This document shows positions 1 to 64,000 of a stretch of 64,000 bases of DNA, in pieces. The translations under genes and the position numbers were made by a program. Source of the DNA: Pontibacillus marinus BH030004 = DSM 16465 (GTDB lineage: Bacteria; Bacillota; Bacilli; Bacillales; BH030062); NCBI RefSeq assembly GCF_000425225.1, contig NZ_KE384330.1, positions 101,185 through 165,184 of the forward strand, written 5' to 3'. How positions within the stretch are numbered: position 1 is the first letter of the stretch; every line of letters begins with the position of its first letter. The notes beneath the pieces are model-generated. The model made no database searches, was not told the DNA's origin, and saw only the letters and a program-made list of their open reading frames with translations.

Positions 1-217
1 CGAGATTTATGAGCGGGTTGACCACTTTATGAGCGGCTACTGGGATTTTTGAGCGTAAGGCCTGGTTCAGGCGTGCGGGAGCTGGGTTCAGGCGGTAATT
101 CCAGTTTGCAGGCGGTCGGGAGCTGGATTCAGGCTATATGATTAATTTGCAGGCGCTCCTGAACATTTTTCAGGCGGTAAACACGATTTGCCGGCGATAT
201 CTCACTCAATTCAGGCG
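1..217. repeat. Array 1: degenerate 20-21 bp period intergenic repeat
   Basis: Short core words ending in GCG (TTTGAGCG in the first three units, TTCAGGCG or TTGCAGGCG afterwards) recur from the window edge to about 217. Counting from core to core gives steps of 20, 20, 18, 21, 20, 21, 20, 21, 20 and 21 bases. The text between cores is not conserved. The array lies just beyond the murA terminator and runs off the window edge. I see no open reading frame with a ribosome binding site in it. Its period matches the arrays at 14341-15410 and 25342-25580 although the core words differ. Confidence 0.75.
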
Positions 218-237
218 CTCCGCTAAAAGGCATAATA

Positions 238-264
238 AAAACACGCCTACAAAGTAGGCGTGTT
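238..264 (-). terminator. murA terminator
   Basis: On the minus strand an 11-bp perfect stem AACACGCCTAC with a TTT loop is followed by a T run, directly after the murA stop codon. Confidence 0.9.
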
Positions 265-271
265 CTCTTTA

Positions 272-1603
272 TTATGATGATAGCGACGATTTTACATCGT
301 TTGTTGATTTGTTGTCTGGTGTTTCTTCAGCTTCTTCGTCTTTTACGCGTTCGATGTTAGCGCCGATTCCTGCTAATTTTCCTGCGAAGTCGATATAGCC
401 GCGGTCTAAGTGTTTTAGTTCTGTCACACGTGTGTAGCCGTCTGCTACGAGTCCTGCACATACGAGTGCTGCTGCTGCACGAAGGTCTGTTGCAGAAACT
501 TCTGCGCCTTGTAATTGGGATGGTCCTTCTACAATTACAGAGCGTCCTTCGATTTTAAGATGAGCATTCATGCGACGGAACTCTTCTACGTGCATAAAAC
601 GGTTTTCAAACACAGTTTCCGTAATAACACTAGTGCCTTCTGCTTGAAGCATTAAGGCCATCATTTGTGCCTGCATGTCAGTTGGGAAACCTGGGTGTGG
701 CATGGTTTTTAGGTCAACAGCTTTTAGCTTTTCTGGTCCGATGATGCGGAGTCCGTCATCCTCTTCCTCGATGATGACACCCATCTCTTGCATTTTCGCT
801 ACTAAGGAACGTAGGTGTTCTTGCTCTGCACCTTTTACTAATACGTTTCCTTTTGTGATCGCTGCTGCAACCATAAAGGTACCTGCTTCAATTCGGTCAG
901 GAATGATGTTGTGCTCAGCACCATACATCTTTTCCACACCTGTGATGCGGATTGTTTCTGTACCAGCACCAACGACTTTTGCTCCCATTTTGTTCAGGTA
1001 GTTGGCAAGGTCAACGATTTCTGGCTCTTTGGCACAGTTCTCGATGACGGTTTTGCCTTCAGCCATACATGCGGCCATCATAATGTTTTCTGTTGCACCT
1101 ACACTTGGAACATCTAAATAGATGCGAGCACCACGTAAACGGTCCTCACCAGTGTAAGCCTCGATAAATCCATTCCCTACGTTAACTTTTGCTCCCATCG
1201 CTTCGAACCCTTTTAAGTGTTGATCGATTGGTCTTGAGCCGATAGCACATCCGCCAGGAAGAGCTACTTTAGCATGACCATAACGAGCAAGCATAGGTCC
1301 TAATACAAGCACGGAAGCTCGCATTTTTCTAACGTATTCAAATGGTGCTTCTGTAGTAAGCTCTCTAGATGCGTCGATTGTAACTGTATTCTGATCAACT
1401 GCTACATCTGCATTCATATATTTCAATACTTCACTTATCGTGGTTACATCGGCGAGAGCGGGTACATCTTTCAGGATACTTTTTCCTTCACTGGCAATTA
1501 TACTTGCGGCGATGACAGGCAGAACAGCATTCTTAGCACCTTCTACTTTCACAGTGCCAGATAATCGGCTGCCACCGCGGACGATGATTTTTTCCAAGTT
1601 CAT
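272..1603 (-). CDS. murA: UDP-N-acetylglucosamine 1-carboxyvinyltransferase MurA
   Basis: Catalyses enolpyruvyl transfer from PEP to UDP-GlcNAc, the first committed step of peptidoglycan synthesis, in the cytoplasm. The 443-aa protein has the family layout of two inside-out alpha/beta domains. Lys24-Asn25 match the substrate-binding KN pair and Cys119 in [10 protein letters not shown] is the catalytic cysteine attacked by fosfomycin. The last 20 or so residues form an acidic, Ser-rich tail beyond the usual end of the family. The start has GGAGGGG just upstream. Position next to ywmB is that of B. subtilis murAA, so this is the main paralogue rather than murAB. Only 26 bases separate it from ywmB, so the two are probably cotranscribed. 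Confidence 0.97.
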
Positions 1604-1629
1604 TCCCCTCCGCGTCCATTTTCTCTATA

Positions 1630-2352
1630 TTAATATTCACTCGTGATGATTGGCGTTCCAAATGTCAGGGTTGTCTTTCCGCCCATATCTTGTCGGAGGG
1701 CATATTGAACATTCATAATTCCCTTGTCCATATACGGAAGCGCCTGATTCCAATGACTTGTATAACCCGTGTTTGATATAAATTCATTTTCATTTAGTGT
1801 TTGTAGTTTTTCGATTTGTAGTCTTGATCTAAATTTTTCGAGCAATAAAACACCATCAATCTTACCACTGCTTTTAGTTGTTAGACAAGTGAAAATTGTG
1901 GTATTTTCTGCAAAACGTTCCGCTTTGATTGTAAGTAATCTAGGTGAAAAGTCTCTCCTTATGTCAGGATTCCAACTCTCTCCAGAAGCTTTGTACAGAA
2001 CCTCAGCATAAGGTCTTACTTCTTTTGACGCAATTACTATAAATTGTTCGGAAATTCCACCAGCTTTTTGGCGGTTTAAAATATATTTATTTGATTTTTT
2101 TCCCTCTTTTTTTGTAAGCGTAAAATCAGGATATTGCGTCTGAAGCTTCTGTACATAGGATGGAATCTCTTCATGATGGATTTGTTTTTTCATGATTACT
2201 TCCCAGCTTTCAATTGGAACCTCATGTTGCTTAAGAAAATCGGAAATATCTCGGAGTGGTTGTAACGGCATTGCGTTATCCGCCTCCGCTGAAGCAAATA
2301 ACTGCGCTTGAACCATGATCATCATCCATAAAATAATTGCTAGTTTTTTCAT
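1630..2352 (-). CDS. ywmB: YwmB-family exported protein
   Basis: A 240-aa protein with an N-terminal signal peptide (MKK, hydrophobic stretch to about residue 18, then ASAEA). Length and position between ywzB and murA match B. subtilis YwmB (DUF1779, a TATA-box-binding-like fold), whose role is not established. The protein probably acts outside the membrane. It sits upstream of murA with a 26-base gap. The rest of the sequence is polar with no motif I can assign. The identification rests mainly on gene order, length and the signal peptide. Confidence 0.8.
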   Translation of the reverse strand: MKKLAIILWMMIMVQAQLFASAEADNAMPLQPLRDISDFLKQHEVPIESWEVIMKKQIHHEEIPSYVQKLQTQYPDFTLTKKEGKKSNKYILNRQKAGGISEQFIVIASKEVRPYAEVLYKASGESWNPDIRRDFSPRLLTIKAERFAENTTIFTCLTTKSSGKIDGVLLLEKFRSRLQIEKLQTLNENEFISNTGYTSHWNQALPYMDKGIMNVQYALRQDMGGKTTLTFGTPIITSEY

Positions 2353-2472
2353 TTGTCCCGCTCCCCTTTAAAAAAATCTATCAACAGTATCGTCGGGTAA
2401 CGAAACAAACATACAATTAAGTTATCGTCATCATTTGACATGGACGCTGGCTCTAAAAATCGTTTCCCTTGC

Positions 2473-2703
2473 CTAGAGTAAAAACTTCAGGTTTTGAGAC
2501 CACTGCAGGTAATCTAAAAAGAAACGACTTACCGTTGTTCCAATTGCAATTGTGAGAAACATCATGAGTAAACGCGCTTCAAATACACGTCCTTTTTTTA
2601 TGATTCCGTCTAAGTTTACGGCTTGTAGGATACGCCAAGTAATGATGATAAACACAATATGTGAAAGCATATTGGTTAGTGACTGATATCCTATTTCCTC
2701 CAT
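2473..2703 (-). CDS. ywzB: DUF1146 / YwzB-like small membrane protein
   Basis: A 76-aa protein with two or three predicted membrane helices (about residues 10-27 and 44-66) and a charged loop IKKGRVFEAR between them. I chose the ATG at 2703 because AAAGGTG lies 9 bases upstream; the longer frame back to 2790 has no such site. The family lies upstream of ywmB-murA in many Bacillaceae; its function is unknown to me. The fit to the family is by length, hydropathy and place. Confidence 0.75.
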   Translation of the reverse strand: MEEIGYQSLTNMLSHIVFIIITWRILQAVNLDGIIKKGRVFEARLLMMFLTIAIGTTVSRFFLDYLQWSQNLKFLL

Positions 2704-3024
2704 ATACTTCAACACCTTTCGACTTATTGCCAGGGAAATAACGACAAAGTTCACTAGTAAAACTCTGACATGGTACCTGGTAATTGTCAATCTACTCAGT
2801 GTTTTCTTTAGCTCTGTAAATCAAATACCTTTTTTCCGATGTAGTTAAACCTTAATTACTTCAAATTCGTAATATTTGTAATCTCTGGTCCACTTTTTGG
2901 CTTTTTTCCCTCTTACTAGTGGGGTTATGTATAAGACGTAGTGGTCTACTTTTTGGTTACTGCTTTCATCGAAATTTGTTCTGGTGTTTTGTGTATTAAA
3001 TGTTCTGGAATAAGCTAGTGCGTA

Positions 3025-3262
3025 TGGTTCCGTTGCTTTTGTACAGATCGGCGGGCTGTGGAACGGGTTGCTTTCCTGCTGCCCCACACGACGTGGGGTA
3101 GTTCGGTGTTGCTACAGGAAGTAGCGGATTTAACCGAACTTCATTGTTAACTTTAAAGCCTCCTCATTCGCAAGCTCTCTGCGGGGTCTCGTCACACCGT
3201 TCTTCCGCTGGAGTCAACCCGTTCCACAGCCCACCTTGGCCGAATGGTGAATAACGGAACCA
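3025..3262. repeat. Palindromic intergenic element, copy A
   Basis: An element of about 238 bp bounded by outer inverted repeats TGGTTCCGTT and AACGGAACCA and by inner inverted repeats GGGCTGTGGAACGGGTT and AACCCGTTCCACAGCCC. Inside are further stems (CCCCAC-acgac-GTGGGG and AGTTCGGT with ACCGAACT) and the core CTCTCTGCGGGGTCTCGTC. It is almost identical to the copy at 48157-48393 in the opposite orientation. No transposase gene is present. Apparent reading frames across it are not supported by ribosome binding sites. The layout is like a MITE or a structured RNA repeat. Confidence 0.85.
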
Positions 3263-3442
3263 CAGCGATATTGAGATATCGACGCTTACGGACATTTATT
3301 TCCGATATTTGCTTTAAAACACCTTAAAAAAGACCAATTTGTCACAAATAAGGTATCTTATATCCGTAACGACTCTCGAAATTGCCTTTAAAATTCAAAA
3401 TAAAGGAACAAATGTCCATAAGGGTGGAACTCACACAACTAT

Positions 3443-3611
3443 GGTCCGTTAACCTTAATAAACGCGTGGGGGGAAGGAAACGGGAAACTCCAGTGGTAGC
3501 AAAGGGCTGACGAGATCCCGCAGAGAGCTTGCGAACGAGGAAGCTCGGCTGGTCTTCCACAGGAGGCTTGCCGTTTCAATGACCCCCACTATCTACACAA
3601 AAGTAACGGAC
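3443..3611. repeat. Palindromic intergenic element, copy A2
   Basis: A second, shorter member of the same family, bounded by GGTCCGTT and AACGGAC and containing GACGAGATCCCGCAG and CGAACGAGGAAGCTCGGC. It is related, as the reverse complement, to 47876-48036. The 180 bases between copies A and A2 hold nothing I recognise. The whole stretch 2704-3676 between ywzB and nuoN carries no credible gene. Confidence 0.75.
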
Positions 3612-3676
3612 ACCTCTTAATCATCTCGAATCCGAATCTTCAACAATGGGGGACTTTTCCTGAGTTTGTAAGGATC

Positions 3677-3716
3677 AAAAAAACAGTGCGACTTCATTAA
3701 AGAAGCGCACTGTTTT
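3677..3716 (-). terminator. nuo operon terminator
   Basis: On the minus strand AAAACAGTGCG pairs with CGCACTGTTTT around a 15-base loop and is followed by T residues, just after the nuoN stop. Confidence 0.92.
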
Positions 3717-3719
3717 CAT

Positions 3720-5237
3720 TTATTTCCATAACGATCCTGTTAGCTCATTAAAATCAATATGCTGGTGATAAAAGTCCAGTAGGGTTCCTGGTAATACACC
3801 AAGAATGATGGTTCCTGCTGCGCAGATCACGAGTACTGCGGAGATGCTTTTCGGTAGTCGAATTCGCGTTTGAAATTCAGCGTGTCTGAAAAACATCTGA
3901 ATGAAAATTCCAAAGTAATAAATATAGGAAATGACCGTTGCGATTAGCATGATCGCAACTAAGGTGAAGTTCCCTGGTTCTGTGAACAGGGCTCCTAAAA
4001 AGATATTTAGCTTCCCTATAAATCCAGCGGTACCAGGTATCCCTGCAAGCGATAGCAAGAAGATCGTCATTAATATTGCAAGGCCAGGTGACCGGTGAAA
4101 TAGGCCGGAAAATATGGATAGGTCCTCTGATTCTGATTGTCTGATTAGGACTTGTAGCACTGCAAATGCTCCAAGTGTCATAAACATGTAGGCAATCATG
4201 TAGAACCACATGCTTTCAAATGCCATCGGGGATAAGGCGACAAACGGAACAAGAAGGTAACCGGCGTGCGCTATGCTTGAGTACGCAAGCAACCGCTTCA
4301 TGTTTCGTTGCCTCAAAGCGATGGTATTTCCAATGATCATCGTTAAGGATGCGAGTACACCTATAAAAATGATCATGGACTCAAGGAAAGTCTCATTCAG
4401 TCTAATCCCTGCTATTCCTCCAAAAATGGACATGAAGACTCTAAGAATGATGATAAACCCTGCTGCCTTTGAAACAACGCTTAGAAAGGCTGTAACGGGT
4501 GTAGGTGAGCCTTCGTACACATCAGGCGTCCACATGTAAAAGGGAACGGTTGATATTTTGAAGGCCAACCCTACGAACGTAATGAGGAACGCCATAATGG
4601 CAAGCCCTTCAGCACTACTTTGCGTGATATTTGATAAATTTTGGGCAATCACGTTTAGCTGTGTGCTGCCTGTTAATCCATAAATGTAACTGAAGCCAAA
4701 GAGCGTAATTGCCGTGGAAATACCTCCATTAATGATATATTTCATCGCACTCTCATTAGAACGCGTAGATCTTTTTTGAATCCCAGCCAGAATATAAGAT
4801 GGGATCGCGAGCATTTCTAAGCCAACAAATAGGGTGATGAGGTCCGCGCTCGATGCCATCATCATTCCACCTAGAAGGGCAATGAGAATAAGATAGTAAA
4901 ACTCTCCTCGATACCCTCCTTCCCCCGCTTCCTTATAAGAGTGAGATAGAAGCAGAACCAGAAACGTTCCAGCTAACAAAACGAATTTGAAGCTGATTGA
5001 GAAAGGATCAAAACGGTACGTATCAAATAAAATCATGGAGCTCTCATGACCGAGTTGGGAGAGTAAGAAAACAAATGATAAGGCGATACCTCCCATAGCC
5101 AGCCACGCGAAATGATTTCGGTTAACTTCTTTTCTTAAAAACAAGTCTAAAAGGGATAACACCGTTGCGACGATTAAAATTGTAAATTCAGGAGCCATTA
5201 AACTCCACTCGAATTGAAGTAATGTATCGAGATCCAT
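3720..5237 (-). CDS. nuoN: NADH-quinone oxidoreductase-like subunit N
   Basis: A 505-aa polytopic membrane protein, one of the three antiporter-like proton-pumping subunits of respiratory complex I. About 14 membrane helices are visible. The family features are present: the TPDVYEGSPTPVTAFLS segment near the middle, and conserved membrane lysines and glutamates. It is the last gene of the nuo operon, begins 3 bases after the nuoM stop and is followed by a strong terminator. Nothing unusual in length or motifs. Confidence 0.96.
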   Translation of the reverse strand: MDLDTLLQFEWSLMAPEFTILIVATVLSLLDLFLRKEVNRNHFAWLAMGGIALSFVFLLSQLGHESSMILFDTYRFDPFSISFKFVLLAGTFLVLLLSHSYKEAGEGGYRGEFYYLILIALLGGMMMASSADLITLFVGLEMLAIPSYILAGIQKRSTRSNESAMKYIINGGISTAITLFGFSYIYGLTGSTQLNVIAQNLSNITQSSAEGLAIMAFLITFVGLAFKISTVPFYMWTPDVYEGSPTPVTAFLSVVSKAAGFIIILRVFMSIFGGIAGIRLNETFLESMIIFIGVLASLTMIIGNTIALRQRNMKRLLAYSSIAHAGYLLVPFVALSPMAFESMWFYMIAYMFMTLGAFAVLQVLIRQSESEDLSIFSGLFHRSPGLAILMTIFLLSLAGIPGTAGFIGKLNIFLGALFTEPGNFTLVAIMLIATVISYIYYFGIFIQMFFRHAEFQTRIRLPKSISAVLVICAAGTIILGVLPGTLLDFYHQHIDFNELTGSLWK

Positions 5238-5240
5238 TTG

Positions 5241-6710
5241 TTACCCTCCCATCCCGATTAAAATGGTTTCTAGCGTCGTGCTAAGCATGTCTGTTAGAAC
5301 AGTTGGATAGACACCTATTAAAACGATCATTCCAAGTAAAATGAAAACCGGCCAACCTTCAGTGCCAGATAAAGGTCTTAAATTTTCCGGATACGTGGGT
5401 CCTTCACCAAACGTAATGTTCAAAACAGCTCGGAGCATGTACACGGCTGTCAGGATCAACCCTAGTGTTCCTATCGCGGCAAGTATCGGTAAGGTTTCAA
5501 ACAGGCCTAAGAATGCCATGAACTCACTCACAAAACCGCTCATACCTGGCAATCCTAGAGAAGCAAGTGCAGCTGTAAGCAACACCCCAGCGGTAACAGG
5601 CATCACTTTAGCTAAGCCTCCTAGTTTTTTCAGCTCCGTAGTGCCGGTTCGTTCGATTAATACACCAACAAGTAAGAAGAACAAAGCGGCAATCAATCCG
5701 TGCGATACGGTTTGAAAAATGGCCCCTTGCACACCCGCTTCATTTACCGCTGCGATGCCAATCAGTACGATACCCATATGCGATACACTCGAGTATGCCA
5801 GAATTCGTCTTAACTCCTGCTGAACTAATGCAATAAAAGCGCCATACAGCAGATTCACTATACCCAAAATGGCAATAAGAGGCGCCATGTTCTCGAATTC
5901 AGCTGGGAAAAATCCTAATCCAAATCGGATCAATCCATAAGCTCCAATTTTTAAGAGAACCCCAGCATGAATCATGACCAGTGCGGTCGGTGCGTACACA
6001 TGCACCCGAACCATCCACGTGTGTAAAGGGATAATCGGTAGCTTCACTCCAAATGCCAGGAGCAAGCCGATAAACGCCCCCATACGAAACCCGTCATCTA
6101 GCTGTGGAACTATGGTCATTAACTCGGTCATGTTGCTCGTGCCAGTTTTGGCAATGAGCGCTACGAACACAATTAGGAGAGCAGCCGAGCCAAGTCCGTT
6201 ATAAATCAAGTAACTATAGGCTGCTTTTTCGCGCTCTAACCCTCCCCATTTTCCGATTAACAAGAACATCGGCAGTAACGTTAATTCAAAAAAGATAAAG
6301 AACAAAATGAGATTTTCTGCAGCAAAAACCCCTAGAATTCCAAGCTCTAATAATAGACATAGGATGTAGTACGATCTCCATGAAGTTTTGACTTGGGTCC
6401 TTGCGATTACCATCGACAGTAACGAGATTAAAGTTGTCAGCAGGAGTAAAATGAGCGAAAACCCATTTACTCCAAGCTCATAGTTTATTGTGAATTGAAA
6501 AGCGTCTTGTCCTAGTGTCATCCAGGTGAGCTTTTCGGATAATTCATTGCCAGCGTGGAAGGTTTGGAAAACAATCAAGGATAATAAAAACGGTATCACC
6601 GCACCAATCACGCCAACCAGTTTTGCCATATTTGCATTATGTTTCGGCGTTATCGTAAGCAAAAGTATCCCTATGAGAGGAGAGAACACCAATAGTGACA
6701 GCCAACTCAT
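5241..6710 (-). CDS. nuoM: NADH-quinone oxidoreductase-like subunit M
   Basis: A 489-aa antiporter-like membrane subunit of complex I. The family signature FAAENLILFFIFFELTLLP carries the conserved membrane glutamate, and LLAFGVKLPIIPLHTW carries the conserved lysine and histidine of the proton path. About 14 helices. Its start overlaps the nuoL stop by 4 bases, which suggests translational coupling. Length is normal for the family. Confidence 0.96.
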   Translation of the reverse strand: MSWLSLLVFSPLIGILLLTITPKHNANMAKLVGVIGAVIPFLLSLIVFQTFHAGNELSEKLTWMTLGQDAFQFTINYELGVNGFSLILLLLTTLISLLSMVIARTQVKTSWRSYYILCLLLELGILGVFAAENLILFFIFFELTLLPMFLLIGKWGGLEREKAAYSYLIYNGLGSAALLIVFVALIAKTGTSNMTELMTIVPQLDDGFRMGAFIGLLLAFGVKLPIIPLHTWMVRVHVYAPTALVMIHAGVLLKIGAYGLIRFGLGFFPAEFENMAPLIAILGIVNLLYGAFIALVQQELRRILAYSSVSHMGIVLIGIAAVNEAGVQGAIFQTVSHGLIAALFFLLVGVLIERTGTTELKKLGGLAKVMPVTAGVLLTAALASLGLPGMSGFVSEFMAFLGLFETLPILAAIGTLGLILTAVYMLRAVLNITFGEGPTYPENLRPLSGTEGWPVFILLGMIVLIGVYPTVLTDMLSTTLETILIGMGG

Positions 6711-8572
6711 TGAAACACCCCTCCTTGCATGACAGCTACAGCTAGGATAATAACAAGTCCCACAAATACAACGGCTCCGTATGTTTGCACCTGCCCATTT
6801 TGTAATTTGGATCCTTGTTTTCCGATTCCTTGTACAATTTCGCTACATAAACTCGCAATCACATTGACAATGTATTTTTCAAGAAACACCCCGAGATAGC
6901 CTAATGCACGAGCTCCATATCCTACAGTCATCTGATAAAATTCATCGACAAAATACCGGTTGTACATGACGGTATAGGCGATGGGAAAGGTGGAGGATAA
7001 GAAATCTCGTTCGAGTGACTTTTTGTGATAAATCACATAAGCTAAATAAATGCCCCCGAGTGACAACAAAATCGTTACGAGCATGATCCAGATCGGCCCT
7101 TCTGCATGGTGTGCCTCGACAAACCCATTCCCAGCAGTTAACCAATCCCCTAGAAATGTACCGAACCAAGGTGTATTAAGGTAACCCGCTACAACCGCTA
7201 ATGCACCAAGTACGATCATCGGGAATGTCATCGATTTTGGAGATTCTTTTACTACATTGTTTGTTTTAGCGGGTGAGGTGAACACCATGAAAAATAGGCG
7301 GAACATATAAAAAGCGGTAAGAAAAGCCGCAATCAGTGCTAGAACAAATAAGACATAATGTCCTTCTCCCCATGCAGCGAGTAGGATCTCTTCTTTACTA
7401 AAAAAGCCTGATAAAAGCGGGAATCCACTTATGGCTAACGCTCCGATTAAAAATAAGGGCCCCGTCCATTTCATCTTTTTCCATAAGCCACCCATTTTCT
7501 CGATGTTTTGGGTGTGAACAGCATGAATGACACTACCTGCTGCCAAGAACAAAAGAGCTTTGAAAAAGGCATGCGTCATAAGGTGAAAAACACCAGCAAC
7601 ATAACCTGCAGACCCAAGTGCAAGCATCATATATCCAAGTTGGGATACGGTCGAATACGCTAAAACGCGCTTGAGATCCTTTTGTACCAAAGCAATTGTC
7701 GCAGCAAAAATGGCGGTAAAAGCCCCGATCGTTGCGACGACAAGCATGGCGGTTTCACTTGCTTCGTATAAAGGAAACAGTGTTGCCACTAAGTACACGC
7801 CTGCTGCTACCATCGTCGCTGCGTGGATTAGTGCTGAAACCGGAGTTGGACCTTCCATCGCATCAGGAAGCCATGAGTGAAGCGGGAACTGACCTGATTT
7901 TCCGATTGCTCCAACGAAAATGAGGATAGCGATCAGCGTGATCATCCCTTCTTCCATAGCTCCCGCTTCCACGGCTGCGAAAATCGAGGTTAACTCTAGA
8001 CTTCCTGTCTGCCAAAATAGCAAAATAATTCCGATCAGTAGCCCAATATCGCCGATTCGCGTCATGATAAAAGCTTTTTTCGCAGCTTGTCTTGCTTCTT
8101 TTTTGTAAAAATAAAAACCAATTAATAAAAATGATCCGAGTCCAACGAGCTCCCAGAACATATAGATCTGAAGAAGGTTAGGCGACAGAACCAGCGCAAG
8201 CATAGCAAAAGTGAACAAACCAAGATAAGCATAGAACACGTTCAGGCGCGAATCCTCTTTCATATAACCCATGGAGTAAATATGTACAAGAAAACTCACT
8301 AACGATACGAGCACAAGCATCATGGCGTTTAGCGGGTTTACGAGGTAGCCAACCGTTAATTCTATATTCCCAATCGATAACCAACTAACTGATTTTATGA
8401 GGTTCCCTTGCGACATTTGTGCCAAGAGTACAACCCCAGAAAGAATAAGGGACACGCCTGATAACCCGATACCAATATAGCTACTTTTGTCTGTTACGGT
8501 CTGGCGTAGTAAGATCAAAAGTACAAAAGATAGTAGCGGGAAAACCGGAATGATCCATGCATATTCCAACAT
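6707..8572 (-). CDS. nuoL: NADH-quinone oxidoreductase-like subunit L
   Basis: A 621-aa antiporter-like subunit at the distal end of the complex I membrane arm. Family features visible include FWELVGLGSFLLIGFYF, KSGQFPLHSWLPDAMEGPTP and LIHAATMVAAGVYL. The C-terminal part carries the usual extra amphipathic region, somewhat shorter than in large E. coli-type NuoL. The start lies 30 bases from the nuoK stop and the end overlaps nuoM by 4 bases. Confidence 0.96.
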   Translation of the reverse strand: MLEYAWIIPVFPLLSFVLLILLRQTVTDKSSYIGIGLSGVSLILSGVVLLAQMSQGNLIKSVSWLSIGNIELTVGYLVNPLNAMMLVLVSLVSFLVHIYSMGYMKEDSRLNVFYAYLGLFTFAMLALVLSPNLLQIYMFWELVGLGSFLLIGFYFYKKEARQAAKKAFIMTRIGDIGLLIGIILLFWQTGSLELTSIFAAVEAGAMEEGMITLIAILIFVGAIGKSGQFPLHSWLPDAMEGPTPVSALIHAATMVAAGVYLVATLFPLYEASETAMLVVATIGAFTAIFAATIALVQKDLKRVLAYSTVSQLGYMMLALGSAGYVAGVFHLMTHAFFKALLFLAAGSVIHAVHTQNIEKMGGLWKKMKWTGPLFLIGALAISGFPLLSGFFSKEEILLAAWGEGHYVLFVLALIAAFLTAFYMFRLFFMVFTSPAKTNNVVKESPKSMTFPMIVLGALAVVAGYLNTPWFGTFLGDWLTAGNGFVEAHHAEGPIWIMLVTILLSLGGIYLAYVIYHKKSLERDFLSSTFPIAYTVMYNRYFVDEFYQMTVGYGARALGYLGVFLEKYIVNVIASLCSEIVQGIGKQGSKLQNGQVQTYGAVVFVGLVIILAVAVMQGGVFQ

Positions 8573-8602
8573 CCTTAACAGCCCCCTTCTGTATAAGGTT
8601 TT

Positions 8603-8917
8603 TTAATGCTTCATCGTATTCATTTCATCAACCTGGACTGTACGACGATTTCTATATAACGCGATGAGAATGGCTAATCCGACAGCCGCTTCAGCTGCCG
8701 CAATCGTAATTGTAAACAAGGAAAAAATCTGTCCTGTAATTGAAGGATTAATTCCGTATTTACTAAAGGCGACTAAATTAATATTTACAGCATTCAACAT
8801 CAGTTCAATGGATATGAGCACAATGACGGTATTCCGCTTTGTCAGAGCTCCGAACAATCCGATACAAAACAGCATGAGGGCAAGCATGAGGTACACTGAA
8901 ACAGGAACTGCACTCAT
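8603..8917 (-). CDS. nuoK: NADH-quinone oxidoreductase-like subunit K
   Basis: A 104-aa protein with three membrane helices. The conserved membrane glutamates are in [11 protein letters not shown] and [11 protein letters not shown], part of the proton path at the junction of the membrane arm. It overlaps the nuoJ stop by 4 bases (ATGA-type coupling). Length and motifs are those of the family. Confidence 0.96.
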
Positions 8918-9429
8918 TCTTCACTCGCCTCCTCCCCATCATCTCGTTTTGCTAAAATAATGGCGCCAACTAAAGCAACCAATAATATAACAGACACCAT
9001 TTCAAACGGAATGATGTAATGCGAATACAACGCGATCCCGATTTGTTCTGTGTTATTAACATGTAGATTTTCAGCCTGCCCGCCAAAATTCACATCTCTA
9101 ATAACTCTGTACATCACGAGAAAGAAAACAACTGATCCGATGCCAACCAGCACGTTTCGAGGTGAACTTTTGGTAGCTTGTTGTTTATCGTTATGTTTGG
9201 TAAGCATGATGCCGAAAATCATGATGATGGTAATCGCTCCAGAATAAATCAACACTTGAACGGCCGCTACAAATTCCGCTGAGAGTAAAACAAAGATGCC
9301 GGCAATCGATAAGAACGTCATGACAAGAGCCAACAGCATGTGGATGACTTTTGTCAGGTTCAACATGAGAATGCCACCTAATACGGAGAGCGTCGCCAGG
9401 ATTAAAAAAGCAAAAACTCCCCCACTCAT
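8914..9429 (-). CDS. nuoJ: NADH-quinone oxidoreductase-like subunit J
   Basis: A 171-aa membrane subunit of complex I with five helices. The helix 3 region [22 protein letters not shown] carries the family's conserved Tyr and Gly residues near the proton channel. Start and end overlap nuoI and nuoK by 4 bases each, so translation of the three genes is probably coupled. Confidence 0.95.
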
Positions 9430-9845
9430 GGCTTATTCTCCTTTCGCTTATTTTCATCATGTTCGTCGAGGTATTGGAGGTCCTTAAAGAGATCATCTCT
9501 TGAGTATTCAGCGAGCTCAAAGTTATTCGTCATAATGATCGCTTCAGTTGGACAAACCTCTGTACATAAATCACATAGAATACAAATTTCAAAATTAATA
9601 TCATACGTATCAATGATTTTGCCTTTTTTGTTCGGGTCTGGGTGCTTTTTCCCTGTAAGTTGAATGCAATCAGTTGGGCAAATATTCACGCACTGATTAC
9701 AGACGATACACTTTTCCGGATAAAATTTTTGAATACCACGAAACCGATCCGGCATAGGAACAGGTTCTTCCGGATAGGAGTACGTCATTTTTTCTTTGGT
9801 TAGATTTTTCAAGGTGTATTTAAATCCTTTGGCTAAACCGAGCAT
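9426..9845 (-). CDS. nuoI: NADH-quinone oxidoreductase-like subunit I (two 4Fe-4S)
   Basis: A 139-aa ferredoxin-like subunit that passes electrons along the peripheral arm of complex I. Two 4Fe-4S motifs are seen, CIVCNQCVNICP and CILCDLCTEVCP. It is the only cluster-rich subunit left of the input half, because no nuoE, nuoF or nuoG is present, so the electron donor must dock near here or at NuoB/C/D. GGGGTGGTG lies upstream of the ATG. Confidence 0.96.
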   Translation of the reverse strand: MLGLAKGFKYTLKNLTKEKMTYSYPEEPVPMPDRFRGIQKFYPEKCIVCNQCVNICPTDCIQLTGKKHPDPNKKGKIIDTYDINFEICILCDLCTEVCPTEAIIMTNNFELAEYSRDDLFKDLQYLDEHDENKRKENKP

Positions 9846-9863
9846 GTTGTCTCACCACCCCTT

Positions 9864-10883
9864 TTAAAACCAAATTGAGTAAAGTTCTTTTACAATGGCA
9901 GATAAAAAGATATTTGCTAATGCAACTGGGAGTAGGATCTTCCAACCGAACTCCATCAGCTGATCCGCTCGAATGCGCGGTAAGGTAATGCGAATCCAGA
10001 TAAATAAAAACACGACAATCATAAATTTGATACTGAACCAGAATGGATCTGGAATAAAGCCAAGCCCAGGAATCGGGTTCCATCCTCCTAAAAACAGGAC
10101 GGTAATGAGCGACGCCATCGCGAACAAATACACATATTCGGAAAGCATGAAAAAGGCCCATCTGAACCCTGAGAATTCAACGTGATAACCCGCCACAAGC
10201 TCCGATTCCGCTTCTGGCAAATCAAAAGGTGTACGATTAAGCTCTGCGTTAGCGGCAATAAAGAAAATGATAAAACCAACTGGCTGAAGGAAGATGTAGG
10301 CTACGTGTTTTTGTGCTTCTACAATCTCTGTTAAGTTCAACGTTCCAGCAAAAAGAATGACACCAATCACAGACATAACAAGTGGGACTTCATAGGAAAT
10401 CATTTGTGCTGCTGAACGCATTCCACCCATTAACGCATACTTATTATTGGATGCCCATCCTGCTGTCACGATCCCTATCGTGGAAATGCCTGATATCGCG
10501 ATATAGTACAGTAATCCAACCCCTATATCAGAAAACTTAAATGTATCTGTAAAAGGAATAACGCTAAGTATGATAAAAGCGGGTGTGAATGCGATAACAG
10601 GTGCTAGAACGAATAGCGGCTTATCTGCAAGCTTTGGACGAATATCTTCTTTCGTAAGTAGCTTCAAAATATCTGCTACCGTTTGAAGCAAGCCAAACCG
10701 CCCACCAACACGGTTGGGTCCATGACGCAGTTGCATATACCCCATCACTTTACGCTCAGCTAGTATGGCAAATGTGACGAAGCCTAGTACTAGGCTCAAC
10801 ATGCCACCCCCTAGCATCAGTAAGTAGGCCATGTTTTCAAGCGTGGGAGTAGATTGCAAGAAGCTCTCGATCCATGTCATCAA
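9864..10883 (-). CDS. nuoH: NADH-quinone oxidoreductase-like subunit H
   Basis: A 339-aa membrane subunit that joins the peripheral and membrane arms and forms part of the quinone pocket. Family signatures are visible: [20 protein letters not shown] near residue 42 and [19 protein letters not shown] in the middle. About eight helices. The start overlaps the nuoD stop by 4 bases. Confidence 0.97.
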
Positions 10884-11980
10884 CCATCCACCTCCCCGAG
10901 GACAATATCCACGCCACCTAAGATCGTAATTAAGTTCGCCATATTTTCACCCTTCAGCAATTTGGGAAGGATCTGAAGGTTATAAAAAGATGGACGTCTG
11001 AATTTCACGCGGTAGGGTTCTTTTTTGCCTTGGCTATTGATGTAACACCCGATCTCACCGCGTGGCGACTCGATTCGAACGTAAGCTTCTCCCTTAGGGG
11101 CTTTGATAACTTTTGGCACCTTCGCCATAATTGGGCCTTCTTCAGGGATTTGCTCGACAGCCTGTTCGACAATTTTAAGCGATTCTTCGATTTCAGCCAT
11201 ACGGCATTCATAGCGACTCCAAGCATCTCCTTTTGTTCTCGTTATGACATCAAAATCAAAGCGATCATAGATGGAGTATGGCTCATCTCTTCTAAGGTCC
11301 CAGTCAACTCCAGTACAGCGCAGGTTCGCACCACTCAGGGCATACTCCAAGGCGTCCTCTCTTGTATAAGTCCCTACATCTTTAACACGGTTAAGGAAAA
11401 TCTCATTACCCGAAACGAGGTCGTGATACCCTTTTAGCTGCTCCCGCATGTACGGAACAAATTCTCTTACTCTATCAACCCAGCCTTCAGGAGCATCCCA
11501 TTTCACGCCACCAACACGCATGTAGTTAAACGTAAGGCGTGCCCCTGACAATTCATTCAGGAGATTAATAATGACTTCCCGCTCACGGAATGCGTAAAGG
11601 AATGGGCTCACGGCACCAATATCCAATAGATAAGTACCAAACCAGACAAGATGACTGGCAATACGTCCAAGTTCCATCGATAGGATGCGCAGGTATTCAG
11701 CTCGCTCTGGAATCTCAAGGTCCATCATGGTTTCCACTGCATGCACAATGACGTAATTGTTTGTCATGGCTGAAAGGTAATCCATGCGGTCTGTGTACGG
11801 GATGATTTGTGTGTACTGAAGATTTTCAGCAAGTTTTTCTGTCCCTCGGTGTAAATATCCAATCACAGGTGTCGCTTCCTTAATCATTTCTCCATCAATT
11901 TTGACAACCAGTCGGAATACCCCGTGCGTACTTGGGTGTTGGGGGCCGACATTCAAAAGCATTTCTTCGGTTCGAAGCAA
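10880..11980 (-). CDS. nuoD: NADH-quinone oxidoreductase-like subunit D
   Basis: A 366-aa 49-kDa-type subunit that forms the quinone site with NuoB. The N-terminal motif [15 protein letters not shown] and [12 protein letters not shown] are typical, and the C-terminal LGEVDG is normal. It starts with TTG at 11980, supported by GGAGGTG about 6 bases upstream; the ATG six codons later has no such site. It begins 3 bases after the nuoC stop. As in other Bacillaceae it is separate from, not fused to, nuoC. Confidence 0.96.
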
Positions 11981-11983
11981 GGG

Positions 11984-13231
11984 CTACACCTCCACATCAT
12001 ACGGTTCATAATCTTTTCTAAGCGGATAACCCACCCACTCTTCTCCAAGAAAAATTCGCTTGAGTTCAGGATGGTTTTTAAATTTGATACCGAGTAGATC
12101 ATACGCTTCACACTCCGGCCAGTTCGCTCCTTGCCAAAGTGGGGTCAGCGAGTCAATTTCAGGTTGATCCCGGTCGATATTTACTTTTAGGGCTACAGGT
12201 TGTTTATTTTTGAATGAAAAAAGGTGAGTGTATAGTTCCATGTGGGTTTCAAAGTCGGTTCCATGTAGTTCTGATACATATTCGAACCCTAGCTGTTCAT
12301 TGAATTTCAAAAACTCGGCAACTTGAAAATACGTTTCAGGCTTTGTGACCAAGGTTGGCACGTGCTTGGACAATCGGTTAATATAAAAATCCTCTAAAAC
12401 GTGTTCTCCTAAGTGCTCATGGATGACTTTTGTGTATTTATCCAGGAGAGGTTGGTTGTGTGAAGGCTGTTCCTCAGACTCTTCGGATGGTTGTTTGGAT
12501 GATTGGGACTGTGCTGCTTGAGCCTTTGCTTTAGCTGCAGCGGCTGCTTTCGCTTTTGCCTTGGCAGCGGCTGCGGCTTTGGCTTTATCATCTTCTGGAG
12601 CGTCTGATTGTGAGTCTTGTTTTGCTTTTGCGGCTGCTTTGGCCTTTGCGGCTGCTGCGGCCTTGGCTTTGGCGGCCGCCTTTTCTTTTTCTGATGCGTC
12701 TGGTGATTGTTCTTGGGATTTTTCTTTTGCTTTTTGTTTCGCTAGGGCGGCTGCTTTCGCTTTCGCAGCTGCGGCGGCCTTAGCTTTAGCGTCTGCTTTT
12801 TCTTTTTCTGGTGATTCTTGTGATTCTTCTTGGGCCTGCTCTTTGGCTTTTTGCTTGGCTAGTGCAGCGGCTTTGGCCTTCGCTGCTGCGGCTGCTTTGG
12901 CTTTAGCGTCTTCCTTTTCCTTTTCAGGGGAGTCTGGTGATTCTTCTTGAGACTGCTCTTTTGCCTTTTGCTTGGCTAGGGCAGCGGCTTTGGCCTTGGC
13001 TGCAGCGGCTGCTTTTTGTTTGGCAAGGTCTTTGTCCTCTTCCTTAGAATCTGATTTATTCATTTCAGCTGCTTTTTTCTTTGCTTCTTCTGCAGCTTTT
13101 CTTTTTTGTTCCTCGATAGAATCTTCATTTTGGGAAGCCGCTTCTTTTTCTTTTTTCTTTTTTAAAGCTTCTGCTTTAGCTTTGGCGGCAGCGGCGGCTT
13201 TCTGTTTTTCTAAATCTTTTTCATCGCTCAT
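11984..13231 (-). CDS. nuoC: NADH-quinone oxidoreductase-like subunit C with long Ala/Lys-rich N-terminal extension
   Basis: The C-terminal 157 residues (259-415) are a normal 30-kDa complex I subunit: [20 protein letters not shown] followed by YPLRKDYEP is the family signature. Residues 1-258 are low complexity, made of Ala, Lys, Glu, Gln and Ser only. Within them a 39-residue unit ([20 protein letters not shown] followed by an acidic KAKEQ...PEKEK part) is repeated about three times, with partial copies on each side. The pattern predicts a long highly charged helix or disordered arm. The start overlaps the nuoB stop by 4 bases. Extended NuoC proteins occur in other Bacillaceae, but the arm's role is unknown to me. 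Confidence 0.95.
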
Positions 13232-13746
13232 TCGCTCATCACCCTCTTCCCAGTTTTAGCTTCGTAGCGAATTTTTTCTTGTAATTTGTTGATTCCGTAA
13301 ATAAGAGCTGCTGGGTTTGGCGGGCATCCTGGGATGTAGACATCTACTGGGACGATCTGATCCACCCCTTTTACAACAGAATAGGAATAGATATAAGGAC
13401 CTCCCGCTGTAGCACATGAGCCCATGGCGATCACCCATTTTGGTTCTGGCATTTGGTCATAAAGTCTGCGCAGAACTGGGGCCATCTTTTTCGTAACCGT
13501 TCCTGATACGATCATCACATCTGATTGACGAGGGGATGTTCTGAAAAAGGATCCAAAACGATCGGAGTCATAATATGATGAGCCTACTCCCATCATTTCG
13601 ATTGCACAACAGGCTAGTCCAAATGTCATTGGCCACAAGGAATTGCTTCTGGCCCATCCTTTTACTTGTTCAAGGGTAGCCATAAAAACATTTCTTTCTA
13701 ACTCGGCACGTTCGTCCGGCGTGATTCCATCAAGATTTAATTCCAT
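13228..13746 (-). CDS. nuoB: NADH-quinone oxidoreductase-like subunit B
   Basis: A 172-aa subunit carrying the terminal 4Fe-4S cluster N2, which reduces quinone. The motif [11 protein letters not shown] gives the adjacent cysteine pair; [11 protein letters not shown] and PGCPPNP supply the other ligands. I chose the ATG at 13746 because GAAGGTG lies 5 bases upstream; a TTG at 13767 in frame would place that site inside the gene. The gene overlaps the end of nuoA by 10 bases. Confidence 0.96.
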
Positions 13747-14111
13747 CGTAGCACCTTCTTTTTCCAAGCATAGATTAAACCGATCAAAAGCATCGTGACG
13801 AAAATCAACATCTCTATCAATGCAAAAATGCCTAGCTTGTCATACGCAACTGCCCATGGATAAAGAAAGACAGTTTCCACGTCGAAAATGACAAACATAA
13901 GGGCGAAGATATAATAGCGAACATTAAATTGTACTCTAGCATCTTGGAATGGTTCGATCCCACTTTCATAGGTGGTAGACTTCTGTGAGGATGGGTGGTT
14001 TGGGCGTAGAATCCGACCAGCGGTTAGCGCGACAATCGGTAAAATGATTCCTAAAATGAGAAACACAACGATAGCGAGGTGGCTGTTCCAATACGTATGT
14101 AATGATTCCAT
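13737..14111 (-). CDS. nuoA: NADH-quinone oxidoreductase-like subunit A
   Basis: A 124-aa membrane subunit with three helices, next to the quinone cavity. The segment [20 protein letters not shown] and the helix [19 protein letters not shown] are the family signature. AAGGGGGAG lies upstream of the ATG. It is the first gene of the operon, 50 bases downstream of a good sigma-A-type promoter. Confidence 0.96.
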
Positions 14112-14159
14112 TGCACTCCCCCTTGAATTTAATTTTCAGAATTATCTGTAATCGTTTTC

Positions 14160-14188
14160 ATTATAGCAGACCTCTGAAAGGGTGTCGA
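14160..14188 (-). promoter_or_regulatory. nuo operon promoter
   Basis: On the minus strand TCGACA, 17 bases, TATAAT. The -10 lies about 49 bases upstream of the nuoA ATG. The promoter sits at the edge of the 21-bp repeat array. Confidence 0.8.
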
Positions 14189-14340
14189 TATTAGCATGAT
14201 CCTTCTATGCATGTCTATGGTGGGAGAGTTGGAATTATGACTGTGTTTGGGTTTTTCTGGGGAGGGTTTGATAGATTTTGGGGCTTTGGTTATTTTCGAG
14301 GTGGGTGGGTGTTTGTTTCTCTGGGGTTGGGGTTGTAGTT

Positions 14341-15410
14341 GTTTTCGCTCGGGGTGGTGTTGGTTTCGCTCGGGTAAGCTTTGCTTTCGCTCGGGTGCGC
14401 TCGGGTTTGCTCTGCTTTCGATCGGGTGCGCTCTGCTTTTGCTCGGGTGCGCTCTGTTTTCGCTCGGGTTTGCGCTGCTTTCGATCGGGTACGCTCTGTT
14501 TTTGCTCAGGTTTGCGCTACTTTCGCTCGGGTTTGCGCTACTTTCGCTCGGGCGCGCTCTGCTTTCGATCGGGTTTGCGCCGCTTTCGCTTGGGTGCGCT
14601 CTGCTTTTGCTCGGGTACGCTCTGCTTTTGCTCGGGTATGCGCTGCTTTTGCTCGGGTTGGTGCTTTTTTCCCTCGGGTACGCTTTGCTTTCGCTCGGGT
14701 TTGCGCTGCTTTCGCTTGGGTACGCTCTGCTTTCGCTCGGGTATGCTCTGCTTTCGCTCGGGTATGCTCTGCTTTCGCTCGGGTACGCTCTGCTTTCGCT
14801 CGGGTACGCTCTGTTTTTGCTCGGGTTTGCGCTGCTTTTGCTCGGGTACGCTTTGCTTTCGCTCGGGTTTGCGCTGCTTTTGCTCGGGTACGCTCTGTTT
14901 TTGCTCGGGTTTGCTCTGCTTTCGCTCGGGTTTGCGCCGCTTTCGCTCGGGCGCGCTCTGCTTTCGCTCGGGTGCGCTCTGCTTTCGCTCGGGTGCGCTC
15001 TGCTTTTGCTCGGGTACGCTCTGCTTTCGATCGGGTATGCTCTGCTTTCGCTCGGGTTGAAGCTACTTTCCCTCGGGTTTGAGCTGTTTTTCTCTCGGGT
15101 ATGCTCTGCTTTCGCTCGGGTATGCTCTGCTTTCGCTCGGGTTGAAGCTACTTTCCCTCGGGTTTGAGCTGTTTTCTCTCGGGTTTGCGCTGCTTTCCCT
15201 CGGGTTGAAGCTGCTTTCCCTCGGGTTGGTGCTGTTTTCCCTCGGGTTGGCGCTACTTTCCCTCGGGTTGAAGCTATTTTCCCTCGGGTTGGCGCTACTT
15301 TCCCTCGGGTTGAAGCTATTTTCCCTCGGATTGGTGCTACTTTCCCTCGGGTCTCAGCAATTTTCCCTCGGGTTGAAGCTGTTCTCCCTCTGGTCCTAGC
15401 TACTTTCCCT
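14341..15410. repeat. Array 2: about fifty 21-bp units between atp and nuo operons
   Basis: The core GCTCGGG (variants GATCGGG, CCTCGGG) recurs every 21 bases with a 10-base slip near 14399. On the minus strand a typical unit reads CCCGAGCGAAAGCAGAGCGT plus one base. Toward 15400 the units change to CCCTCGGG forms. Because 21 is a multiple of 3, four or more frames on both strands stay open (431 codons on the minus strand, translating as YPSESRA-like repeats). The minus-strand frame begins at a GTG without a convincing ribosome binding site and its end runs over the nuo promoter, so I treat the region as non-coding. It fills the 1.3 kb between the atpC terminator and the nuo promoter. Confidence 0.9.
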
Positions 15411-15450
15411 CCGCGCATCAGCACCTTTTCTCGTATTGCTGCCCAATAAT

Positions 15451-15936
<486 letters not shown>

Positions 15937-15953
15937 TTATATTCTACTCGTTA

Positions 15954-18263
<2,310 letters not shown>

Positions 18264-18303
18264 TCACCACCCTTTCTTCAAAGGTTGCTAGCAGATTAAT
18301 TTC

Positions 18304-19815
<1,512 letters not shown>

Positions 19816-19827
19816 TCACCCCTATCA

Positions 19828-20930
<1,103 letters not shown>

Positions 20931-20935
20931 TTACA

Positions 20936-21066
20936 TTAGAAAAACTCGGCTTTTAGCTACCTTTGATAGCCAAAGTCGGGTTTTTGAATAAATCTTTATG
21001 GAAGTTTTGAAACCATTTGAGTAAAGGAAAGGCGAAGATTCTAATAAGACGAATCTCGCCCTTGCC
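20936..21066 (-). promoter_or_regulatory. Two hairpins between atpE and atpF
   Basis: The 190-base gap between atpE and atpF holds two stems on the minus strand. The first (21029-21063) pairs GGCGAGATTC with GAATCTTCGCC and is followed by TTTCCTTT. The second (about 20937-20986) pairs AAAACCCGACTTTGGCTA imperfectly with TAGCTAAAAGCCGAGTTTT and is followed by T residues. They look like leaky terminators or RNA processing/stability elements within the operon. Confidence 0.55.
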
Positions 21067-21084
21067 TTTTTAGTTATAAAGCTA

Positions 21085-21321
<237 letters not shown>

Positions 21322-21352
21322 TTATATCTTAAAAGATATTTAGTTTATAAAA

Positions 21353-22472
<1,120 letters not shown>

Positions 22473-22476
<4 letters not shown>

Positions 22477-22700
22477 GTTTGATCTTCTCCTGTGTATTTG
22501 CGCACGAGTAGAATGGTGCCATATGTACCTGCGGCCAGCCCTAAGAAAAGACCTAGGATTAAAAAGAGTGGTGTTGTGGTAAACTGGTTATCAAGCCAAC
22601 GTCCAAAGAAAATTCCTACCAACGTACAACCTGCCAATTGTGAAAGGATCCCACTCGTCAATGCCATTGCTTTAAAAGGGTTGTTCTGATTTGAGGACAC
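22473..22700 (-). CDS. atpZ: AtpZ-like small membrane protein
   Basis: A 75-aa protein with two membrane helices, GCTLVGIFFGRWLDNQF and PLFLILGLFLGLAAGTYGTI, typical of the AtpZ/AtpI family found at the head of atp operons in Bacillus. AtpZ and AtpI of alkaliphiles have been linked to magnesium/calcium flux and ring assembly. First gene of the operon. Confidence 0.85.
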
Positions 22701-22782
22701 GGAAACCGCTCCTTAAGTTTTCATAAATTTTCTGACGCGAAAAATGTCGATTTATGAAAGCCTTATCATTCCACACTTAGTA

Positions 22783-22811
22783 AGAATACATTAGGGGTTT
22801 TCTAATGTCAA
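22783..22811 (-). promoter_or_regulatory. atp operon promoter
   Basis: On the minus strand TTGACA, 17 bases, TATTCT. The -10 is about 83 bases upstream of atpZ, and a perfect -35 makes this the likely sigma-A start of the operon. Confidence 0.85.
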
Positions 22812-22855
22812 TCCGTTTGTGAGGAAAAGTAATCGGTGGAAAAAATTATTACATT

Positions 22856-22939
22856 TGTGACACATTTTCGTCACATTTTGACACCCAAATGAATAGACCT
22901 TTTGGGCGCAAAAAAGATGATTGTGCATATTTCACAATC
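22856..22939. promoter_or_regulatory. Two dyads upstream of the atp promoter
   Basis: TGTGAC-N8-GTCACA (22856-22875), with a further TTTTGACAC beside it, and GATTGTG-N7-CACAATC (22919-22939) lie 45-130 bases upstream of the atp -35. They resemble Fnr and Rex half sites but the spacings are wrong for both. No other feature is seen between the promoter and the terminator at 22999. Confidence 0.35.
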
Positions 22940-22998
22940 CCATAAAAATTGTACTACATTTTTAAAATGAATACAAAGGTTTTTACTATGTCCATGTT

Positions 22999-23028
22999 AA
23001 AAAAGCTCACCTATTTAGGTGAGCTTTT
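22999..23028 (-). terminator. Terminator of the subtilase gene
   Basis: AAAAGCTCACCT pairs with AGGTGAGCTTTT around AAAT on the minus strand, with a T run after it. Confidence 0.92.
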
Positions 23029-23049
23029 CATATTTTAGAAAAGTTTTCA

Positions 23050-25230
23050 TTACGGATATTCTGTCCCAATGATTATTTTCGTTTCAAACGTTTGCTTCAT
23101 GTTGCCTTTTTTAATGGTTAATACCGCTAAATACACCCCATCTTCCCCTACTTCATCTTTTGTTAAGTTTCCTTTCACGACACCACGTTTTACATCTTGT
23201 TTAGAAAGGATTGTGCGGTTATAACGTAGTGTGTCTGGATTATAAAGATCAATCTGAAGCTCATCTGCTTTCAGCGGAAGATACACTTGGTATTGATACG
23301 TTTCTTTTGTGAACGGCTTTAATGTGAATTCTAATCCCATGACTCTTGGAAAATCTGTTTTCTTTGTCAGGAATAGGTATGGTAATTGATAGGTATTGTG
23401 TTCATCATGTAATGTAATCCAACCCTGGTGGAATGGTTTTGAAAGGTCGATTTGCCTTTGGTCTACTCTCACTTTAACTTGGACTTCTTTCTTTTCACCA
23501 GCTCCCAATGAAAAACTCATTGGCACTTCCCATTGCAGACCATCCATTTGATTTGGTGGCTTAAAGTAGTATTCCTGTTGTTCATCGGTGCGGTTATGGA
23601 TCGTAATTGTAGCTTCTCTTGTTTCTACACCTTTCAATACTCTACCGAATGTGAGACGACTATTATAGATTAGAGTCTGGGGATCAATGGCTTTTTGTGG
23701 TTGAATACGCCCCATGCCTTGAGCAATCGGTTCATAAAGTTTACCTACCTCATTTTTGATTGGTGACGCAGTTGTTAAAAGAGCTGCTTTTAACTGATGA
23801 GGTCCCCAATCTGGATGAGCCTCTTTAATGAGAGCTAGTGCTCCAGCTACGTGAGGTGCGGCCATACTTGTACCCTGAAGTTCTTTATAACCTCCAGGCA
23901 CTGTGCTTTTAATCGCTACACCTGGTGCCAAAATGTCAGGCTTGATGTCCCAGTTCCATGTGACAGGTCCCTTTGAGCTAAAATCTGCTAGTGTATCCTG
24001 AACGGTTTTGTATTTTGTTTCTAGCCACTTTTGATCAGGAATTATGTTTTCAATGATCCATTCGCCTGACTCTTTTGTGATCGATGCAACTGGAATCGTG
24101 ACCTTCTCTTCTAACCCACCTTGAAAACGTCCTTCTTCATTATTATAGATTACGGCTGCTACAGCTCCTGCTCTTTCTGCTGCTTTTGCTTTTTGAGTAA
24201 ATGTGACTTCTCCTCTTTTAATTAGTGCGATCTTGCCGTGTAAGTCTGGGACCTTTCCTTTTGCTAATTCTATGTTTTGAAGAGGATAATCTTTTTGTAG
24301 ATCCCAAGCTGGAGATCCTACAAGAGGTGTGATTGAAACCTTCTTTCTTTCAAAATGTGCATATAAATAAGGAAGTTTTAGTGGAGGGGTTGAAGCTCCT
24401 ACGCCTATTGCATCAACTGCAGTCGCTGGCGATCCTACCGTCCACACTCCTGGTCCCGAGTTCCCATTTGAGATGACCATCGACACGCCCATCTCCACCG
24501 CTTTGTTAACAGCTATACTTGTTGGCCAATCGGGTCCATTAATTGTGTTGCCTAGCGATAAGTTGATGATATCCATATCGTCTTCCACAGCTTGTTCAAT
24601 CGCGGCAATCACCTGTACCGACGTCCCCATACCACCTGGACCAAGTGCGCGGTATCCGTAGAGCTCAGCATCCGGCGCCATGCCTTTGAATTCCCCATTA
24701 GCTGCAATGATGCCTGCCACGTGAGTGCCGTGCAACGTTGGAGCCCCTTGATGCTGCTTGGTCTCCATGGGATCTCCATCCAAGTCGACAACATCGTACC
24801 CCCCTTTGAAATTTTTTCGTAAGTCGGGGTGCTCATAATCTATCCCTGTATCGATCACTCCTACCTTTACTCCCTTTCCTGTGTAAGGAAGTCGCTCTCT
24901 TTGGGTGTGCTGATCAAAAAGGTACGACATACTATCGTTTGTGTGCACCTGATACTTTTGAACAGGAAACATTTGCTTTACAAACTCTGCTTGCTCAAGC
25001 TGCTGCAATTGAGATTGTGATCCTTTTACAGCAAGTGCTTGAAGGAGAGTGTCATAAACTTGAACAACTTCGATTCGTGGATAGTATTTTTCTACATGGG
25101 TTTTCCATTTGTTTGCGTCGCCTTCAACTTCGATGATCATTGATTTTTGTTCGCCGATTGCGTTTGTTTGGACTGGTGATACGAGTAAAGTGATGGCTAG
25201 GAGAAGAGTCAGTATATGCAGCTTTTTCAT
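23050..25230 (-). CDS. vpr: Vpr-like secreted serine protease (S8 subtilase with PA domain)
   Basis: A 726-aa secreted protease. A signal peptide (MKKLHILTLLLAITLLVSP) is followed by an I9-type propeptide (about 30-95), then the S8 catalytic domain with Asp127 (VIDTGIDYEHPDL), His167 (HGTHVAG) and Ser455 (GTSMAAPHVAG). A PA domain is inserted at about 300-395, as in Vpr. The C-terminal 200 residues are a beta-rich region. I chose the ATG at 25230, with AGAGGTG about 9 bases upstream; a GTG three codons earlier overlaps that site. No Lys-rich cell-wall anchor is seen. The gene is monocistronic with its own terminator. Confidence 0.9.
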   Translation of the reverse strand: MKKLHILTLLLAITLLVSPVQTNAIGEQKSMIIEVEGDANKWKTHVEKYYPRIEVVQVYDTLLQALAVKGSQSQLQQLEQAEFVKQMFPVQKYQVHTNDSMSYLFDQHTQRERLPYTGKGVKVGVIDTGIDYEHPDLRKNFKGGYDVVDLDGDPMETKQHQGAPTLHGTHVAGIIAANGEFKGMAPDAELYGYRALGPGGMGTSVQVIAAIEQAVEDDMDIINLSLGNTINGPDWPTSIAVNKAVEMGVSMVISNGNSGPGVWTVGSPATAVDAIGVGASTPPLKLPYLYAHFERKKVSITPLVGSPAWDLQKDYPLQNIELAKGKVPDLHGKIALIKRGEVTFTQKAKAAERAGAVAAVIYNNEEGRFQGGLEEKVTIPVASITKESGEWIIENIIPDQKWLETKYKTVQDTLADFSSKGPVTWNWDIKPDILAPGVAIKSTVPGGYKELQGTSMAAPHVAGALALIKEAHPDWGPHQLKAALLTTASPIKNEVGKLYEPIAQGMGRIQPQKAIDPQTLIYNSRLTFGRVLKGVETREATITIHNRTDEQQEYYFKPPNQMDGLQWEVPMSFSLGAGEKKEVQVKVRVDQRQIDLSKPFHQGWITLHDEHNTYQLPYLFLTKKTDFPRVMGLEFTLKPFTKETYQYQVYLPLKADELQIDLYNPDTLRYNRTILSKQDVKRGVVKGNLTKDEVGEDGVYLAVLTIKKGNMKQTFETKIIIGTEYP

Positions 25231-25341
25231 TTGTGGCACACCTCTTTTATTCGTGAATCCTTATCTTGTTAATTTGTCCAGGGGAGGTGGTTTTTATTAG
25301 ATATTTTATGGGGGTGTGGTGGGGTGAGAGGGTCTTTTTTC

Positions 25342-25580
25342 TGGATTGGGGGGGATTTCTTTTGGATAGACGCTCTGTATTTCTGGATAGAGCGCTTTTT
25401 CTTTTGGATAGATGCTCTCTAATTCTGGATAGAGTGCTTTTTCTTCTGGTTAGACGACTTCTAATTCTAGATAGAGCGCTTTTTCTTTTGGTTAGACGCT
25501 CTCTAATTCTGGATAGAGCACTTTTTCTTCTGGTTAGACGCTCTATATTTCTGGATAGAGCGCTTTTTCTTCTAGATAGT
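25342..25580. repeat. Array 3: twelve 21-bp intergenic units
   Basis: The core TGGATAGA (variants TGGTTAGA, TAGATAGA) starts at 25342, 25363, 25384, 25405, 25426, 25447, 25468, 25489, 25510, 25531, 25552 and 25573, exactly 21 bases apart. Alternate gaps read roughly GCGCTTTTTCTT and GCTCTCTAATTC, so there is also a weaker 42-base order. Open frames exist on both strands only because 21 is a multiple of 3. The array lies between the wecB terminator and the 5' end of the subtilase gene; the rest of that 420-base gap is T/G-rich with no gene. Confidence 0.92.
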
Positions 25581-25612
25581 CCCCTAACAATTCTACATTC
25601 AAGATTCATCCC

Positions 25613-25645
25613 ATAAAAAAACCAAGGAGAGTTTCCCCTCCTTGA
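25613..25645 (-). terminator. wecB terminator
   Basis: TCAAGGAG pairs with CTCCTTGG (minus strand) around GGGAAA, followed by TTTTTT. Confidence 0.9.
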
Positions 25646-25653
25646 TCATCAGC

Positions 25654-26805
25654 TTAGTCTTCTGTTGTAAATGCTTTTGGTCTTTCTTCTGTATGGTTGA
25701 AGAAATAGCGTATCGCTTCGGCAATACGGGCTGAGGCTTGTCCGTCTCCATATGGATTGGACGCGCGGGACATAGACTTGTACACCTCTGGATCGGATAG
25801 CAGTTCGTTTGCCATGTTGAAGATGTTCTCTTCATCCGTACCAGCAAGCTTCAATGTACCTGCATCGATTCCTTCAGGACGTTCTGTTGTATCGCGTAAT
25901 ACTAGAACCGGTACGCCAAGAGATGGTGCTTCTTCCTGTACACCACCACTGTCCGTTAAGATCAAGTACGCTCGAGAAGCAAAGTTATGAAAATCGATAA
26001 CATCTAATGGTTCGATTAAATGAATACGATCATCATCACCAAGGATCTCTTTTGCCGTGTCTTGTACAACCGGATTTAGGTGAACCGGATAAACTACTTC
26101 TATATCATCATGTGTGTCCACTAAGCGTTTAATTGCACGGAACATTTGCTGCATTTTATCACCAAGGTTTTCACGACGGTGTGCTGTGACAAGTACCATT
26201 CGTTTCCCCTCAGCTTTCTGCAAGATACTATGTGAGTAGTCATCCTTCACAGTAGTGTTTAACGCATCGATCGCTGTATTCCCTGTTACAAAGGTGGAAT
26301 CCTCAGGTTTGTTTTCATTCAACAAGTTTTGCTGAGATTTATTCGTTGGTGTGAAATGTAGATCCGCCATTACACCTGTCAGCTGACGGTTCATTTCCTC
26401 AGGGAACGGTGAAAGCTTGTTCCAAGTACGAAGTCCTGCTTCTACGTGACCTACTGGAATTTGGTTATACATCGCAGCCAAGCTTCCCGCAAATGTTGTC
26501 GTGGTGTCGCCGTGAACCAAAACAACGTCAGGCTTCGTTTCTTTCATAACACCATCTAATCCTTCAAGTGCTCGTGTTGTAATTTCAGCAAGGGTTTGTC
26601 TGGATTTCATTATATTTAAATCAAAATCGGGCTCAATACCGAAAATATCTAACACTTGGTCGAGCATCTCACGGTGTTGTGCAGTTACCGTAACAATTGG
26701 TTCAAATTGGGTATCACGCTTTTTCAGTTCAAGAACGAGGGGCGCCATTTTGATCGCTTCTGGTCTTGTCCCGAATATCGTCATAACTTTAATGGGCTGA
26801 CTCAT
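25654..26805 (-). CDS. wecB: UDP-N-acetylglucosamine 2-epimerase (non-hydrolysing)
   Basis: A 383-aa GT-B-fold enzyme interconverting UDP-GlcNAc and UDP-ManNAc, which feeds teichoic acid linkage-unit and capsule synthesis. The N-terminal IFGTRPEAIKMAPL, VHGDTTT and HVEAGLRT, and the C-terminal DSGGVQEEAPSLGVP are family signatures. B. subtilis calls the equivalent mnaA. It begins 22 bases after upp, with GGAGGGAACGAC before the ATG, and is probably cotranscribed with upp. Length is normal. Confidence 0.95.
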   Translation of the reverse strand: MSQPIKVMTIFGTRPEAIKMAPLVLELKKRDTQFEPIVTVTAQHREMLDQVLDIFGIEPDFDLNIMKSRQTLAEITTRALEGLDGVMKETKPDVVLVHGDTTTTFAGSLAAMYNQIPVGHVEAGLRTWNKLSPFPEEMNRQLTGVMADLHFTPTNKSQQNLLNENKPEDSTFVTGNTAIDALNTTVKDDYSHSILQKAEGKRMVLVTAHRRENLGDKMQQMFRAIKRLVDTHDDIEVVYPVHLNPVVQDTAKEILGDDDRIHLIEPLDVIDFHNFASRAYLILTDSGGVQEEAPSLGVPVLVLRDTTERPEGIDAGTLKLAGTDEENIFNMANELLSDPEVYKSMSRASNPYGDGQASARIAEAIRYFFNHTEERPKAFTTED

Positions 26806-26827
26806 GTCGTTCCCTCCAAACTTACCG

Positions 26828-27457
26828 TTATTTCGTTCCGAATAGGCGGTCCCCAGCGTCTCCTAGTCCTGGAACAATGTAACCTTTTTCATTTAGCTTT
26901 TCGTCAAGCGCAGCTAGGTAAATGTCTACATCAGGGTGAGCTTTCTGTACTTCCTCTACCCCTTCTGGAGCGCCAACTAAACACATTAGGCGGACCTGCT
27001 TAACACCACGTTTTTTCAAGGATTCAATTGCTTCGTTGGCGGATCCTCCTGTTGCAAGCATTGGGTCAATCACGATGAATTCACGTTCTTCAACATCGCT
27101 AGGAAGCTTTACATAGTATTCAACTGGTTTTAGCGTTTCAGGATCACGATATAAACCAACGTGTCCAACTTTCGCAGCTGGAATAAGGCTAAGCATGCCG
27201 TCTACCATGCCAAGTCCAGCACGTAGGATTGGAACAATGCCTAGTTTTTTACCTGCAATCACTTGAGATTTTGATTCCGAAACTGGCGTCTGAATCGTTA
27301 CATCTTCTAGAGGTAGATCACGTGTAATTTCGAATGCCATAAGTGTTGCCACTTCATCGACAAGTTCACGAAATTCCTTTGTACCTGTTTCGTTCTTTCG
27401 TATGTACGTTAGTTTGTGTTGAATTAGGGGATGATCAAATACGTATACCTTACCCAT
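26828..27457 (-). CDS. upp: Uracil phosphoribosyltransferase
   Basis: A 209-aa pyrimidine salvage enzyme that makes UMP from uracil and PRPP. The PRPP loop [10 protein letters not shown] is at residues 131-140 and the C-terminal uracil-binding [13 protein letters not shown] is present. AAAGGAGAG precedes the ATG. In B. subtilis it lies between glyA and atpI; here the neighbours are a chemoreceptor and wecB. Confidence 0.97.
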
Positions 27458-27616
27458 GAGCCGATCTCTCCTTTTGAATAGTTTGCATCCTTAAAATTGT
27501 ACTGAATAATTTCGGATGTTTCAAGAATTTATATCAATCTTAGTGTATCCAATTCTTGTGGTTTCATTTTCTTTATATCTTTCGGACTTATAAGGGTATT
27601 TTTGTCTTGTCCTAGC

Positions 27617-27646
27617 AAAAGAAAATCCCCCAACGAAATGGAGGAT
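27617..27646 (-). terminator. Terminator of the HemAT-like gene
   Basis: On the minus strand ATCCTCCA pairs imperfectly with TGGGGGAT, followed by TTTTCTTTT. Confidence 0.65.
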
Positions 27647-27651
27647 ATAAG

Positions 27652-28950
27652 TTATGCTTCTGTTTTGGTTAATAACTGTTCCGATAGCAACGATAAATTG
27701 TCGGTTGTTCCGTGAATGTCTTGAATGGCATCTACGATGGTATCCAAGTCGGCTTTATTTTCAGCAAACATTTCGAGATATTGATTCATTTCCATACGTA
27801 CTGTAGCAAGACCTTGGTTCACTTGCTTCATATCAGACTGAGAGCGCATGGTAGATTCATTCATGTTTTGCATAGATTCTAAAAGCTCATGGATATTGTC
27901 ATTACTTTCTTTTGTAATCCCGTTAATCTGATTACTCATTTTCTTCGAGTTTTCTGCTAGTTTACGTACTTCTTCTGCCACTACCGCAAAACCTTTTCCA
28001 CTTTCGCCAGCACGAGCCGCTTCAATCGATGCATTAAGAGCAAGCAAATTTGTTTGATCCGATATATCCTCAATCTGGTTAGTAATCGAGGTGATTTGTT
28101 TCGAAAGCTCCTCTAAGCGCTCCATCGTTTTCATGCTTTTGTTAAACTGTTCAAGCACGTCCTCATATGAACTCATCATCTCATTTACTTTCCTGTCATT
28201 ATGGTCGGTTAGGCTAATCAGGTTTTGGCTACTCTTTTGCGTGTTCTGAGTGGCTTTGCGAATGCGTTCAGCTTTTACAGATGTTTCATTCATAGAAGCG
28301 CCTGTTTGTTGAACGGAAGCTGCAACCTCCTGGCTAAGAGAAACCATTTCTTGGCGTAATTGTTCATTTTGAGAGTTGGCCTCTTCGATCTGGTTCATGC
28401 GAACTTCTACATAATAATCAACAATAAGCTGTGCATCTAAGTTCAGAATGTTTGTAACGGCTACCAAAGCGTTCGATAGTTCTGCCGGGCGATCCTGAAA
28501 GTATTCAACTACTTTTGGAATCAGGAGTGAGCTAAGTGCTGAATATGTTGCCAAAAACCAAGCAATCGGGAGTTGAACTCCATTATGTGTGCTCCCGATA
28601 CGTTTGCGAAGCTGGAGATACGCCTCATCAATGTGACCAGAAAAAATGCTATCAAAATACATGGTGAATACTCGTTTTAATGCTTCATTAGAACTGTGAG
28701 CTTTCGCAATCGCACTCAACTCAGGGTGATGATGCAAGTGATCGAGTACGCGGTCTAAAAGCTCGTCGGTCAGTTCCATTACGATTGGCTTCATTTCTTT
28801 TAAGCTATTTAAATGCTCATTGGTTAGGTGCATGTATCGAATGCGTCCATTTAAATCTTCATCTGATGTATGTACATGTTGTACAGGTTGTTTATAGTGA
28901 ATATCTGCTTGAAAACGGGGATCAGGACGTTTTTTTGTGAATAATTTCAT
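27652..28950 (-). CDS. hemAT: HemAT-like globin-coupled aerotaxis transducer
   Basis: A 432-aa soluble chemoreceptor with no membrane helix. Residues about 25-185 match the sensor globin of HemAT; His122 in [12 protein letters not shown] is at the place of the proximal haem ligand (His123 in B. subtilis HemAT). The C-terminal half is an MCP signalling domain with the conserved hairpin tip [20 protein letters not shown]. It should bind oxygen at haem and signal to CheA. It stands alone with its own terminator. The match at the proximal His region makes the haem assignment fairly strong. Confidence 0.9.
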
Positions 28951-29078
28951 GAATAACCCTCACTTTTGTATATGTTTTGAATAACTTTTGTATACATTAT
29001 CTACCTTTGGTCCCAAATTTTCAAGCATATAGTCCTACAATTTTTGAACTATTGTATAAGGAGGTTATTCTTCACACA

Positions 29079-29113
29079 TAAAAAACCCCCATTCATTAGA
29101 ATGAGGGTTTTCC
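29079..29113 (-). terminator. glyA terminator
   Basis: AAAACCCTCATTC pairs with GAATGGGGGTTTT on the minus strand, followed by TT. Confidence 0.9.
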
Positions 29114-29114
29114 A

Positions 29115-30350
29115 TTATTGATAAAGCGAGAACTGGCCTGTTAGTTTCAGGACGCGTTCTTTCGCTTCTTTTAATTTTTCTTCGTCTTCGTGGTTGTTTA
29201 ATGTGAACGCCATGATCGAGGCTAGTTCATCCATTTCCTTCTCACCAAAGCCGCGTGTTGTTACAGCAGCAGTACCAATGCGAAGGCCACTTGTAACGAA
29301 CGGACTTTCTGGATCGAAAGGAATTGTGTTTTTGTTCGTCGTGATTCCAATATCGTCTAGCGCTTGTTCAGCAATTTTCCCCGTTAGGTTCATAGGACGT
29401 AAATCTAGTAGTAGCAAGTGATTATCCGTCCCACCTGATACTAGGCGAATGCCTTCTTTTTGCAGCGCTTCACCTAAGCGTTTTGCGTTCGCAATGATAT
29501 TCTCAGAGTATTCCTTGAAGCTTGGGTCTAACGCTTCTTTAAAGCTTACGGCTTTTGATGCAATGACGTGCATCAATGGGCCACCTTGCATACCAGGGAA
29601 TACGGATTTATTAATTTTCTTCTTGTATTCTTCTTTACAAAGAATCATACCGCCACGTGGACCGCGCAGGGTTTTGTGTGTTGTCGTTGTAACAAAATCA
29701 GCATGTTCAACTGGATTTTGGTGAAGACCTGATGCCACTAGTCCAGCAATGTGCGCCATGTCTACCATTAAGTATGCTCCGACTTCATCTGCAATCTCGC
29801 GGAACTTTGCAAAATCGATTTGGCGAGGGTAAGCGCTCGCGCCTGCTACAATCATTTTCGGCATAACTTCTTTGGCTTTCTCACGTACCGCTTCATAATC
29901 GATTTGTTCTGTAGATTCGTCTACACCATAATCCACAAAGTTGTATAGAGTACCACTGAAGTTAACTGGGCTACCGTGTGTTAAGTGTCCACCATGGTTC
30001 AAGTTCATGCCTAGCACAGTATCGCCTGGCTCTAGGACTGTAAAATAAACAGCCATGTTCGCCTGAGCGCCAGAGTGAGGCTGAACATTCGCATGATCTG
30101 CACCGAATAGTTTCTTCGCACGTTCAATGGCTATGTTTTCAGCGATATCTACGTATTCGCAACCGCCATAATAACGGCGTCCTGGATAACCTTCTGCATA
30201 CTTGTTTGTTAAAACAGAGCCCATCGCTTCCATTACAGCTTCAGACACAAAGTTTTCTGAAGCAATAAGCTCTACTTTATCCTGTTGACGTCCACGCTCT
30301 AGATCAATGGCTTCCATAATTTCTGGATCAACGTTTTGTACATGTTTCAA
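29115..30350 (-). CDS. glyA: Serine hydroxymethyltransferase
   Basis: A 411-aa PLP enzyme that converts serine and tetrahydrofolate to glycine and methylene-tetrahydrofolate. The PLP lysine is Lys226 in [15 protein letters not shown]. The N-terminal [13 protein letters not shown] and [18 protein letters not shown] are family signatures. It follows ywlG by 27 bases, as in B. subtilis. Confidence 0.97.
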
Positions 30351-30377
30351 TTCGTACTCCCCCTTGAATTCATTTAT

Positions 30378-30947
30378 CTAATCACAATGTTCAGATTCGG
30401 CTACCTCGTAAACAGCTCGAGCACCACCAATAAGTTTCGGTCGCGTTCTTGCTGAAGTGACATGGGCATAGCCGATTGACTTCTGTTTCAATCGAACGGG
30501 AACTGCCACTCTTTTAAGATGCATGCCAATTAATGTGTCTCCAATATCGAGGCCCGCGTCTGCAGTGATTTCTTCCACCAAAACTGGGTCATCGAAATGT
30601 TTATATGCATAAGAAGCCATGGAGCCACCAGCTTTTCTTACTGGAACGACTGCGACTTCATCTAACCCTTTTGCGTTTAAAACGCCTCTTTCTATAACGA
30701 GCGCTCGATTGATGTGCTCGCAACCTTGAAAGGCAAGGTGAACCCCTGTTTCTTGCTTAAAAACTTCCATCTCTTCAAATAAAGCTCGTGCGATTTGTTC
30801 ATTTCCTGAAGTACCGATATGCTCACCGGCCACTTCACTTGTCGAGCACCCTACTACAAAAATATCACCCTGTTTTAGGTAGTTGAGCTCTTTCCATTCT
30901 TCAAATGCGTGTCGTGTATCCTGTTGAACCTGTTCAATTGAGAGCAT
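30378..30947 (-). CDS. ywlG: YwlG (DUF436 / TIGR01440 family)
   Basis: A 189-aa cytoplasmic protein of unknown function, conserved beside glyA across the Bacillaceae. The motifs VVGCSTSEVAGEHIGTSGN and FQGCEHINRALVIE, each with a cysteine, are typical of the family. The reaction is not known to me. It is probably cotranscribed with glyA. Confidence 0.9.
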   Translation of the reverse strand: MLSIEQVQQDTRHAFEEWKELNYLKQGDIFVVGCSTSEVAGEHIGTSGNEQIARALFEEMEVFKQETGVHLAFQGCEHINRALVIERGVLNAKGLDEVAVVPVRKAGGSMASYAYKHFDDPVLVEEITADAGLDIGDTLIGMHLKRVAVPVRLKQKSIGYAHVTSARTRPKLIGGARAVYEVAESEHCD

Positions 30948-30963
30948 AACTCACCCTCCTATT

Positions 30964-30993
30964 AAAGAAGGAGAAGACACACTTCTCCTTTTT
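30964..30993. terminator. Hairpin after the chemoreceptor gene
   Basis: AAGGAGAAG pairs with CTTCTCCTT around an ACACA loop. The T run is better on the plus strand (TTTTT) than on the minus strand (CTTT), but only minus-strand genes flank it, so it most likely ends the chemoreceptor transcript. Confidence 0.55.
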
Positions 30994-31023
30994 ATGAAAG
31001 ATTTATCCTAAGCTTTTTCTCTA

Positions 31024-32319
31024 TTATTGATTCAATTTAAATCGCTGTATCTGTTGTTGTAAGCTTTGTGCGTTCTCAGATAAAGCATGCGATATTTGAT
31101 CGATATTTTCAATTAAAGTGGTTTGCTCTTGGACAGATGCATTCACCTGTTGGGCGCTTGCCGATGTTTCTTCAGCAATGGCAGAAACCTCTTGAGATTG
31201 TTGGGATGTTTCCTGTAATGATGTAAGCTGTTGATCAACTAGTGAAGTGATCTCACTCACTGCTGTTGCAACTTCATTTACAGAAGAAGACATATTTGCA
31301 ATCGCATTATTTGTTTCTTCCCCTTTGTTTGCTTCAGTACGAGCGAATTCCACTTGTTCTGATATTTGTTTTACAACCTGAGTTACGTCTTGTTGCATAT
31401 TGGATATTAGATCGGAAATCCCTTGTACAGCATTCGCACTTTCATCAGCTAGCTTTCTCACTTCTTCCGCTACTACAGCAAACCCTTTTCCATGTTCTCC
31501 TGCACGAGCTGCTTCAATGGATGCATTTAATGCAAGAAGGTTGGTCTGTTCTGCAATATCTCCGACAAGTGAGATAATGTCATCAACTTTTTGTGCATTG
31601 GTTTCCAAACGGTTTACCGCTTCGAGCGAAAGTTCTTGTTCTTTCGCTATACTTTGTATTCCCGATACAAGTGAGTGGATAACATCCTTACTATTTCCTA
31701 AGGTATCCAACATATGCTTGGACATATTCTCAGAGCTTTGCGCTTTTTCCTGAACTTGTGTCGCAAGCTGTGTCGTTTGTTCCACAGCTTCAGCCGTTTG
31801 CTGGATCGCCATGGATGAATTTTCGGCTCCTTGGGAGATGTCCCCAATTGTGTCACCGATAATCTGCGCCTGCTGAGTAGCTTGTTCAGCAGCTCTTTTG
31901 ATTTCTTGAACAGAGTGGTTGGTGTCTTCAAAATTTTGCTCAATATTATGTACCATATCTCTAAGGTTTGAGAGCATCGTTTCAAATGCGACACCTAGTG
32001 AACGAACTTCATCGTCCGATTTGGATACCACAAGCTCATTCGTAATTTCACCACTAGCAGCTAACGTAGCTGCTTGTTCTAAGTTATGAAGTGGTTTCGT
32101 AATAAACCCTGCAGCTAAATAAGCTAAAATCCCTGACCATATGATCCCCAACAATAAAGTCAGAATGGTGAACATCATCTCTGACATCCCCAATAAGTTT
32201 TGAACTTTGTCATAAAGTCCATAGATAAAAAAAGCACTTGTTGAATACGTAATCACCGCTAAAACGGATATAAGCATAACCAGTTTTAAGCGAAGACTCG
32301 CCCGATAACGCTTTTTCAT
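31024..32319 (-). CDS. Methyl-accepting chemotaxis protein with minimal sensor
   Basis: A 431-aa receptor with two N-terminal membrane helices (about 12-33 and 42-66) separated by only about ten residues, so it has no real extracellular sensor domain. A HAMP segment ([20 protein letters not shown]) follows, then an MCP signalling domain with [20 protein letters not shown] at the tip. I chose the ATG at 32319, which has AGGGGG 9 bases upstream; the ATG three codons earlier abuts that site. It may sense membrane or cytoplasmic cues. It occupies the place of rpiB in the B. subtilis ywlE-ywlF-ywlG order. Confidence 0.88.
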
Positions 32320-32371
32320 GTAGCACATCCCCCTATTATTGAACTCTAAGAAAAAGTCTAAGATGCTACTC

Positions 32372-32658
32372 GTAGATGTCTAGCTCCAGCGCCTAGCGAC
32401 TAGTGTACATCCCTCACCTCCGTACGATAAGTCAACATCGAATCACTTCGTTCTTCGTGTTTCCTATATACGTTTAGCAATTATGAAATTTTAACATCGA
32501 AGAGATTCGACGTCGTGAAAATTTCTAAGTGAAAGTACCACGACAACTAAGCTTCTGTCTGCGCCTATCGGCTTGCCAATCAGCAAGTTTAGTTAATCGC
32601 ACTGCGGCTCAGTCCTGTCCATACGTCGCTGAACAGGCGCTTACGCTTTTCCATTCCC
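32372..32658. repeat. Dispersed Bacillus-type intergenic element
   Basis: The stretch begins TGTCTAGCTCCAGCGCCTAG and ends GGCGCTTACGCTTTTCC, the two ends of a repeat common between genes in many Bacillaceae. The middle (32420-32560) is AT-richer and unmatched. A fragment of the same family lies at 37806-37842. No gene is seen in this 340-base gap. Confidence 0.7.
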
Positions 32659-32659
32659 C

Positions 32660-33274
32660 TTATTCATTGTCTAATTTTTTGACCAAAAGTTCAATATGTT
32701 TTTCTATTTCTGAAAGCGTTCTTTCATAGGTGTCAAGACTTCCTCCAAAGGGGTCTGAAACATCAATATTTGGGAGGGTTGATTCGATCTCTTTAATGAG
32801 TTCAATTTCCTCTTTAAGATGTGACCATAAAGCTTTTTCAAGTTCTGTATTGTTATCATATTTGTGTTTATTCTTCTGTAGAAAAACAGTCTTTTTATCT
32901 TCTAATGTGGAGTAGACTTGTTTTAATCGTTCCCAGTCTCCTTCATGACCTTCAAGCACGTATTCTTTTAGGGTGAAAATGATCTCTTCGAATTTCGGGA
33001 ACTCTAGTATTAAATTTTGTTTATGCTGTTTTGTCATTGTCAGCACAATATCTGCCCATTGTAAAAGCTCTTTCGTTACAGGCTGAGAGCGATGATTCAA
33101 CTCAACACCCTGTCCTTTTAAGGCTTCTACGGTCCCTTGTGATGCAGGTGATCCATTATGTGCAAAAATCCCTGCAGATCTTACTTCGATATTAGGGTCT
33201 TTTTTCTTCAACAATGCCTCTGCCATAGGGCTCCGACACGTATTCCCTGTACAAACAAATAATATATGTTTCAT
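32660..33274 (-). CDS. ywlE: YwlE-like protein-arginine/tyrosine phosphatase with insertion
   Basis: A 204-aa low-molecular-weight phosphatase. The P-loop CTGNTCRSPMAE lies at the N-terminus and the general acid in DVSDPFGGS near the end. The Thr after Asn in the P-loop is the residue that in B. subtilis YwlE favours phosphoarginine, which opposes the kinase McsB and the ClpCP degradation tag. About 55-60 extra residues, rich in Lys, Glu and Leu, lie between FTLKEYVLEG and LPNIDVSDP; B. subtilis YwlE is about 150 aa. I chose the ATG at 33274 with GGAGG 9 bases upstream. Confidence 0.88.
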   Translation of the reverse strand: MKHILFVCTGNTCRSPMAEALLKKKDPNIEVRSAGIFAHNGSPASQGTVEALKGQGVELNHRSQPVTKELLQWADIVLTMTKQHKQNLILEFPKFEEIIFTLKEYVLEGHEGDWERLKQVYSTLEDKKTVFLQKNKHKYDNNTELEKALWSHLKEEIELIKEIESTLPNIDVSDPFGGSLDTYERTLSEIEKHIELLVKKLDNE

Positions 33275-33424
33275 CTCTTGAACCCTCCAAACTCCAAACT
33301 CCAAACATTCCTCATCTTATTATAACAAGAAAAAATATTGCCGTCTTTATAAAGAAAATGCCAAGCTTTTTGGGTTTGTTAGTGTTGAACTTAGCCACTC
33401 TTCTATAATCCAAAACCTCAAACA

Positions 33425-33454
33425 AAAAAGGCACCGTAAATACGGTACCTTTTA
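33425..33454 (-). terminator. Terminator of the sulfur operon
   Basis: AAAAGGTACCGTA pairs with TACGGTGCCTTTT on the minus strand, followed by TT. Confidence 0.92.
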
Positions 33455-33466
33455 AGAGTTTCAATT

Positions 33467-34594
33467 CTATACCGCACAACGGTTCGGGCCAACTTCCATT
33501 TCGCGGCGTTCGTCTTGGTCTGGTTCTTGTTTGCCCATGTTTGTTTTGCGGATTTGTTCGTGACTATTTGGCTGAGGAGGTAGATTGTCCGTAACAATGT
33601 GACGGAATTCTTCTGCGTCATTCACCTGTAAGCGATCATTATTACTATATAACTCATCTAATTTCGCTTGAACAGTTCCATCATCGTTGATCTCTTCCAT
33701 TTTACCAAAGTGGGATGGAAGCACGATAAGCTCTTGGGACAATTCTTTATAGCGATCATATAACGTCTTTCTTAGGTCATCTACCCAAGCATCAGCTTTA
33801 CCCGCCAAGTCTGGTCGACCAATGGATTCTACGAATAGAATATCTCCTGTCATTAAGAATTGTTGGTCTACAATCAGGCTAGTACTTCCAATTGTGTGTC
33901 CAGGAGAATAGAAGGCAGAAATCGTAACAGTTTGATTGCCCAGTTGAACATCTGTACCATCTTTAAGCGGGCTATAGTCAAACTCTAATCCTTCATCATC
34001 CTTTGGAGGGAACCAGTAATTCGCGCCCGTTTCATCAGCTAGTGTCTTTCCACCTGAAATGTGGTCTGCATGAAGGTGTGTGTCAAAGACATGCTTAATC
34101 GTTAACCCTTTTTCTTCAGCAAACGATTTATATTCTCCAGTCATACGGTTTGCGTCAATAACAGCCGCTTCACCATCTGCAGCTACGACATAAGATAAGC
34201 AACCTTTTCCGATACGAAGGAATTGATATAGCTCTCCTCCTCCTTTAAGGTTCGCAACTTTAACTGGCTCAATGTGCTCGCTCCATGCAGTCATGCCACC
34301 TTTTAAGTAGGTAACATCCTCTACGCCAGCTTCTTCTAAAAGCTCTACCCCTTTTTGTGAAGAAATCCCTTTCGCACAAACGACATAGACGGGTTGATCG
34401 TTTGGTAATTTCGGTTTTACATCTTCAACACCATTTTTCAGCTGTGTAAAAGGGATATTAAGGCTTTGGACTGTTTCACCGTCAATCGCCCATCCCTCAT
34501 AATCCTCTTCTTTACGGATATCTAGTAAGAATACGTCTTCCTTATTTAAAATTTTCTGTGCTAGTTCTTTTACCGTTAGGGGTTCCATAGCCAT
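33467..34594 (-). CDS. Rhodanese / persulfide dioxygenase-like metallo-beta-lactamase fusion
   Basis: A 375-aa two-domain protein. Residues about 1-115 are a rhodanese domain with active Cys73 (VVCAKGISS). Residues about 120-335 are a metallo-beta-lactamase-fold domain with HLHADH at 173-178, the ETHE1-type iron site. The likely role is oxidation of persulfide to sulfite, with the rhodanese moving sulfane sulfur. The neighbouring TauE-family exporter, 21 bases upstream, would remove sulfite, so the pair looks like sulfide detoxification. AAGGAGGAG precedes the ATG. The last 40 residues are a polar tail. The domain order differs from staphylococcal CstB. Confidence 0.85.
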
Positions 34595-34615
34595 ATAGAC
34601 TCCTCCTTTTTATTT

Positions 34616-35392
34616 TTAAAATAAAATACCCCACCATACTTTGACTGCTGTGCCGATTATTAAAATAGCTAATATCACCTGCAGAATCTTTGTGTTAGCA
34701 TTCTTACCTGTTTTTGCTCCTAATGGTGATGCAATCGCACTTCCTACAGCGACTACAATAGCAGGGAATAAAGGAACGTCACCTGAAAACAACTTACCTG
34801 ATACGGCTCCAATCGATGAAATCACCGTTATAGCAAGTGATGATGCAATGGTAACTCTAGTGGGGATATGAAGTACGGATAACATGATTGGAACAAGAAG
34901 GAATGCACCCCCTGCTCCTACAATACCCGCTCCGATTCCTACCAAAAATGCTGATGTGGCAGCAATCCCTTTGTGAAATGATTGAAGATCTTTTTCATAT
35001 GAAACCTCTTTAGTAGGAATAAACATCATGACTACTGCAATCAAGGCTAGTACACCATAAATGATGTTAATGATCTGCTCCGATAAGAGCTTCGCCCCAA
35101 ATCCACCTATCAAACTTCCAATTAAAATACTAATTCCCATGTACTTTATGAGAGGCTTATGCAAGTAGTTTCCTTTTCGATATCCCCATGCCCCACCAAA
35201 AGAAGCGACTAACACCTGTACTGCTACAACACCGGCAGCGGTATGGGAGCTAAACCCATCAAATCCAAAGAGAGGTGGAATGTACAGTAACATTGGATAA
35301 TTGACAATGGCTCCACCGATTCCAACTAGACCTGATACGTAGGAACCGATTAAACCAAGTATAAAAACAGTCAATAAAAATAAAATATCCAC
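34616..35392 (-). CDS. TauE/SafE-family sulfite/anion exporter
   Basis: A 258-aa membrane protein with about eight helices and the internal two-fold repeat of the family (GLVGIGGAIVNYPMLLY and VGIGAGIVGAGGAFLLVPIM). Family members move sulfite, sulfonates or related anions. It lies upstream of the persulfide dioxygenase-like gene in the same operon, which points to sulfite export. Confidence 0.87.
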   Translation of the reverse strand: MDILFLLTVFILGLIGSYVSGLVGIGGAIVNYPMLLYIPPLFGFDGFSSHTAAGVVAVQVLVASFGGAWGYRKGNYLHKPLIKYMGISILIGSLIGGFGAKLLSEQIINIIYGVLALIAVVMMFIPTKEVSYEKDLQSFHKGIAATSAFLVGIGAGIVGAGGAFLLVPIMLSVLHIPTRVTIASSLAITVISSIGAVSGKLFSGDVPLFPAIVVAVGSAIASPLGAKTGKNANTKILQVILAILIIGTAVKVWWGILF

Positions 35393-35532
35393 AGACTTAC
35401 ACCTCTTTTGGTATTCCAGTGATCTTCATCTCTTTAAAAATCTTTCATAGCTTGTCTTACTCAAAGTAATCTATTCAATTTAAGGTTTCCATAATACCCG
35501 TACCACCACTTGTATCCAGATAAACATATAAA

Positions 35533-35555
35533 TGCCGTGTAGGATCTACACGGCA
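35533..35555 (-). terminator. mntP terminator
   Basis: TGCCGTGTAG pairs perfectly with CTACACGGCA around GAT, followed by TTTATAT on the minus strand, just after the mntP stop. Confidence 0.75.
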
Positions 35556-35568
35556 CCTAACAAGATTA

Positions 35569-36126
35569 TTAATTTAAGATCAATTGGAGACCAAATGAAC
35601 AAAGAATGCTTCCCCCAAGCATTTCACTATATTTCCCTAGTACGCCTCTAACTTTTTTACCAAGCAATAATCCTCCCCAAGTGAGTATCGTGCTAAATGC
35701 ACCAAATAGAATTAATGTGAGGGCTGTGCGAACATTGGACATCCCAAGACTCAACCCCACCGAAAAGCTATCGAGACTCACACTTAAAGCAAAGACTATT
35801 AAGCCCATACCGATTGGCTTGATCATGGGTCCAGCATCATCTTTAAATGATGAAAGGAACATTTGCACTCCTAAAATTAAAAGAAGTATTCCACCAGCAT
35901 ATGTAGCGATTGAACCTAAATGGCTGGATAAAAAATGACCTAAAATTATTCCAGCAAAAGGCATAATGACATGAAAGAGCCCGACAACAACCCCAATAGA
36001 AAAAATGCGCCGAAGTCGTAGTGGGATCATCCCCATTCCTAATCCAACTGAAAATGCATCCATTCCCAATGCAATTGCCATTAGCGACAATGTTATAAAT
36101 TCACCAATATATGCTACAGACAACAT
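35569..36126 (-). CDS. mntP: Putative manganese efflux pump MntP
   Basis: A 185-aa membrane protein with six helices in two similar halves ([20 protein letters not shown] and [17 protein letters not shown]), each with the conserved Asp that lines the metal path. Corresponds to B. subtilis YwlD and lies after tsaC (ywlC) as there. The gap between the two genes is a long hairpin that takes in the mntP ribosome binding site. Confidence 0.92.
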
Positions 36127-36131
36127 AAGTG

Positions 36132-36177
36132 ATCCCCCTAGGACATGCTAGTTCAGCATATGCGTACCTAGAGGGAT
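36132..36177 (-). promoter_or_regulatory. Hairpin covering the mntP ribosome binding site
   Basis: On the minus strand ATCCCTCTAGG pairs over 11 bases (one G-T) with CCTAGGGGGAT, and an inner ATGCT-GAACT-AGCAT stem continues it. The right arm contains the GGGGG ribosome binding site 7 bases before the mntP ATG. There is no T run after it, and I do not see the conserved loops of the yybP-ykoY manganese riboswitch. Confidence 0.6.
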
Positions 36178-36190
36178 TTAGAAGTTTGAA

Positions 36191-37228
36191 CTATGTTTGA
36201 CTAATTTTTTGTGTAGCTGCTTTTTTTAACCGGTTCATCACAGCTTGTCCTACACCATCTTCAGGAAAGCTTTCACATAAAATCACATCAACATCCTCTT
36301 GATCAAAAGAGCGTAAGGCATGATACAGCTGTACCGCTACTTCTCTTAAGTCTTCTTTAGATCCACAAGTGTGTATGACAGCACCTTCCAACTCAGAAGC
36401 ATGTTCATTGCTCACAATGACACCAACTCGCTTGCCACTTTGTTTTAATTGTTCAATCTGACTCTGGAAAAATTTCAGATCTCCTTCAATTAACCACATT
36501 GGGGCATCAGGTGCGTAATGCTTGTACTTCATACCAGGGGATTTAGGCTTACTACCTTGATTGGAAAGTGCCGGATCCACATCTACTTCACCGATCAATT
36601 CTTCTAAATCTTGCTTTGTGACGCCACCCGGACGCAAAATCACTGGTTTTTCACCACTGCAGTCTAAGACCGTTGATTCCACTCCCACTCCTGTGGGACC
36701 ACCATCAATAATACCTGCAATTCGACCATTTAAATCGTCATAAACGTGTTCCGCTCGCGTTGGGCTCGGCTTTCCTGACAGGTTAGCACTTGGTGCGGCT
36801 AAGGGTAGTCCACACTCATCTAAAATAGAGATCGCCACAGGGTGATCTGGAATTCTCACAGCAACTGTGGATAACCCTGCTGTAACATTTTGCGCACAAC
36901 GGCCATTGCTTTTCAGAATAAGTGTTAATGGACCTGGTAAAAAGCGATCAATTAATTTGTGTGCTATATCTGGTATATGTTGAACAACTTCATGAATTTG
37001 TTCTTTTTTCGCCATGTGGACAATTAACGGATTATCCGCAGGGCGTCCTTTAGCTTCAAATATTTTTTTTACAGCCTTTTCACTTGTCGCATCTGCCCCT
37101 AATCCATACACGGTTTCTGTAGGGAAAGCTACGACTTCTTCCTGTTGTAAAAGTTCCGCTGCTTGTTGTAGTGACACATGGTCTACATGGTCACGCATAT
37201 TCCAATATTTCGTCTCAAACGTACTCAA
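36191..37228 (-). CDS. tsaC: Threonylcarbamoyl-AMP synthase (Sua5 type)
   Basis: A 345-aa enzyme that makes threonylcarbamoyl-AMP for the t6A37 modification of tRNAs. The YrdC-type domain (VVAFPTETVYGLGADAT, KIFEAKGRPADNPLIVH) occupies about 20-210, and a C-terminal Sua5 domain follows a linker with SPGMKYKHYAP, which makes this the long form, like B. subtilis YwlC. The start is the ATG at 37228. Confidence 0.95.
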   Translation of the reverse strand: MSTFETKYWNMRDHVDHVSLQQAAELLQQEEVVAFPTETVYGLGADATSEKAVKKIFEAKGRPADNPLIVHMAKKEQIHEVVQHIPDIAHKLIDRFLPGPLTLILKSNGRCAQNVTAGLSTVAVRIPDHPVAISILDECGLPLAAPSANLSGKPSPTRAEHVYDDLNGRIAGIIDGGPTGVGVESTVLDCSGEKPVILRPGGVTKQDLEELIGEVDVDPALSNQGSKPKSPGMKYKHYAPDAPMWLIEGDLKFFQSQIEQLKQSGKRVGVIVSNEHASELEGAVIHTCGSKEDLREVAVQLYHALRSFDQEDVDVILCESFPEDGVGQAVMNRLKKAATQKISQT

Positions 37229-37378
37229 ATTGGAGCACCCTTTCCTTTCAATCTACTGTTCATTATGAGGCTTTACCAATAGGAATAGCAAGTGGATAAC
37301 CTATTCAGAAGCGTAAATCTGTGTGAAACGGGTAACCATATACTGTGTGCATTTTATCAATTTAATGGAGGGATTTTC

Positions 37379-37795
37379 ATGAAACCATTATACACAGCGC
37401 AAGCAACAGCAGAAGGCGGACGAGACGGAAAAGTATCCACATCCGATAACACGCTTCAAGAAAACCTAACTGTACCAAAAGAAATGGGCGGTTCTGGTGG
37501 AGAAGGTACAAACCCTGAACAACTATTTGCAAGTGGCTACGCAGCTTGTTTTGATGGTGCACTAAACTTAATTGCTGATAAAGCAGGAGAAAAAATCGAA
37601 TCCAAGACGACCGTTGACGTTCATATTGGAAAAGAAGGTGACGGATTCGGTTTAGCAGCAACGATTAACGTTGAAGTGAATGGTGTTGATCAAGCTAAAG
37701 CCGATGAACTTGTCCAAAAAGCTAACGACTTTTGCCCTTATTCTAAAGCAACAAAAGGGAATATTGAGGTATCTGTGAACGCAAAAGCAGTGTAA
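37379..37795 (+). CDS. ohr: Organic hydroperoxide resistance protein (Ohr/OsmC)
   Basis: A 138-aa thiol peroxidase that reduces organic hydroperoxides. The catalytic cysteines are Cys57 (YAACFDGAL) and Cys119 (FCPYSKATKGN), with Arg15 as the activating arginine. I chose the ATG at 37379 with TGGAGGG upstream; the frame extends farther up without a site. It is the only plus-strand gene in the first 42 kb. No OhrR regulator gene is adjacent. Confidence 0.94.
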   Translation: MKPLYTAQATAEGGRDGKVSTSDNTLQENLTVPKEMGGSGGEGTNPEQLFASGYAACFDGALNLIADKAGEKIESKTTVDVHIGKEGDGFGLAATINVEVNGVDQAKADELVQKANDFCPYSKATKGNIEVSVNAKAV

Positions 37796-37805
37796 ATTAA
37801 GAAAA

Positions 37806-37842
37806 ACGCAAGCGCCCGTTCGTTGCTGGGCGCTGGAGCTAG
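37806..37842. repeat. Fragment of the dispersed Bacillus-type element
   Basis: CGCAAGCGCCC and GGGCGCTGGAGCTAGACATC are the two ends, brought together, of the element seen at 32372-32658, in the opposite orientation. Confidence 0.65.
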
Positions 37843-37856
37843 ACATCTGGACAATA

Positions 37857-37898
37857 AAAAAGAAGCATCCAGCGGAGTTATCCACTGGATGCTTCTTT
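37857..37898. terminator. Terminator of ohr, probably bidirectional
   Basis: AAAGAAGCATCCAG pairs with CTGGATGCTTCTTT around a 13-base loop, with T residues on the plus strand and TTTATTG on the minus strand. Confidence 0.88.
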
Positions 37899-37975
37899 AA
37901 TTGTGTATAAATCATTGGTTATCCATAAGAAAAACACAAGTTATTAACACTACTTATCCACAGTTGTTAATAACT

Positions 37976-38404
37976 TTATGATTTCTCCACACGATAACAC
38001 CACCATTTCCCATCTTCTCTTGGTTGATTTTCCAGAGAATCAGGGATGTCATCCTCGTTAATAGGGGCATATTGTTGGGATTGTAGCAGTGTATCTAACC
38101 TTGCTTGGTGACTAAATACATAGATGTTGTGGATATCATGTTCTTTCGCATAAGCTTCAACGAGTTCAAAAAGTGAAAGAACCACCCTCGGGTCCACACC
38201 AGGTTGTAAGTATAAAGATTTTAACCATACGCTCTTCTCTTCTGCTGGCTCAAGGGCAAAGAACCCTTTTCGATCTCGATCGATCTCCACATAGTACCCA
38301 TGTTCATACAAACTTTCCTCATCATCCAACTGTTCCATTCGTACTCCAAAAAAATCTTTCATCGTCTGCAGATCATAATCACGAACTCTTTGTATCGCTA
38401 GCAT
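37976..38404 (-). CDS. Probable GNAT-like acetyltransferase (YwlB-like)
   Basis: A 142-aa cytoplasmic protein. The layout of alternating strands and helices, with KSLYLQPGVDPRVVLSLFEL in the place where GNAT proteins bind acetyl-CoA and IYVFSHQARLD after it, suggests a divergent GNAT fold. Its position between spoIIR and tsaC is that of B. subtilis ywlB. I do not see a clean Q/RxxGxG/A loop, so the activity is uncertain. Confidence 0.6.
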   Translation of the reverse strand: MLAIQRVRDYDLQTMKDFFGVRMEQLDDEESLYEHGYYVEIDRDRKGFFALEPAEEKSVWLKSLYLQPGVDPRVVLSLFELVEAYAKEHDIHNIYVFSHQARLDTLLQSQQYAPINEDDIPDSLENQPREDGKWWCYRVEKS

Positions 38405-38483
38405 ATTTCACTCTCCCTATTTTTCTTTACTAGTAAATCTATGTGTGGGGAATGAAAATATGCTAGATTCTACAGAAAAGTTA

Positions 38484-39116
38484 TTAACTAAACAAAGAAC
38501 CGAACCATTCAAATAAGAAAAACTTCACTTCTACATCCTTTTCTCCTTCTGCAGAGGCAACTTCCTCTTCTTTATCCACAGGGTCTTCTTCAGCTGCTGC
38601 TACAGATGTGCCGTTTGAAAAATCTAAGAAGCATAAAGGTGGGAATAATACACACCACCAATTGGCGCCTTGGCCTTCGCCAAGTTCAATTAAGATCGCT
38701 TCATATGTTCCTGCCGGATAAATATATGAACCGTACAATTTTGTGGGAAACTCTACATTTTCATCAAAATCTACTGAGTAAGATTGACTTACATTGTTCT
38801 CTTCTAACACGTTATCCACAATAGCTTCTAACTCATCTAAACGAGATTCAATAAGATCTCTTGCTTTCTCAATAGAAGTTAATTCTTCAACCCATTCTGT
38901 AATCTCAGCATTTACTGCATCACGAACTTCTCTTTTAATTTCTTGATCCTCTTTGTCATCACTATCTGCTAGAATACGAAGACGAATCGCTTCATCCGGG
39001 ATCACCTGGTATTGGTTTATATTATTTGTATCTTGTTTACCTTGAAGCGTCATTGGAAACACCGTCACCAAAAGTGCTACAACTACAATTCCCCAAATTA
39101 TTTTTTTCTTTTTCAT
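38484..39116 (-). CDS. spoIIR: Stage II sporulation protein R
   Basis: A 210-aa signal protein made in the forespore under sigma-F that triggers SpoIIGA to process pro-sigma-E in the mother cell. A signal peptide (KKIIWGIVVVALLVTVFPM) is followed by the conserved IRLRILADSDDKEDQEIKREVRD and, near 145, GANWWCVLFPPLCFLDFSNG. A C-terminal Glu-rich stretch follows. Gene order (prmC, spoIIR, ywlB, ywlC) agrees with Bacillus. Confidence 0.95.
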   Translation of the reverse strand: MKKKKIIWGIVVVALLVTVFPMTLQGKQDTNNINQYQVIPDEAIRLRILADSDDKEDQEIKREVRDAVNAEITEWVEELTSIEKARDLIESRLDELEAIVDNVLEENNVSQSYSVDFDENVEFPTKLYGSYIYPAGTYEAILIELGEGQGANWWCVLFPPLCFLDFSNGTSVAAAEEDPVDKEEEVASAEGEKDVEVKFFLFEWFGSLFS

Positions 39117-39150
39117 ATTGCCCGCCCCTTCCGTAACTTGTTCTTAATCC

Positions 39151-39180
39151 AAGTATGGTCGGGGAATCTAGTATTTATAC
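39151..39180 (-). promoter_or_regulatory. Possible sigma-F promoter of spoIIR
   Basis: On the minus strand GTATA, 15 bases, GACCATACTT, starting about 60 bases upstream of the spoIIR ATG. This fits the sigma-F pattern (GTATA, then GGnnAnAnT) with one mismatch in the -10. Call rests on the known regulation of spoIIR. Confidence 0.45.
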
Positions 39181-39304
39181 TTTGAATCTAGCAAAAAATT
39201 TAAATGTTAGAGATTGTGATTGATATAGGTGGGAAAAGAGACTGTTGCTTGTTCCATTAAAGCTTCCTTATGTGGAAGAATGGGAAACGAAATAAGTTGG
39301 GAGG

Positions 39305-39468
39305 AGTCCGTTACTTTTGTGAGGAGTTAGGGGGTCAGTGAAACGTCGATACTCCTGTGGAAAGGGCGAGCGAGATCCCGCAGGAACGTAGTGACGAGGA
39401 AGCTCGATCGGTCTTCCGGGGAAAGCAACCCGTTCCACAGACGCCGCTCTCTATTTGGCAACGGAACC
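39305..39468. repeat. Palindromic intergenic element, copy C
   Basis: Bounded by GTCCGTT and AACGGAAC, with the family core GCGAGATCCCGCAGGAACGT and GACGAGGAAGCTCG, and ACCCGTTCCACAG as in copies A and B. It lies in the 480-base gap between spoIIR and prmC, which holds no gene. Confidence 0.8.
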
Positions 39469-39545
39469 CCCCCGCACCAGCTCATTCAACATAACTGCCA
39501 GATACTGAATAACATTGTTTCCGTTGAATACCTCAACCTAAACAA

Positions 39546-39600
39546 AAAACAACCCGAGATGAACCTCTTTGTGAAGAGGGTCATTCAGGTTGTTTTTTAT
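39546..39600 (-). terminator. prfA-prmC terminator
   Basis: AACAACCTGAATGACCCTC pairs imperfectly with GAGGTTCATCTCGGGTTGTT on the minus strand, followed by TTTTTG. Confidence 0.9.
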
Positions 39601-40448
39601 ATCCAGGCAAAAATCATTCGATCTTTTCCGTTAATATCTTTTTCGACCTGAGGTTCAGATTGTGGATAAGTATCCTTAATGATGTTTGATACAGCTTCAC
39701 CTTGATCATGTCCAATTTCAAATGCGAGCAATGCCCCTTCATTCGCAACCTGAGGCACTTGCTTCATGATCTTTTTGTATGCAGCTAAGCCATTATCATC
39801 TGCAAACAACGCCATGTCTGGGTCATACTTTTCCACAACATCCTCTAGGGATTCACGGTCTCTTTCAGGAATGTAGGGTGGGTTAGATACAATCAAGTCC
39901 ATTTTTTCGTTATGTTCCATGAGGGATTCAAGGAAATCACCTCGGGAAAAGTGCACATCTGCATCTAATTGCCTTGCGTTCTCCCGGGCAACGTTTAATG
40001 CATCAATGGAAAGATCTGTTGCATGTGTGGATAACCCTTCAATTTCTAGGGCAAGGGTTATCGCAATAATGCCACTACCTGTTCCGATATCAACACCTCT
40101 TAAAGGGCGCTCTTTTTGTCTAAGTCGGTTGATAACACCTAATACCAGTTCCTCTGTTTCCGGTCGAGGTATAAGAACGTGATTGTTTACGTTGAATGTT
40201 CGACCGAAAAACTCTTCGGAACCAATTAAATGCTGAACTGGCACTCCTGTTTCAGCATGTTTTTCTATGTCTTTTTGGAATTGGGACCATGTCTCTTCTG
40301 GAAGCTCCGAGCGAGATTCCGCTAACAATTGAGCGCGCGACATACCCATGTGATGTTGAAGTAAGAGCATTCCGACATTTGTTTCTCGATTGTTCTCTTC
40401 TAAAAAAAGAGAAGCCCAGCGCCGGGCTTCAAAAATTGTTTTTGCCAT
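39597..40448 (-). CDS. prmC: Peptide chain release factor N5-glutamine methyltransferase
   Basis: A 283-aa SAM-dependent enzyme that methylates the glutamine of the GGQ motif in release factors. The N-terminal helical domain is followed by the Rossmann fold with DIGTGSGIIAITLA and the catalytic NPPY at 189-192. Begins 2 bases after the prfA stop, so the enzyme and its substrate are coexpressed. Confidence 0.97.
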   Translation of the reverse strand: MAKTIFEARRWASLFLEENNRETNVGMLLLQHHMGMSRAQLLAESRSELPEETWSQFQKDIEKHAETGVPVQHLIGSEEFFGRTFNVNNHVLIPRPETEELVLGVINRLRQKERPLRGVDIGTGSGIIAITLALEIEGLSTHATDLSIDALNVARENARQLDADVHFSRGDFLESLMEHNEKMDLIVSNPPYIPERDRESLEDVVEKYDPDMALFADDNGLAAYKKIMKQVPQVANEGALLAFEIGHDQGEAVSNIIKDTYPQSEPQVEKDINGKDRMIFAWI

Positions 40449-40450
40449 CG

Positions 40451-41524
40451 TTATTCACCCAATTGTTCGAGTGCTTTTGTTTGTTCTTCAATAAGAAGAG
40501 CTTCCATGATCTCTTCTAGGTTACCTTCTAGAATTTGATCAAGCTTTTGAATTGTAAGACCGATACGGTGATCTGTTACACGGTTTTGCGGGAAGTTGTA
40601 CGTACGGATACGCTCAGAACGGTCACCAGAACCTACCGCAGATTTACGATGCTCATCATACTTCGCTTGTTCTTCTTGCTGAACTTTTTCGTAAATACGT
40701 GCACGTAGTACTTTCATGGCTTTTTCTTTGTTTTTGATCTGAGATTTTTCGTCCTGACAGGATACAACGGTTCCAGTAGGCTCGTGTGTTAAACGTACAG
40801 CAGACATTGTGGTGTTAACACTCTGTCCTCCTGGTCCACTTGAAGCAAAGGTGTCGACACGAATATCTTTTTCATTGATATCCACTTCAACTTCTTCAGC
40901 TTCAGGAAGAACAGCAACTGTTGCTGTAGACGTGTGAATACGACCGCCTGATTCTGTTTGAGGAACACGTTGCACGCGGTGCGCTCCATTTTCGAATTTC
41001 AGCTTGGAGTAAGCTCCAGATCCGTTCACCATAAAGATAATCTCTTTATAGCCGCCTACTTCGCTTTCGTGTGCTTCAATCACTTCTGTTTTCCATCCAT
41101 GAGACTCAGCATAACGGGAGTACATGCGATACAGGTCCCCTGCGAATAGTGCAGCTTCGTCTCCACCTGCTGCTCCGCGAACTTCCATAATAACGTTCTT
41201 TTCGTCATTTGGATCTTTTGGAATAAGAAGAATCTTAAGACGCTCTTCCAGGTTGGATTTTTGCGTTGAAAGATCACTTACTTCTTCCTTCACCATTTCT
41301 TTCATCTCGTCGTCATCTAGACCATCATCTAGCATGGCTTTGGCGTCATCTAGTTGTTGAGAGATGTCCTTATATTCACGGTACGCTTGTACGGTTTCTT
41401 CAAGACCCGCTTGTTCTTTGGAATACTCGCGTAATTTGTTGGAGTCATTGACGATTTCCGGGTCACTTAGCAATTCATTAAGCTTATCATAACGATCTTC
41501 TAAGGTTTGAAGTTTTTCTAACAC
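40451..41524 (-). CDS. prfA: Peptide chain release factor 1
   Basis: A 357-aa factor that ends translation at UAA and UAG. The GGQ motif ([12 protein letters not shown]) lies at 232-234. I chose the GTG at 41524 with AGAGGTG 8 bases upstream, giving [15 protein letters not shown], the usual family start; a TTG two codons earlier is too close to that site. A strong promoter precedes it. Confidence 0.97.
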
Positions 41525-41559
41525 TTGCAACCACCTCTTTATTTGTCCATAACAGTATA

Positions 41560-41588
41560 ATTATAGTATAGGCGTTATAGAGAGTCAA
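41560..41588 (-). promoter_or_regulatory. prfA promoter
   Basis: TTGACT, 17 bases, TATAAT on the minus strand, about 36 bases upstream of the prfA start. It separates prfA-prmC from the Fnr-controlled moaA. Confidence 0.88.
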
Positions 41589-41637
41589 AAGAAGCTCAAT
41601 TGGGAAGTTTTTTTATGAGAACCAGGTCACCGAATAC

Positions 41638-42642
41638 TTACCCACCAATATAAGACATTTCAATTTTGGGTTTGTTTTGAGTTCCCTCCGTTCTGATTTC
41701 AGAATAGCGATCATCTCGTTTGTTCCAGCGATTTCGTACCAAATCCGAAATTTTCTCATCTGACTGATTAGAACGTAAGTGTTCTTTTAAGTCGTACCCG
41801 ATTGATGCAAATAAACATGTATAGAGCTTTCCTTCTGCAGATATTCTTGCTCTTGTACATGATCCGCAAAATGTATTGGAAACTGAAGAGATAAAACCAA
41901 CCTCTGATTTGCTGCCTTTAAAGCGGTACCTTTTCGCTACCTCCCCAAAATAGCTTGGATCCATGGCTACTAACGGATATTCTTTCCGAATCATGTCATA
42001 CAGTTCTTTTTTCGTCACCACCTCATTTAAATTCCATCCATTAGAAGATCCAACATCCATAAACTCAATAAAACGCAAAGTAATGCCCTCTTCCTTAAAG
42101 AAGCGCACCATCGGAAGAACTTGTTCTTCATTTAATCCCTTTTTGACAACCATGTTCACTTTCACTTCTAACCCAACATCTCTTGCTGAAAAAATCCCCT
42201 TAAGTACTTGATTAACATCCGTTCCCATATTATTAATACGTTTAAACAACTCATCATCTAAAGAATCTAAGCTGACATTCACTCGACAAATCCCTGCTTC
42301 TTTTAATTGCTTGGCATATTTAGCTAGAAATGCACCATTAGTAGTTAAAGTAATATATTTTATACCATTTACTTTATTTAATTGTTCAACGAGTTTAGGC
42401 AGATCTTTTCTTAATAAGGGCTCTCCTCCGGTCAACCGAATCTTCTCAACACCTAGCTCCGCAAATATCTTAGCCAACCGAACAATCTCTTCGAAAGATA
42501 AGAGTTCATCTTTATTCATAAAAGGATATTCAGCATCGAATATCTCTTTAGGCATACAATAGCTACATCTAAAATTGCATCTGTCTGTAACAGATATCCT
42601 TAAATCCCGTAAAGGTCGATTATGCGTATCGATTACTCTCAC
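41638..42642 (-). CDS. moaA: GTP 3',8-cyclase MoaA
   Basis: A 334-aa radical SAM enzyme for the first step of molybdenum cofactor synthesis (GTP to cyclic 8,3'-dihydro-GTP). The N-terminal SAM cluster cysteines are Cys22, 26 and 29 (CNFRCSYC) and the C-terminal substrate cluster is Cys259, 262 and 276. A terminal GG is present, as the family requires. It starts with GTG. An Fnr box with a correctly placed -10 lies upstream, so the cofactor for the nearby nitrate reductase is made with it. No other moa or moe gene is in the window. Confidence 0.95.
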
Positions 42643-42679
42643 TTTACTGCACTTCCCTTCATTCCCATTTAACAGCTAA

Positions 42680-42722
42680 AGAATAACACAGAGTCTATAT
42701 CAGAATGGTGATGTTTATCACA
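42680..42722 (-). promoter_or_regulatory. Fnr-type promoter of moaA
   Basis: The site TGTGA-TAAACA-TCACC (42707-42722, minus strand) lies exactly 21 bases from TATTCT (42680-42685), the geometry of an Fnr-activated promoter with the box near -41. The start point would be about 32 bases before the moaA GTG. The same box may also act on fnr, which begins 130 bases away on the other strand. Confidence 0.8.
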
Positions 42723-42852
42723 GTTCACAAAACCGCCTTATTTTGTTCATAAAACATTACTTTTTACAGTAAGATACTCCATTGTTTCTAATATCACGGA
42801 ATGTTACTCTAAAGGAAACATTTGGAACGATCCCATTTCGGAGGTGAAGAGT

Positions 42853-43569
42853 TTGTTGGAAAGCACGAATAGAAAAAGTGATTTAGAATGTATTTCAGAT
42901 GACCTGACCTCCCTTCTTCAATCAATCAGCACAACCAAAACAATCGACGCAAGAACCTTTTTGTTCCAAGAAGGGGAAGAAGCACATGAATTATACGTCA
43001 TTCAACATGGTCTTATCCAAATTAGTAAATTAACTCAAGAAGGAAATGAGTTGAATTTGCGCACTTGTCAAGAAGGCGATATTGTTGGTGAGTTAACCTT
43101 GTTTACGGATGAAGCCAAATATATGCTGAATGCATATGCCTTAAAAAAATGTAAAATCTTAATTATTCAAAAGGATCAACTTGAGAAGGAATTGCTTTCA
43201 AATTCCAGACTAACTTTTGAGTTTATGAAGTGGATGACAAACCTCCTCCGTATCAATCAATCGAAAATAAAAGACCTGGTGATGAATGGAAAGAAAGGTG
43301 CCCTCTACTCAACCCTCATTCGCTTTTCAAACAGCTATGGTATTCAGCAAAAAGATGGAAGGTTAATTGATATGCATTTAACTAACCAAGAAATTGCTAA
43401 GTTCTGTGCAGCTACCCGTGAGAGTATTAATCGAATGTTGAACGACCTTAAGAAAAAGGGCATTATTCAAATAACTAAGGAAAGCAAAATACTCATTAAA
43501 GATATTCATTATTTACGAACAGAAATTGGATGTGATCACTGTCCAATAGATATTTGTGTTATTGATTAA
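42853..43569 (+). CDS. fnr: Anaerobic regulator Fnr (4Fe-4S, Bacillus type)
   Basis: A Crp-family activator with an N-terminal cyclic-nucleotide-binding fold and a C-terminal helix-turn-helix (LTNQEIAKFCAATRESINRM). With the TTG start at 42853 (GGAGG 8 bases upstream) it is 238 aa long, and cysteines fall at 227, 230 and 235 with Asp at 141. These are the ligand positions of the oxygen-labile cluster in B. subtilis Fnr, also 238 aa. A GTG three codons earlier abuts the ribosome binding site. It is the probable activator of the eight boxes in this window. Confidence 0.95.
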   Translation: MLESTNRKSDLECISDDLTSLLQSISTTKTIDARTFLFQEGEEAHELYVIQHGLIQISKLTQEGNELNLRTCQEGDIVGELTLFTDEAKYMLNAYALKKCKILIIQKDQLEKELLSNSRLTFEFMKWMTNLLRINQSKIKDLVMNGKKGALYSTLIRFSNSYGIQQKDGRLIDMHLTNQEIAKFCAATRESINRMLNDLKKKGIIQITKESKILIKDIHYLRTEIGCDHCPIDICVID

Positions 43570-43574
43570 TAACG

Positions 43575-43612
43575 ATAAGCTGGCAAACCTCTTTTGGGTT
43601 GCTAGCTTTTTT
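43575..43612 (+). terminator. fnr terminator
   Basis: AGCTGGCAAACC pairs with GGGTTGCTAGCT around TCTTTT, followed by TTTTT. Confidence 0.85.
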
Positions 43613-43636
43613 GAAGCAAACAAAATCACTTATTCA

Positions 43637-43679
43637 TGTGAAGATTATCACAGATCTTTTCTGATTTTGTCTTTACCAT
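43637..43679 (+). promoter_or_regulatory. Fnr-type promoter of the 150-aa regulator-like gene
   Basis: Perfect TGTGA-AGATTA-TCACA (43637-43652), 21 bases, TACCAT (43674-43679), 33 bases before the GTG start. Confidence 0.85.
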
Positions 43680-43712
43680 GGTTGTATAAAGGTTAGTGAA
43701 GGAGAGGGTATC

Positions 43713-44165
43713 GTGCTAAAGTCTGAGTACGTATTTAACTTAAAAAATATAACCATCTTTCAAGATATCGATCACGACGTATTTAAACGAGTATTTAATG
43801 CATCCAAATTAATCGAATTTCAACCCTCAGATAACCTAGGCTCTTTATTATCGGATGATGATCTACTCATTATTTTACAGGGTGAACTAGCTCTTTATTT
43901 TATGACAAAAACTGTTTCTCATCATGTTTGTACCATGAAACCTGGTGATACTGTTTCGAAAGCCACCTTACTTTTGACCGATACCCATGATCCTTTACTC
44001 TGTGCAATATCTGAAACAGTTTGTTTACAAATACCTATTCACCTTATTAAAGAGTTAACAATAAGCCACCCCTTATTAAAAAGAAATCTATTACGCTCGT
44101 TACAAAATAAATTAATTCTTTCATTTGAAACATTGACGAAGCAAATTGAACAATCCAAAGAATAA
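43713..44165 (+). CDS. Stand-alone cyclic-nucleotide-binding-domain protein, no DNA-binding domain
   Basis: A 150-aa protein whose whole length resembles the N-terminal sensor of Crp/Fnr proteins: FNLKNITIFQDIDHDVFKRV, a beta-roll with LLIILQGELALYFM and VCTMKPGDTVSKATLLL, then a dimerisation-like helix at the end. No helix-turn-helix follows, and the ligand residues of cAMP binding are not evident. It starts with GTG after AAGGAGAG and is preceded by a perfect Fnr box. It could be a signalling partner of the narK genes or of a Crp-type regulator, or a degenerate regulator. I do not know its function. Confidence 0.8.
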   Translation: MLKSEYVFNLKNITIFQDIDHDVFKRVFNASKLIEFQPSDNLGSLLSDDDLLIILQGELALYFMTKTVSHHVCTMKPGDTVSKATLLLTDTHDPLLCAISETVCLQIPIHLIKELTISHPLLKRNLLRSLQNKLILSFETLTKQIEQSKE

Positions 44166-44194
44166 AATCTTGTTCAAAAAGTGTCCACATTCCA

Positions 44195-44237
44195 TGTGAT
44201 ATACTTCACACACAATTAACTCCCTCTTTGGTAAGAT
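44195..44237 (+). promoter_or_regulatory. Fnr-type promoter of the narK pair
   Basis: Perfect TGTGA-TATACT-TCACA (44195-44210), 21 bases, TAAGAT (44232-44237), 35 bases before the narK start. Confidence 0.85.
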
Positions 44238-44271
44238 TCAAGTATCAAAGGTACGAAAGGGGTTAATTAAG

Positions 44272-45621
44272 GTGAAGAATTCAAATGTTTCTCACAATCA
44301 TACTTCAGAATCAACTCTTAAATCTTCAAGAATAAATCAATGGGATCCTGAAAATGAAACGTTTTGGGTAACAGAGGGTAAAAGGCACGCTAACCGAAAT
44401 CTAACCATATCTGTAATAGCTTTATTCCTAGCTTTTGCAGTTTGGCAAATTTGGTCTGTCGTTGCTGTTAACTTAAACAGTGTTGGCTTTAATTTTACTA
44501 ATAGTGAGTTATTCACACTCGCTGCTTTACCAGGGTTAGTAGGAGCTACATTCCGAATCTTCTTTACATTTATGCCTGGCATAGTTGGTGGGAAAAATTG
44601 GACTGTGATTAGCACAGGGGCTTTATTAATCCCTTCCATTGGAATAGGGTTTGCGGTGCAAAACCCAGAAACACCTTTTGTAACCATGGCAATCCTTGCT
44701 GCCCTTTGTGGTATTGGTGGAGGTAACTTCTCTTCTTCTATGGCAAATATTAGCCCATTTTTTCCAAAGAAGCTTAAAGGAACTGCCAATGGACTAAATG
44801 CCGGACTAGGAAATCTAGGTGTTAGTGCTGTTCAATTCATTACTCCCATTGCACTTGGGTTTGGTTTTATTGGAGCAATGACAGGTGGTTCCCAAACATT
44901 AGATGAAGGTAAAACCGTTTGGATTCAAAATGCAGCTTTTATTTGGGTAATTCCGATTATTCTCATTACACTTATCGCCTTGTGGGGAATGGATAATCTT
45001 CCAGGTACGAAGCAGTCCTTTAAAGAACAATCCATTATTTTCAAAAACAAGCATACATGGATTATGACATGGCTCTATACAATGTGCTTCGGATCTTTTA
45101 TCGGTTATTCTGCTGCTTTCCCATTACTAATTAACTCTGAATTCTCGCATGTGGATGGAGCTGTAGGCTTAGCATTTTTAGGACCTTTACTTGGTGCTGG
45201 CATTCGTCCAGTCGGTGGTTGGTTATCAGACAAGGTGAAAAGCGGTTCTTTGGTTACATTCTGGGACATTGTCGTCATGATTGGCGCTACGGTCGGAGTC
45301 GTTTACTTCTTAAATGCCCAAAACTTTACTGGTTTCTTAATTATGTTCCTGATCTTATTCCTAACAACTGGAATTGCGAATGGTTCGACGTTTCGTATGG
45401 TTCCATTTATCTTCCCTGAAAAACAGTCTCCACCAGTATTAGGCTTTATTGCTGCTATTGCTGCATATGGTGCTTTTCTAATACCTAAAGTATTTGGATG
45501 GTCTATTGACTCAACTGGTACTGCCAATTTAGCTTTATATATCTTTATCATCTACTATGTCATCAGCCTGTTCATTACATGGTTTTGGTACTCCAGAAAA
45601 AATGCTGAAATAAAGTGCTAA
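44272..45621 (+). CDS. narK: NarK-type nitrate/nitrite transporter (first)
   Basis: A 449-aa MFS protein with 12 helices and a 50-residue polar N-terminus. Nitrate-porter signatures are GIGGGNFSSSMANISPFFPK and, in the second half, a matching glycine-rich helix (TTGIANGSTFRMVPFIFP) with the conserved arginines of the NarK substrate site. By similarity it is the nitrate/nitrite exchanger-like type. It starts with GTG after AAAGGGG, behind an Fnr promoter, and is cotranscribed with the next gene. Confidence 0.9.
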   Translation: MKNSNVSHNHTSESTLKSSRINQWDPENETFWVTEGKRHANRNLTISVIALFLAFAVWQIWSVVAVNLNSVGFNFTNSELFTLAALPGLVGATFRIFFTFMPGIVGGKNWTVISTGALLIPSIGIGFAVQNPETPFVTMAILAALCGIGGGNFSSSMANISPFFPKKLKGTANGLNAGLGNLGVSAVQFITPIALGFGFIGAMTGGSQTLDEGKTVWIQNAAFIWVIPIILITLIALWGMDNLPGTKQSFKEQSIIFKNKHTWIMTWLYTMCFGSFIGYSAAFPLLINSEFSHVDGAVGLAFLGPLLGAGIRPVGGWLSDKVKSGSLVTFWDIVVMIGATVGVVYFLNAQNFTGFLIMFLILFLTTGIANGSTFRMVPFIFPEKQSPPVLGFIAAIAAYGAFLIPKVFGWSIDSTGTANLALYIFIIYYVISLFITWFWYSRKNAEIKC

Positions 45622-45654
45622 CCGAGCGAGATTAAAAGAAAAGGAGGATGAACC

Positions 45655-46878
45655 ATGAGGTTGAAAAGTTTCTTGAAAAGCGGCCACACTCCAACGCTCG
45701 CTTCATCATTTTTATATTTTGATATAAGTTTTATGATTTGGGTTATTTTAGGGGCTACAGGTAATTTTATTGTAGAAGATCTAAACTTGACAGCTGCTCA
45801 GAAAGGGATGATGGTTGGCATCCCTGTTTTAGGAGGTGCTTTACTCCGAATTCCAATGGGTCTCTTAGCTGATAAATTTGGTGGCAAAAAGATGGGGTTA
45901 ATTGGAATGACGTTAACCATGATTCCTCTTGCATGGGGATGGTTGTTTGCCGATTCTCTAAGTGAAGTCTATTCACTTGGTTTCTTGCTAGGTGTAGCCG
46001 GAGCTAGTTTTGCAGTCGCTTTACCGCTAGCGAGTAGATGGTATCCACCTGAGCATCAGGGCTTAGCAATGGGAATTGCGGGTGCTGGTAATAGTGGAAC
46101 CGTTATTGCAACCTTCTTCGGACCAAGGTTAGCCGAAATATATAGTTGGAACTTCGTATTTGGAGTTGCACTAATCCCTTTAATCATAGCTTTTATTGTA
46201 TTCGCTATTTATGCTAAAGACTGTCCATCTGCGAAGCGACCTCAGAATGCCAAAGAGTACTTTAGCGTTATTAAACGAAAAGAACCTTGGCTGTTTGCTT
46301 TCTTTTACAGCTTATCCTTCGGCGGATTTGTAGGTTTGACTAGTTATTTAACGATATTTTTCTTTGATCAGTATGGTGTAAGTAAAGTGCAAGCTGGTGA
46401 TTTTGTGACACTCGTTGTATTTGCAGGAAGTTTTGTACGTCCAATTGGGGGCTTTTTAGCAGATAAATGGGGAGGGATGATTATGCTTGTCTTCCTCTTC
46501 TCAGGGGCTACGATCTGCTTGGGGATTGTTGGTATGTTACCGCCTGTTTACATTGCACTAGCAATGTTATTCCTTACCTTAGTCTTTTTAGGGACAGCGA
46601 ATGGTGCTTTGTTTCAGGTTATTCCAGTTAAATTCCCTAAAGAAGTTGGGCTTTTAACTGGATTTGTAGGGGCAGCAGGTGGTTTAGGAGGATTCTTCTT
46701 ACCAAACATCCTGGGAATTTTCAAACAGGTCACTGACTCTTATTCATATGGATTTTGGTGGGTTGCAACAACCATTTTAATCGCCATGATTATGTTATAC
46801 ACGATGTATCGCAAAGATCAACAGGAACGTTTAACACACCAACTTTCACATACAAATAGAGTAAATAGTAGAGTTTAA
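45655..46878 (+). CDS. narK: NarK-type nitrate transporter (second)
   Basis: A 407-aa MFS protein with 12 helices. Signatures are GVAGASFAVALPLASRWYPP and FLGTANGALFQVIPVKFP. It is clearly different from the first transporter and closer to the proton-coupled nitrate importer type. In some proteobacteria these two types are fused in one protein; here they are two adjacent genes 33 bases apart. AAGGAGG precedes the ATG. A terminator follows. Confidence 0.9.
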   Translation: MRLKSFLKSGHTPTLASSFLYFDISFMIWVILGATGNFIVEDLNLTAAQKGMMVGIPVLGGALLRIPMGLLADKFGGKKMGLIGMTLTMIPLAWGWLFADSLSEVYSLGFLLGVAGASFAVALPLASRWYPPEHQGLAMGIAGAGNSGTVIATFFGPRLAEIYSWNFVFGVALIPLIIAFIVFAIYAKDCPSAKRPQNAKEYFSVIKRKEPWLFAFFYSLSFGGFVGLTSYLTIFFFDQYGVSKVQAGDFVTLVVFAGSFVRPIGGFLADKWGGMIMLVFLFSGATICLGIVGMLPPVYIALAMLFLTLVFLGTANGALFQVIPVKFPKEVGLLTGFVGAAGGLGGFFLPNILGIFKQVTDSYSYGFWWVATTILIAMIMLYTMYRKDQQERLTHQLSHTNRVNSRV

Positions 46879-46901
46879 TTTAGACACATAGACTATTATA
46901 T

Positions 46902-46939
46902 AAAAAGAGCTTCTTATTTATTTAAGAAGCTCCTTTTAT
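46902..46939 (+). terminator. narK pair terminator
   Basis: AAAGAGCTTCTTA pairs with TAAGAAGCTCCTTTT around TTTATT, with T residues after it. Confidence 0.9.
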
Positions 46940-47038
46940 TAGATTAATGTAGAATGTAAATACATGTTGCTCCCTCTCATAATACCGACACAATCCTTAC
47001 CCTTCCCCTTAATCGTCCTTACCTATAAATATCCTTGA

Positions 47039-47082
47039 TGTAACAAATATCACAGACGGTTTCGTTTACAATCTTCTATAAT
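47039..47082 (+). promoter_or_regulatory. Fnr-type promoter of the 178-aa unknown gene
   Basis: TGTAA-CAAATA-TCACA (47039-47054; one mismatch), 22 bases, perfect TATAAT (47077-47082), 54 bases before the ATG. Confidence 0.75.
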
Positions 47083-47136
47083 AAATATAAGAATATGATA
47101 TGTGCATAAAAACGTGACATAAGGAGGCTTACACAG

Positions 47137-47673
47137 ATGCTATCAGTTGAACTCCACACACCAGAATCAAATGAAACAGAAAAAATACTGAAGTCAAATG
47201 GTTTTCAAGAGAGTAACGGACACATGGTGTACAAACCGAACAAACAAGAACAAATTACCGTTATACTTAATAAGACAAACCAGAAGATTACACTAACGTT
47301 CTCACCCCAACTCAACCTTGAACAATTCACCACCATCCATCAAAAGATCATGGAGCTCATACAGTGTTTCGATAGTAAATACGATGACTCGAACAGCTTA
47401 TTAGGATACTTAAAAGACGGTGAGGGCGCTTATATCATAACCAACTGGTCGAAATGGTATAAATTGCTGCAGGACGCTAGATTGAAAACACTTGAGGGGC
47501 AGAAGGTTCGGATTCTCGACCAAAAGGAAAACGAACTCGGTTCAGGAATATTTGTAGACTACAAAAGGGACACTGAACATTTAACCATAATTGAATGTTC
47601 AATTATTACGTTATTTGGAGAGAAGGCTTATTCAGGTACCAATTTAAAAATAGAACCGACGAATGAATGGTAA
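47137..47673 (+). CDS. Unknown 178-aa protein in the anaerobic regulon
   Basis: I do not recognise this soluble protein. Residues 1-105 alternate strands and helices and have no cysteine cluster (one Cys, in MELIQCFDS). Residues about 120-175 look like a small beta-barrel (LEGQKVRILDQKENELGSG, LTIIECSIITLFGEKAY). No signal peptide or membrane helix. AAGGAGG lies before the ATG and an Fnr-type promoter before that, between the nitrate transporters and the nitrate reductase. A chaperone or adaptor role is possible but only a guess. Confidence 0.8.
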   Translation: MLSVELHTPESNETEKILKSNGFQESNGHMVYKPNKQEQITVILNKTNQKITLTFSPQLNLEQFTTIHQKIMELIQCFDSKYDDSNSLLGYLKDGEGAYIITNWSKWYKLLQDARLKTLEGQKVRILDQKENELGSGIFVDYKRDTEHLTIIECSIITLFGEKAYSGTNLKIEPTNEW

Positions 47674-47875
47674 CGAACGGGTAATTTTTAATGAAACAGA
47701 AAGTTCTTTGTTTGAAGAAATTAATACGTAAACCTCGCTCTCTATATGTATCACTAATTTTAAGAATACTGAGGTTGATAAGGTTTTAGGCTATACTATA
47801 TAGAAAGAGTTTGTGAAAGAATGTACTTACACTAACTGGCACTGGCAGGATTCTTGAAGACTTGAAACTGAGAGG

Positions 47876-48036
47876 ATTCCGTTGCTGTTGAGAAGTTTGT
47901 TACGGTCAGTGAAACGGCAAGCCTGTTGTGGAAGACAAGCCGAGCCTCCTCGTGCCTGCGGGGTCTCGTCTTGCCTTTGTTACCACGACAGTTTGCCGTT
48001 TCCTTCCCTCCACGCGATTATGGAGATTAACGGACC
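47876..48036. repeat. Palindromic intergenic element, copy B2
   Basis: Bounded by ATTCCGTT and AACGGACC; contains GTGAAACGGCAAGCCTG, GCCGAGCCTCCTCG and GCGGGGTCTCGTCTTGCC. It is the inverted counterpart of copy A2 (3443-3611). The 200 bases before it (47674-47875) show nothing I recognise. Confidence 0.75.
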
Positions 48037-48156
48037 ATAATATTGACTTTCTCAACTCATATTGATTGGATATCATATTCAGAGAAGTTGCTCAGAACCT
48101 TGGCATGATAGTGTTACACTACCTGGAATCCGACCACCTCATCTCAGAACTACGGC

Positions 48157-48393
48157 GGTTCCGTTAGTCTCCATTCGGCAAAGGTGGGCTGTGGAACGGG
48201 TTGACTCCAGCGGAAGAACGGAGTGACGAGACCCCGCAGAGAGCTTGCGAATGAGGAGGCTTTAAAGTTAACAATGAAGTTCGGTTAAAACCGCTACTTC
48301 CTGTAGCAACACCGAACTACCCCACGTCGTGTGGGGCAGCAGGAAAGCAACCCGTTCCACAGCCCACCGATCTGTACAAAAGCAACGGAACCA
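48157..48393. repeat. Palindromic intergenic element, copy B
   Basis: Nearly identical, in reverse complement, to copy A at 3025-3262, including outer repeats GGTTCCGTT and AACGGAACCA, inner repeats GGGCTGTGGAACGGGTT and AACCCGTTCCACAGCCC, and the CCCCAC-GTGGGG stem. Apparent open frames here are by-products. Confidence 0.85.
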
Positions 48394-48461
48394 TACGCAC
48401 ATTATCTCGAAACCAAGTCTTCTACATAAGGGGGCTTTAGTTGAAGAACAAGTCAATTAAA

Positions 48462-48513
48462 AGAGTTCACTACGGATAGATAACCTTTATCCGTAGTGAA
48501 CTCTTTTTTCCTT
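48462..48513. terminator. Terminator of the nitrate reductase operon
   Basis: GAGTTCACTACGGATA pairs with TATCCGTAGTGAACTC. T runs follow on both strands, TTTTTT on plus and TTTT on minus. Confidence 0.9.
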
Positions 48514-48519
48514 GTTCTA

Positions 48520-48711
48520 TCATTTATATTCTTGCTTACGCCAGCGCCAAAACGTTAGCACACATATTAGAGAAGATACAATACTAACAATCGAATATGT
48601 GATGACATGTTCGTATTCTTCTCCGAAAAACGATTCGATCGTCCATTGTAGTGCAACTACATTCACAGCTAGTGTAATGAAAATGATGATCCAATAGATT
48701 TTTTTACCCAT
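48520..48711 (-). CDS. Small two-helix membrane protein of the nitrate reductase operon
   Basis: A 63-aa protein with two membrane helices (IYWIIIFITLAVNVVALQW and VITYSIVSIVSSLICVLTFW) joined by the acidic loop TIESFFGEEYEH and ending in basic residues. It overlaps the end of the Rieske gene by 8 bases and is followed by the operon terminator, so it is very likely translated as the last operon member. It may be an accessory subunit of the membrane complex. I know no family for it. Confidence 0.75.
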   Translation of the reverse strand: MGKKIYWIIIFITLAVNVVALQWTIESFFGEEYEHVITYSIVSIVSSLICVLTFWRWRKQEYK

Positions 48712-49234
48712 GTCGGATCTGCCTTCCTACTGCATACACAACTCCATTTTCTACTTGAATATCAATTAAAGGTAACTCTCTTTGTGGAGGACCTGCTAAA
48801 GGGTGACCGTTATCGACACTGAAGAATCCCCGGTGACATGGGCACAGTAGGACAGATTCCTCTTTTTCATAGAAAACAGGACATTGTAGGTGTGTACACT
48901 TGTTATTGTAAGCTTTTAATTCTCCATCCTTTGTATGAACTAAAATGGCTGGCTCACTCTCAGTAGGATACTGAAAATTTATCGCACTGTCTTTAGGAAT
49001 ATCAGCAAGCTTCGCAATCTCTTTTCTATTATCATCCTTTTCCTTATCCTGAAGGGCTAGAACAGAAAAAGGTAAAGTAGCTACACCTAGTGTGACGGTT
49101 GCTCCAACGGCAGATTTCAGAAAAGATCTTCGGTTAAATTTCAAATCTTCATCACGTTCTAGGTTGTGGATGAGCCCAACCATATCCTCTCTTGTTTCTT
49201 TTTGATTTCGTTTTCCTTTTTGCTCTTTTGACAA
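48704..49234 (-). CDS. Tat-exported Rieske 2Fe-2S protein
   Basis: A 176-aa protein. A twin-arginine signal/anchor (NRRSFLKSAVGATVTLGVAT, RR at 35-36) leads to a Rieske domain with ligands Cys113/His115 and Cys131/His134 and the disulfide pair Cys118/Cys133 (CTHLQCP and CPCHRG). The domain should lie outside the membrane, like QcrA of the bc complex, but no cytochrome b6 or c1 partner is present. It is cotranscribed with the nitrate-reductase-like genes and the b-type membrane subunit, so it probably passes electrons with them. Confidence 0.92.
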   Translation of the reverse strand: MSKEQKGKRNQKETREDMVGLIHNLERDEDLKFNRRSFLKSAVGATVTLGVATLPFSVLALQDKEKDDNRKEIAKLADIPKDSAINFQYPTESEPAILVHTKDGELKAYNNKCTHLQCPVFYEKEESVLLCPCHRGFFSVDNGHPLAGPPQRELPLIDIQVENGVVYAVGRQIRHG

Positions 49235-49251
49235 GATGCACAGCCTCCTTA

Positions 49252-49794
49252 TTAATCCGTATAAACTCCAAAGAATTCAGGAACATACTCCCACTTGTTT
49301 CCTTCTTGAGGCTTTTTACCCTCTACCAGATTCATTTGGGAACGTCTTCTTCGCAACTGTTGCATCTCATCAAAATCAATAAAGCGAATCGCATCGCTCG
49401 GACAAACAGATGCACACATTGGAGCAATATCATGTTTGGATCGATCGTAACACATGTCACATTTATACATTTTATTCTCTTCAAAATCGAACTTCGGAAT
49501 CCCGAATGGGCATCCAAATGTACAATTGCGGCAACCAATACATTTTTCTTCCATTGCTGACAGAACAACGCCTTCATCCGTAATTTGAATCGCATTAGCG
49601 GGACAAACACGTGCACAAGCAGGGTCTTTACACTGCATACAAAGCATTGGGTACGTTTGACGACTCTCTGTAAAATCTACATACTCTACGTAATTTCGTT
49701 CCTTAGCATCATGGTCACCACACTCACGACAAGCTGCTTGACAAGCTCGGCACCCGATACATCGTTCAAACTCCAAGTACATAATTTTATTCAC
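49252..49794 (-). CDS. Four-cluster ferredoxin-like electron-transfer subunit
   Basis: A 180-aa protein of the FdnH/NrfC/DmsB type with four 4Fe-4S sites: Cys12-15-18-22, 52-55-60-64, 85-88-91-95 and 112-115-127-131. No signal peptide, so it stays inside the cell with the catalytic subunit. It overlaps that gene by 8 bases. It should carry electrons from the membrane subunit to the molybdenum site. Confidence 0.92.
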   Translation of the reverse strand: MNKIMYLEFERCIGCRACQAACRECGDHDAKERNYVEYVDFTESRQTYPMLCMQCKDPACARVCPANAIQITDEGVVLSAMEEKCIGCRNCTFGCPFGIPKFDFEENKMYKCDMCYDRSKHDIAPMCASVCPSDAIRFIDFDEMQQLRRRRSQMNLVEGKKPQEGNKWEYVPEFFGVYTD

Positions 49795-51940
49795 GAGTTA
49801 TCCCCTCTTTCTTTGCAGGTAATTTTTCCATCTGTAGCGCGCACACTTTAAATTCGGGCATTCTAGATATAGGATCTAGACAATCACTTGTTAGTTGGTT
49901 CACCGCTAACTCTTTCCCCCAGTGATAAGGGACAAACACTGTATCTTTCCGTATGGCTTTCGTGATTTTCGTTTTGACAGTCATATGGGAACGTGGTGTT
50001 TTCAGTTTTACCATGTCTCCATCTTCTAGTTGATATCGACTTGCTAACGCCGGATGCATTTCAGCAAAAGGCTCAGGACATTGTTCCATTAAGAAATCCA
50101 CACGTCTTGTTTGATTACCTGATAGATAATGGAAAACGACACGCCCTGTAGTTAGAAACAGTGGATAATCTTTGGTTGGTACTTCTCCTGCCTCTTTCCA
50201 TCCCACTACCCCAAGATTCGCTTTCCCATCCTCTGTATAAAAGGATTCTTCAAACATTGTTGGTGTCCCTGGATGGTCCTCTGCAGGACATGGCCAGAAT
50301 ACACCGTTTTCTCTATCTATGCGATCCCAAGTGATTCCGTAGTAATCGGCTTTTCCACCTTTTGTTGCTAAGCGAAATTCATCAAAAATCTCACCAGCTT
50401 CATTATATAAAAAGTGCTTCCCTTTCCCCATTCTTTCAGCAATTAAGCTTAAAATCTCCCAATCTGGTTTTGACTCCCCTATGGGATCTGTTACTTTACG
50501 AATTCGAATAACTCGACCTTCAATATTGGTCGTCGTCCCTTCATCTTCCGCCCACGTTGTAGCTGGTAATACCACATCCGCAAAGGAAGCTGTTTCAGAT
50601 AAGAAGAAGTCACTTACAACTAGAAAATCTAGCTTCTTAAAACCATTCCAAATATGCTCGAGATTTGGTGCCGAAACAGCTGGGTTTGAACAAATGACAT
50701 GCATGCCACGGATATTACCCTTCTCAATCTCTCCAAACATTTCATAGGCTGAGACTCCTGGCTTCGGCATTTCACTTGGATCGATCCCCCAAATACTTGA
50801 AATGTATTCCACGGCCGCTGGATCTGTTAGCTTACGATATCCTGGTAATAAGTCCGATTTCTGACCATGTTCTCTCCCGCCTTGACCATTCCCCTGTCCT
50901 GTGAATGTAGCTACACCAGATGCGAATTTTCCTACCTGTCCTCTAAGGAGTGCCATTGAGCTATATAAGCGAACATTATCTACCCCTTTAGATTGTTGTT
51001 CTACTCCTCGTGCAAACATGACAACAGAACGTGGGGACATCCCATAAATATGTGCTGCTTTAATAAGTTTCTCCACTGCCACTCCTGTAATCTCAGAGGT
51101 ATATTCAGGAGTGAATTTATCTACATTTTGTTTTAACTCTTCGAAGTTATTGCATCGCTTTGAAACGTACTCCTTATCCACATATCCCTCTTTAATAATT
51201 AAATGAAGCATACCATTCGCAAGCGCAGAGTCCGTACCAGGTTTTAAATCTAAGTGAACGTCTGCCACTCGAGCTGTCGGTGTCTCACGTGGATCCGCTA
51301 CGATGAGTTTAGCTCCTTTGTCCTTTGCTTTCCAGAACCATTGGATACTTGTTGGATGACATTCTGCTGTATTTGAACCTGCTAAAAAGAAGCAATCACT
51401 GTGTTCAAGCTCTGTCCAAGGTAGCGTGGATCCACGGTCTACACCAAAAGTTTGAATAAACCCTCCGGCTGCTGAACTCATGCAGAAACGTCCATTATAA
51501 TCAAGGTAACGAGTCCCTAGTCCGACACGAGCATATTTACCAACCAAATAACACTTTTCATTTGTCATTGATACCCCACCAAAAACTGACAGAGCATCTT
51601 TTCCACTTTCTTCTTGAAGTCTTTTAAAGTTCTTTTCAATTAAATCGAGAGCTTCTTTCCAAGAGGATTCTACAAATTCCCCGTTCTTTTTAATCAGAGG
51701 CTTTGTAATACGGTCCTGGTGATCAATTGTTTGATAAGCAGTTACGCCTTTCGGACACATTTTCCCATTCGTAACAGGCCAGTCGTATCTTGGTTCTACT
51801 CCCACAACTTTTCCTGAACTTTTATTCACTCGAATATGCATTCCACATTGCATACCGCAATAACAACAATGTGTTGTAATTAACTTTTCACCTGGTTTAT
51901 GAAGATTCTGAATGCCTTCTTTTGCTATGAAATCACTCAT
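49787..51940 (-). CDS. Molybdopterin oxidoreductase, NarB/NasC-type nitrate reductase catalytic subunit
   Basis: A 717-aa bis-MGD enzyme. The 4Fe-4S motif is Cys25-28-32-62 followed by Lys64 (HCCYCGMQCGM, MCPKG). The molybdenum ligand is Cys153 in GRFCMSSAAGG, and GSNTAECHP follows; these resemble cyanobacterial NarB and Bacillus NasC rather than formate dehydrogenase. Length equals assimilatory NasC (about 710 aa). There is no Tat signal, so it is cytoplasmic. Unlike assimilatory enzymes it is cotranscribed with a polyferredoxin, a Rieske protein and a membrane cytochrome, under an Fnr promoter, beside two NarK genes. I infer respiratory nitrate reduction; another oxyanion substrate is possible. 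Confidence 0.85.
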   Translation of the reverse strand: MSDFIAKEGIQNLHKPGEKLITTHCCYCGMQCGMHIRVNKSSGKVVGVEPRYDWPVTNGKMCPKGVTAYQTIDHQDRITKPLIKKNGEFVESSWKEALDLIEKNFKRLQEESGKDALSVFGGVSMTNEKCYLVGKYARVGLGTRYLDYNGRFCMSSAAGGFIQTFGVDRGSTLPWTELEHSDCFFLAGSNTAECHPTSIQWFWKAKDKGAKLIVADPRETPTARVADVHLDLKPGTDSALANGMLHLIIKEGYVDKEYVSKRCNNFEELKQNVDKFTPEYTSEITGVAVEKLIKAAHIYGMSPRSVVMFARGVEQQSKGVDNVRLYSSMALLRGQVGKFASGVATFTGQGNGQGGREHGQKSDLLPGYRKLTDPAAVEYISSIWGIDPSEMPKPGVSAYEMFGEIEKGNIRGMHVICSNPAVSAPNLEHIWNGFKKLDFLVVSDFFLSETASFADVVLPATTWAEDEGTTTNIEGRVIRIRKVTDPIGESKPDWEILSLIAERMGKGKHFLYNEAGEIFDEFRLATKGGKADYYGITWDRIDRENGVFWPCPAEDHPGTPTMFEESFYTEDGKANLGVVGWKEAGEVPTKDYPLFLTTGRVVFHYLSGNQTRRVDFLMEQCPEPFAEMHPALASRYQLEDGDMVKLKTPRSHMTVKTKITKAIRKDTVFVPYHWGKELAVNQLTSDCLDPISRMPEFKVCALQMEKLPAKKEGITRE

Positions 51941-53118
51941 CGCTCGTTTCCTCCCTCTTCTTTATGCTGTTCCAGCTCTTTTTGAACGTGATCTGGAAAA
52001 TTATAATAATCATCTGTTCGTCTGCTACCAAAACCGGACATTTCAGAACCATTGCGCGTTAAAATCGGGTTATGTCCCTGTTGAAGGTGTGGCTGATTAT
52101 TTAATTGCTTCATAACACGAATCCTTCTTCTACAAGCTGGACAGTAATCAGATAGATACGAACCATCCTCTAGTTGTAGATCAAACTGTTGCACGCTCAA
52201 GATTTCCTTTACGTCACTTACCTGTGGATCTGAACTGTACACTGTACCACATCGCAAACATGGTCTGGTGTCCACTTTCCACTCCTCTTGATAGTTCATC
52301 GGAACAGCCGTTGTAAGTGGTCGAATCGGTAAATGAAATAGCTTTCCAAACGGGAAATAAATCAGTAAAACCACAACGGTTACCTGGTGTACAAGTGTCA
52401 TATAATGATGCATCCAACCATCTAATAAGACGTAAGAAACGGTTAACAATAGCCCTGTAACTGTAACGGCTAATAAAAGGAATAATGGAAATAAGTCAAA
52501 TTCAGCGCGTTGTGTTACCTTGACATCCTCATTTATAATCCTCCTAGTCAATGCCATACATACACCAATTAAAACCATTGAAGCTGTAATATTTAATCCG
52601 TTATAAACCATTTCAGCAAAGAGACCATGAGCAGCCATTGATATGGTTTCAACCCCCATTACGACAATCGTATAGGTTTCTGGATCCACTAGTTCAAAGT
52701 GCATCCAACCAAAGGTAAGGCCAAACGTGATAGCGAATGACCCTATGCACCCCCATGCGATTAGAAAGTGCTGTACGCCTCTATAAATTCCTCTTTTAAA
52801 AATAAATTTCTGTAAAAATATATTTTCAAAAGCTGTTTTCAAGATTGCTTTCATATTTCTCCGCTTATATTTGCGTTGCCTCAAATTCTTTAAGCTACGC
52901 TGGATCACTTGTCTTGTAGCCGGTCGTAGTAACCAAGAACTCATACGAATCGTCAAACCAATAGCAAAGATAAGGGAAGAAATGAGGTATCCCATTAACG
53001 CCATATCAAAATGCAAAAAATTCTCTGTTCCTATCCATATGGAGAAAAACAGGAGTAAGACAACAATGAAAGAATATTTACTGCTCTTGGAGTAAAACGA
53101 CCTCTCTAAAGACTTCAT
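51937..53118 (-). CDS. b-type membrane subunit with cytoplasmic Cys4 domain
   Basis: A 393-aa protein with about seven membrane helices in residues 15-262. Histidines near helix ends (His117, His140, His164, His237/238, His244, His262), with HQVTVVVLLIYFPFGKLFHL resembling the NarI/DsrM haem-b helix, suggest a quinol-oxidising di-haem cytochrome b. The 130-residue tail has Cys287-Cys290 and Cys326-Cys329, a zinc-ribbon or rubredoxin-like site. First gene of the operon, overlapping the catalytic gene by 4 bases. I do not know an exact family for the whole protein. Confidence 0.8.
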   Translation of the reverse strand: MKSLERSFYSKSSKYSFIVVLLLFFSIWIGTENFLHFDMALMGYLISSLIFAIGLTIRMSSWLLRPATRQVIQRSLKNLRQRKYKRRNMKAILKTAFENIFLQKFIFKRGIYRGVQHFLIAWGCIGSFAITFGLTFGWMHFELVDPETYTIVVMGVETISMAAHGLFAEMVYNGLNITASMVLIGVCMALTRRIINEDVKVTQRAEFDLFPLFLLLAVTVTGLLLTVSYVLLDGWMHHYMTLVHQVTVVVLLIYFPFGKLFHLPIRPLTTAVPMNYQEEWKVDTRPCLRCGTVYSSDPQVSDVKEILSVQQFDLQLEDGSYLSDYCPACRRRIRVMKQLNNQPHLQQGHNPILTRNGSEMSGFGSRRTDDYYNFPDHVQKELEQHKEEGGNER

Positions 53119-53220
53119 TATTTATAAGCCCCCTTGTGACATTTTTAACATCCTATTGATACATCATTTGTTACATTATTTATAAACACTACGTCCTTAG
53201 CGCTATGATCAACTATCCTA

Positions 53221-53263
53221 AGTGTACAAAAATGTAATTTTTAAGACTGTGAAATACATCACA
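53221..53263 (-). promoter_or_regulatory. Fnr-type promoter of the nitrate reductase operon
   Basis: Perfect TGTGA-TGTATT-TCACA (53248-53263, minus strand), 21 bases, TACACT (53221-53226), about 100 bases before the operon's first ATG. For the plus-strand gene at 53305 the same box would put the start point on the ribosome binding site, so it mainly serves the minus strand. Confidence 0.85.
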
Positions 53264-53304
53264 GGAAAAGGATTTTTTCTAAAATTATGAATGAGGTGTG
53301 AACA

Positions 53305-54054
53305 ATGTTATCAGGAGAAGTTATTGCTGTAACAAGTGGAAAAGGTGGGGTAGGAAAGTCAACCGTTTCCGTCAACTTAGCCATTGCTCTAGCTCGTAAA
53401 GGATTGGATGTCGCGCTTATAGACCTTGATATTTACGGGTTCAGTGTTCCTAAAATGATGAATCTTAGCAATCGACCGAAAACCTTCAATGGACGAATTA
53501 TTCCAATTGAGTCACATGGCGTAAAGGTTATGTCTATGGGATTCCTCGTAAAAGATAATGACCCCGTCGTATGGAGAGGACCGATGCTTGGAAAGATGGT
53601 TGAACATTTTAAAAATGATGTAACGTGGGGGAAATTAGACTATTGTATCATTGATATGCCACCAGGCACGGGAGATGTTGCTTTAGACTTACATCACCAT
53701 ATCCCACAAAGTAAAGAAATTATCGTTACAACCCCTCATCAGACGGCATCACTTGTGGCTGAGCGAGCAGGAAAAATGACGATTAAAGCCAATCATGACA
53801 TTTTAGGAATCGTAGAAAACATGTCTTATTTTCAACCCAAGGATCAGAGTGAAAAATACTATATTTTCGGAAAAGATGGAGGAGACCTATTAGCTGATAC
53901 ATTAAACTCAGACGTATTAGCTCGATTACCAATTGAAGAACCAAATGAGTCGTCTCAAACCCCATCCATTTATGCAGAAAACACAAACCTTTGTCACCAT
54001 TATGATCACTTAGCTACAAGAGTTGATGAGAAGATTGCACATAAAGCTCATTAA
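53305..54054 (+). CDS. Mrp/SalA-like P-loop ATPase lacking the cluster-binding cysteines
   Basis: A 249-aa Mrp/NBP35-family ATPase. The deviant Walker [11 protein letters not shown] begins at residue 11, with [10 protein letters not shown] and [12 protein letters not shown] following. The N-terminal MIP18-type domain of full Mrp is absent, and the CxxC pair that holds the bridging Fe-S cluster is missing: after ENMSYF comes [17 protein letters not shown]. In this it resembles B. subtilis SalA. It is divergent from the nitrate reductase operon, so a part in maturation is possible. GAGGTG precedes the ATG. Confidence 0.88.
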
Positions 54055-54057
54055 TAC

Positions 54058-54096
54058 GAAACCCATGTCCAACACAAGAAGGGACATGGGTTTTTA
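54058..54096 (+). terminator. Terminator of the Mrp-like gene
   Basis: AAACCCATGTCC pairs with GGACATGGGTTT, followed by TT. Confidence 0.9.
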
Positions 54097-54119
54097 AATG
54101 GATTTATCTAGACCAAAAC

Positions 54120-54836
54120 CTACAACAATATCATTAAAACAACAAGGAAATACAATGAATTTATAATCTCGATAATACCAGTTTGCATAATCGTAAGTTT
54201 CTTGCCATATAGAAAAAAAGCTCTAATCATACTTGGTATAAAGGGGGTCATCCAGATGAAAGAACCCGTAATTATGATAGGTCCCACGATTAATAGAATG
54301 TGATACATCCAAGAGTACCATCTAAATTTTACATTCTTCTTTTCCCGAATCATGGTTTTAATAAAAAATGTACTCCCTAAGAAAAATAAAAATGATAAAA
54401 GAACTACACTCCACCCTTTCAAATCCAATATTCCTGCCCCAAGATAATAGCTTGCTGCTCCACCTACACAAAACACAATAATGGCTGTTACATCATTAGC
54501 AAATGCACGCTCTTTTTTCTTCTTAGTATAGTAAATATTAATGAGAAATAAAGGCAACATGAACAACCCAAAGATCATCATTCTCCATTCATTAAGGAGT
54601 ACGACAACAAGAAATAGCATAGCAATCCCCATATAAATTCCTGTCCATTTCAAATGAAGGTCCCTTTTCTTCCCTTTAATAAGCATAAGAATGGGATACG
54701 TAGATAAATAAAGTCCCAACCAGCCAATCAGTAGTGGAATGTGAACCCAGGTGAATTCACTTGACGTCATACCTAAAATAAAGGGAACAAGTAGCATGGC
54801 CCATGCTCCATGTTGTTTCGGTAATAATAACTTCAT
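54120..54836 (-). CDS. ywiC: YwiC-like membrane protein
   Basis: A 238-aa protein with about seven or eight helices. The N-terminus LLLPKQHGAWAMLLVPFILG is the YwiC-family signature. In B. subtilis ywiC lies beside fnr and narGHJI; it is again in a nitrate-respiration cluster here and has an Fnr box with a perfect -10 upstream. The biochemical role is unknown to me. Confidence 0.9.
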   Translation of the reverse strand: MKLLLPKQHGAWAMLLVPFILGMTSSEFTWVHIPLLIGWLGLYLSTYPILMLIKGKKRDLHLKWTGIYMGIAMLFLVVVLLNEWRMMIFGLFMLPLFLINIYYTKKKKERAFANDVTAIIVFCVGGAASYYLGAGILDLKGWSVVLLSFLFFLGSTFFIKTMIREKKNVKFRWYSWMYHILLIVGPIIITGSFIWMTPFIPSMIRAFFLYGKKLTIMQTGIIEIINSLYFLVVLMILL

Positions 54837-54866
54837 CTCTTCACCTTCTTTTATAAGTATAGGTTT

Positions 54867-54936
54867 ATTATAAACTCAGAAGCAGATTGAGGATGTGATG
54901 TATTTCACTTACTTTGAACCTATCTTTTTATACGAT
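54867..54936. promoter_or_regulatory. Divergent Fnr promoter for ywiC and the radical SAM gene
   Basis: One box, TGTGA-TGTATT-TCACT (54894-54909), has a -10 hexamer exactly 21 bases away on each side: TATAAT on the minus strand (54867-54872) toward ywiC and TACGAT on the plus strand (54931-54936) toward the gene at 54966. Confidence 0.85.
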
Positions 54937-54965
54937 TGACTAAAAGATAAGTGGGAGTGGTTTAG

Positions 54966-56099
54966 ATGAAGAACAGAGACTTTAATAAAAATCCTTTTAT
55001 TGTAATCTGGGAATTAACAAGAGCTTGTGAATTACATTGTCTTCACTGTCGAGCAGAAGCCCAATACAAACGTCATCCACTAGAACTTGATTTTGAGGAA
55101 GGTAAACAATTAATTGATTCAATCTATGAAATGGATAACCCCATGTTGGTCTTTACCGGTGGAGACCCGTTAATGAGACCAGATGTGTATGATATTGCCT
55201 CCTATGCGATCCAAAAGGGGGTTCGTGTATCTATGACACCTAGTGCAACCCCAAATGTGACCAAAGAAGCCATCAAAAAAGCGAAAGATATTGGTCTGTC
55301 ACGATGGGCTTTTAGTTTAGATGGACCGAATGCTGAGATCCATGATCATTTTCGAGGAACTTCAGGATCATATGATTTAACAATGAACGCCATTGACTAT
55401 ATCCATGAACTAAAACTTCCATTACAAATAAACACGGTTATCTCCCGATACAATATCGATTTCTTAGAGGACATGGCCTCGTTAATTGAACAGTTAGATT
55501 GTGTGCTTTGGAGTGTCTTTTTCCTTGTTCCTACCGGAAGAGGTCAAAGCAAAGATATGATCTCACCAGTCGAGCACGAAAAAGTTTTTCGCTGGCTTAA
55601 TGATTTAAGCAACCGAGTATCATTTGATATCAAAACCACTGCTGCCCAGCACTATAGACGAGTGGTGATTTCAGATAAAATGCGTAGAAACAATGACAAG
55701 GATAAAGAAATTATGTACTCCAATGCTTTGCATGAGGGGAAAACAGGACAATTTGATGGCCTTGGACGGGCACCACATGGTGTGAATGATGGAAATGGTT
55801 TTGTGTTTATCTCTCATATTGGAGATGTTTATCCAAGTGGCCTTCTACCCATTAAGGCGGGAAATGTACGAGAAACACCTTTACCAGATATTTATAGAAA
55901 TTCACCTATTTTTAAAGAATTACGAAATCCCGACTTATATAAGGGAAAATGTGGTCAATGTGAATTCCGCTATGTTTGCGGTGGTTCTCGATCTCGGGCA
56001 TACGCCTTAACAGGGGATTATTTAGAGAGTGAACCTGCATGTGTTTATATTCCACAAAGTATGAGAGGAAACAAGACTACATCTGAATCAAATCAATAG
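54966..56099 (+). CDS. Radical SAM/SPASM protein, NirJ/AhbC-like
   Basis: A 377-aa protein. The SAM cluster cysteines are Cys21, 25 and 28 (CELHCLHC), with FTGGDPLMRPD following. The C-terminal SPASM region has CGQCEFRYVCGGSRSRAY and a final cysteine in SEPACVY. This layout is that of the haem-modifying NirJ and AhbC group and of the TIGR04053-type Bacillus proteins. No nirS or other haem-d1 genes are in the window, so a d1 role is unproven. It is cotranscribed with a Crp/Fnr regulator 14 bases downstream. Confidence 0.85.
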   Translation: MKNRDFNKNPFIVIWELTRACELHCLHCRAEAQYKRHPLELDFEEGKQLIDSIYEMDNPMLVFTGGDPLMRPDVYDIASYAIQKGVRVSMTPSATPNVTKEAIKKAKDIGLSRWAFSLDGPNAEIHDHFRGTSGSYDLTMNAIDYIHELKLPLQINTVISRYNIDFLEDMASLIEQLDCVLWSVFFLVPTGRGQSKDMISPVEHEKVFRWLNDLSNRVSFDIKTTAAQHYRRVVISDKMRRNNDKDKEIMYSNALHEGKTGQFDGLGRAPHGVNDGNGFVFISHIGDVYPSGLLPIKAGNVRETPLPDIYRNSPIFKELRNPDLYKGKCGQCEFRYVCGGSRSRAYALTGDYLESEPACVYIPQSMRGNKTTSESNQ

Positions 56100-56113
56100 A
56101 GAGGTGTAAAAGA

Positions 56114-56806
56114 ATGAATCGTAATGATGTCAAAGATCATTTCCGAACTGTACCCTTATTTAAAGAATTATCAGAAGCAGAACTAGACCCTTTCATTGAA
56201 ATCTCATCTTGTCGAATCTATAACCCTAGATCTATCGTGTTTATGCAAGAGGATAAACTAGATCGAGTATTTTTCATACATTCCGGAACTGTAAAGATTT
56301 ACAAAACGGATCATACTGGCAAGGAACAAATTGTGTCTGTTTTACAAGCCGGTGAGATGTTTCCTCACGCAGGGTTCTTTAGGGGAGGTGATTTTCCAGC
56401 CAATGCAGAGATCGTGGAAAAGGCTCAGTTAATTGTGACGCCAATCAAAGAATTTGAGAATATTCTTATTTTACATCCGGAGCTTTGTATCAAGTTATTT
56501 CGCGTACTCGGAGAAAAGATTATTGATTTACACGATCGCCTGGAAGAAAAAATCCTAAATAATACGTATGAGCAAGTCATCAAGCTATTAATTCGCCTCT
56601 CTAAAACGAATGGTCATAAATCAGGTGATTATTATACCATCACGACACACTTCACAAACCGAGAACTTGCCAATATGATTGGTACAACAAGAGAAACAGT
56701 TAGTCGAACAATAAACCAATTAAAGAAAAGAAATCTGTTACAGATGGATGATAAGGAATGTTACATCATACACCCAGATACATTAGAAAGGGAGATTATC
56801 GTCTAA
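56114..56806 (+). CDS. Second Crp/Fnr-family regulator, no Fe-S cysteines
   Basis: A 230-aa protein: cyclic-nucleotide-binding-like domain (VFFIHSGTVKIYK, GEMFPHAGFF) then helix-turn-helix (TNRELANMIGTTRETVSRTI). The Cys cluster of Fnr is absent, so it does not hold a 4Fe-4S cluster in that way. It may sense NO, haem or redox state; NnrR/Dnr-like regulators often sit near NO reductases. It follows the NirJ-like gene in one operon and precedes ric. Confidence 0.88.
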   Translation: MNRNDVKDHFRTVPLFKELSEAELDPFIEISSCRIYNPRSIVFMQEDKLDRVFFIHSGTVKIYKTDHTGKEQIVSVLQAGEMFPHAGFFRGGDFPANAEIVEKAQLIVTPIKEFENILILHPELCIKLFRVLGEKIIDLHDRLEEKILNNTYEQVIKLLIRLSKTNGHKSGDYYTITTHFTNRELANMIGTTRETVSRTINQLKKRNLLQMDDKECYIIHPDTLEREIIV

Positions 56807-56849
56807 ACCTCATGGTGTTCACAGAATGTTAGAAAATCTACCGACGAAT

Positions 56850-56892
56850 TGTGACTCATATCACAAGATCGTAAGCGTATCATTGATATGCT
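56850..56892 (+). promoter_or_regulatory. Fnr-type promoter of ric
   Basis: Perfect TGTGA-CTCATA-TCACA (56850-56865), 21 bases, TATGCT (56887-56892), 42 bases before the ric ATG. Confidence 0.87.
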
Positions 56893-56933
56893 TTTTCTAG
56901 AAACACATTCAAACCATTTATGGAGGGATCATC

Positions 56934-57635
56934 ATGCAACAAACCTTTAGCGAAGCGTCCATCATCCGAGATATTGTCACTCAATTCCCAAAAGCCAGTG
57001 ATCTGTTTAAGTCCTATCGAATTGATTTCTGTTGTGGGGGTAACCGCCCGCTTGTTGAAGCGATCCAGGAAAGAGGATTATCTTCTGAGGAAGTAGTGAA
57101 TCAATTAAACACACTCTATAAAGATTCAAAGGCATTACAAGAAACAAACATTGATTGGAATTCATCTTCTTCGCAAGAATTAATTGATCACATCATTCAA
57201 AAACATCACAAGTACTTAAATGAAGAATTGCCACAGCTAAGCCCCTATGTCACTAAAGTATTCCGTGTACATGGGCAATCACAGCCACACCTGGGCACAA
57301 TCCATATACTATTTAATGAACTCAAGAAAGAGCTTGAGCAACACCTTATAAAAGAAGAATCAGAAGACTTCCCTTTACTTCTTGAATACGAACAAATTCC
57401 AACCATTGAAAATCGAGAGAAATTAATGAGAGTGGTGGAAAGCTTAGAGGAAGAACATGCGCATGCTGGAAATCTTCTTAAGGAGATTCGTCAAGTTACG
57501 AATGACTTCACACCTCCCCAAGATGCATGTGGCACGTATCGCCTCGTCTATCAACGACTAGAAGCACTGGAACAAGATTTATTCGAGCACATTCACTTAG
57601 AAAATAATATCTTATTTCCAAGAGCCGTTTCCTAA
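56934..57635 (+). CDS. ric: Iron-sulfur cluster repair di-iron protein Ric (ScdA/YtfE)
   Basis: A 233-aa protein that restores Fe-S clusters damaged by NO or peroxide. The N-terminal ScdA_N domain has FCCGGNRPL (Cys33, Cys34). The hemerythrin-like domain carries the His/Glu iron ligands (IDHIIQKHHKYL, HGQSQPHLGTIH, EEEHAHAGNLL, FEHIHLENNILFPRA). TGGAGGG precedes the ATG. Its Fnr promoter and place next to NO-handling genes fit protection from nitrosative stress. Confidence 0.95.
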   Translation: MQQTFSEASIIRDIVTQFPKASDLFKSYRIDFCCGGNRPLVEAIQERGLSSEEVVNQLNTLYKDSKALQETNIDWNSSSSQELIDHIIQKHHKYLNEELPQLSPYVTKVFRVHGQSQPHLGTIHILFNELKKELEQHLIKEESEDFPLLLEYEQIPTIENREKLMRVVESLEEEHAHAGNLLKEIRQVTNDFTPPQDACGTYRLVYQRLEALEQDLFEHIHLENNILFPRAVS

Positions 57636-57657
57636 ACGAAATCGAATAAGCACGACA

Positions 57658-57696
57658 AGAAACTCTAGCAACCATTCATGTTGCTAGAGTTTTCTA
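57658..57696 (+). terminator. ric terminator
   Basis: AAACTCTAGCAAC pairs with GTTGCTAGAGTTT around CATTCAT, followed by TCT. Confidence 0.85.
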
Positions 57697-57731
57697 TTCC
57701 TGTTACGTTTTCAGATTAGCTATTCTGCACC

Positions 57732-58289
57732 TCATTCATATTGAGAGGGGTCCGTAAAGGTAGTGTATAACAGATAAATTGCAATACACACACCCATGGC
57801 TGCAGACCCCCAGCCAAGTGTGATTTGATCAATGAGCAAGTAGTTGTTGCACAATTGTTGGGTTACATTCAGATATAGCCATCCCATGCTTAAAAACAAT
57901 ATTGTGAACAAGATGAAGACAGAATTTTTTAATGTAACATTAAGTCTCTTCCAACTGTCATAGAGGGGCACTCCCGCTAATAAGAATAAGCTCATAAACT
58001 TAAATACTTCTACACTTGGATACGTTAATGCATCATCCATAGTCCGAGGAATACTCCAATAGACTGCGATGATGACAAATAACGTAATTCCGGGTATTCC
58101 ATTACCATTCCACTTTTCCCAAAAATGAGGGAAATGTATTTGAAAGTAACGACCAAATAAGGCCCCAGCAATAACCAACAAAGGCATTTGCATGTGCATA
58201 TGAATAATCATAATGGATTCTAATAATGTCACTACAGGAGGAAGGGATAAAACGATAAAAAGTAAAAGGCCGATTAAAGATTGTTTCAT
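57732..58289 (-). CDS. Polytopic membrane protein of the NO reductase-like operon
   Basis: A 185-aa protein with about five helices. Helix 1-2 has IIHMHMQMPLLVIAGALF, which resembles the His/Met-rich segment of CtaG-type copper oxidase assembly factors and of DUF1404 proteins. It overlaps the SCO gene by 4 bases and closes the operon. A role in copper delivery is a reasonable inference from context only. Confidence 0.75.
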   Translation of the reverse strand: MKQSLIGLLLFIVLSLPPVVTLLESIMIIHMHMQMPLLVIAGALFGRYFQIHFPHFWEKWNGNGIPGITLFVIIAVYWSIPRTMDDALTYPSVEVFKFMSLFLLAGVPLYDSWKRLNVTLKNSVFILFTILFLSMGWLYLNVTQQLCNNYLLIDQITLGWGSAAMGVCIAIYLLYTTFTDPSQYE

Positions 58290-58918
58290 TTCTTTCCTCC
58301 CCCTTGTTCAAGTAGTTCAACAATTGTATCCGCAGCTTCTTCAATTTTTGTATAATCCATGACCTCTGTAAGAGCACCCTTTTGATTTACTAAATAAAAG
58401 GCTGAGTTATGTGCGAAATTCCCATTCTCATCGGGAATTACAATAACACCGAACACATCTAATAACGATTCTAATTCTACTGGGTTCGGAATTCTTGCCA
58501 TCCTCCATGTCTCTCCATCACTCTTGAAGTATTTTTGATAGGATCGTAACGTAGCTGGACCATCACGATCTGTGTCAAAACTAATACTTAAAAATACAAT
58601 GTCTTCTCCTAAGTATGTCTTCGGAATACGCTCATAGACACGTTCCATATTTCTCTCTAGCTGAGGACAGACTGTTGAGCAAGCTGTGTAAAAAAACGTC
58701 ACCAACATATATTTCCCTTTAAATGTAGAGGAGAGGTATGATTGACCTTCACTATCCTCTAATGTTATTTCCGGAAACTGAGGTTTTTCCTCCATTAATT
58801 GATTCACTCTAGCCCCCTCTGCAGTAAATACTTGAAACCCATCTGTTCCTAGATAGAACAATGTACCTCCAAACAGTAATACAAGTACCATGGCCAATCC
58901 TTGATTGTTATTCACCAC
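58286..58918 (-). CDS. SCO1/SenC-type copper chaperone
   Basis: A 210-aa thioredoxin-fold protein with an N-terminal membrane anchor (LAMVLVLLFGGTLFYLG). The copper ligands are Cys80 and Cys84 (CSTVC) and His170 (HNSAFYLV). It loads the CuA site of subunit II. I chose the GTG at 58918, since AGGAGAGGGGGG lies just upstream; the longer frame overlaps the end of the preceding gene. Confidence 0.92.
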   Translation of the reverse strand: MVNNNQGLAMVLVLLFGGTLFYLGTDGFQVFTAEGARVNQLMEEKPQFPEITLEDSEGQSYLSSTFKGKYMLVTFFYTACSTVCPQLERNMERVYERIPKTYLGEDIVFLSISFDTDRDGPATLRSYQKYFKSDGETWRMARIPNPVELESLLDVFGVIVIPDENGNFAHNSAFYLVNQKGALTEVMDYTKIEEAADTIVELLEQGGGKK

Positions 58919-58986
58919 TATCCCCCCTCTCCTATTGTTGAAAAAAATAGAGAGATAGCCTATGAACAGACTACCTCTTTGTTTTA

Positions 58987-60666
58987 TTACCACGTTTTAA
59001 TAGGTGGAGACCCTGGAGGCGCATTGATCGTGAAATCCACGATTGGAATTACATACCCCATGGCAATCAGTAATAGCATAATCACTATCCAATTCCCCCA
59101 ACGTTCCGTCCAATATGGAGTATAGGTATCATGTTCTTCCCTTTCAGCGATCGGAAATTCTGTTTTCCCTTTCGGCGCTCGAAACATGAGATGAAAAACA
59201 GCATACACTTGCAACAGGACACCTACGATTAATAGAACCCCACCAATTGCGATAAGGATCATGAATGGATCCCATCCCATTGCAGTGGCACTCTCTCCAT
59301 AAGTGGTATAAGACGTTCTGCGTGGTGCACCAAGTAACCCAACATAGTGCATGGACCCAGCCATAAACAGCATACCAACTGTCCAAATGAACGTCTGAAT
59401 TACCCCTAAGCGATTGATCTTCGGTGTTAATGTGCGATTAGAAATATAAGGGACTAACCAATAGGTAATCCCAAAGAACGTTAAGATAACCGAAGTTCCT
59501 ACCGTTATGTGAAAATGTCCTACAATCCACATCGTGTTATGCACGACTTGATTCAATTGGTTCGTTGATTGAACAATCCCACCAGCGCCCCCGACTATAA
59601 AGGCAATCATTGCAATCATTGGGGCTAAGAACCGAACATCACCCCAAGGCAATTTTTTGTACCAACCTAATAAACCTTTTCCACCTTGCTTCCGACCTGT
59701 CCGTTCAAATACAGAGAACATCGCATAAGCCGTCATTAAAGATGGAAACGCGATTGATAGACTCATAAAGACATGCAAGAATTTCACTTCCTGAGAAATT
59801 CCGGGATCAACGATTTGATGATGAAACCCGCCCGGTATATTCATAACAACAAGCAAAATAACTACAATCCGAGTTAATGTATCACTAAAACGGCGACCTC
59901 CAATAACTTTCGGAACAATGACATACCACGCAGAGACTGCTGTCAGATACCATATGTTAACCAACGTATGTCCAAATGCCCAAAACAGAGTCCGACTTAA
60001 CATCACATTAATCGTTTCCACCCATCCAAAAGCCCAAGGAATAATCATAAAGACTTCTATTGCTACAGGGATACTCCCAAAAAACAAGAGAACAAATACA
60101 CCCGTTGCAAAGAATGAAAAGATCGGTAAATTTTGTCCTCGATTATTTTTTCTCCAATGAGCAACATTGATGAACGCCCCAAATGCACACATCCAAACTC
60201 CTAAAACAATAAGCACTAATCCAATGTAGAAATAAGGAGATGCGGCCATTGGAGGGTAGAACGTATATAAAACAGATGCTTGATTTAACAGAATTGGGAT
60301 AACGGCAAACACAAAACCCACGATCTTCAAACTAAATCCAATCCACGCCATCTTTCTTACTTTTGGCAGAAGACCTCCTAAAGTATGAGACAAGCCCGCA
60401 TAAAAATAACCGATTGTAAAGAAGGCCGTTAACACAAGAACTAATAACACTCCATGAGCTGTTAAAACTTGATAATAATTTAACCAATAGGGCAGTTCTA
60501 ACATTCCTGCACGATTAAGCCCTTGCAATAACCCTAATATCCCGCCAAGCAGTAATGCTACAAAAGCTACAAATAGATATGATTTCGATATTCTAGCATC
60601 CTCTCGCTGAAGTCCCATGTACCGATTTACTTTTTGTATATAGGATTCCTTAAGTGCTGTTTCCAT
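58987..60666 (-). CDS. Haem-copper enzyme subunit I of ba3 type, probable CuA-dependent nitric oxide reductase
   Basis: A 559-aa protein with 13 or so helices, collinear with Thermus ba3 oxidase subunit I. Haem and CuB ligands are all present: His71, His233, His282/283, His384 and His386. At position 237, where oxygen reductases have the Tyr cross-linked to His233, this protein has Asn (GHTLVNIW), and the K-path Tyr244 is Val; Tyr248, Ser309 and Thr312 remain. Loss of the active-site Tyr is the mark of NO reductases, and CuA-containing NO reductases of this subfamily (CuANOR/bNOR) are known in Bacillus azotoformans. The Fnr promoter and ric support this. An oxygen reductase with an unusual site is the alternative. 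Confidence 0.85.
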   Translation of the reverse strand: METALKESYIQKVNRYMGLQREDARISKSYLFVAFVALLLGGILGLLQGLNRAGMLELPYWLNYYQVLTAHGVLLVLVLTAFFTIGYFYAGLSHTLGGLLPKVRKMAWIGFSLKIVGFVFAVIPILLNQASVLYTFYPPMAASPYFYIGLVLIVLGVWMCAFGAFINVAHWRKNNRGQNLPIFSFFATGVFVLLFFGSIPVAIEVFMIIPWAFGWVETINVMLSRTLFWAFGHTLVNIWYLTAVSAWYVIVPKVIGGRRFSDTLTRIVVILLVVMNIPGGFHHQIVDPGISQEVKFLHVFMSLSIAFPSLMTAYAMFSVFERTGRKQGGKGLLGWYKKLPWGDVRFLAPMIAMIAFIVGGAGGIVQSTNQLNQVVHNTMWIVGHFHITVGTSVILTFFGITYWLVPYISNRTLTPKINRLGVIQTFIWTVGMLFMAGSMHYVGLLGAPRRTSYTTYGESATAMGWDPFMILIAIGGVLLIVGVLLQVYAVFHLMFRAPKGKTEFPIAEREEHDTYTPYWTERWGNWIVIMLLLIAMGYVIPIVDFTINAPPGSPPIKTW

Positions 60667-60678
60667 TGCTGTCCCCCC

Positions 60679-61140
60679 TTATTTCACATTAATAGTTGTA
60701 CTCATTAATTGATGGCCTGCACCACAATACTCATTACATAAAACCAAGTATTCACCAGGACGATCAAATGTCTGAGTGATTTTTTGTATATGACCAGGCA
60801 TAACCATAGCATTAATATTTGTTCCAGCTACCTGAAAACCATGCGTTACGTCTTTTGAAGTTAAAATAAAATGAACTGTTGCACCTGCAGGAATTTCTAT
60901 ATCACTTGGATTAAAACTAAATATTTGCATCGTCATAACAACTTCATATTCATTTTCTCCAATCTTTTTAATCCCTGGTTGATCGAATGGTGCTGTTTCA
61001 TCTACCTTCTGTGGATCGATTGTCTCACCGTGACTAGGTGGCCCCATTTCCAAAGCAAAGGTTTGATATCCTGTAGCAAGCATAAAAGCCATCAACATAC
61101 CAAAACTTAAAGCAAGCCATATCATTTCAGATTTACTCAT
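60679..61140 (-). CDS. CuA-containing subunit II of the ba3/NOR-type enzyme
   Basis: A 153-aa protein with one N-terminal helix and a cupredoxin domain outside the membrane. CuA ligands are His100, Cys135, Glu137 (backbone), Cys139, His143 and Met146 (CNEYCGAGHQLM). It accepts electrons, probably from a cytochrome c, and passes them to subunit I, 12 bases downstream. Confidence 0.93.
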   Translation of the reverse strand: MSKSEMIWLALSFGMLMAFMLATGYQTFALEMGPPSHGETIDPQKVDETAPFDQPGIKKIGENEYEVVMTMQIFSFNPSDIEIPAGATVHFILTSKDVTHGFQVAGTNINAMVMPGHIQKITQTFDRPGEYLVLCNEYCGAGHQLMSTTINVK

Positions 61141-61152
61141 GTCTATCCCCCC

Positions 61153-61305
61153 TTATATTCGAAACATATAAAGTCCGTATAAAATGATATACGTAACCAA
61201 AATCACTGCAGCCAACACACCAAGAGAAAAATATGTTCCTTTCGATGAAGTCTTAGGTTCTTGGTCTAAATCTTCATTGTGATCCAAGCCTGAATCTGCT
61301 GCCAT
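61153..61305 (-). CDS. 50-aa single-helix protein, candidate subunit IIa of the ba3/NOR-type enzyme
   Basis: A short frame: MAADSGLDHNEDLDQEPK, then an 18-20 residue hydrophobic helix (YFSLGVLAAVILVTYIILYG) and a short basic end. AAGGGG lies 8-9 bases before the ATG, and the stop is 12 bases before subunit II. The size, single helix and place match the small subunit IIa of ba3 enzymes. It is the first gene behind the Fnr promoter. Confidence 0.8.
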   Translation of the reverse strand: MAADSGLDHNEDLDQEPKTSSKGTYFSLGVLAAVILVTYIILYGLYMFRI

Positions 61306-61337
61306 TGAAATCAGCCCCTTTATCTAGATTTGTCTTC

Positions 61338-61380
61338 AGCTTAATTGATAACCATTTTCAATGATGTGAAATAAATCACA
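61338..61380 (-). promoter_or_regulatory. Fnr-type promoter of the NO reductase-like operon
   Basis: Perfect TGTGA-TTTATT-TCACA (61365-61380, minus strand), 21 bases, TAAGCT (61338-61343), 32 bases before the first ATG. Confidence 0.85.
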
Positions 61381-61487
61381 GGGGATGATATGCAAAGCTT
61401 TAAAACATGTGCTAGCTTTAGAGGATCAGAGGTTTTTGACAATTCGGTGAACATAAAAAAAGATGAGGCTTAGCTACTATCTTCAAA

Positions 61488-61521
61488 CAAAAATCCGCAT
61501 GTTCAGTTGAACATGCGGATT
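61488..61521 (-). terminator. Terminator of the lipoprotein gene
   Basis: AATCCGCATGTTC pairs with GAACATGCGGATT around AACT, followed by TTT. Confidence 0.92.
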
Positions 61522-61528
61522 ATCGAGG

Positions 61529-61957
61529 TTATTGACTCACATAAACTCGGATTTTATAGCGCGGTAGTGCACCTTCGATATTTCTGCGGAGTTTGTTCGT
61601 TAAAGCAATACGTTCGTCACTTCCGCTTATATCCGTTGCTTTTACGCGAACGTGAGCTGTACTTCCGTTAAAGTTAACACGGCGAACCTCAACATTGGGA
61701 ACTTCTTCGACTGCTTCAAAGATTTTTTGCTTGTCTTGTTTAAGTCCCCATGTTTCACCTACTTGGTTCATTTGCATTGGGCTTTCGTTTTGTAGATTGT
61801 AGCCATTTTTCGTTGGGTTGTGATCTCTAAAGGTGTCCGTATTTTTCTGATTCAAGGATTGAACGTCACGAACTTCTTGTGTTCCTTGAGGATTTGTTGC
61901 ACAAGCTCCTAGTATAAGTGCCATCATTATGGTTATGCTTACCATCATAAATCGCAT
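61529..61957 (-). CDS. YhcN/YlaJ-family sporulation lipoprotein
   Basis: A 142-aa lipoprotein with lipobox LGAC (Cys19). The rest, about 50-140, has the family fold with VEVRRVNFNGSTAHVRVK. Family members are in the inner forespore membrane or spore coat. I chose the ATG at 61957 with AAAGGAGGA 7 bases upstream. No clear sporulation promoter was identified. Confidence 0.85.
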   Translation of the reverse strand: MRFMMVSITIMMALILGACATNPQGTQEVRDVQSLNQKNTDTFRDHNPTKNGYNLQNESPMQMNQVGETWGLKQDKQKIFEAVEEVPNVEVRRVNFNGSTAHVRVKATDISGSDERIALTNKLRRNIEGALPRYKIRVYVSQ

Positions 61958-62034
61958 TGTGGGTCCTCCTTTTACCTGATTTGGTATTAGCTTGCCCACA
62001 AGCGTCCGTACTACAAATAGCATTTTTTGGTTAA

Positions 62035-62064
62035 AGAAAAACCTCGCTGCGAGAGCGAGGTTTA
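62035..62064 (-). terminator. tdk terminator
   Basis: AAACCTCGCT pairs with AGCGAGGTTT around CTCGC, followed by TT. Confidence 0.9.
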
Positions 62065-62673
62065 CTGAGATTGTTTTTCTTTTAAGATGTGCCTGGGTCT
62101 GTTTGGTACTTCATGATGATGACGGCATCTTGGCTCGTACGATTCTGATGCTCCTACAAGGATTACCGGATCATCGTAGGAAGCTGGTTTGCCATCAATT
62201 AAACGTTGTGTGCGACTTGCTGGGGATCCGCAAACTGGACAAATGGCGCTTAACTTCGTAACAGATTCTGCTAATGCCATTAGGTGCGGAACACTAGCGA
62301 AGGGTTTCCCGCGGAAGTCCAAATCAAGTCCAGCCACAATAACACGATGTCCACGTTCAGCTAAGGTTTGCGCAACCTCAACGACATTTTCATCAAAAAA
62401 TTGCACTTCATCAATTCCGATGATATCGACATTTTCATCAATGTAGTCAAACATATCCTCAGAGTTTTCGATCGGACGAGCTAAAATCGACGTTCCATTG
62501 TGAGAGACAATGGATTCTTCAGAATAACGATTATCGATGATTGGCTTAAATACGCGTACGGAAAGGTTTCCGTATGTAGCACGTCGTACTCTGCGAATCA
62601 GTTCTTCTGATTTTCCTGAGAACATGCTACCACAGATGACTTCGAGCCAACCGCTTTGTTTCATTACATGCAC
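62062..62673 (-). CDS. tdk: Thymidine kinase
   Basis: A 203-aa type II thymidine kinase for pyrimidine salvage. The P-loop GSMFSGKS is at 15-22, GIDEVQFFD follows, and a zinc site is formed by CPVCG and a later Cys-His ([11 protein letters not shown]). I chose the GTG at 62673, with AAGGGAGAG 8 bases upstream, so the protein begins [16 protein letters not shown] as in other bacilli. The longer frame has no such site. Confidence 0.95.
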
Positions 62674-62850
62674 AAGCGGGTCTCTCCCTTCTACTTTCGT
62701 GACTTTTCTCAAAGGTTGTCCATTTATCATTTACTAAAACATTATATACATAATCATTGCGTAAAGCTGGTTAATCTCACCAGCCTTCTATTCATTAAAA
62801 TAAGAGTTGACAAGCCTCTACTTCAATGAATTTTAACTCCTTAACGTATA

Positions 62851-62890
62851 AAAAAACAGGCAAAAGGATAGACAATTTGCCTGTTTTTAA
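62851..62890 (-). terminator. rpmE terminator
   Basis: AAACAGGCAAA pairs with TTTGCCTGTTT around a 12-base loop, followed by TTT. Confidence 0.9.
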
Positions 62891-62907
62891 ATTCAAGTAA
62901 GAAAAAC

Positions 62908-63153
62908 TTACTTAATGTTGTATTTTTTCTTAAAGCGATCTACACGGCCACCAGCTTTGTCAGCTTTCTGCTTACCTGTGTAGAATGGGTGTGAAGCTGA
63001 ACTAATTTCAACACGGATTAATGGGTACGTGTTACCGTCTTCCCACTCAATAGTCTCCTCAGAGCTAAGTGTAGAACCCGTTAGAAATTTGAATTCAGAA
63101 CTAGTGTCTAGGAATACTACCTTACGATAATTCGGGTGAAGTCCTTCCTTCAT
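62908..63153 (-). CDS. rpmE2: Ribosomal protein L31, type B
   Basis: An 81-aa ribosomal protein of the large subunit. It has [19 protein letters not shown] and [12 protein letters not shown] but no CxxC zinc pairs, so it is the zinc-free type B. In B. subtilis the gene at this place, between rho and tdk, is the zinc-binding type A. The promoter is a strong sigma-A type and no clear Zur operator is seen. Confidence 0.95.
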
Positions 63154-63257
63154 GCTTTTCCACTCCTTATTGCCCTGAACCCTTGGGGAACAGAGTTAGT
63201 TTAAGAGTCGGTATTTGGCTGACTTCTATCAGCCTCTATCGAAACTCACATAGAAAG

Positions 63258-63286
63258 ATTATAACAAGGTCACATTAAAGTTGCAA
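63258..63286 (-). promoter_or_regulatory. rpmE promoter
   Basis: TTGCAA, 17 bases, TATAAT on the minus strand; leader of about 100 bases before the ATG. Confidence 0.85.
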
Positions 63287-63310
63287 CCTATCTTTTTAGA
63301 TTAAAAATGG

Positions 63311-64000
63311 CTACGAGCGGCGAGAATTCTTCTTTCCTTTCATTTCTTCATCCATAATTTGAAAAAATTCTTCGTTATTTTTGGATGATTTTAAGCGACG
63401 TAGGAATCGATCAACGAAGTCAGGCTGGTCTCCCATTGTTCTGCGGATCGCCCAAATCTTCTCAATGTGATCTTTTGGTAGAAGAAGTTCTTCTTTTCGT
63501 GTACCAGAACGCATGATATCGATCGCTGGGAAAATACGGCGTTCAGCAAGATTACGATCAAGATGTAATTCCATGTTTCCTGTACCTTTAAACTCTTCAT
63601 AAATTACATCATCCATACGAGAACCTGTATCGACTAGTGCTGTCGCAAGAATCGTTAGGCTACCACCTTCTTCAATGTTACGTGCAGCACCGAAGAAACG
63701 TTTTGGACGGTGGAATGCAGCTGGGTCAATACCTCCAGAAAGCGTACGACCACTTGGTGGAATCACTAAGTTATACGCACGAGCCAGACGCGTAATACTA
63801 TCCATTAAGATAATTACGTCTTTTTTGTGCTCTACTAGACGCATGGCACGTTCTAAAACAAGCTCGGATACTTTAATATGGTTTTCTGGTACCTCATCAA
63901 ATGTTGAGCTTACAACATCAACACCATCCTGGACGGAACGCTCGATATCTGTTACTTCCTCTGGACGCTCATCCACAAGCAAGATAATCAACTTCGAGTC
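63311..64000 (-). CDS. rho: Transcription termination factor Rho, C-terminal part
   Basis: About 229 residues of Rho are in the window; the N-terminal RNA-binding half and the Walker A motif lie beyond 64000. Visible are [16 protein letters not shown], the Walker [17 protein letters not shown], the Q/R loop [14 protein letters not shown] and [21 protein letters not shown], and [15 protein letters not shown]. The sequence reads through the window edge without a stop. Confidence 0.96.

Follow-up and report, generated by a model that had tools for sequence, protein, structure and literature searches.

What does a molybdoenzyme related to the assimilatory nitrate reductase NasC do in the company of a ferredoxin, a Rieske protein and a membrane cytochrome b? 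This question is raised by five open reading frames, all on the minus strand and in the order M-C-F-R-S, in the 64-kb stretch of DNA analysed here (the window). M (51937..53118, 393 aa) is a NarI/QmoC-type membrane cytochrome b with putative heme binding, C (49787..51940, 717 aa) a NasC-like molybdoenzyme with an N-terminal [4Fe-4S] motif, F (49252..49794, 180 aa, GTG start) a ferredoxin subunit of the DmsB/FdnH type with four [4Fe-4S] cluster motifs, R (48704..49234, 176 aa, TTG start) a Rieske [2Fe-2S] protein with a twin-arginine signal/anchor, and S (48520..48711) a 63-aa membrane protein with two helices judged by eye. Since the intergenic gaps are only -4, -8, +17 and -8 bp, the five genes are probably cotranscribed, as the initial annotation had it. 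A long hairpin just beyond S (48460..48506), terminator-like on the plus strand only in the hairpin scan, could at a guess mark the end of the minus-strand operon. On the basis of the comparisons below we consider, with a probability of about 75%, that the operon specifies a respiratory nitrate reductase linked to quinol, of a third kind in addition to Nar and Nap.

A neighbourhood search, one of the checks proposed with the initial annotation, found M, C, F and R complete, on the same strand and in this order in 85 of the 88 loci counted, and the same order in 20 of 20 further group A stretches (L080-L099). The latter stem partly from the same genomes as other group A loci and are omitted from the neighbour counts given below, which cover 12 of the 14 group B operons. 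The order is common to many Bacillaceae, Deinococcus and one Chloroflexi bacterium; on two Deinococcus plasmids it reads M-C-F-R-DUF6755, followed by a transporter gene. When the listings of the M and C/NasC searches were compared, all 53 M matches had an adjoining C (697–946 bits) and no NasC match over the cut-off (36 matches, 1130–1347 bits) had M beside it. M was present in two of the 398 Bacillota genomes drawn for a phylum-wide search, the host being one of the two, and is therefore not general in Bacillota.

The position of the catalytic subunit was derived from a tree of 54 hand-picked rows, assembled without cyanobacterial NarB and arsenite oxidase AioA. Therein C forms a clade of its own (support 97/95), which is not nested within the NasC clade (96/89) but is its sister (100/100), both belonging to the Nas/Nap part (97/93). 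Formate dehydrogenases, from which the initial annotation had wished C to be distinguished by phylogeny, fall outside this part with all four rows. The alignment identifies Cys153 as the Mo ligand, as had been assumed, and in the 14 rows viewed the active site of C (NGR-F-C-M-SSA and TGQGNGQGGRE) matches that of NasC and closely resembles that of NasA/NapA. C thus carries the marks of the Nas/Nap superclade, a Cys ligand followed by Met and a TGQ...RE motif, in place of which the two formate dehydrogenase rows viewed have C-Q and RGHNNVQG. These features bear directly on the view that the operon encodes either a respiratory enzyme acting on a different oxyanion, such as chlorate or selenate, or a formate dehydrogenase that delivers its electrons to the quinone pool. 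C scores over the cut-off of the formate dehydrogenase alpha model TIGR01591 (670.3 versus 666.25 bits), and the solved structures scoring best are formate dehydrogenases. Despite this score and structure ranking, we reject C as a formate dehydrogenase because of the tree and the active-site motifs; with the NarK and NreA-like neighbours described below also speaking against it, this group of alternatives appears very improbable as a whole. With the NarG model C scores 82.4 bits (cut-off 1084). Against the NasC equivalog NF047855 (NCBIfam) C reaches 908.2 bits, under the cut-off of 1100, and the scores of C and NasC in 198 genomes leave a gap between 946 and 1130 bits. This gap, the separate clade and a contrast in Fnr boxes led us to reject C as a plain assimilatory NasC.

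The window contains five perfect Fnr boxes where 0.10 are expected. One of them, TGTGAAATACATCACA at 53248..53263, lies upstream of M and of a divergent gene for an Mrp/ApbC-type Fe-S carrier (53305..54054, plus strand). Among group A loci the upstream box is perfect in 62 of 76 and present with at most one mismatch in 73, missing in L143, L162 and L175. After similar upstream regions were collapsed, 30 of 39 were perfect and 37 of 39 had at most one mismatch, compared with 0 and 1.9% in dinucleotide shuffles; for other long open reading frames of group A loci the figures are 52/334 and 84/334. True NasC loci (0/30, at most one mismatch) and group B loci (0/12) lack the box upstream. An Mrp gene occurs in 43 of 75 group A loci (in 24 upstream on the opposite strand, in 19 downstream and codirectional) and in 5 of 12 group B loci; however, the box is not merely that of Mrp, because with at most one mismatch it is found in 32/32 loci without Mrp and in 18/19 with Mrp downstream. 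A Crp/Fnr regulator encoded in the window (42844..43569, plus strand) carries a C-terminal CX2CX4C motif (CDHCPIDIC, translated by eye), as in Bacillus-type Fnr. In the fetched flanks of group B, NreABC-like genes, of each of which one representative was scanned, were found near 6 of 12 loci. Together with the group A boxes they support an anaerobic respiratory role.

Two NarK-family nitrate/nitrite transporter genes on the plus strand (44272..45621, with an Fnr box at 44195-44210, and 45655..46878) match TIGR00886 with 296.0 and 277.9 bits, both below its cut-off of 311.7, and a gene on the minus strand (41638..42642) encodes a true MoaA of molybdenum cofactor synthesis (397.9 bits, cut-off 284). 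The perfect Fnr box, the two NarK genes and moaA from which anaerobic respiration had first been deduced are hence all in place, the transporters as family members, and the deduction itself has gained support from the other loci. According to the fetched flanks, NarK is near 33/75 group A and 9/12 group B loci, and a Mo-cofactor or molybdate gene near 34/75 and 2/12, respectively. A 178-aa protein (47137..47673, plus strand), likewise encoded in 54 of 75 group A loci, might at a guess be an accessory factor.

A related possibility is that the same complex works as a quinol-driven assimilatory nitrate reductase, its nitrite passing to biosynthesis with no energy conserved. Deinococcus hosts, which are mostly aerobic, carry the gene set; group B loci have no Fnr box, and the closest relative of C in the tree is the assimilatory NasC. 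This view comes close to that of the 2012 Bacillus bataviensis genome paper (PMC3475470), which took a nasC linked to genes for an 'HCP' and a Rieske protein as an alternative assimilatory system. On the other side stand the Fnr box in 73/76 group A loci versus none of 30 true NasC loci, the NreABC-like genes of group B and the occurrence of NasC and NirB. True NasC coexists with the operon in 16 of 48 operon genomes (8.5 expected), and NirB does not exceed the cut-off in the host, although another nitrite reductase is possible there. We accordingly consider an assimilatory function unlikely, though the least so of the alternatives to respiratory nitrate reduction. In favour of the latter, the host assembly contains neither NarG nor NasC over cut-off, and searches for NirK and NrfA gave no match. 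NarG accompanies the operon in 7 of 48 genomes (7.3 expected); its presence is thus independent of the operon, which is not supported as a simple replacement of NarG.

How electrons might reach C depends on the membrane subunit. Hydropathy and an AlphaFold2 model (pLDDT 61.0 at first, 81.6 with a deeper alignment) predict six transmembrane helices in M and not seven, as originally counted. Its invariant histidines are His117, His244 and His262. In a weak hhalign alignment (probability 50) H244 and H262 pair with H187 and H205 of NarI, and counterparts exist for three of the four NarI heme ligands. The fourth, H66, lacks one: none of the 62 M proteins has a corresponding His (Ser/Ala at 127, Thr at 131), and the distal heme may thus be missing or have another ligand. 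Foldseek relates the model to NarI with a probability of 1.00, yet gives no match at E ≤ 0.001; the Pfam NarI model matches 41/62 M members, the M of the window staying under its cut-off (20.5 versus 22.9 bits). QmoC is matched by 62/62, DsrM by 32/62 and TmcC by 23/62 members, the QmoC score of the window's M being 38.3 bits against a cut-off of 300. M can thus be placed as a NarI/QmoC/DsrM-type membrane subunit, the likeness to NarI being weak. A Cys4 tail (C287, C290, C326, C329) is presumably cytoplasmic, as suggested by the hydropathy profile together with the positive charges of stretch 62-116.

Sixteen of the 17 cysteines of F fit, by inspection, four cluster motifs, in line with the four-cluster ferredoxin first proposed. 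R, initially described as a Tat-exported Rieske protein, combines the Tat motif NRRSFLK with the Rieske ligands CTHLQC...CPCH; it exceeds the cut-off of Pfam Rieske and stays under that of Pfam TAT_signal (19.3 versus 22.7 bits). CTHxxC...CPCH with a Tat signal corresponds to the bc-type Rieske pattern. CPCH is mostly followed by x-G-F/Y in the R family; in bc1 Rieske proteins it is followed by G-S-x-Y. Without the hydrogen bonds of this Ser and Tyr, a low Rieske potential would be expected. S shares its position and, by eye, its sequence pattern with DUF6755 proteins of Deinococcus and Chloroflexi and is considered their counterpart on this ground; PF20540 (cut-off 27 bits) is matched by the Deinococcus proteins with 42.9 and 44.3 bits and by that of Chloroflexi with 24.8 bits, and gives no match with S of the window.

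Among C, F and R of the window a Tat match is confined to R, the profile search giving none on C. In arsenite oxidase AioBA the catalytic subunit is exported as a hitch-hiker by the Tat signal of its partner. If R exported C and F likewise, the enzyme would be an outward-facing, Nap-like nitrate reductase, and R indeed matches the AioB model weakly (45.5 bits, cut-off 95.65). Nevertheless, the NarK neighbours argue for nitrate uptake, the Cys4 tail of M is predicted to be cytoplasmic, and C lies outside the Nap clade. We regard an outward-facing enzyme as the most improbable of the alternatives, marginally behind another oxyanion or formate.

For the preferred respiratory nitrate reductase we propose the following scenario. 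Nitrate would be imported by NarK and reduced at the Mo centre of C in the cytoplasm. The five subunits presumably form a complex, in which M and the exported R would oxidize menaquinol at the outer face of the membrane. Electrons would cross the membrane via heme b of M and then pass from the cytoplasmic Cys4 tail through the four clusters of F to the [4Fe-4S] cluster and Mo of C, S serving as a small structural subunit. Protons would be released outside and consumed inside, which would make the reaction an energy-conserving step as in NarGHI, and Fnr would switch on the operon when oxygen is absent. More tentatively, and with the odds rather against it, the Rieske cluster may replace, or work with, an altered distal heme in a cytochrome b of the NarI type, resulting in a bc-like quinol oxidation outside with cytoplasmic nitrate as acceptor. 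Of the two electrons from quinol, such an enzyme might even pass one to nitrate and the other to a different acceptor.

If the operon works as proposed, some Bacillaceae whose enzyme would be labelled assimilatory are nitrate respirers, which narG-based surveys would miss; in 28 of the 48 operon genomes neither NarG nor NasC exceeds the cut-off. It would also provide a natural test of how a Rieske protein works when its partner cytochrome b is of NarI type and not of bc type. Statements in two surveys of this enzyme family would need an exception: the one restricting NasC/NasA homologs to a role in nitrate assimilation (PMC10100899), and the one that no member of the NasA/NasC-AioA-NapA clade is tied to canonical four-cluster or membrane-anchor subunits (PMC7331816). 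The new element is a NasC-related catalytic subunit in an apparently membrane-bound, nitrate-respiring enzyme. The initial annotation could not match the subunit set to a described enzyme; this stands for the combination, for which our search of open-access papers revealed no characterised counterpart, but not for M, which can be assigned to a type.

With NasC of Bacillota the operon shares a catalytic subunit of similar size with matching active-site motifs, C being 44.5–47.9% identical to the 16 NasC sequences in the tree; it differs in the separate clade of C, in the linkage to M, F, R and S, in the Fnr boxes and in its score below the NF047855 cut-off. Nap has a related catalytic subunit with the Cys-Met motif; however, NapA lies in another branch (27–28% identity of C to two rows), C has no Tat match, and the operon contains no NapB, NapC, NapD or NapGH gene. 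Archaeal nitrate reductase clusters reportedly place a NarG-type enzyme beside Rieske and cytochrome b genes. Caldithrix abyssi also has nitrate reductase genes beside these two, here with a Nap-family enzyme and a bc1-like cytochrome b, and neither arrangement, as far as the accessible sources extend, has a NasC-type subunit together with a cytochrome b of the NarI type. M matches the models of the membrane subunits QmoC, DsrM and TmcC, but scores far below their cut-offs, and these belong to other electron-transfer complexes such as Qmo and Dsr of sulfate reduction. From NarGHI the operon departs in that C is not NarG, Rieske and S subunits are added, M has six helices (NarI has five), carries a Cys4 tail and lacks an equivalent of H66, and F with 180 aa is much shorter than NarH (492 model positions). 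In its logic, a Mo subunit and a four-cluster subunit joined to a NarI-type cytochrome b, it nonetheless resembles NarGHI.

The operon consists of five genes on the minus strand (53118 to 48520), which encode in this order a putative membrane cytochrome b (M, 393 aa), a NasC-like molybdoenzyme (C, 717 aa), a ferredoxin (F, 180 aa), a Rieske protein (R, 176 aa) and a small membrane protein (S, 63 aa), and it is preceded by a perfect Fnr box (53248–53263); gene set and box are present as stated in the initial annotation. The genes overlap by 4, 8 and 8 bp, the single gap of 17 bp being located at the F/R junction, and beyond S lies a long hairpin (48460–48506) scanned as terminator-like on the plus strand only. 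The operon is real and conserved, and its product is probably a respiratory nitrate reductase complex.

C scores 908 bits against the NasC model, below the cut-off of 1100, and 670.3 bits against the Fdh-alpha model, above the cut-off of 666.25; therefore, model scores alone are indecisive. Among 198 relatives, the NasC-model matches that rank above the formate dehydrogenases form two separate groups, one of 36 matches at 1130–1347 bits and one of 53 at 697–946 bits, the two lowest-scoring of the latter being cut-short proteins. M adjoins all 53 matches of the lower group and none of the 36 of the upper one, as compared by position across listings of M matches from 199 genomes and NasC-model matches from 198. 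A tree was calculated from 54 chosen proteins: 17 of group A (operons of the window's type), eight of group B (a second subgroup), one from Chloroflexi, two from Deinococcus, 16 of the 30 fetched NasC and ten others. The operon type forms a single clade (support 97/95), sister to NasC (100/100 for the joint clade) and placed within the Nas/Nap part (97/93), apart from four formate dehydrogenases. The clustering with formate dehydrogenases that would have spoken against a nitrate reductase is absent. The program flagged long branches, mainly those of a host protein (L003) and of the join between NasA and NapA, as well as an unusual composition of seven rows. Among the 14 of 54 rows displayed, the active-site motifs DYNGRFCMSSA and TGQGNGQGGRE of C are the same in NasC and similar in NasA/NapA; the two displayed formate dehydrogenases carry C-Q and RGHNNVQG at these positions. 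The 4.28 Mb host assembly contains neither NarG nor NasC over cut-off, and C as query retrieved, apart from C, only a pair of more remote molybdoenzymes, with 33% and 29% identity. NirB likewise gave no match over cut-off in this assembly, and NirK and NrfA no match.

M has six predicted transmembrane helices and not seven as initially annotated. Several weak but consistent results of sequence and model comparison suggest a relationship to NarI. The Pfam NarI model matches 41 of 62 M members at E ≤0.01 (best 8.2e-06), QmoC is matched in all 62, and Foldseek returned EtfD and NarI entries with a probability of 1.00, yet with E-values of 0.02–0.14. Alignment of M with NarI by hhalign (31% identity over 88 columns) paired H244 and H262 with NarI H187 and H205 at a probability of 50, compared to 0.2 for a reversed NarI control. 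H187 and H205, together with H56 and H66, are what we take to be the heme ligands of NarI. H117 of M is paired with H56 in a forced full alignment only, and no histidine counterpart of H66 exists among the 62 members: at position 127, which has the same spacing, 56 carry Ser and six Ala, and at position 131, which would take its place should the forced alignment contain a genuine gap, all 62 carry Thr. The tail of M carries four invariant cysteines as two CxxC pairs.

F is similar to NarH and to the four-cluster subunits of DMSO reductase and formate dehydrogenase-N, and is the most conserved subunit (84–100% identity across group A loci). R, in which CPCH is mostly followed by x-G-F/Y, bears a twin-arginine motif, found by script in all rows but L152, L169, L170 and L175; these four reflect a misplaced start or a cut gene, and the L175 frame contains SRREL. 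The window's S as BLAST query was found in 72 of the 85 loci with all of M, C, F and R (see below), and S-like small ORFs also follow R in all seven inspected group B loci, in the Chloroflexi locus and in two Deinococcus loci, where the ORF is annotated as DUF6755, which it also matches in Pfam.

M is present in 48 of 199 relatives, with group A in 39 genomes, group B in 14 and both in five, and in two of 398 genomes of a phylum-wide draw, the host being one of them; group B M shares 39–44% identity with that of the window. The neighbourhood search proposed earlier found M, C, F and R complete in 85 of 88 loci (75 A, 12 B, one Chloroflexi), on a single strand and in fixed order throughout, with a gene in fragments in some of these 85; of the other three, L110 and L140 are cut off by the ends of their contigs and L162 is disrupted. 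The fragmented or cut genes in L162, L170, L122, L131, L101 and L085 may be assembly errors or pseudogenes. The order was also kept in 20 of 20 additional stretches. A contig labelled Chryseobacterium sp. ISL-80 (L141) bears a Bacillus-type operon, and this assembly is probably mislabelled or contaminated. M is further encoded on four Deinococcus plasmids. On the two inspected, M (annotated as 'MFS transporter'), C, F, R and DUF6755 are followed by a gene annotated as 'nitrate/nitrite transporter' on one and 'MFS transporter' on the other. In both, an extra small ORF of 65–70 aa without Pfam match precedes M (L180, 9703–9900; L181, 9664–9876), and FmdE genes are found nearby.

The Fnr pattern TGTGA-N6-TCACA was searched from 300 bp upstream to 60 bp inside M in 76 named loci (75 group A and one Chloroflexi, several being close relatives of one another). 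It is perfect in 62 and has at most one mismatch in 73, compared to 0.04% and 1.4% in mononucleotide shuffles. After collapsing similar upstream regions into 39 clusters, the box is perfect in 30 and within one mismatch in 37, against none and 1.9% in dinucleotide shuffles. The same test upstream of 30 fetched genes for true NasC yielded no box of either quality. Of 334 other long ORFs in these loci (real or antisense), 52 have a perfect box and 84 one with up to one mismatch, which may be due to shared promoters and neighbouring Fnr-controlled genes. The box (≤1 mismatch) occurs irrespective of an Mrp gene: in 32/32 loci that lack one, in 18/19 in which it follows the operon on the same strand and in 23/24 in which it lies upstream on the opposite strand. 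Group B (L068–L079) has no Fnr box in any of 12 loci, and six of these contain relatives of an NreA-like GAF protein, a PAS/HisKA_3 kinase and a NarL-type regulator, identified by scanning one representative of each (the GAF protein reached 98.5 bits with NreA, under the cut-off of 175). Two distinct oxygen/nitrate sensors may thus have been coupled to the same module. In the fetched flanks, NarK is nearby in 33/75 A and 9/12 B loci, and a molybdenum cofactor or molybdate-transport gene in 34/75 and 2/12.

The window itself contains five perfect Fnr boxes (0.10 in shuffles). By position, one of the other four (43637) precedes a 150-aa gene whose cNMP-binding match is weak, and another (44195) the first NarK gene. 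A third (56850) lies upstream of a RIC/ScdA iron-sulfur repair gene (56934–57635), fitting nitric oxide stress in nitrate respiration, and the fourth (61365–61380) upstream of genes for a heme-copper oxidase subunit I and a CoxB-like subunit (58987–61140), which suggests tuning of this oxidase to low oxygen. A 178-aa protein (47137–47673) without Pfam match over cut-off, with relatives in 54/75 group A and 3/12 group B loci, is possibly a dedicated assembly factor. The gene product at 54966–56099 belongs to the radical SAM/SPASM family TIGR04053 (521 bits against a cut-off of 395) and is not MoaA; it scores 358 bits with the heme b synthase AhbD model, below its cut-off, and 15/75 group A loci have a relative (cluster 14) close to the operon.

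Judged from parts and motifs, electrons most likely pass from menaquinol to nitrate. Menaquinol would be oxidized at the outer face, where M meets the exported Rieske domain; electrons would cross the membrane via a heme b with H117 and H262 as its ligands and proceed through the cytoplasmic Cys4 tail of M to F and C, which would reduce nitrate imported by NarK. In the open-access literature searched, we recognised no description of this gene set as a known enzyme or of a nitrate reductase complex of this kind; the portions seen of PMC6349771 and PMC12769810 contain nothing on it. The accessible part of a 2012 genome paper (PMC3475470) links nasC of Bacillus bataviensis to genes called HCP and Rieske, proposes an alternative assimilatory system and leaves a membrane partner unmentioned. 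As far as excerpts of two surveys state, NasC/NasA are exclusively assimilatory (PMC10100899) and members of the clade are never linked to canonical four-cluster or membrane-anchor subunits (PMC7331816). A Rieske protein and a bc-type cytochrome b do accompany a Nap cluster in Caldithrix abyssi, according to the part consulted of PMC5317091. The lack of an H66 counterpart, together with the conservation of the Rieske protein, suggests an outer half of the electron path unlike that of NarGHI, R perhaps replacing the distal heme, relaying electrons or helping to split them.
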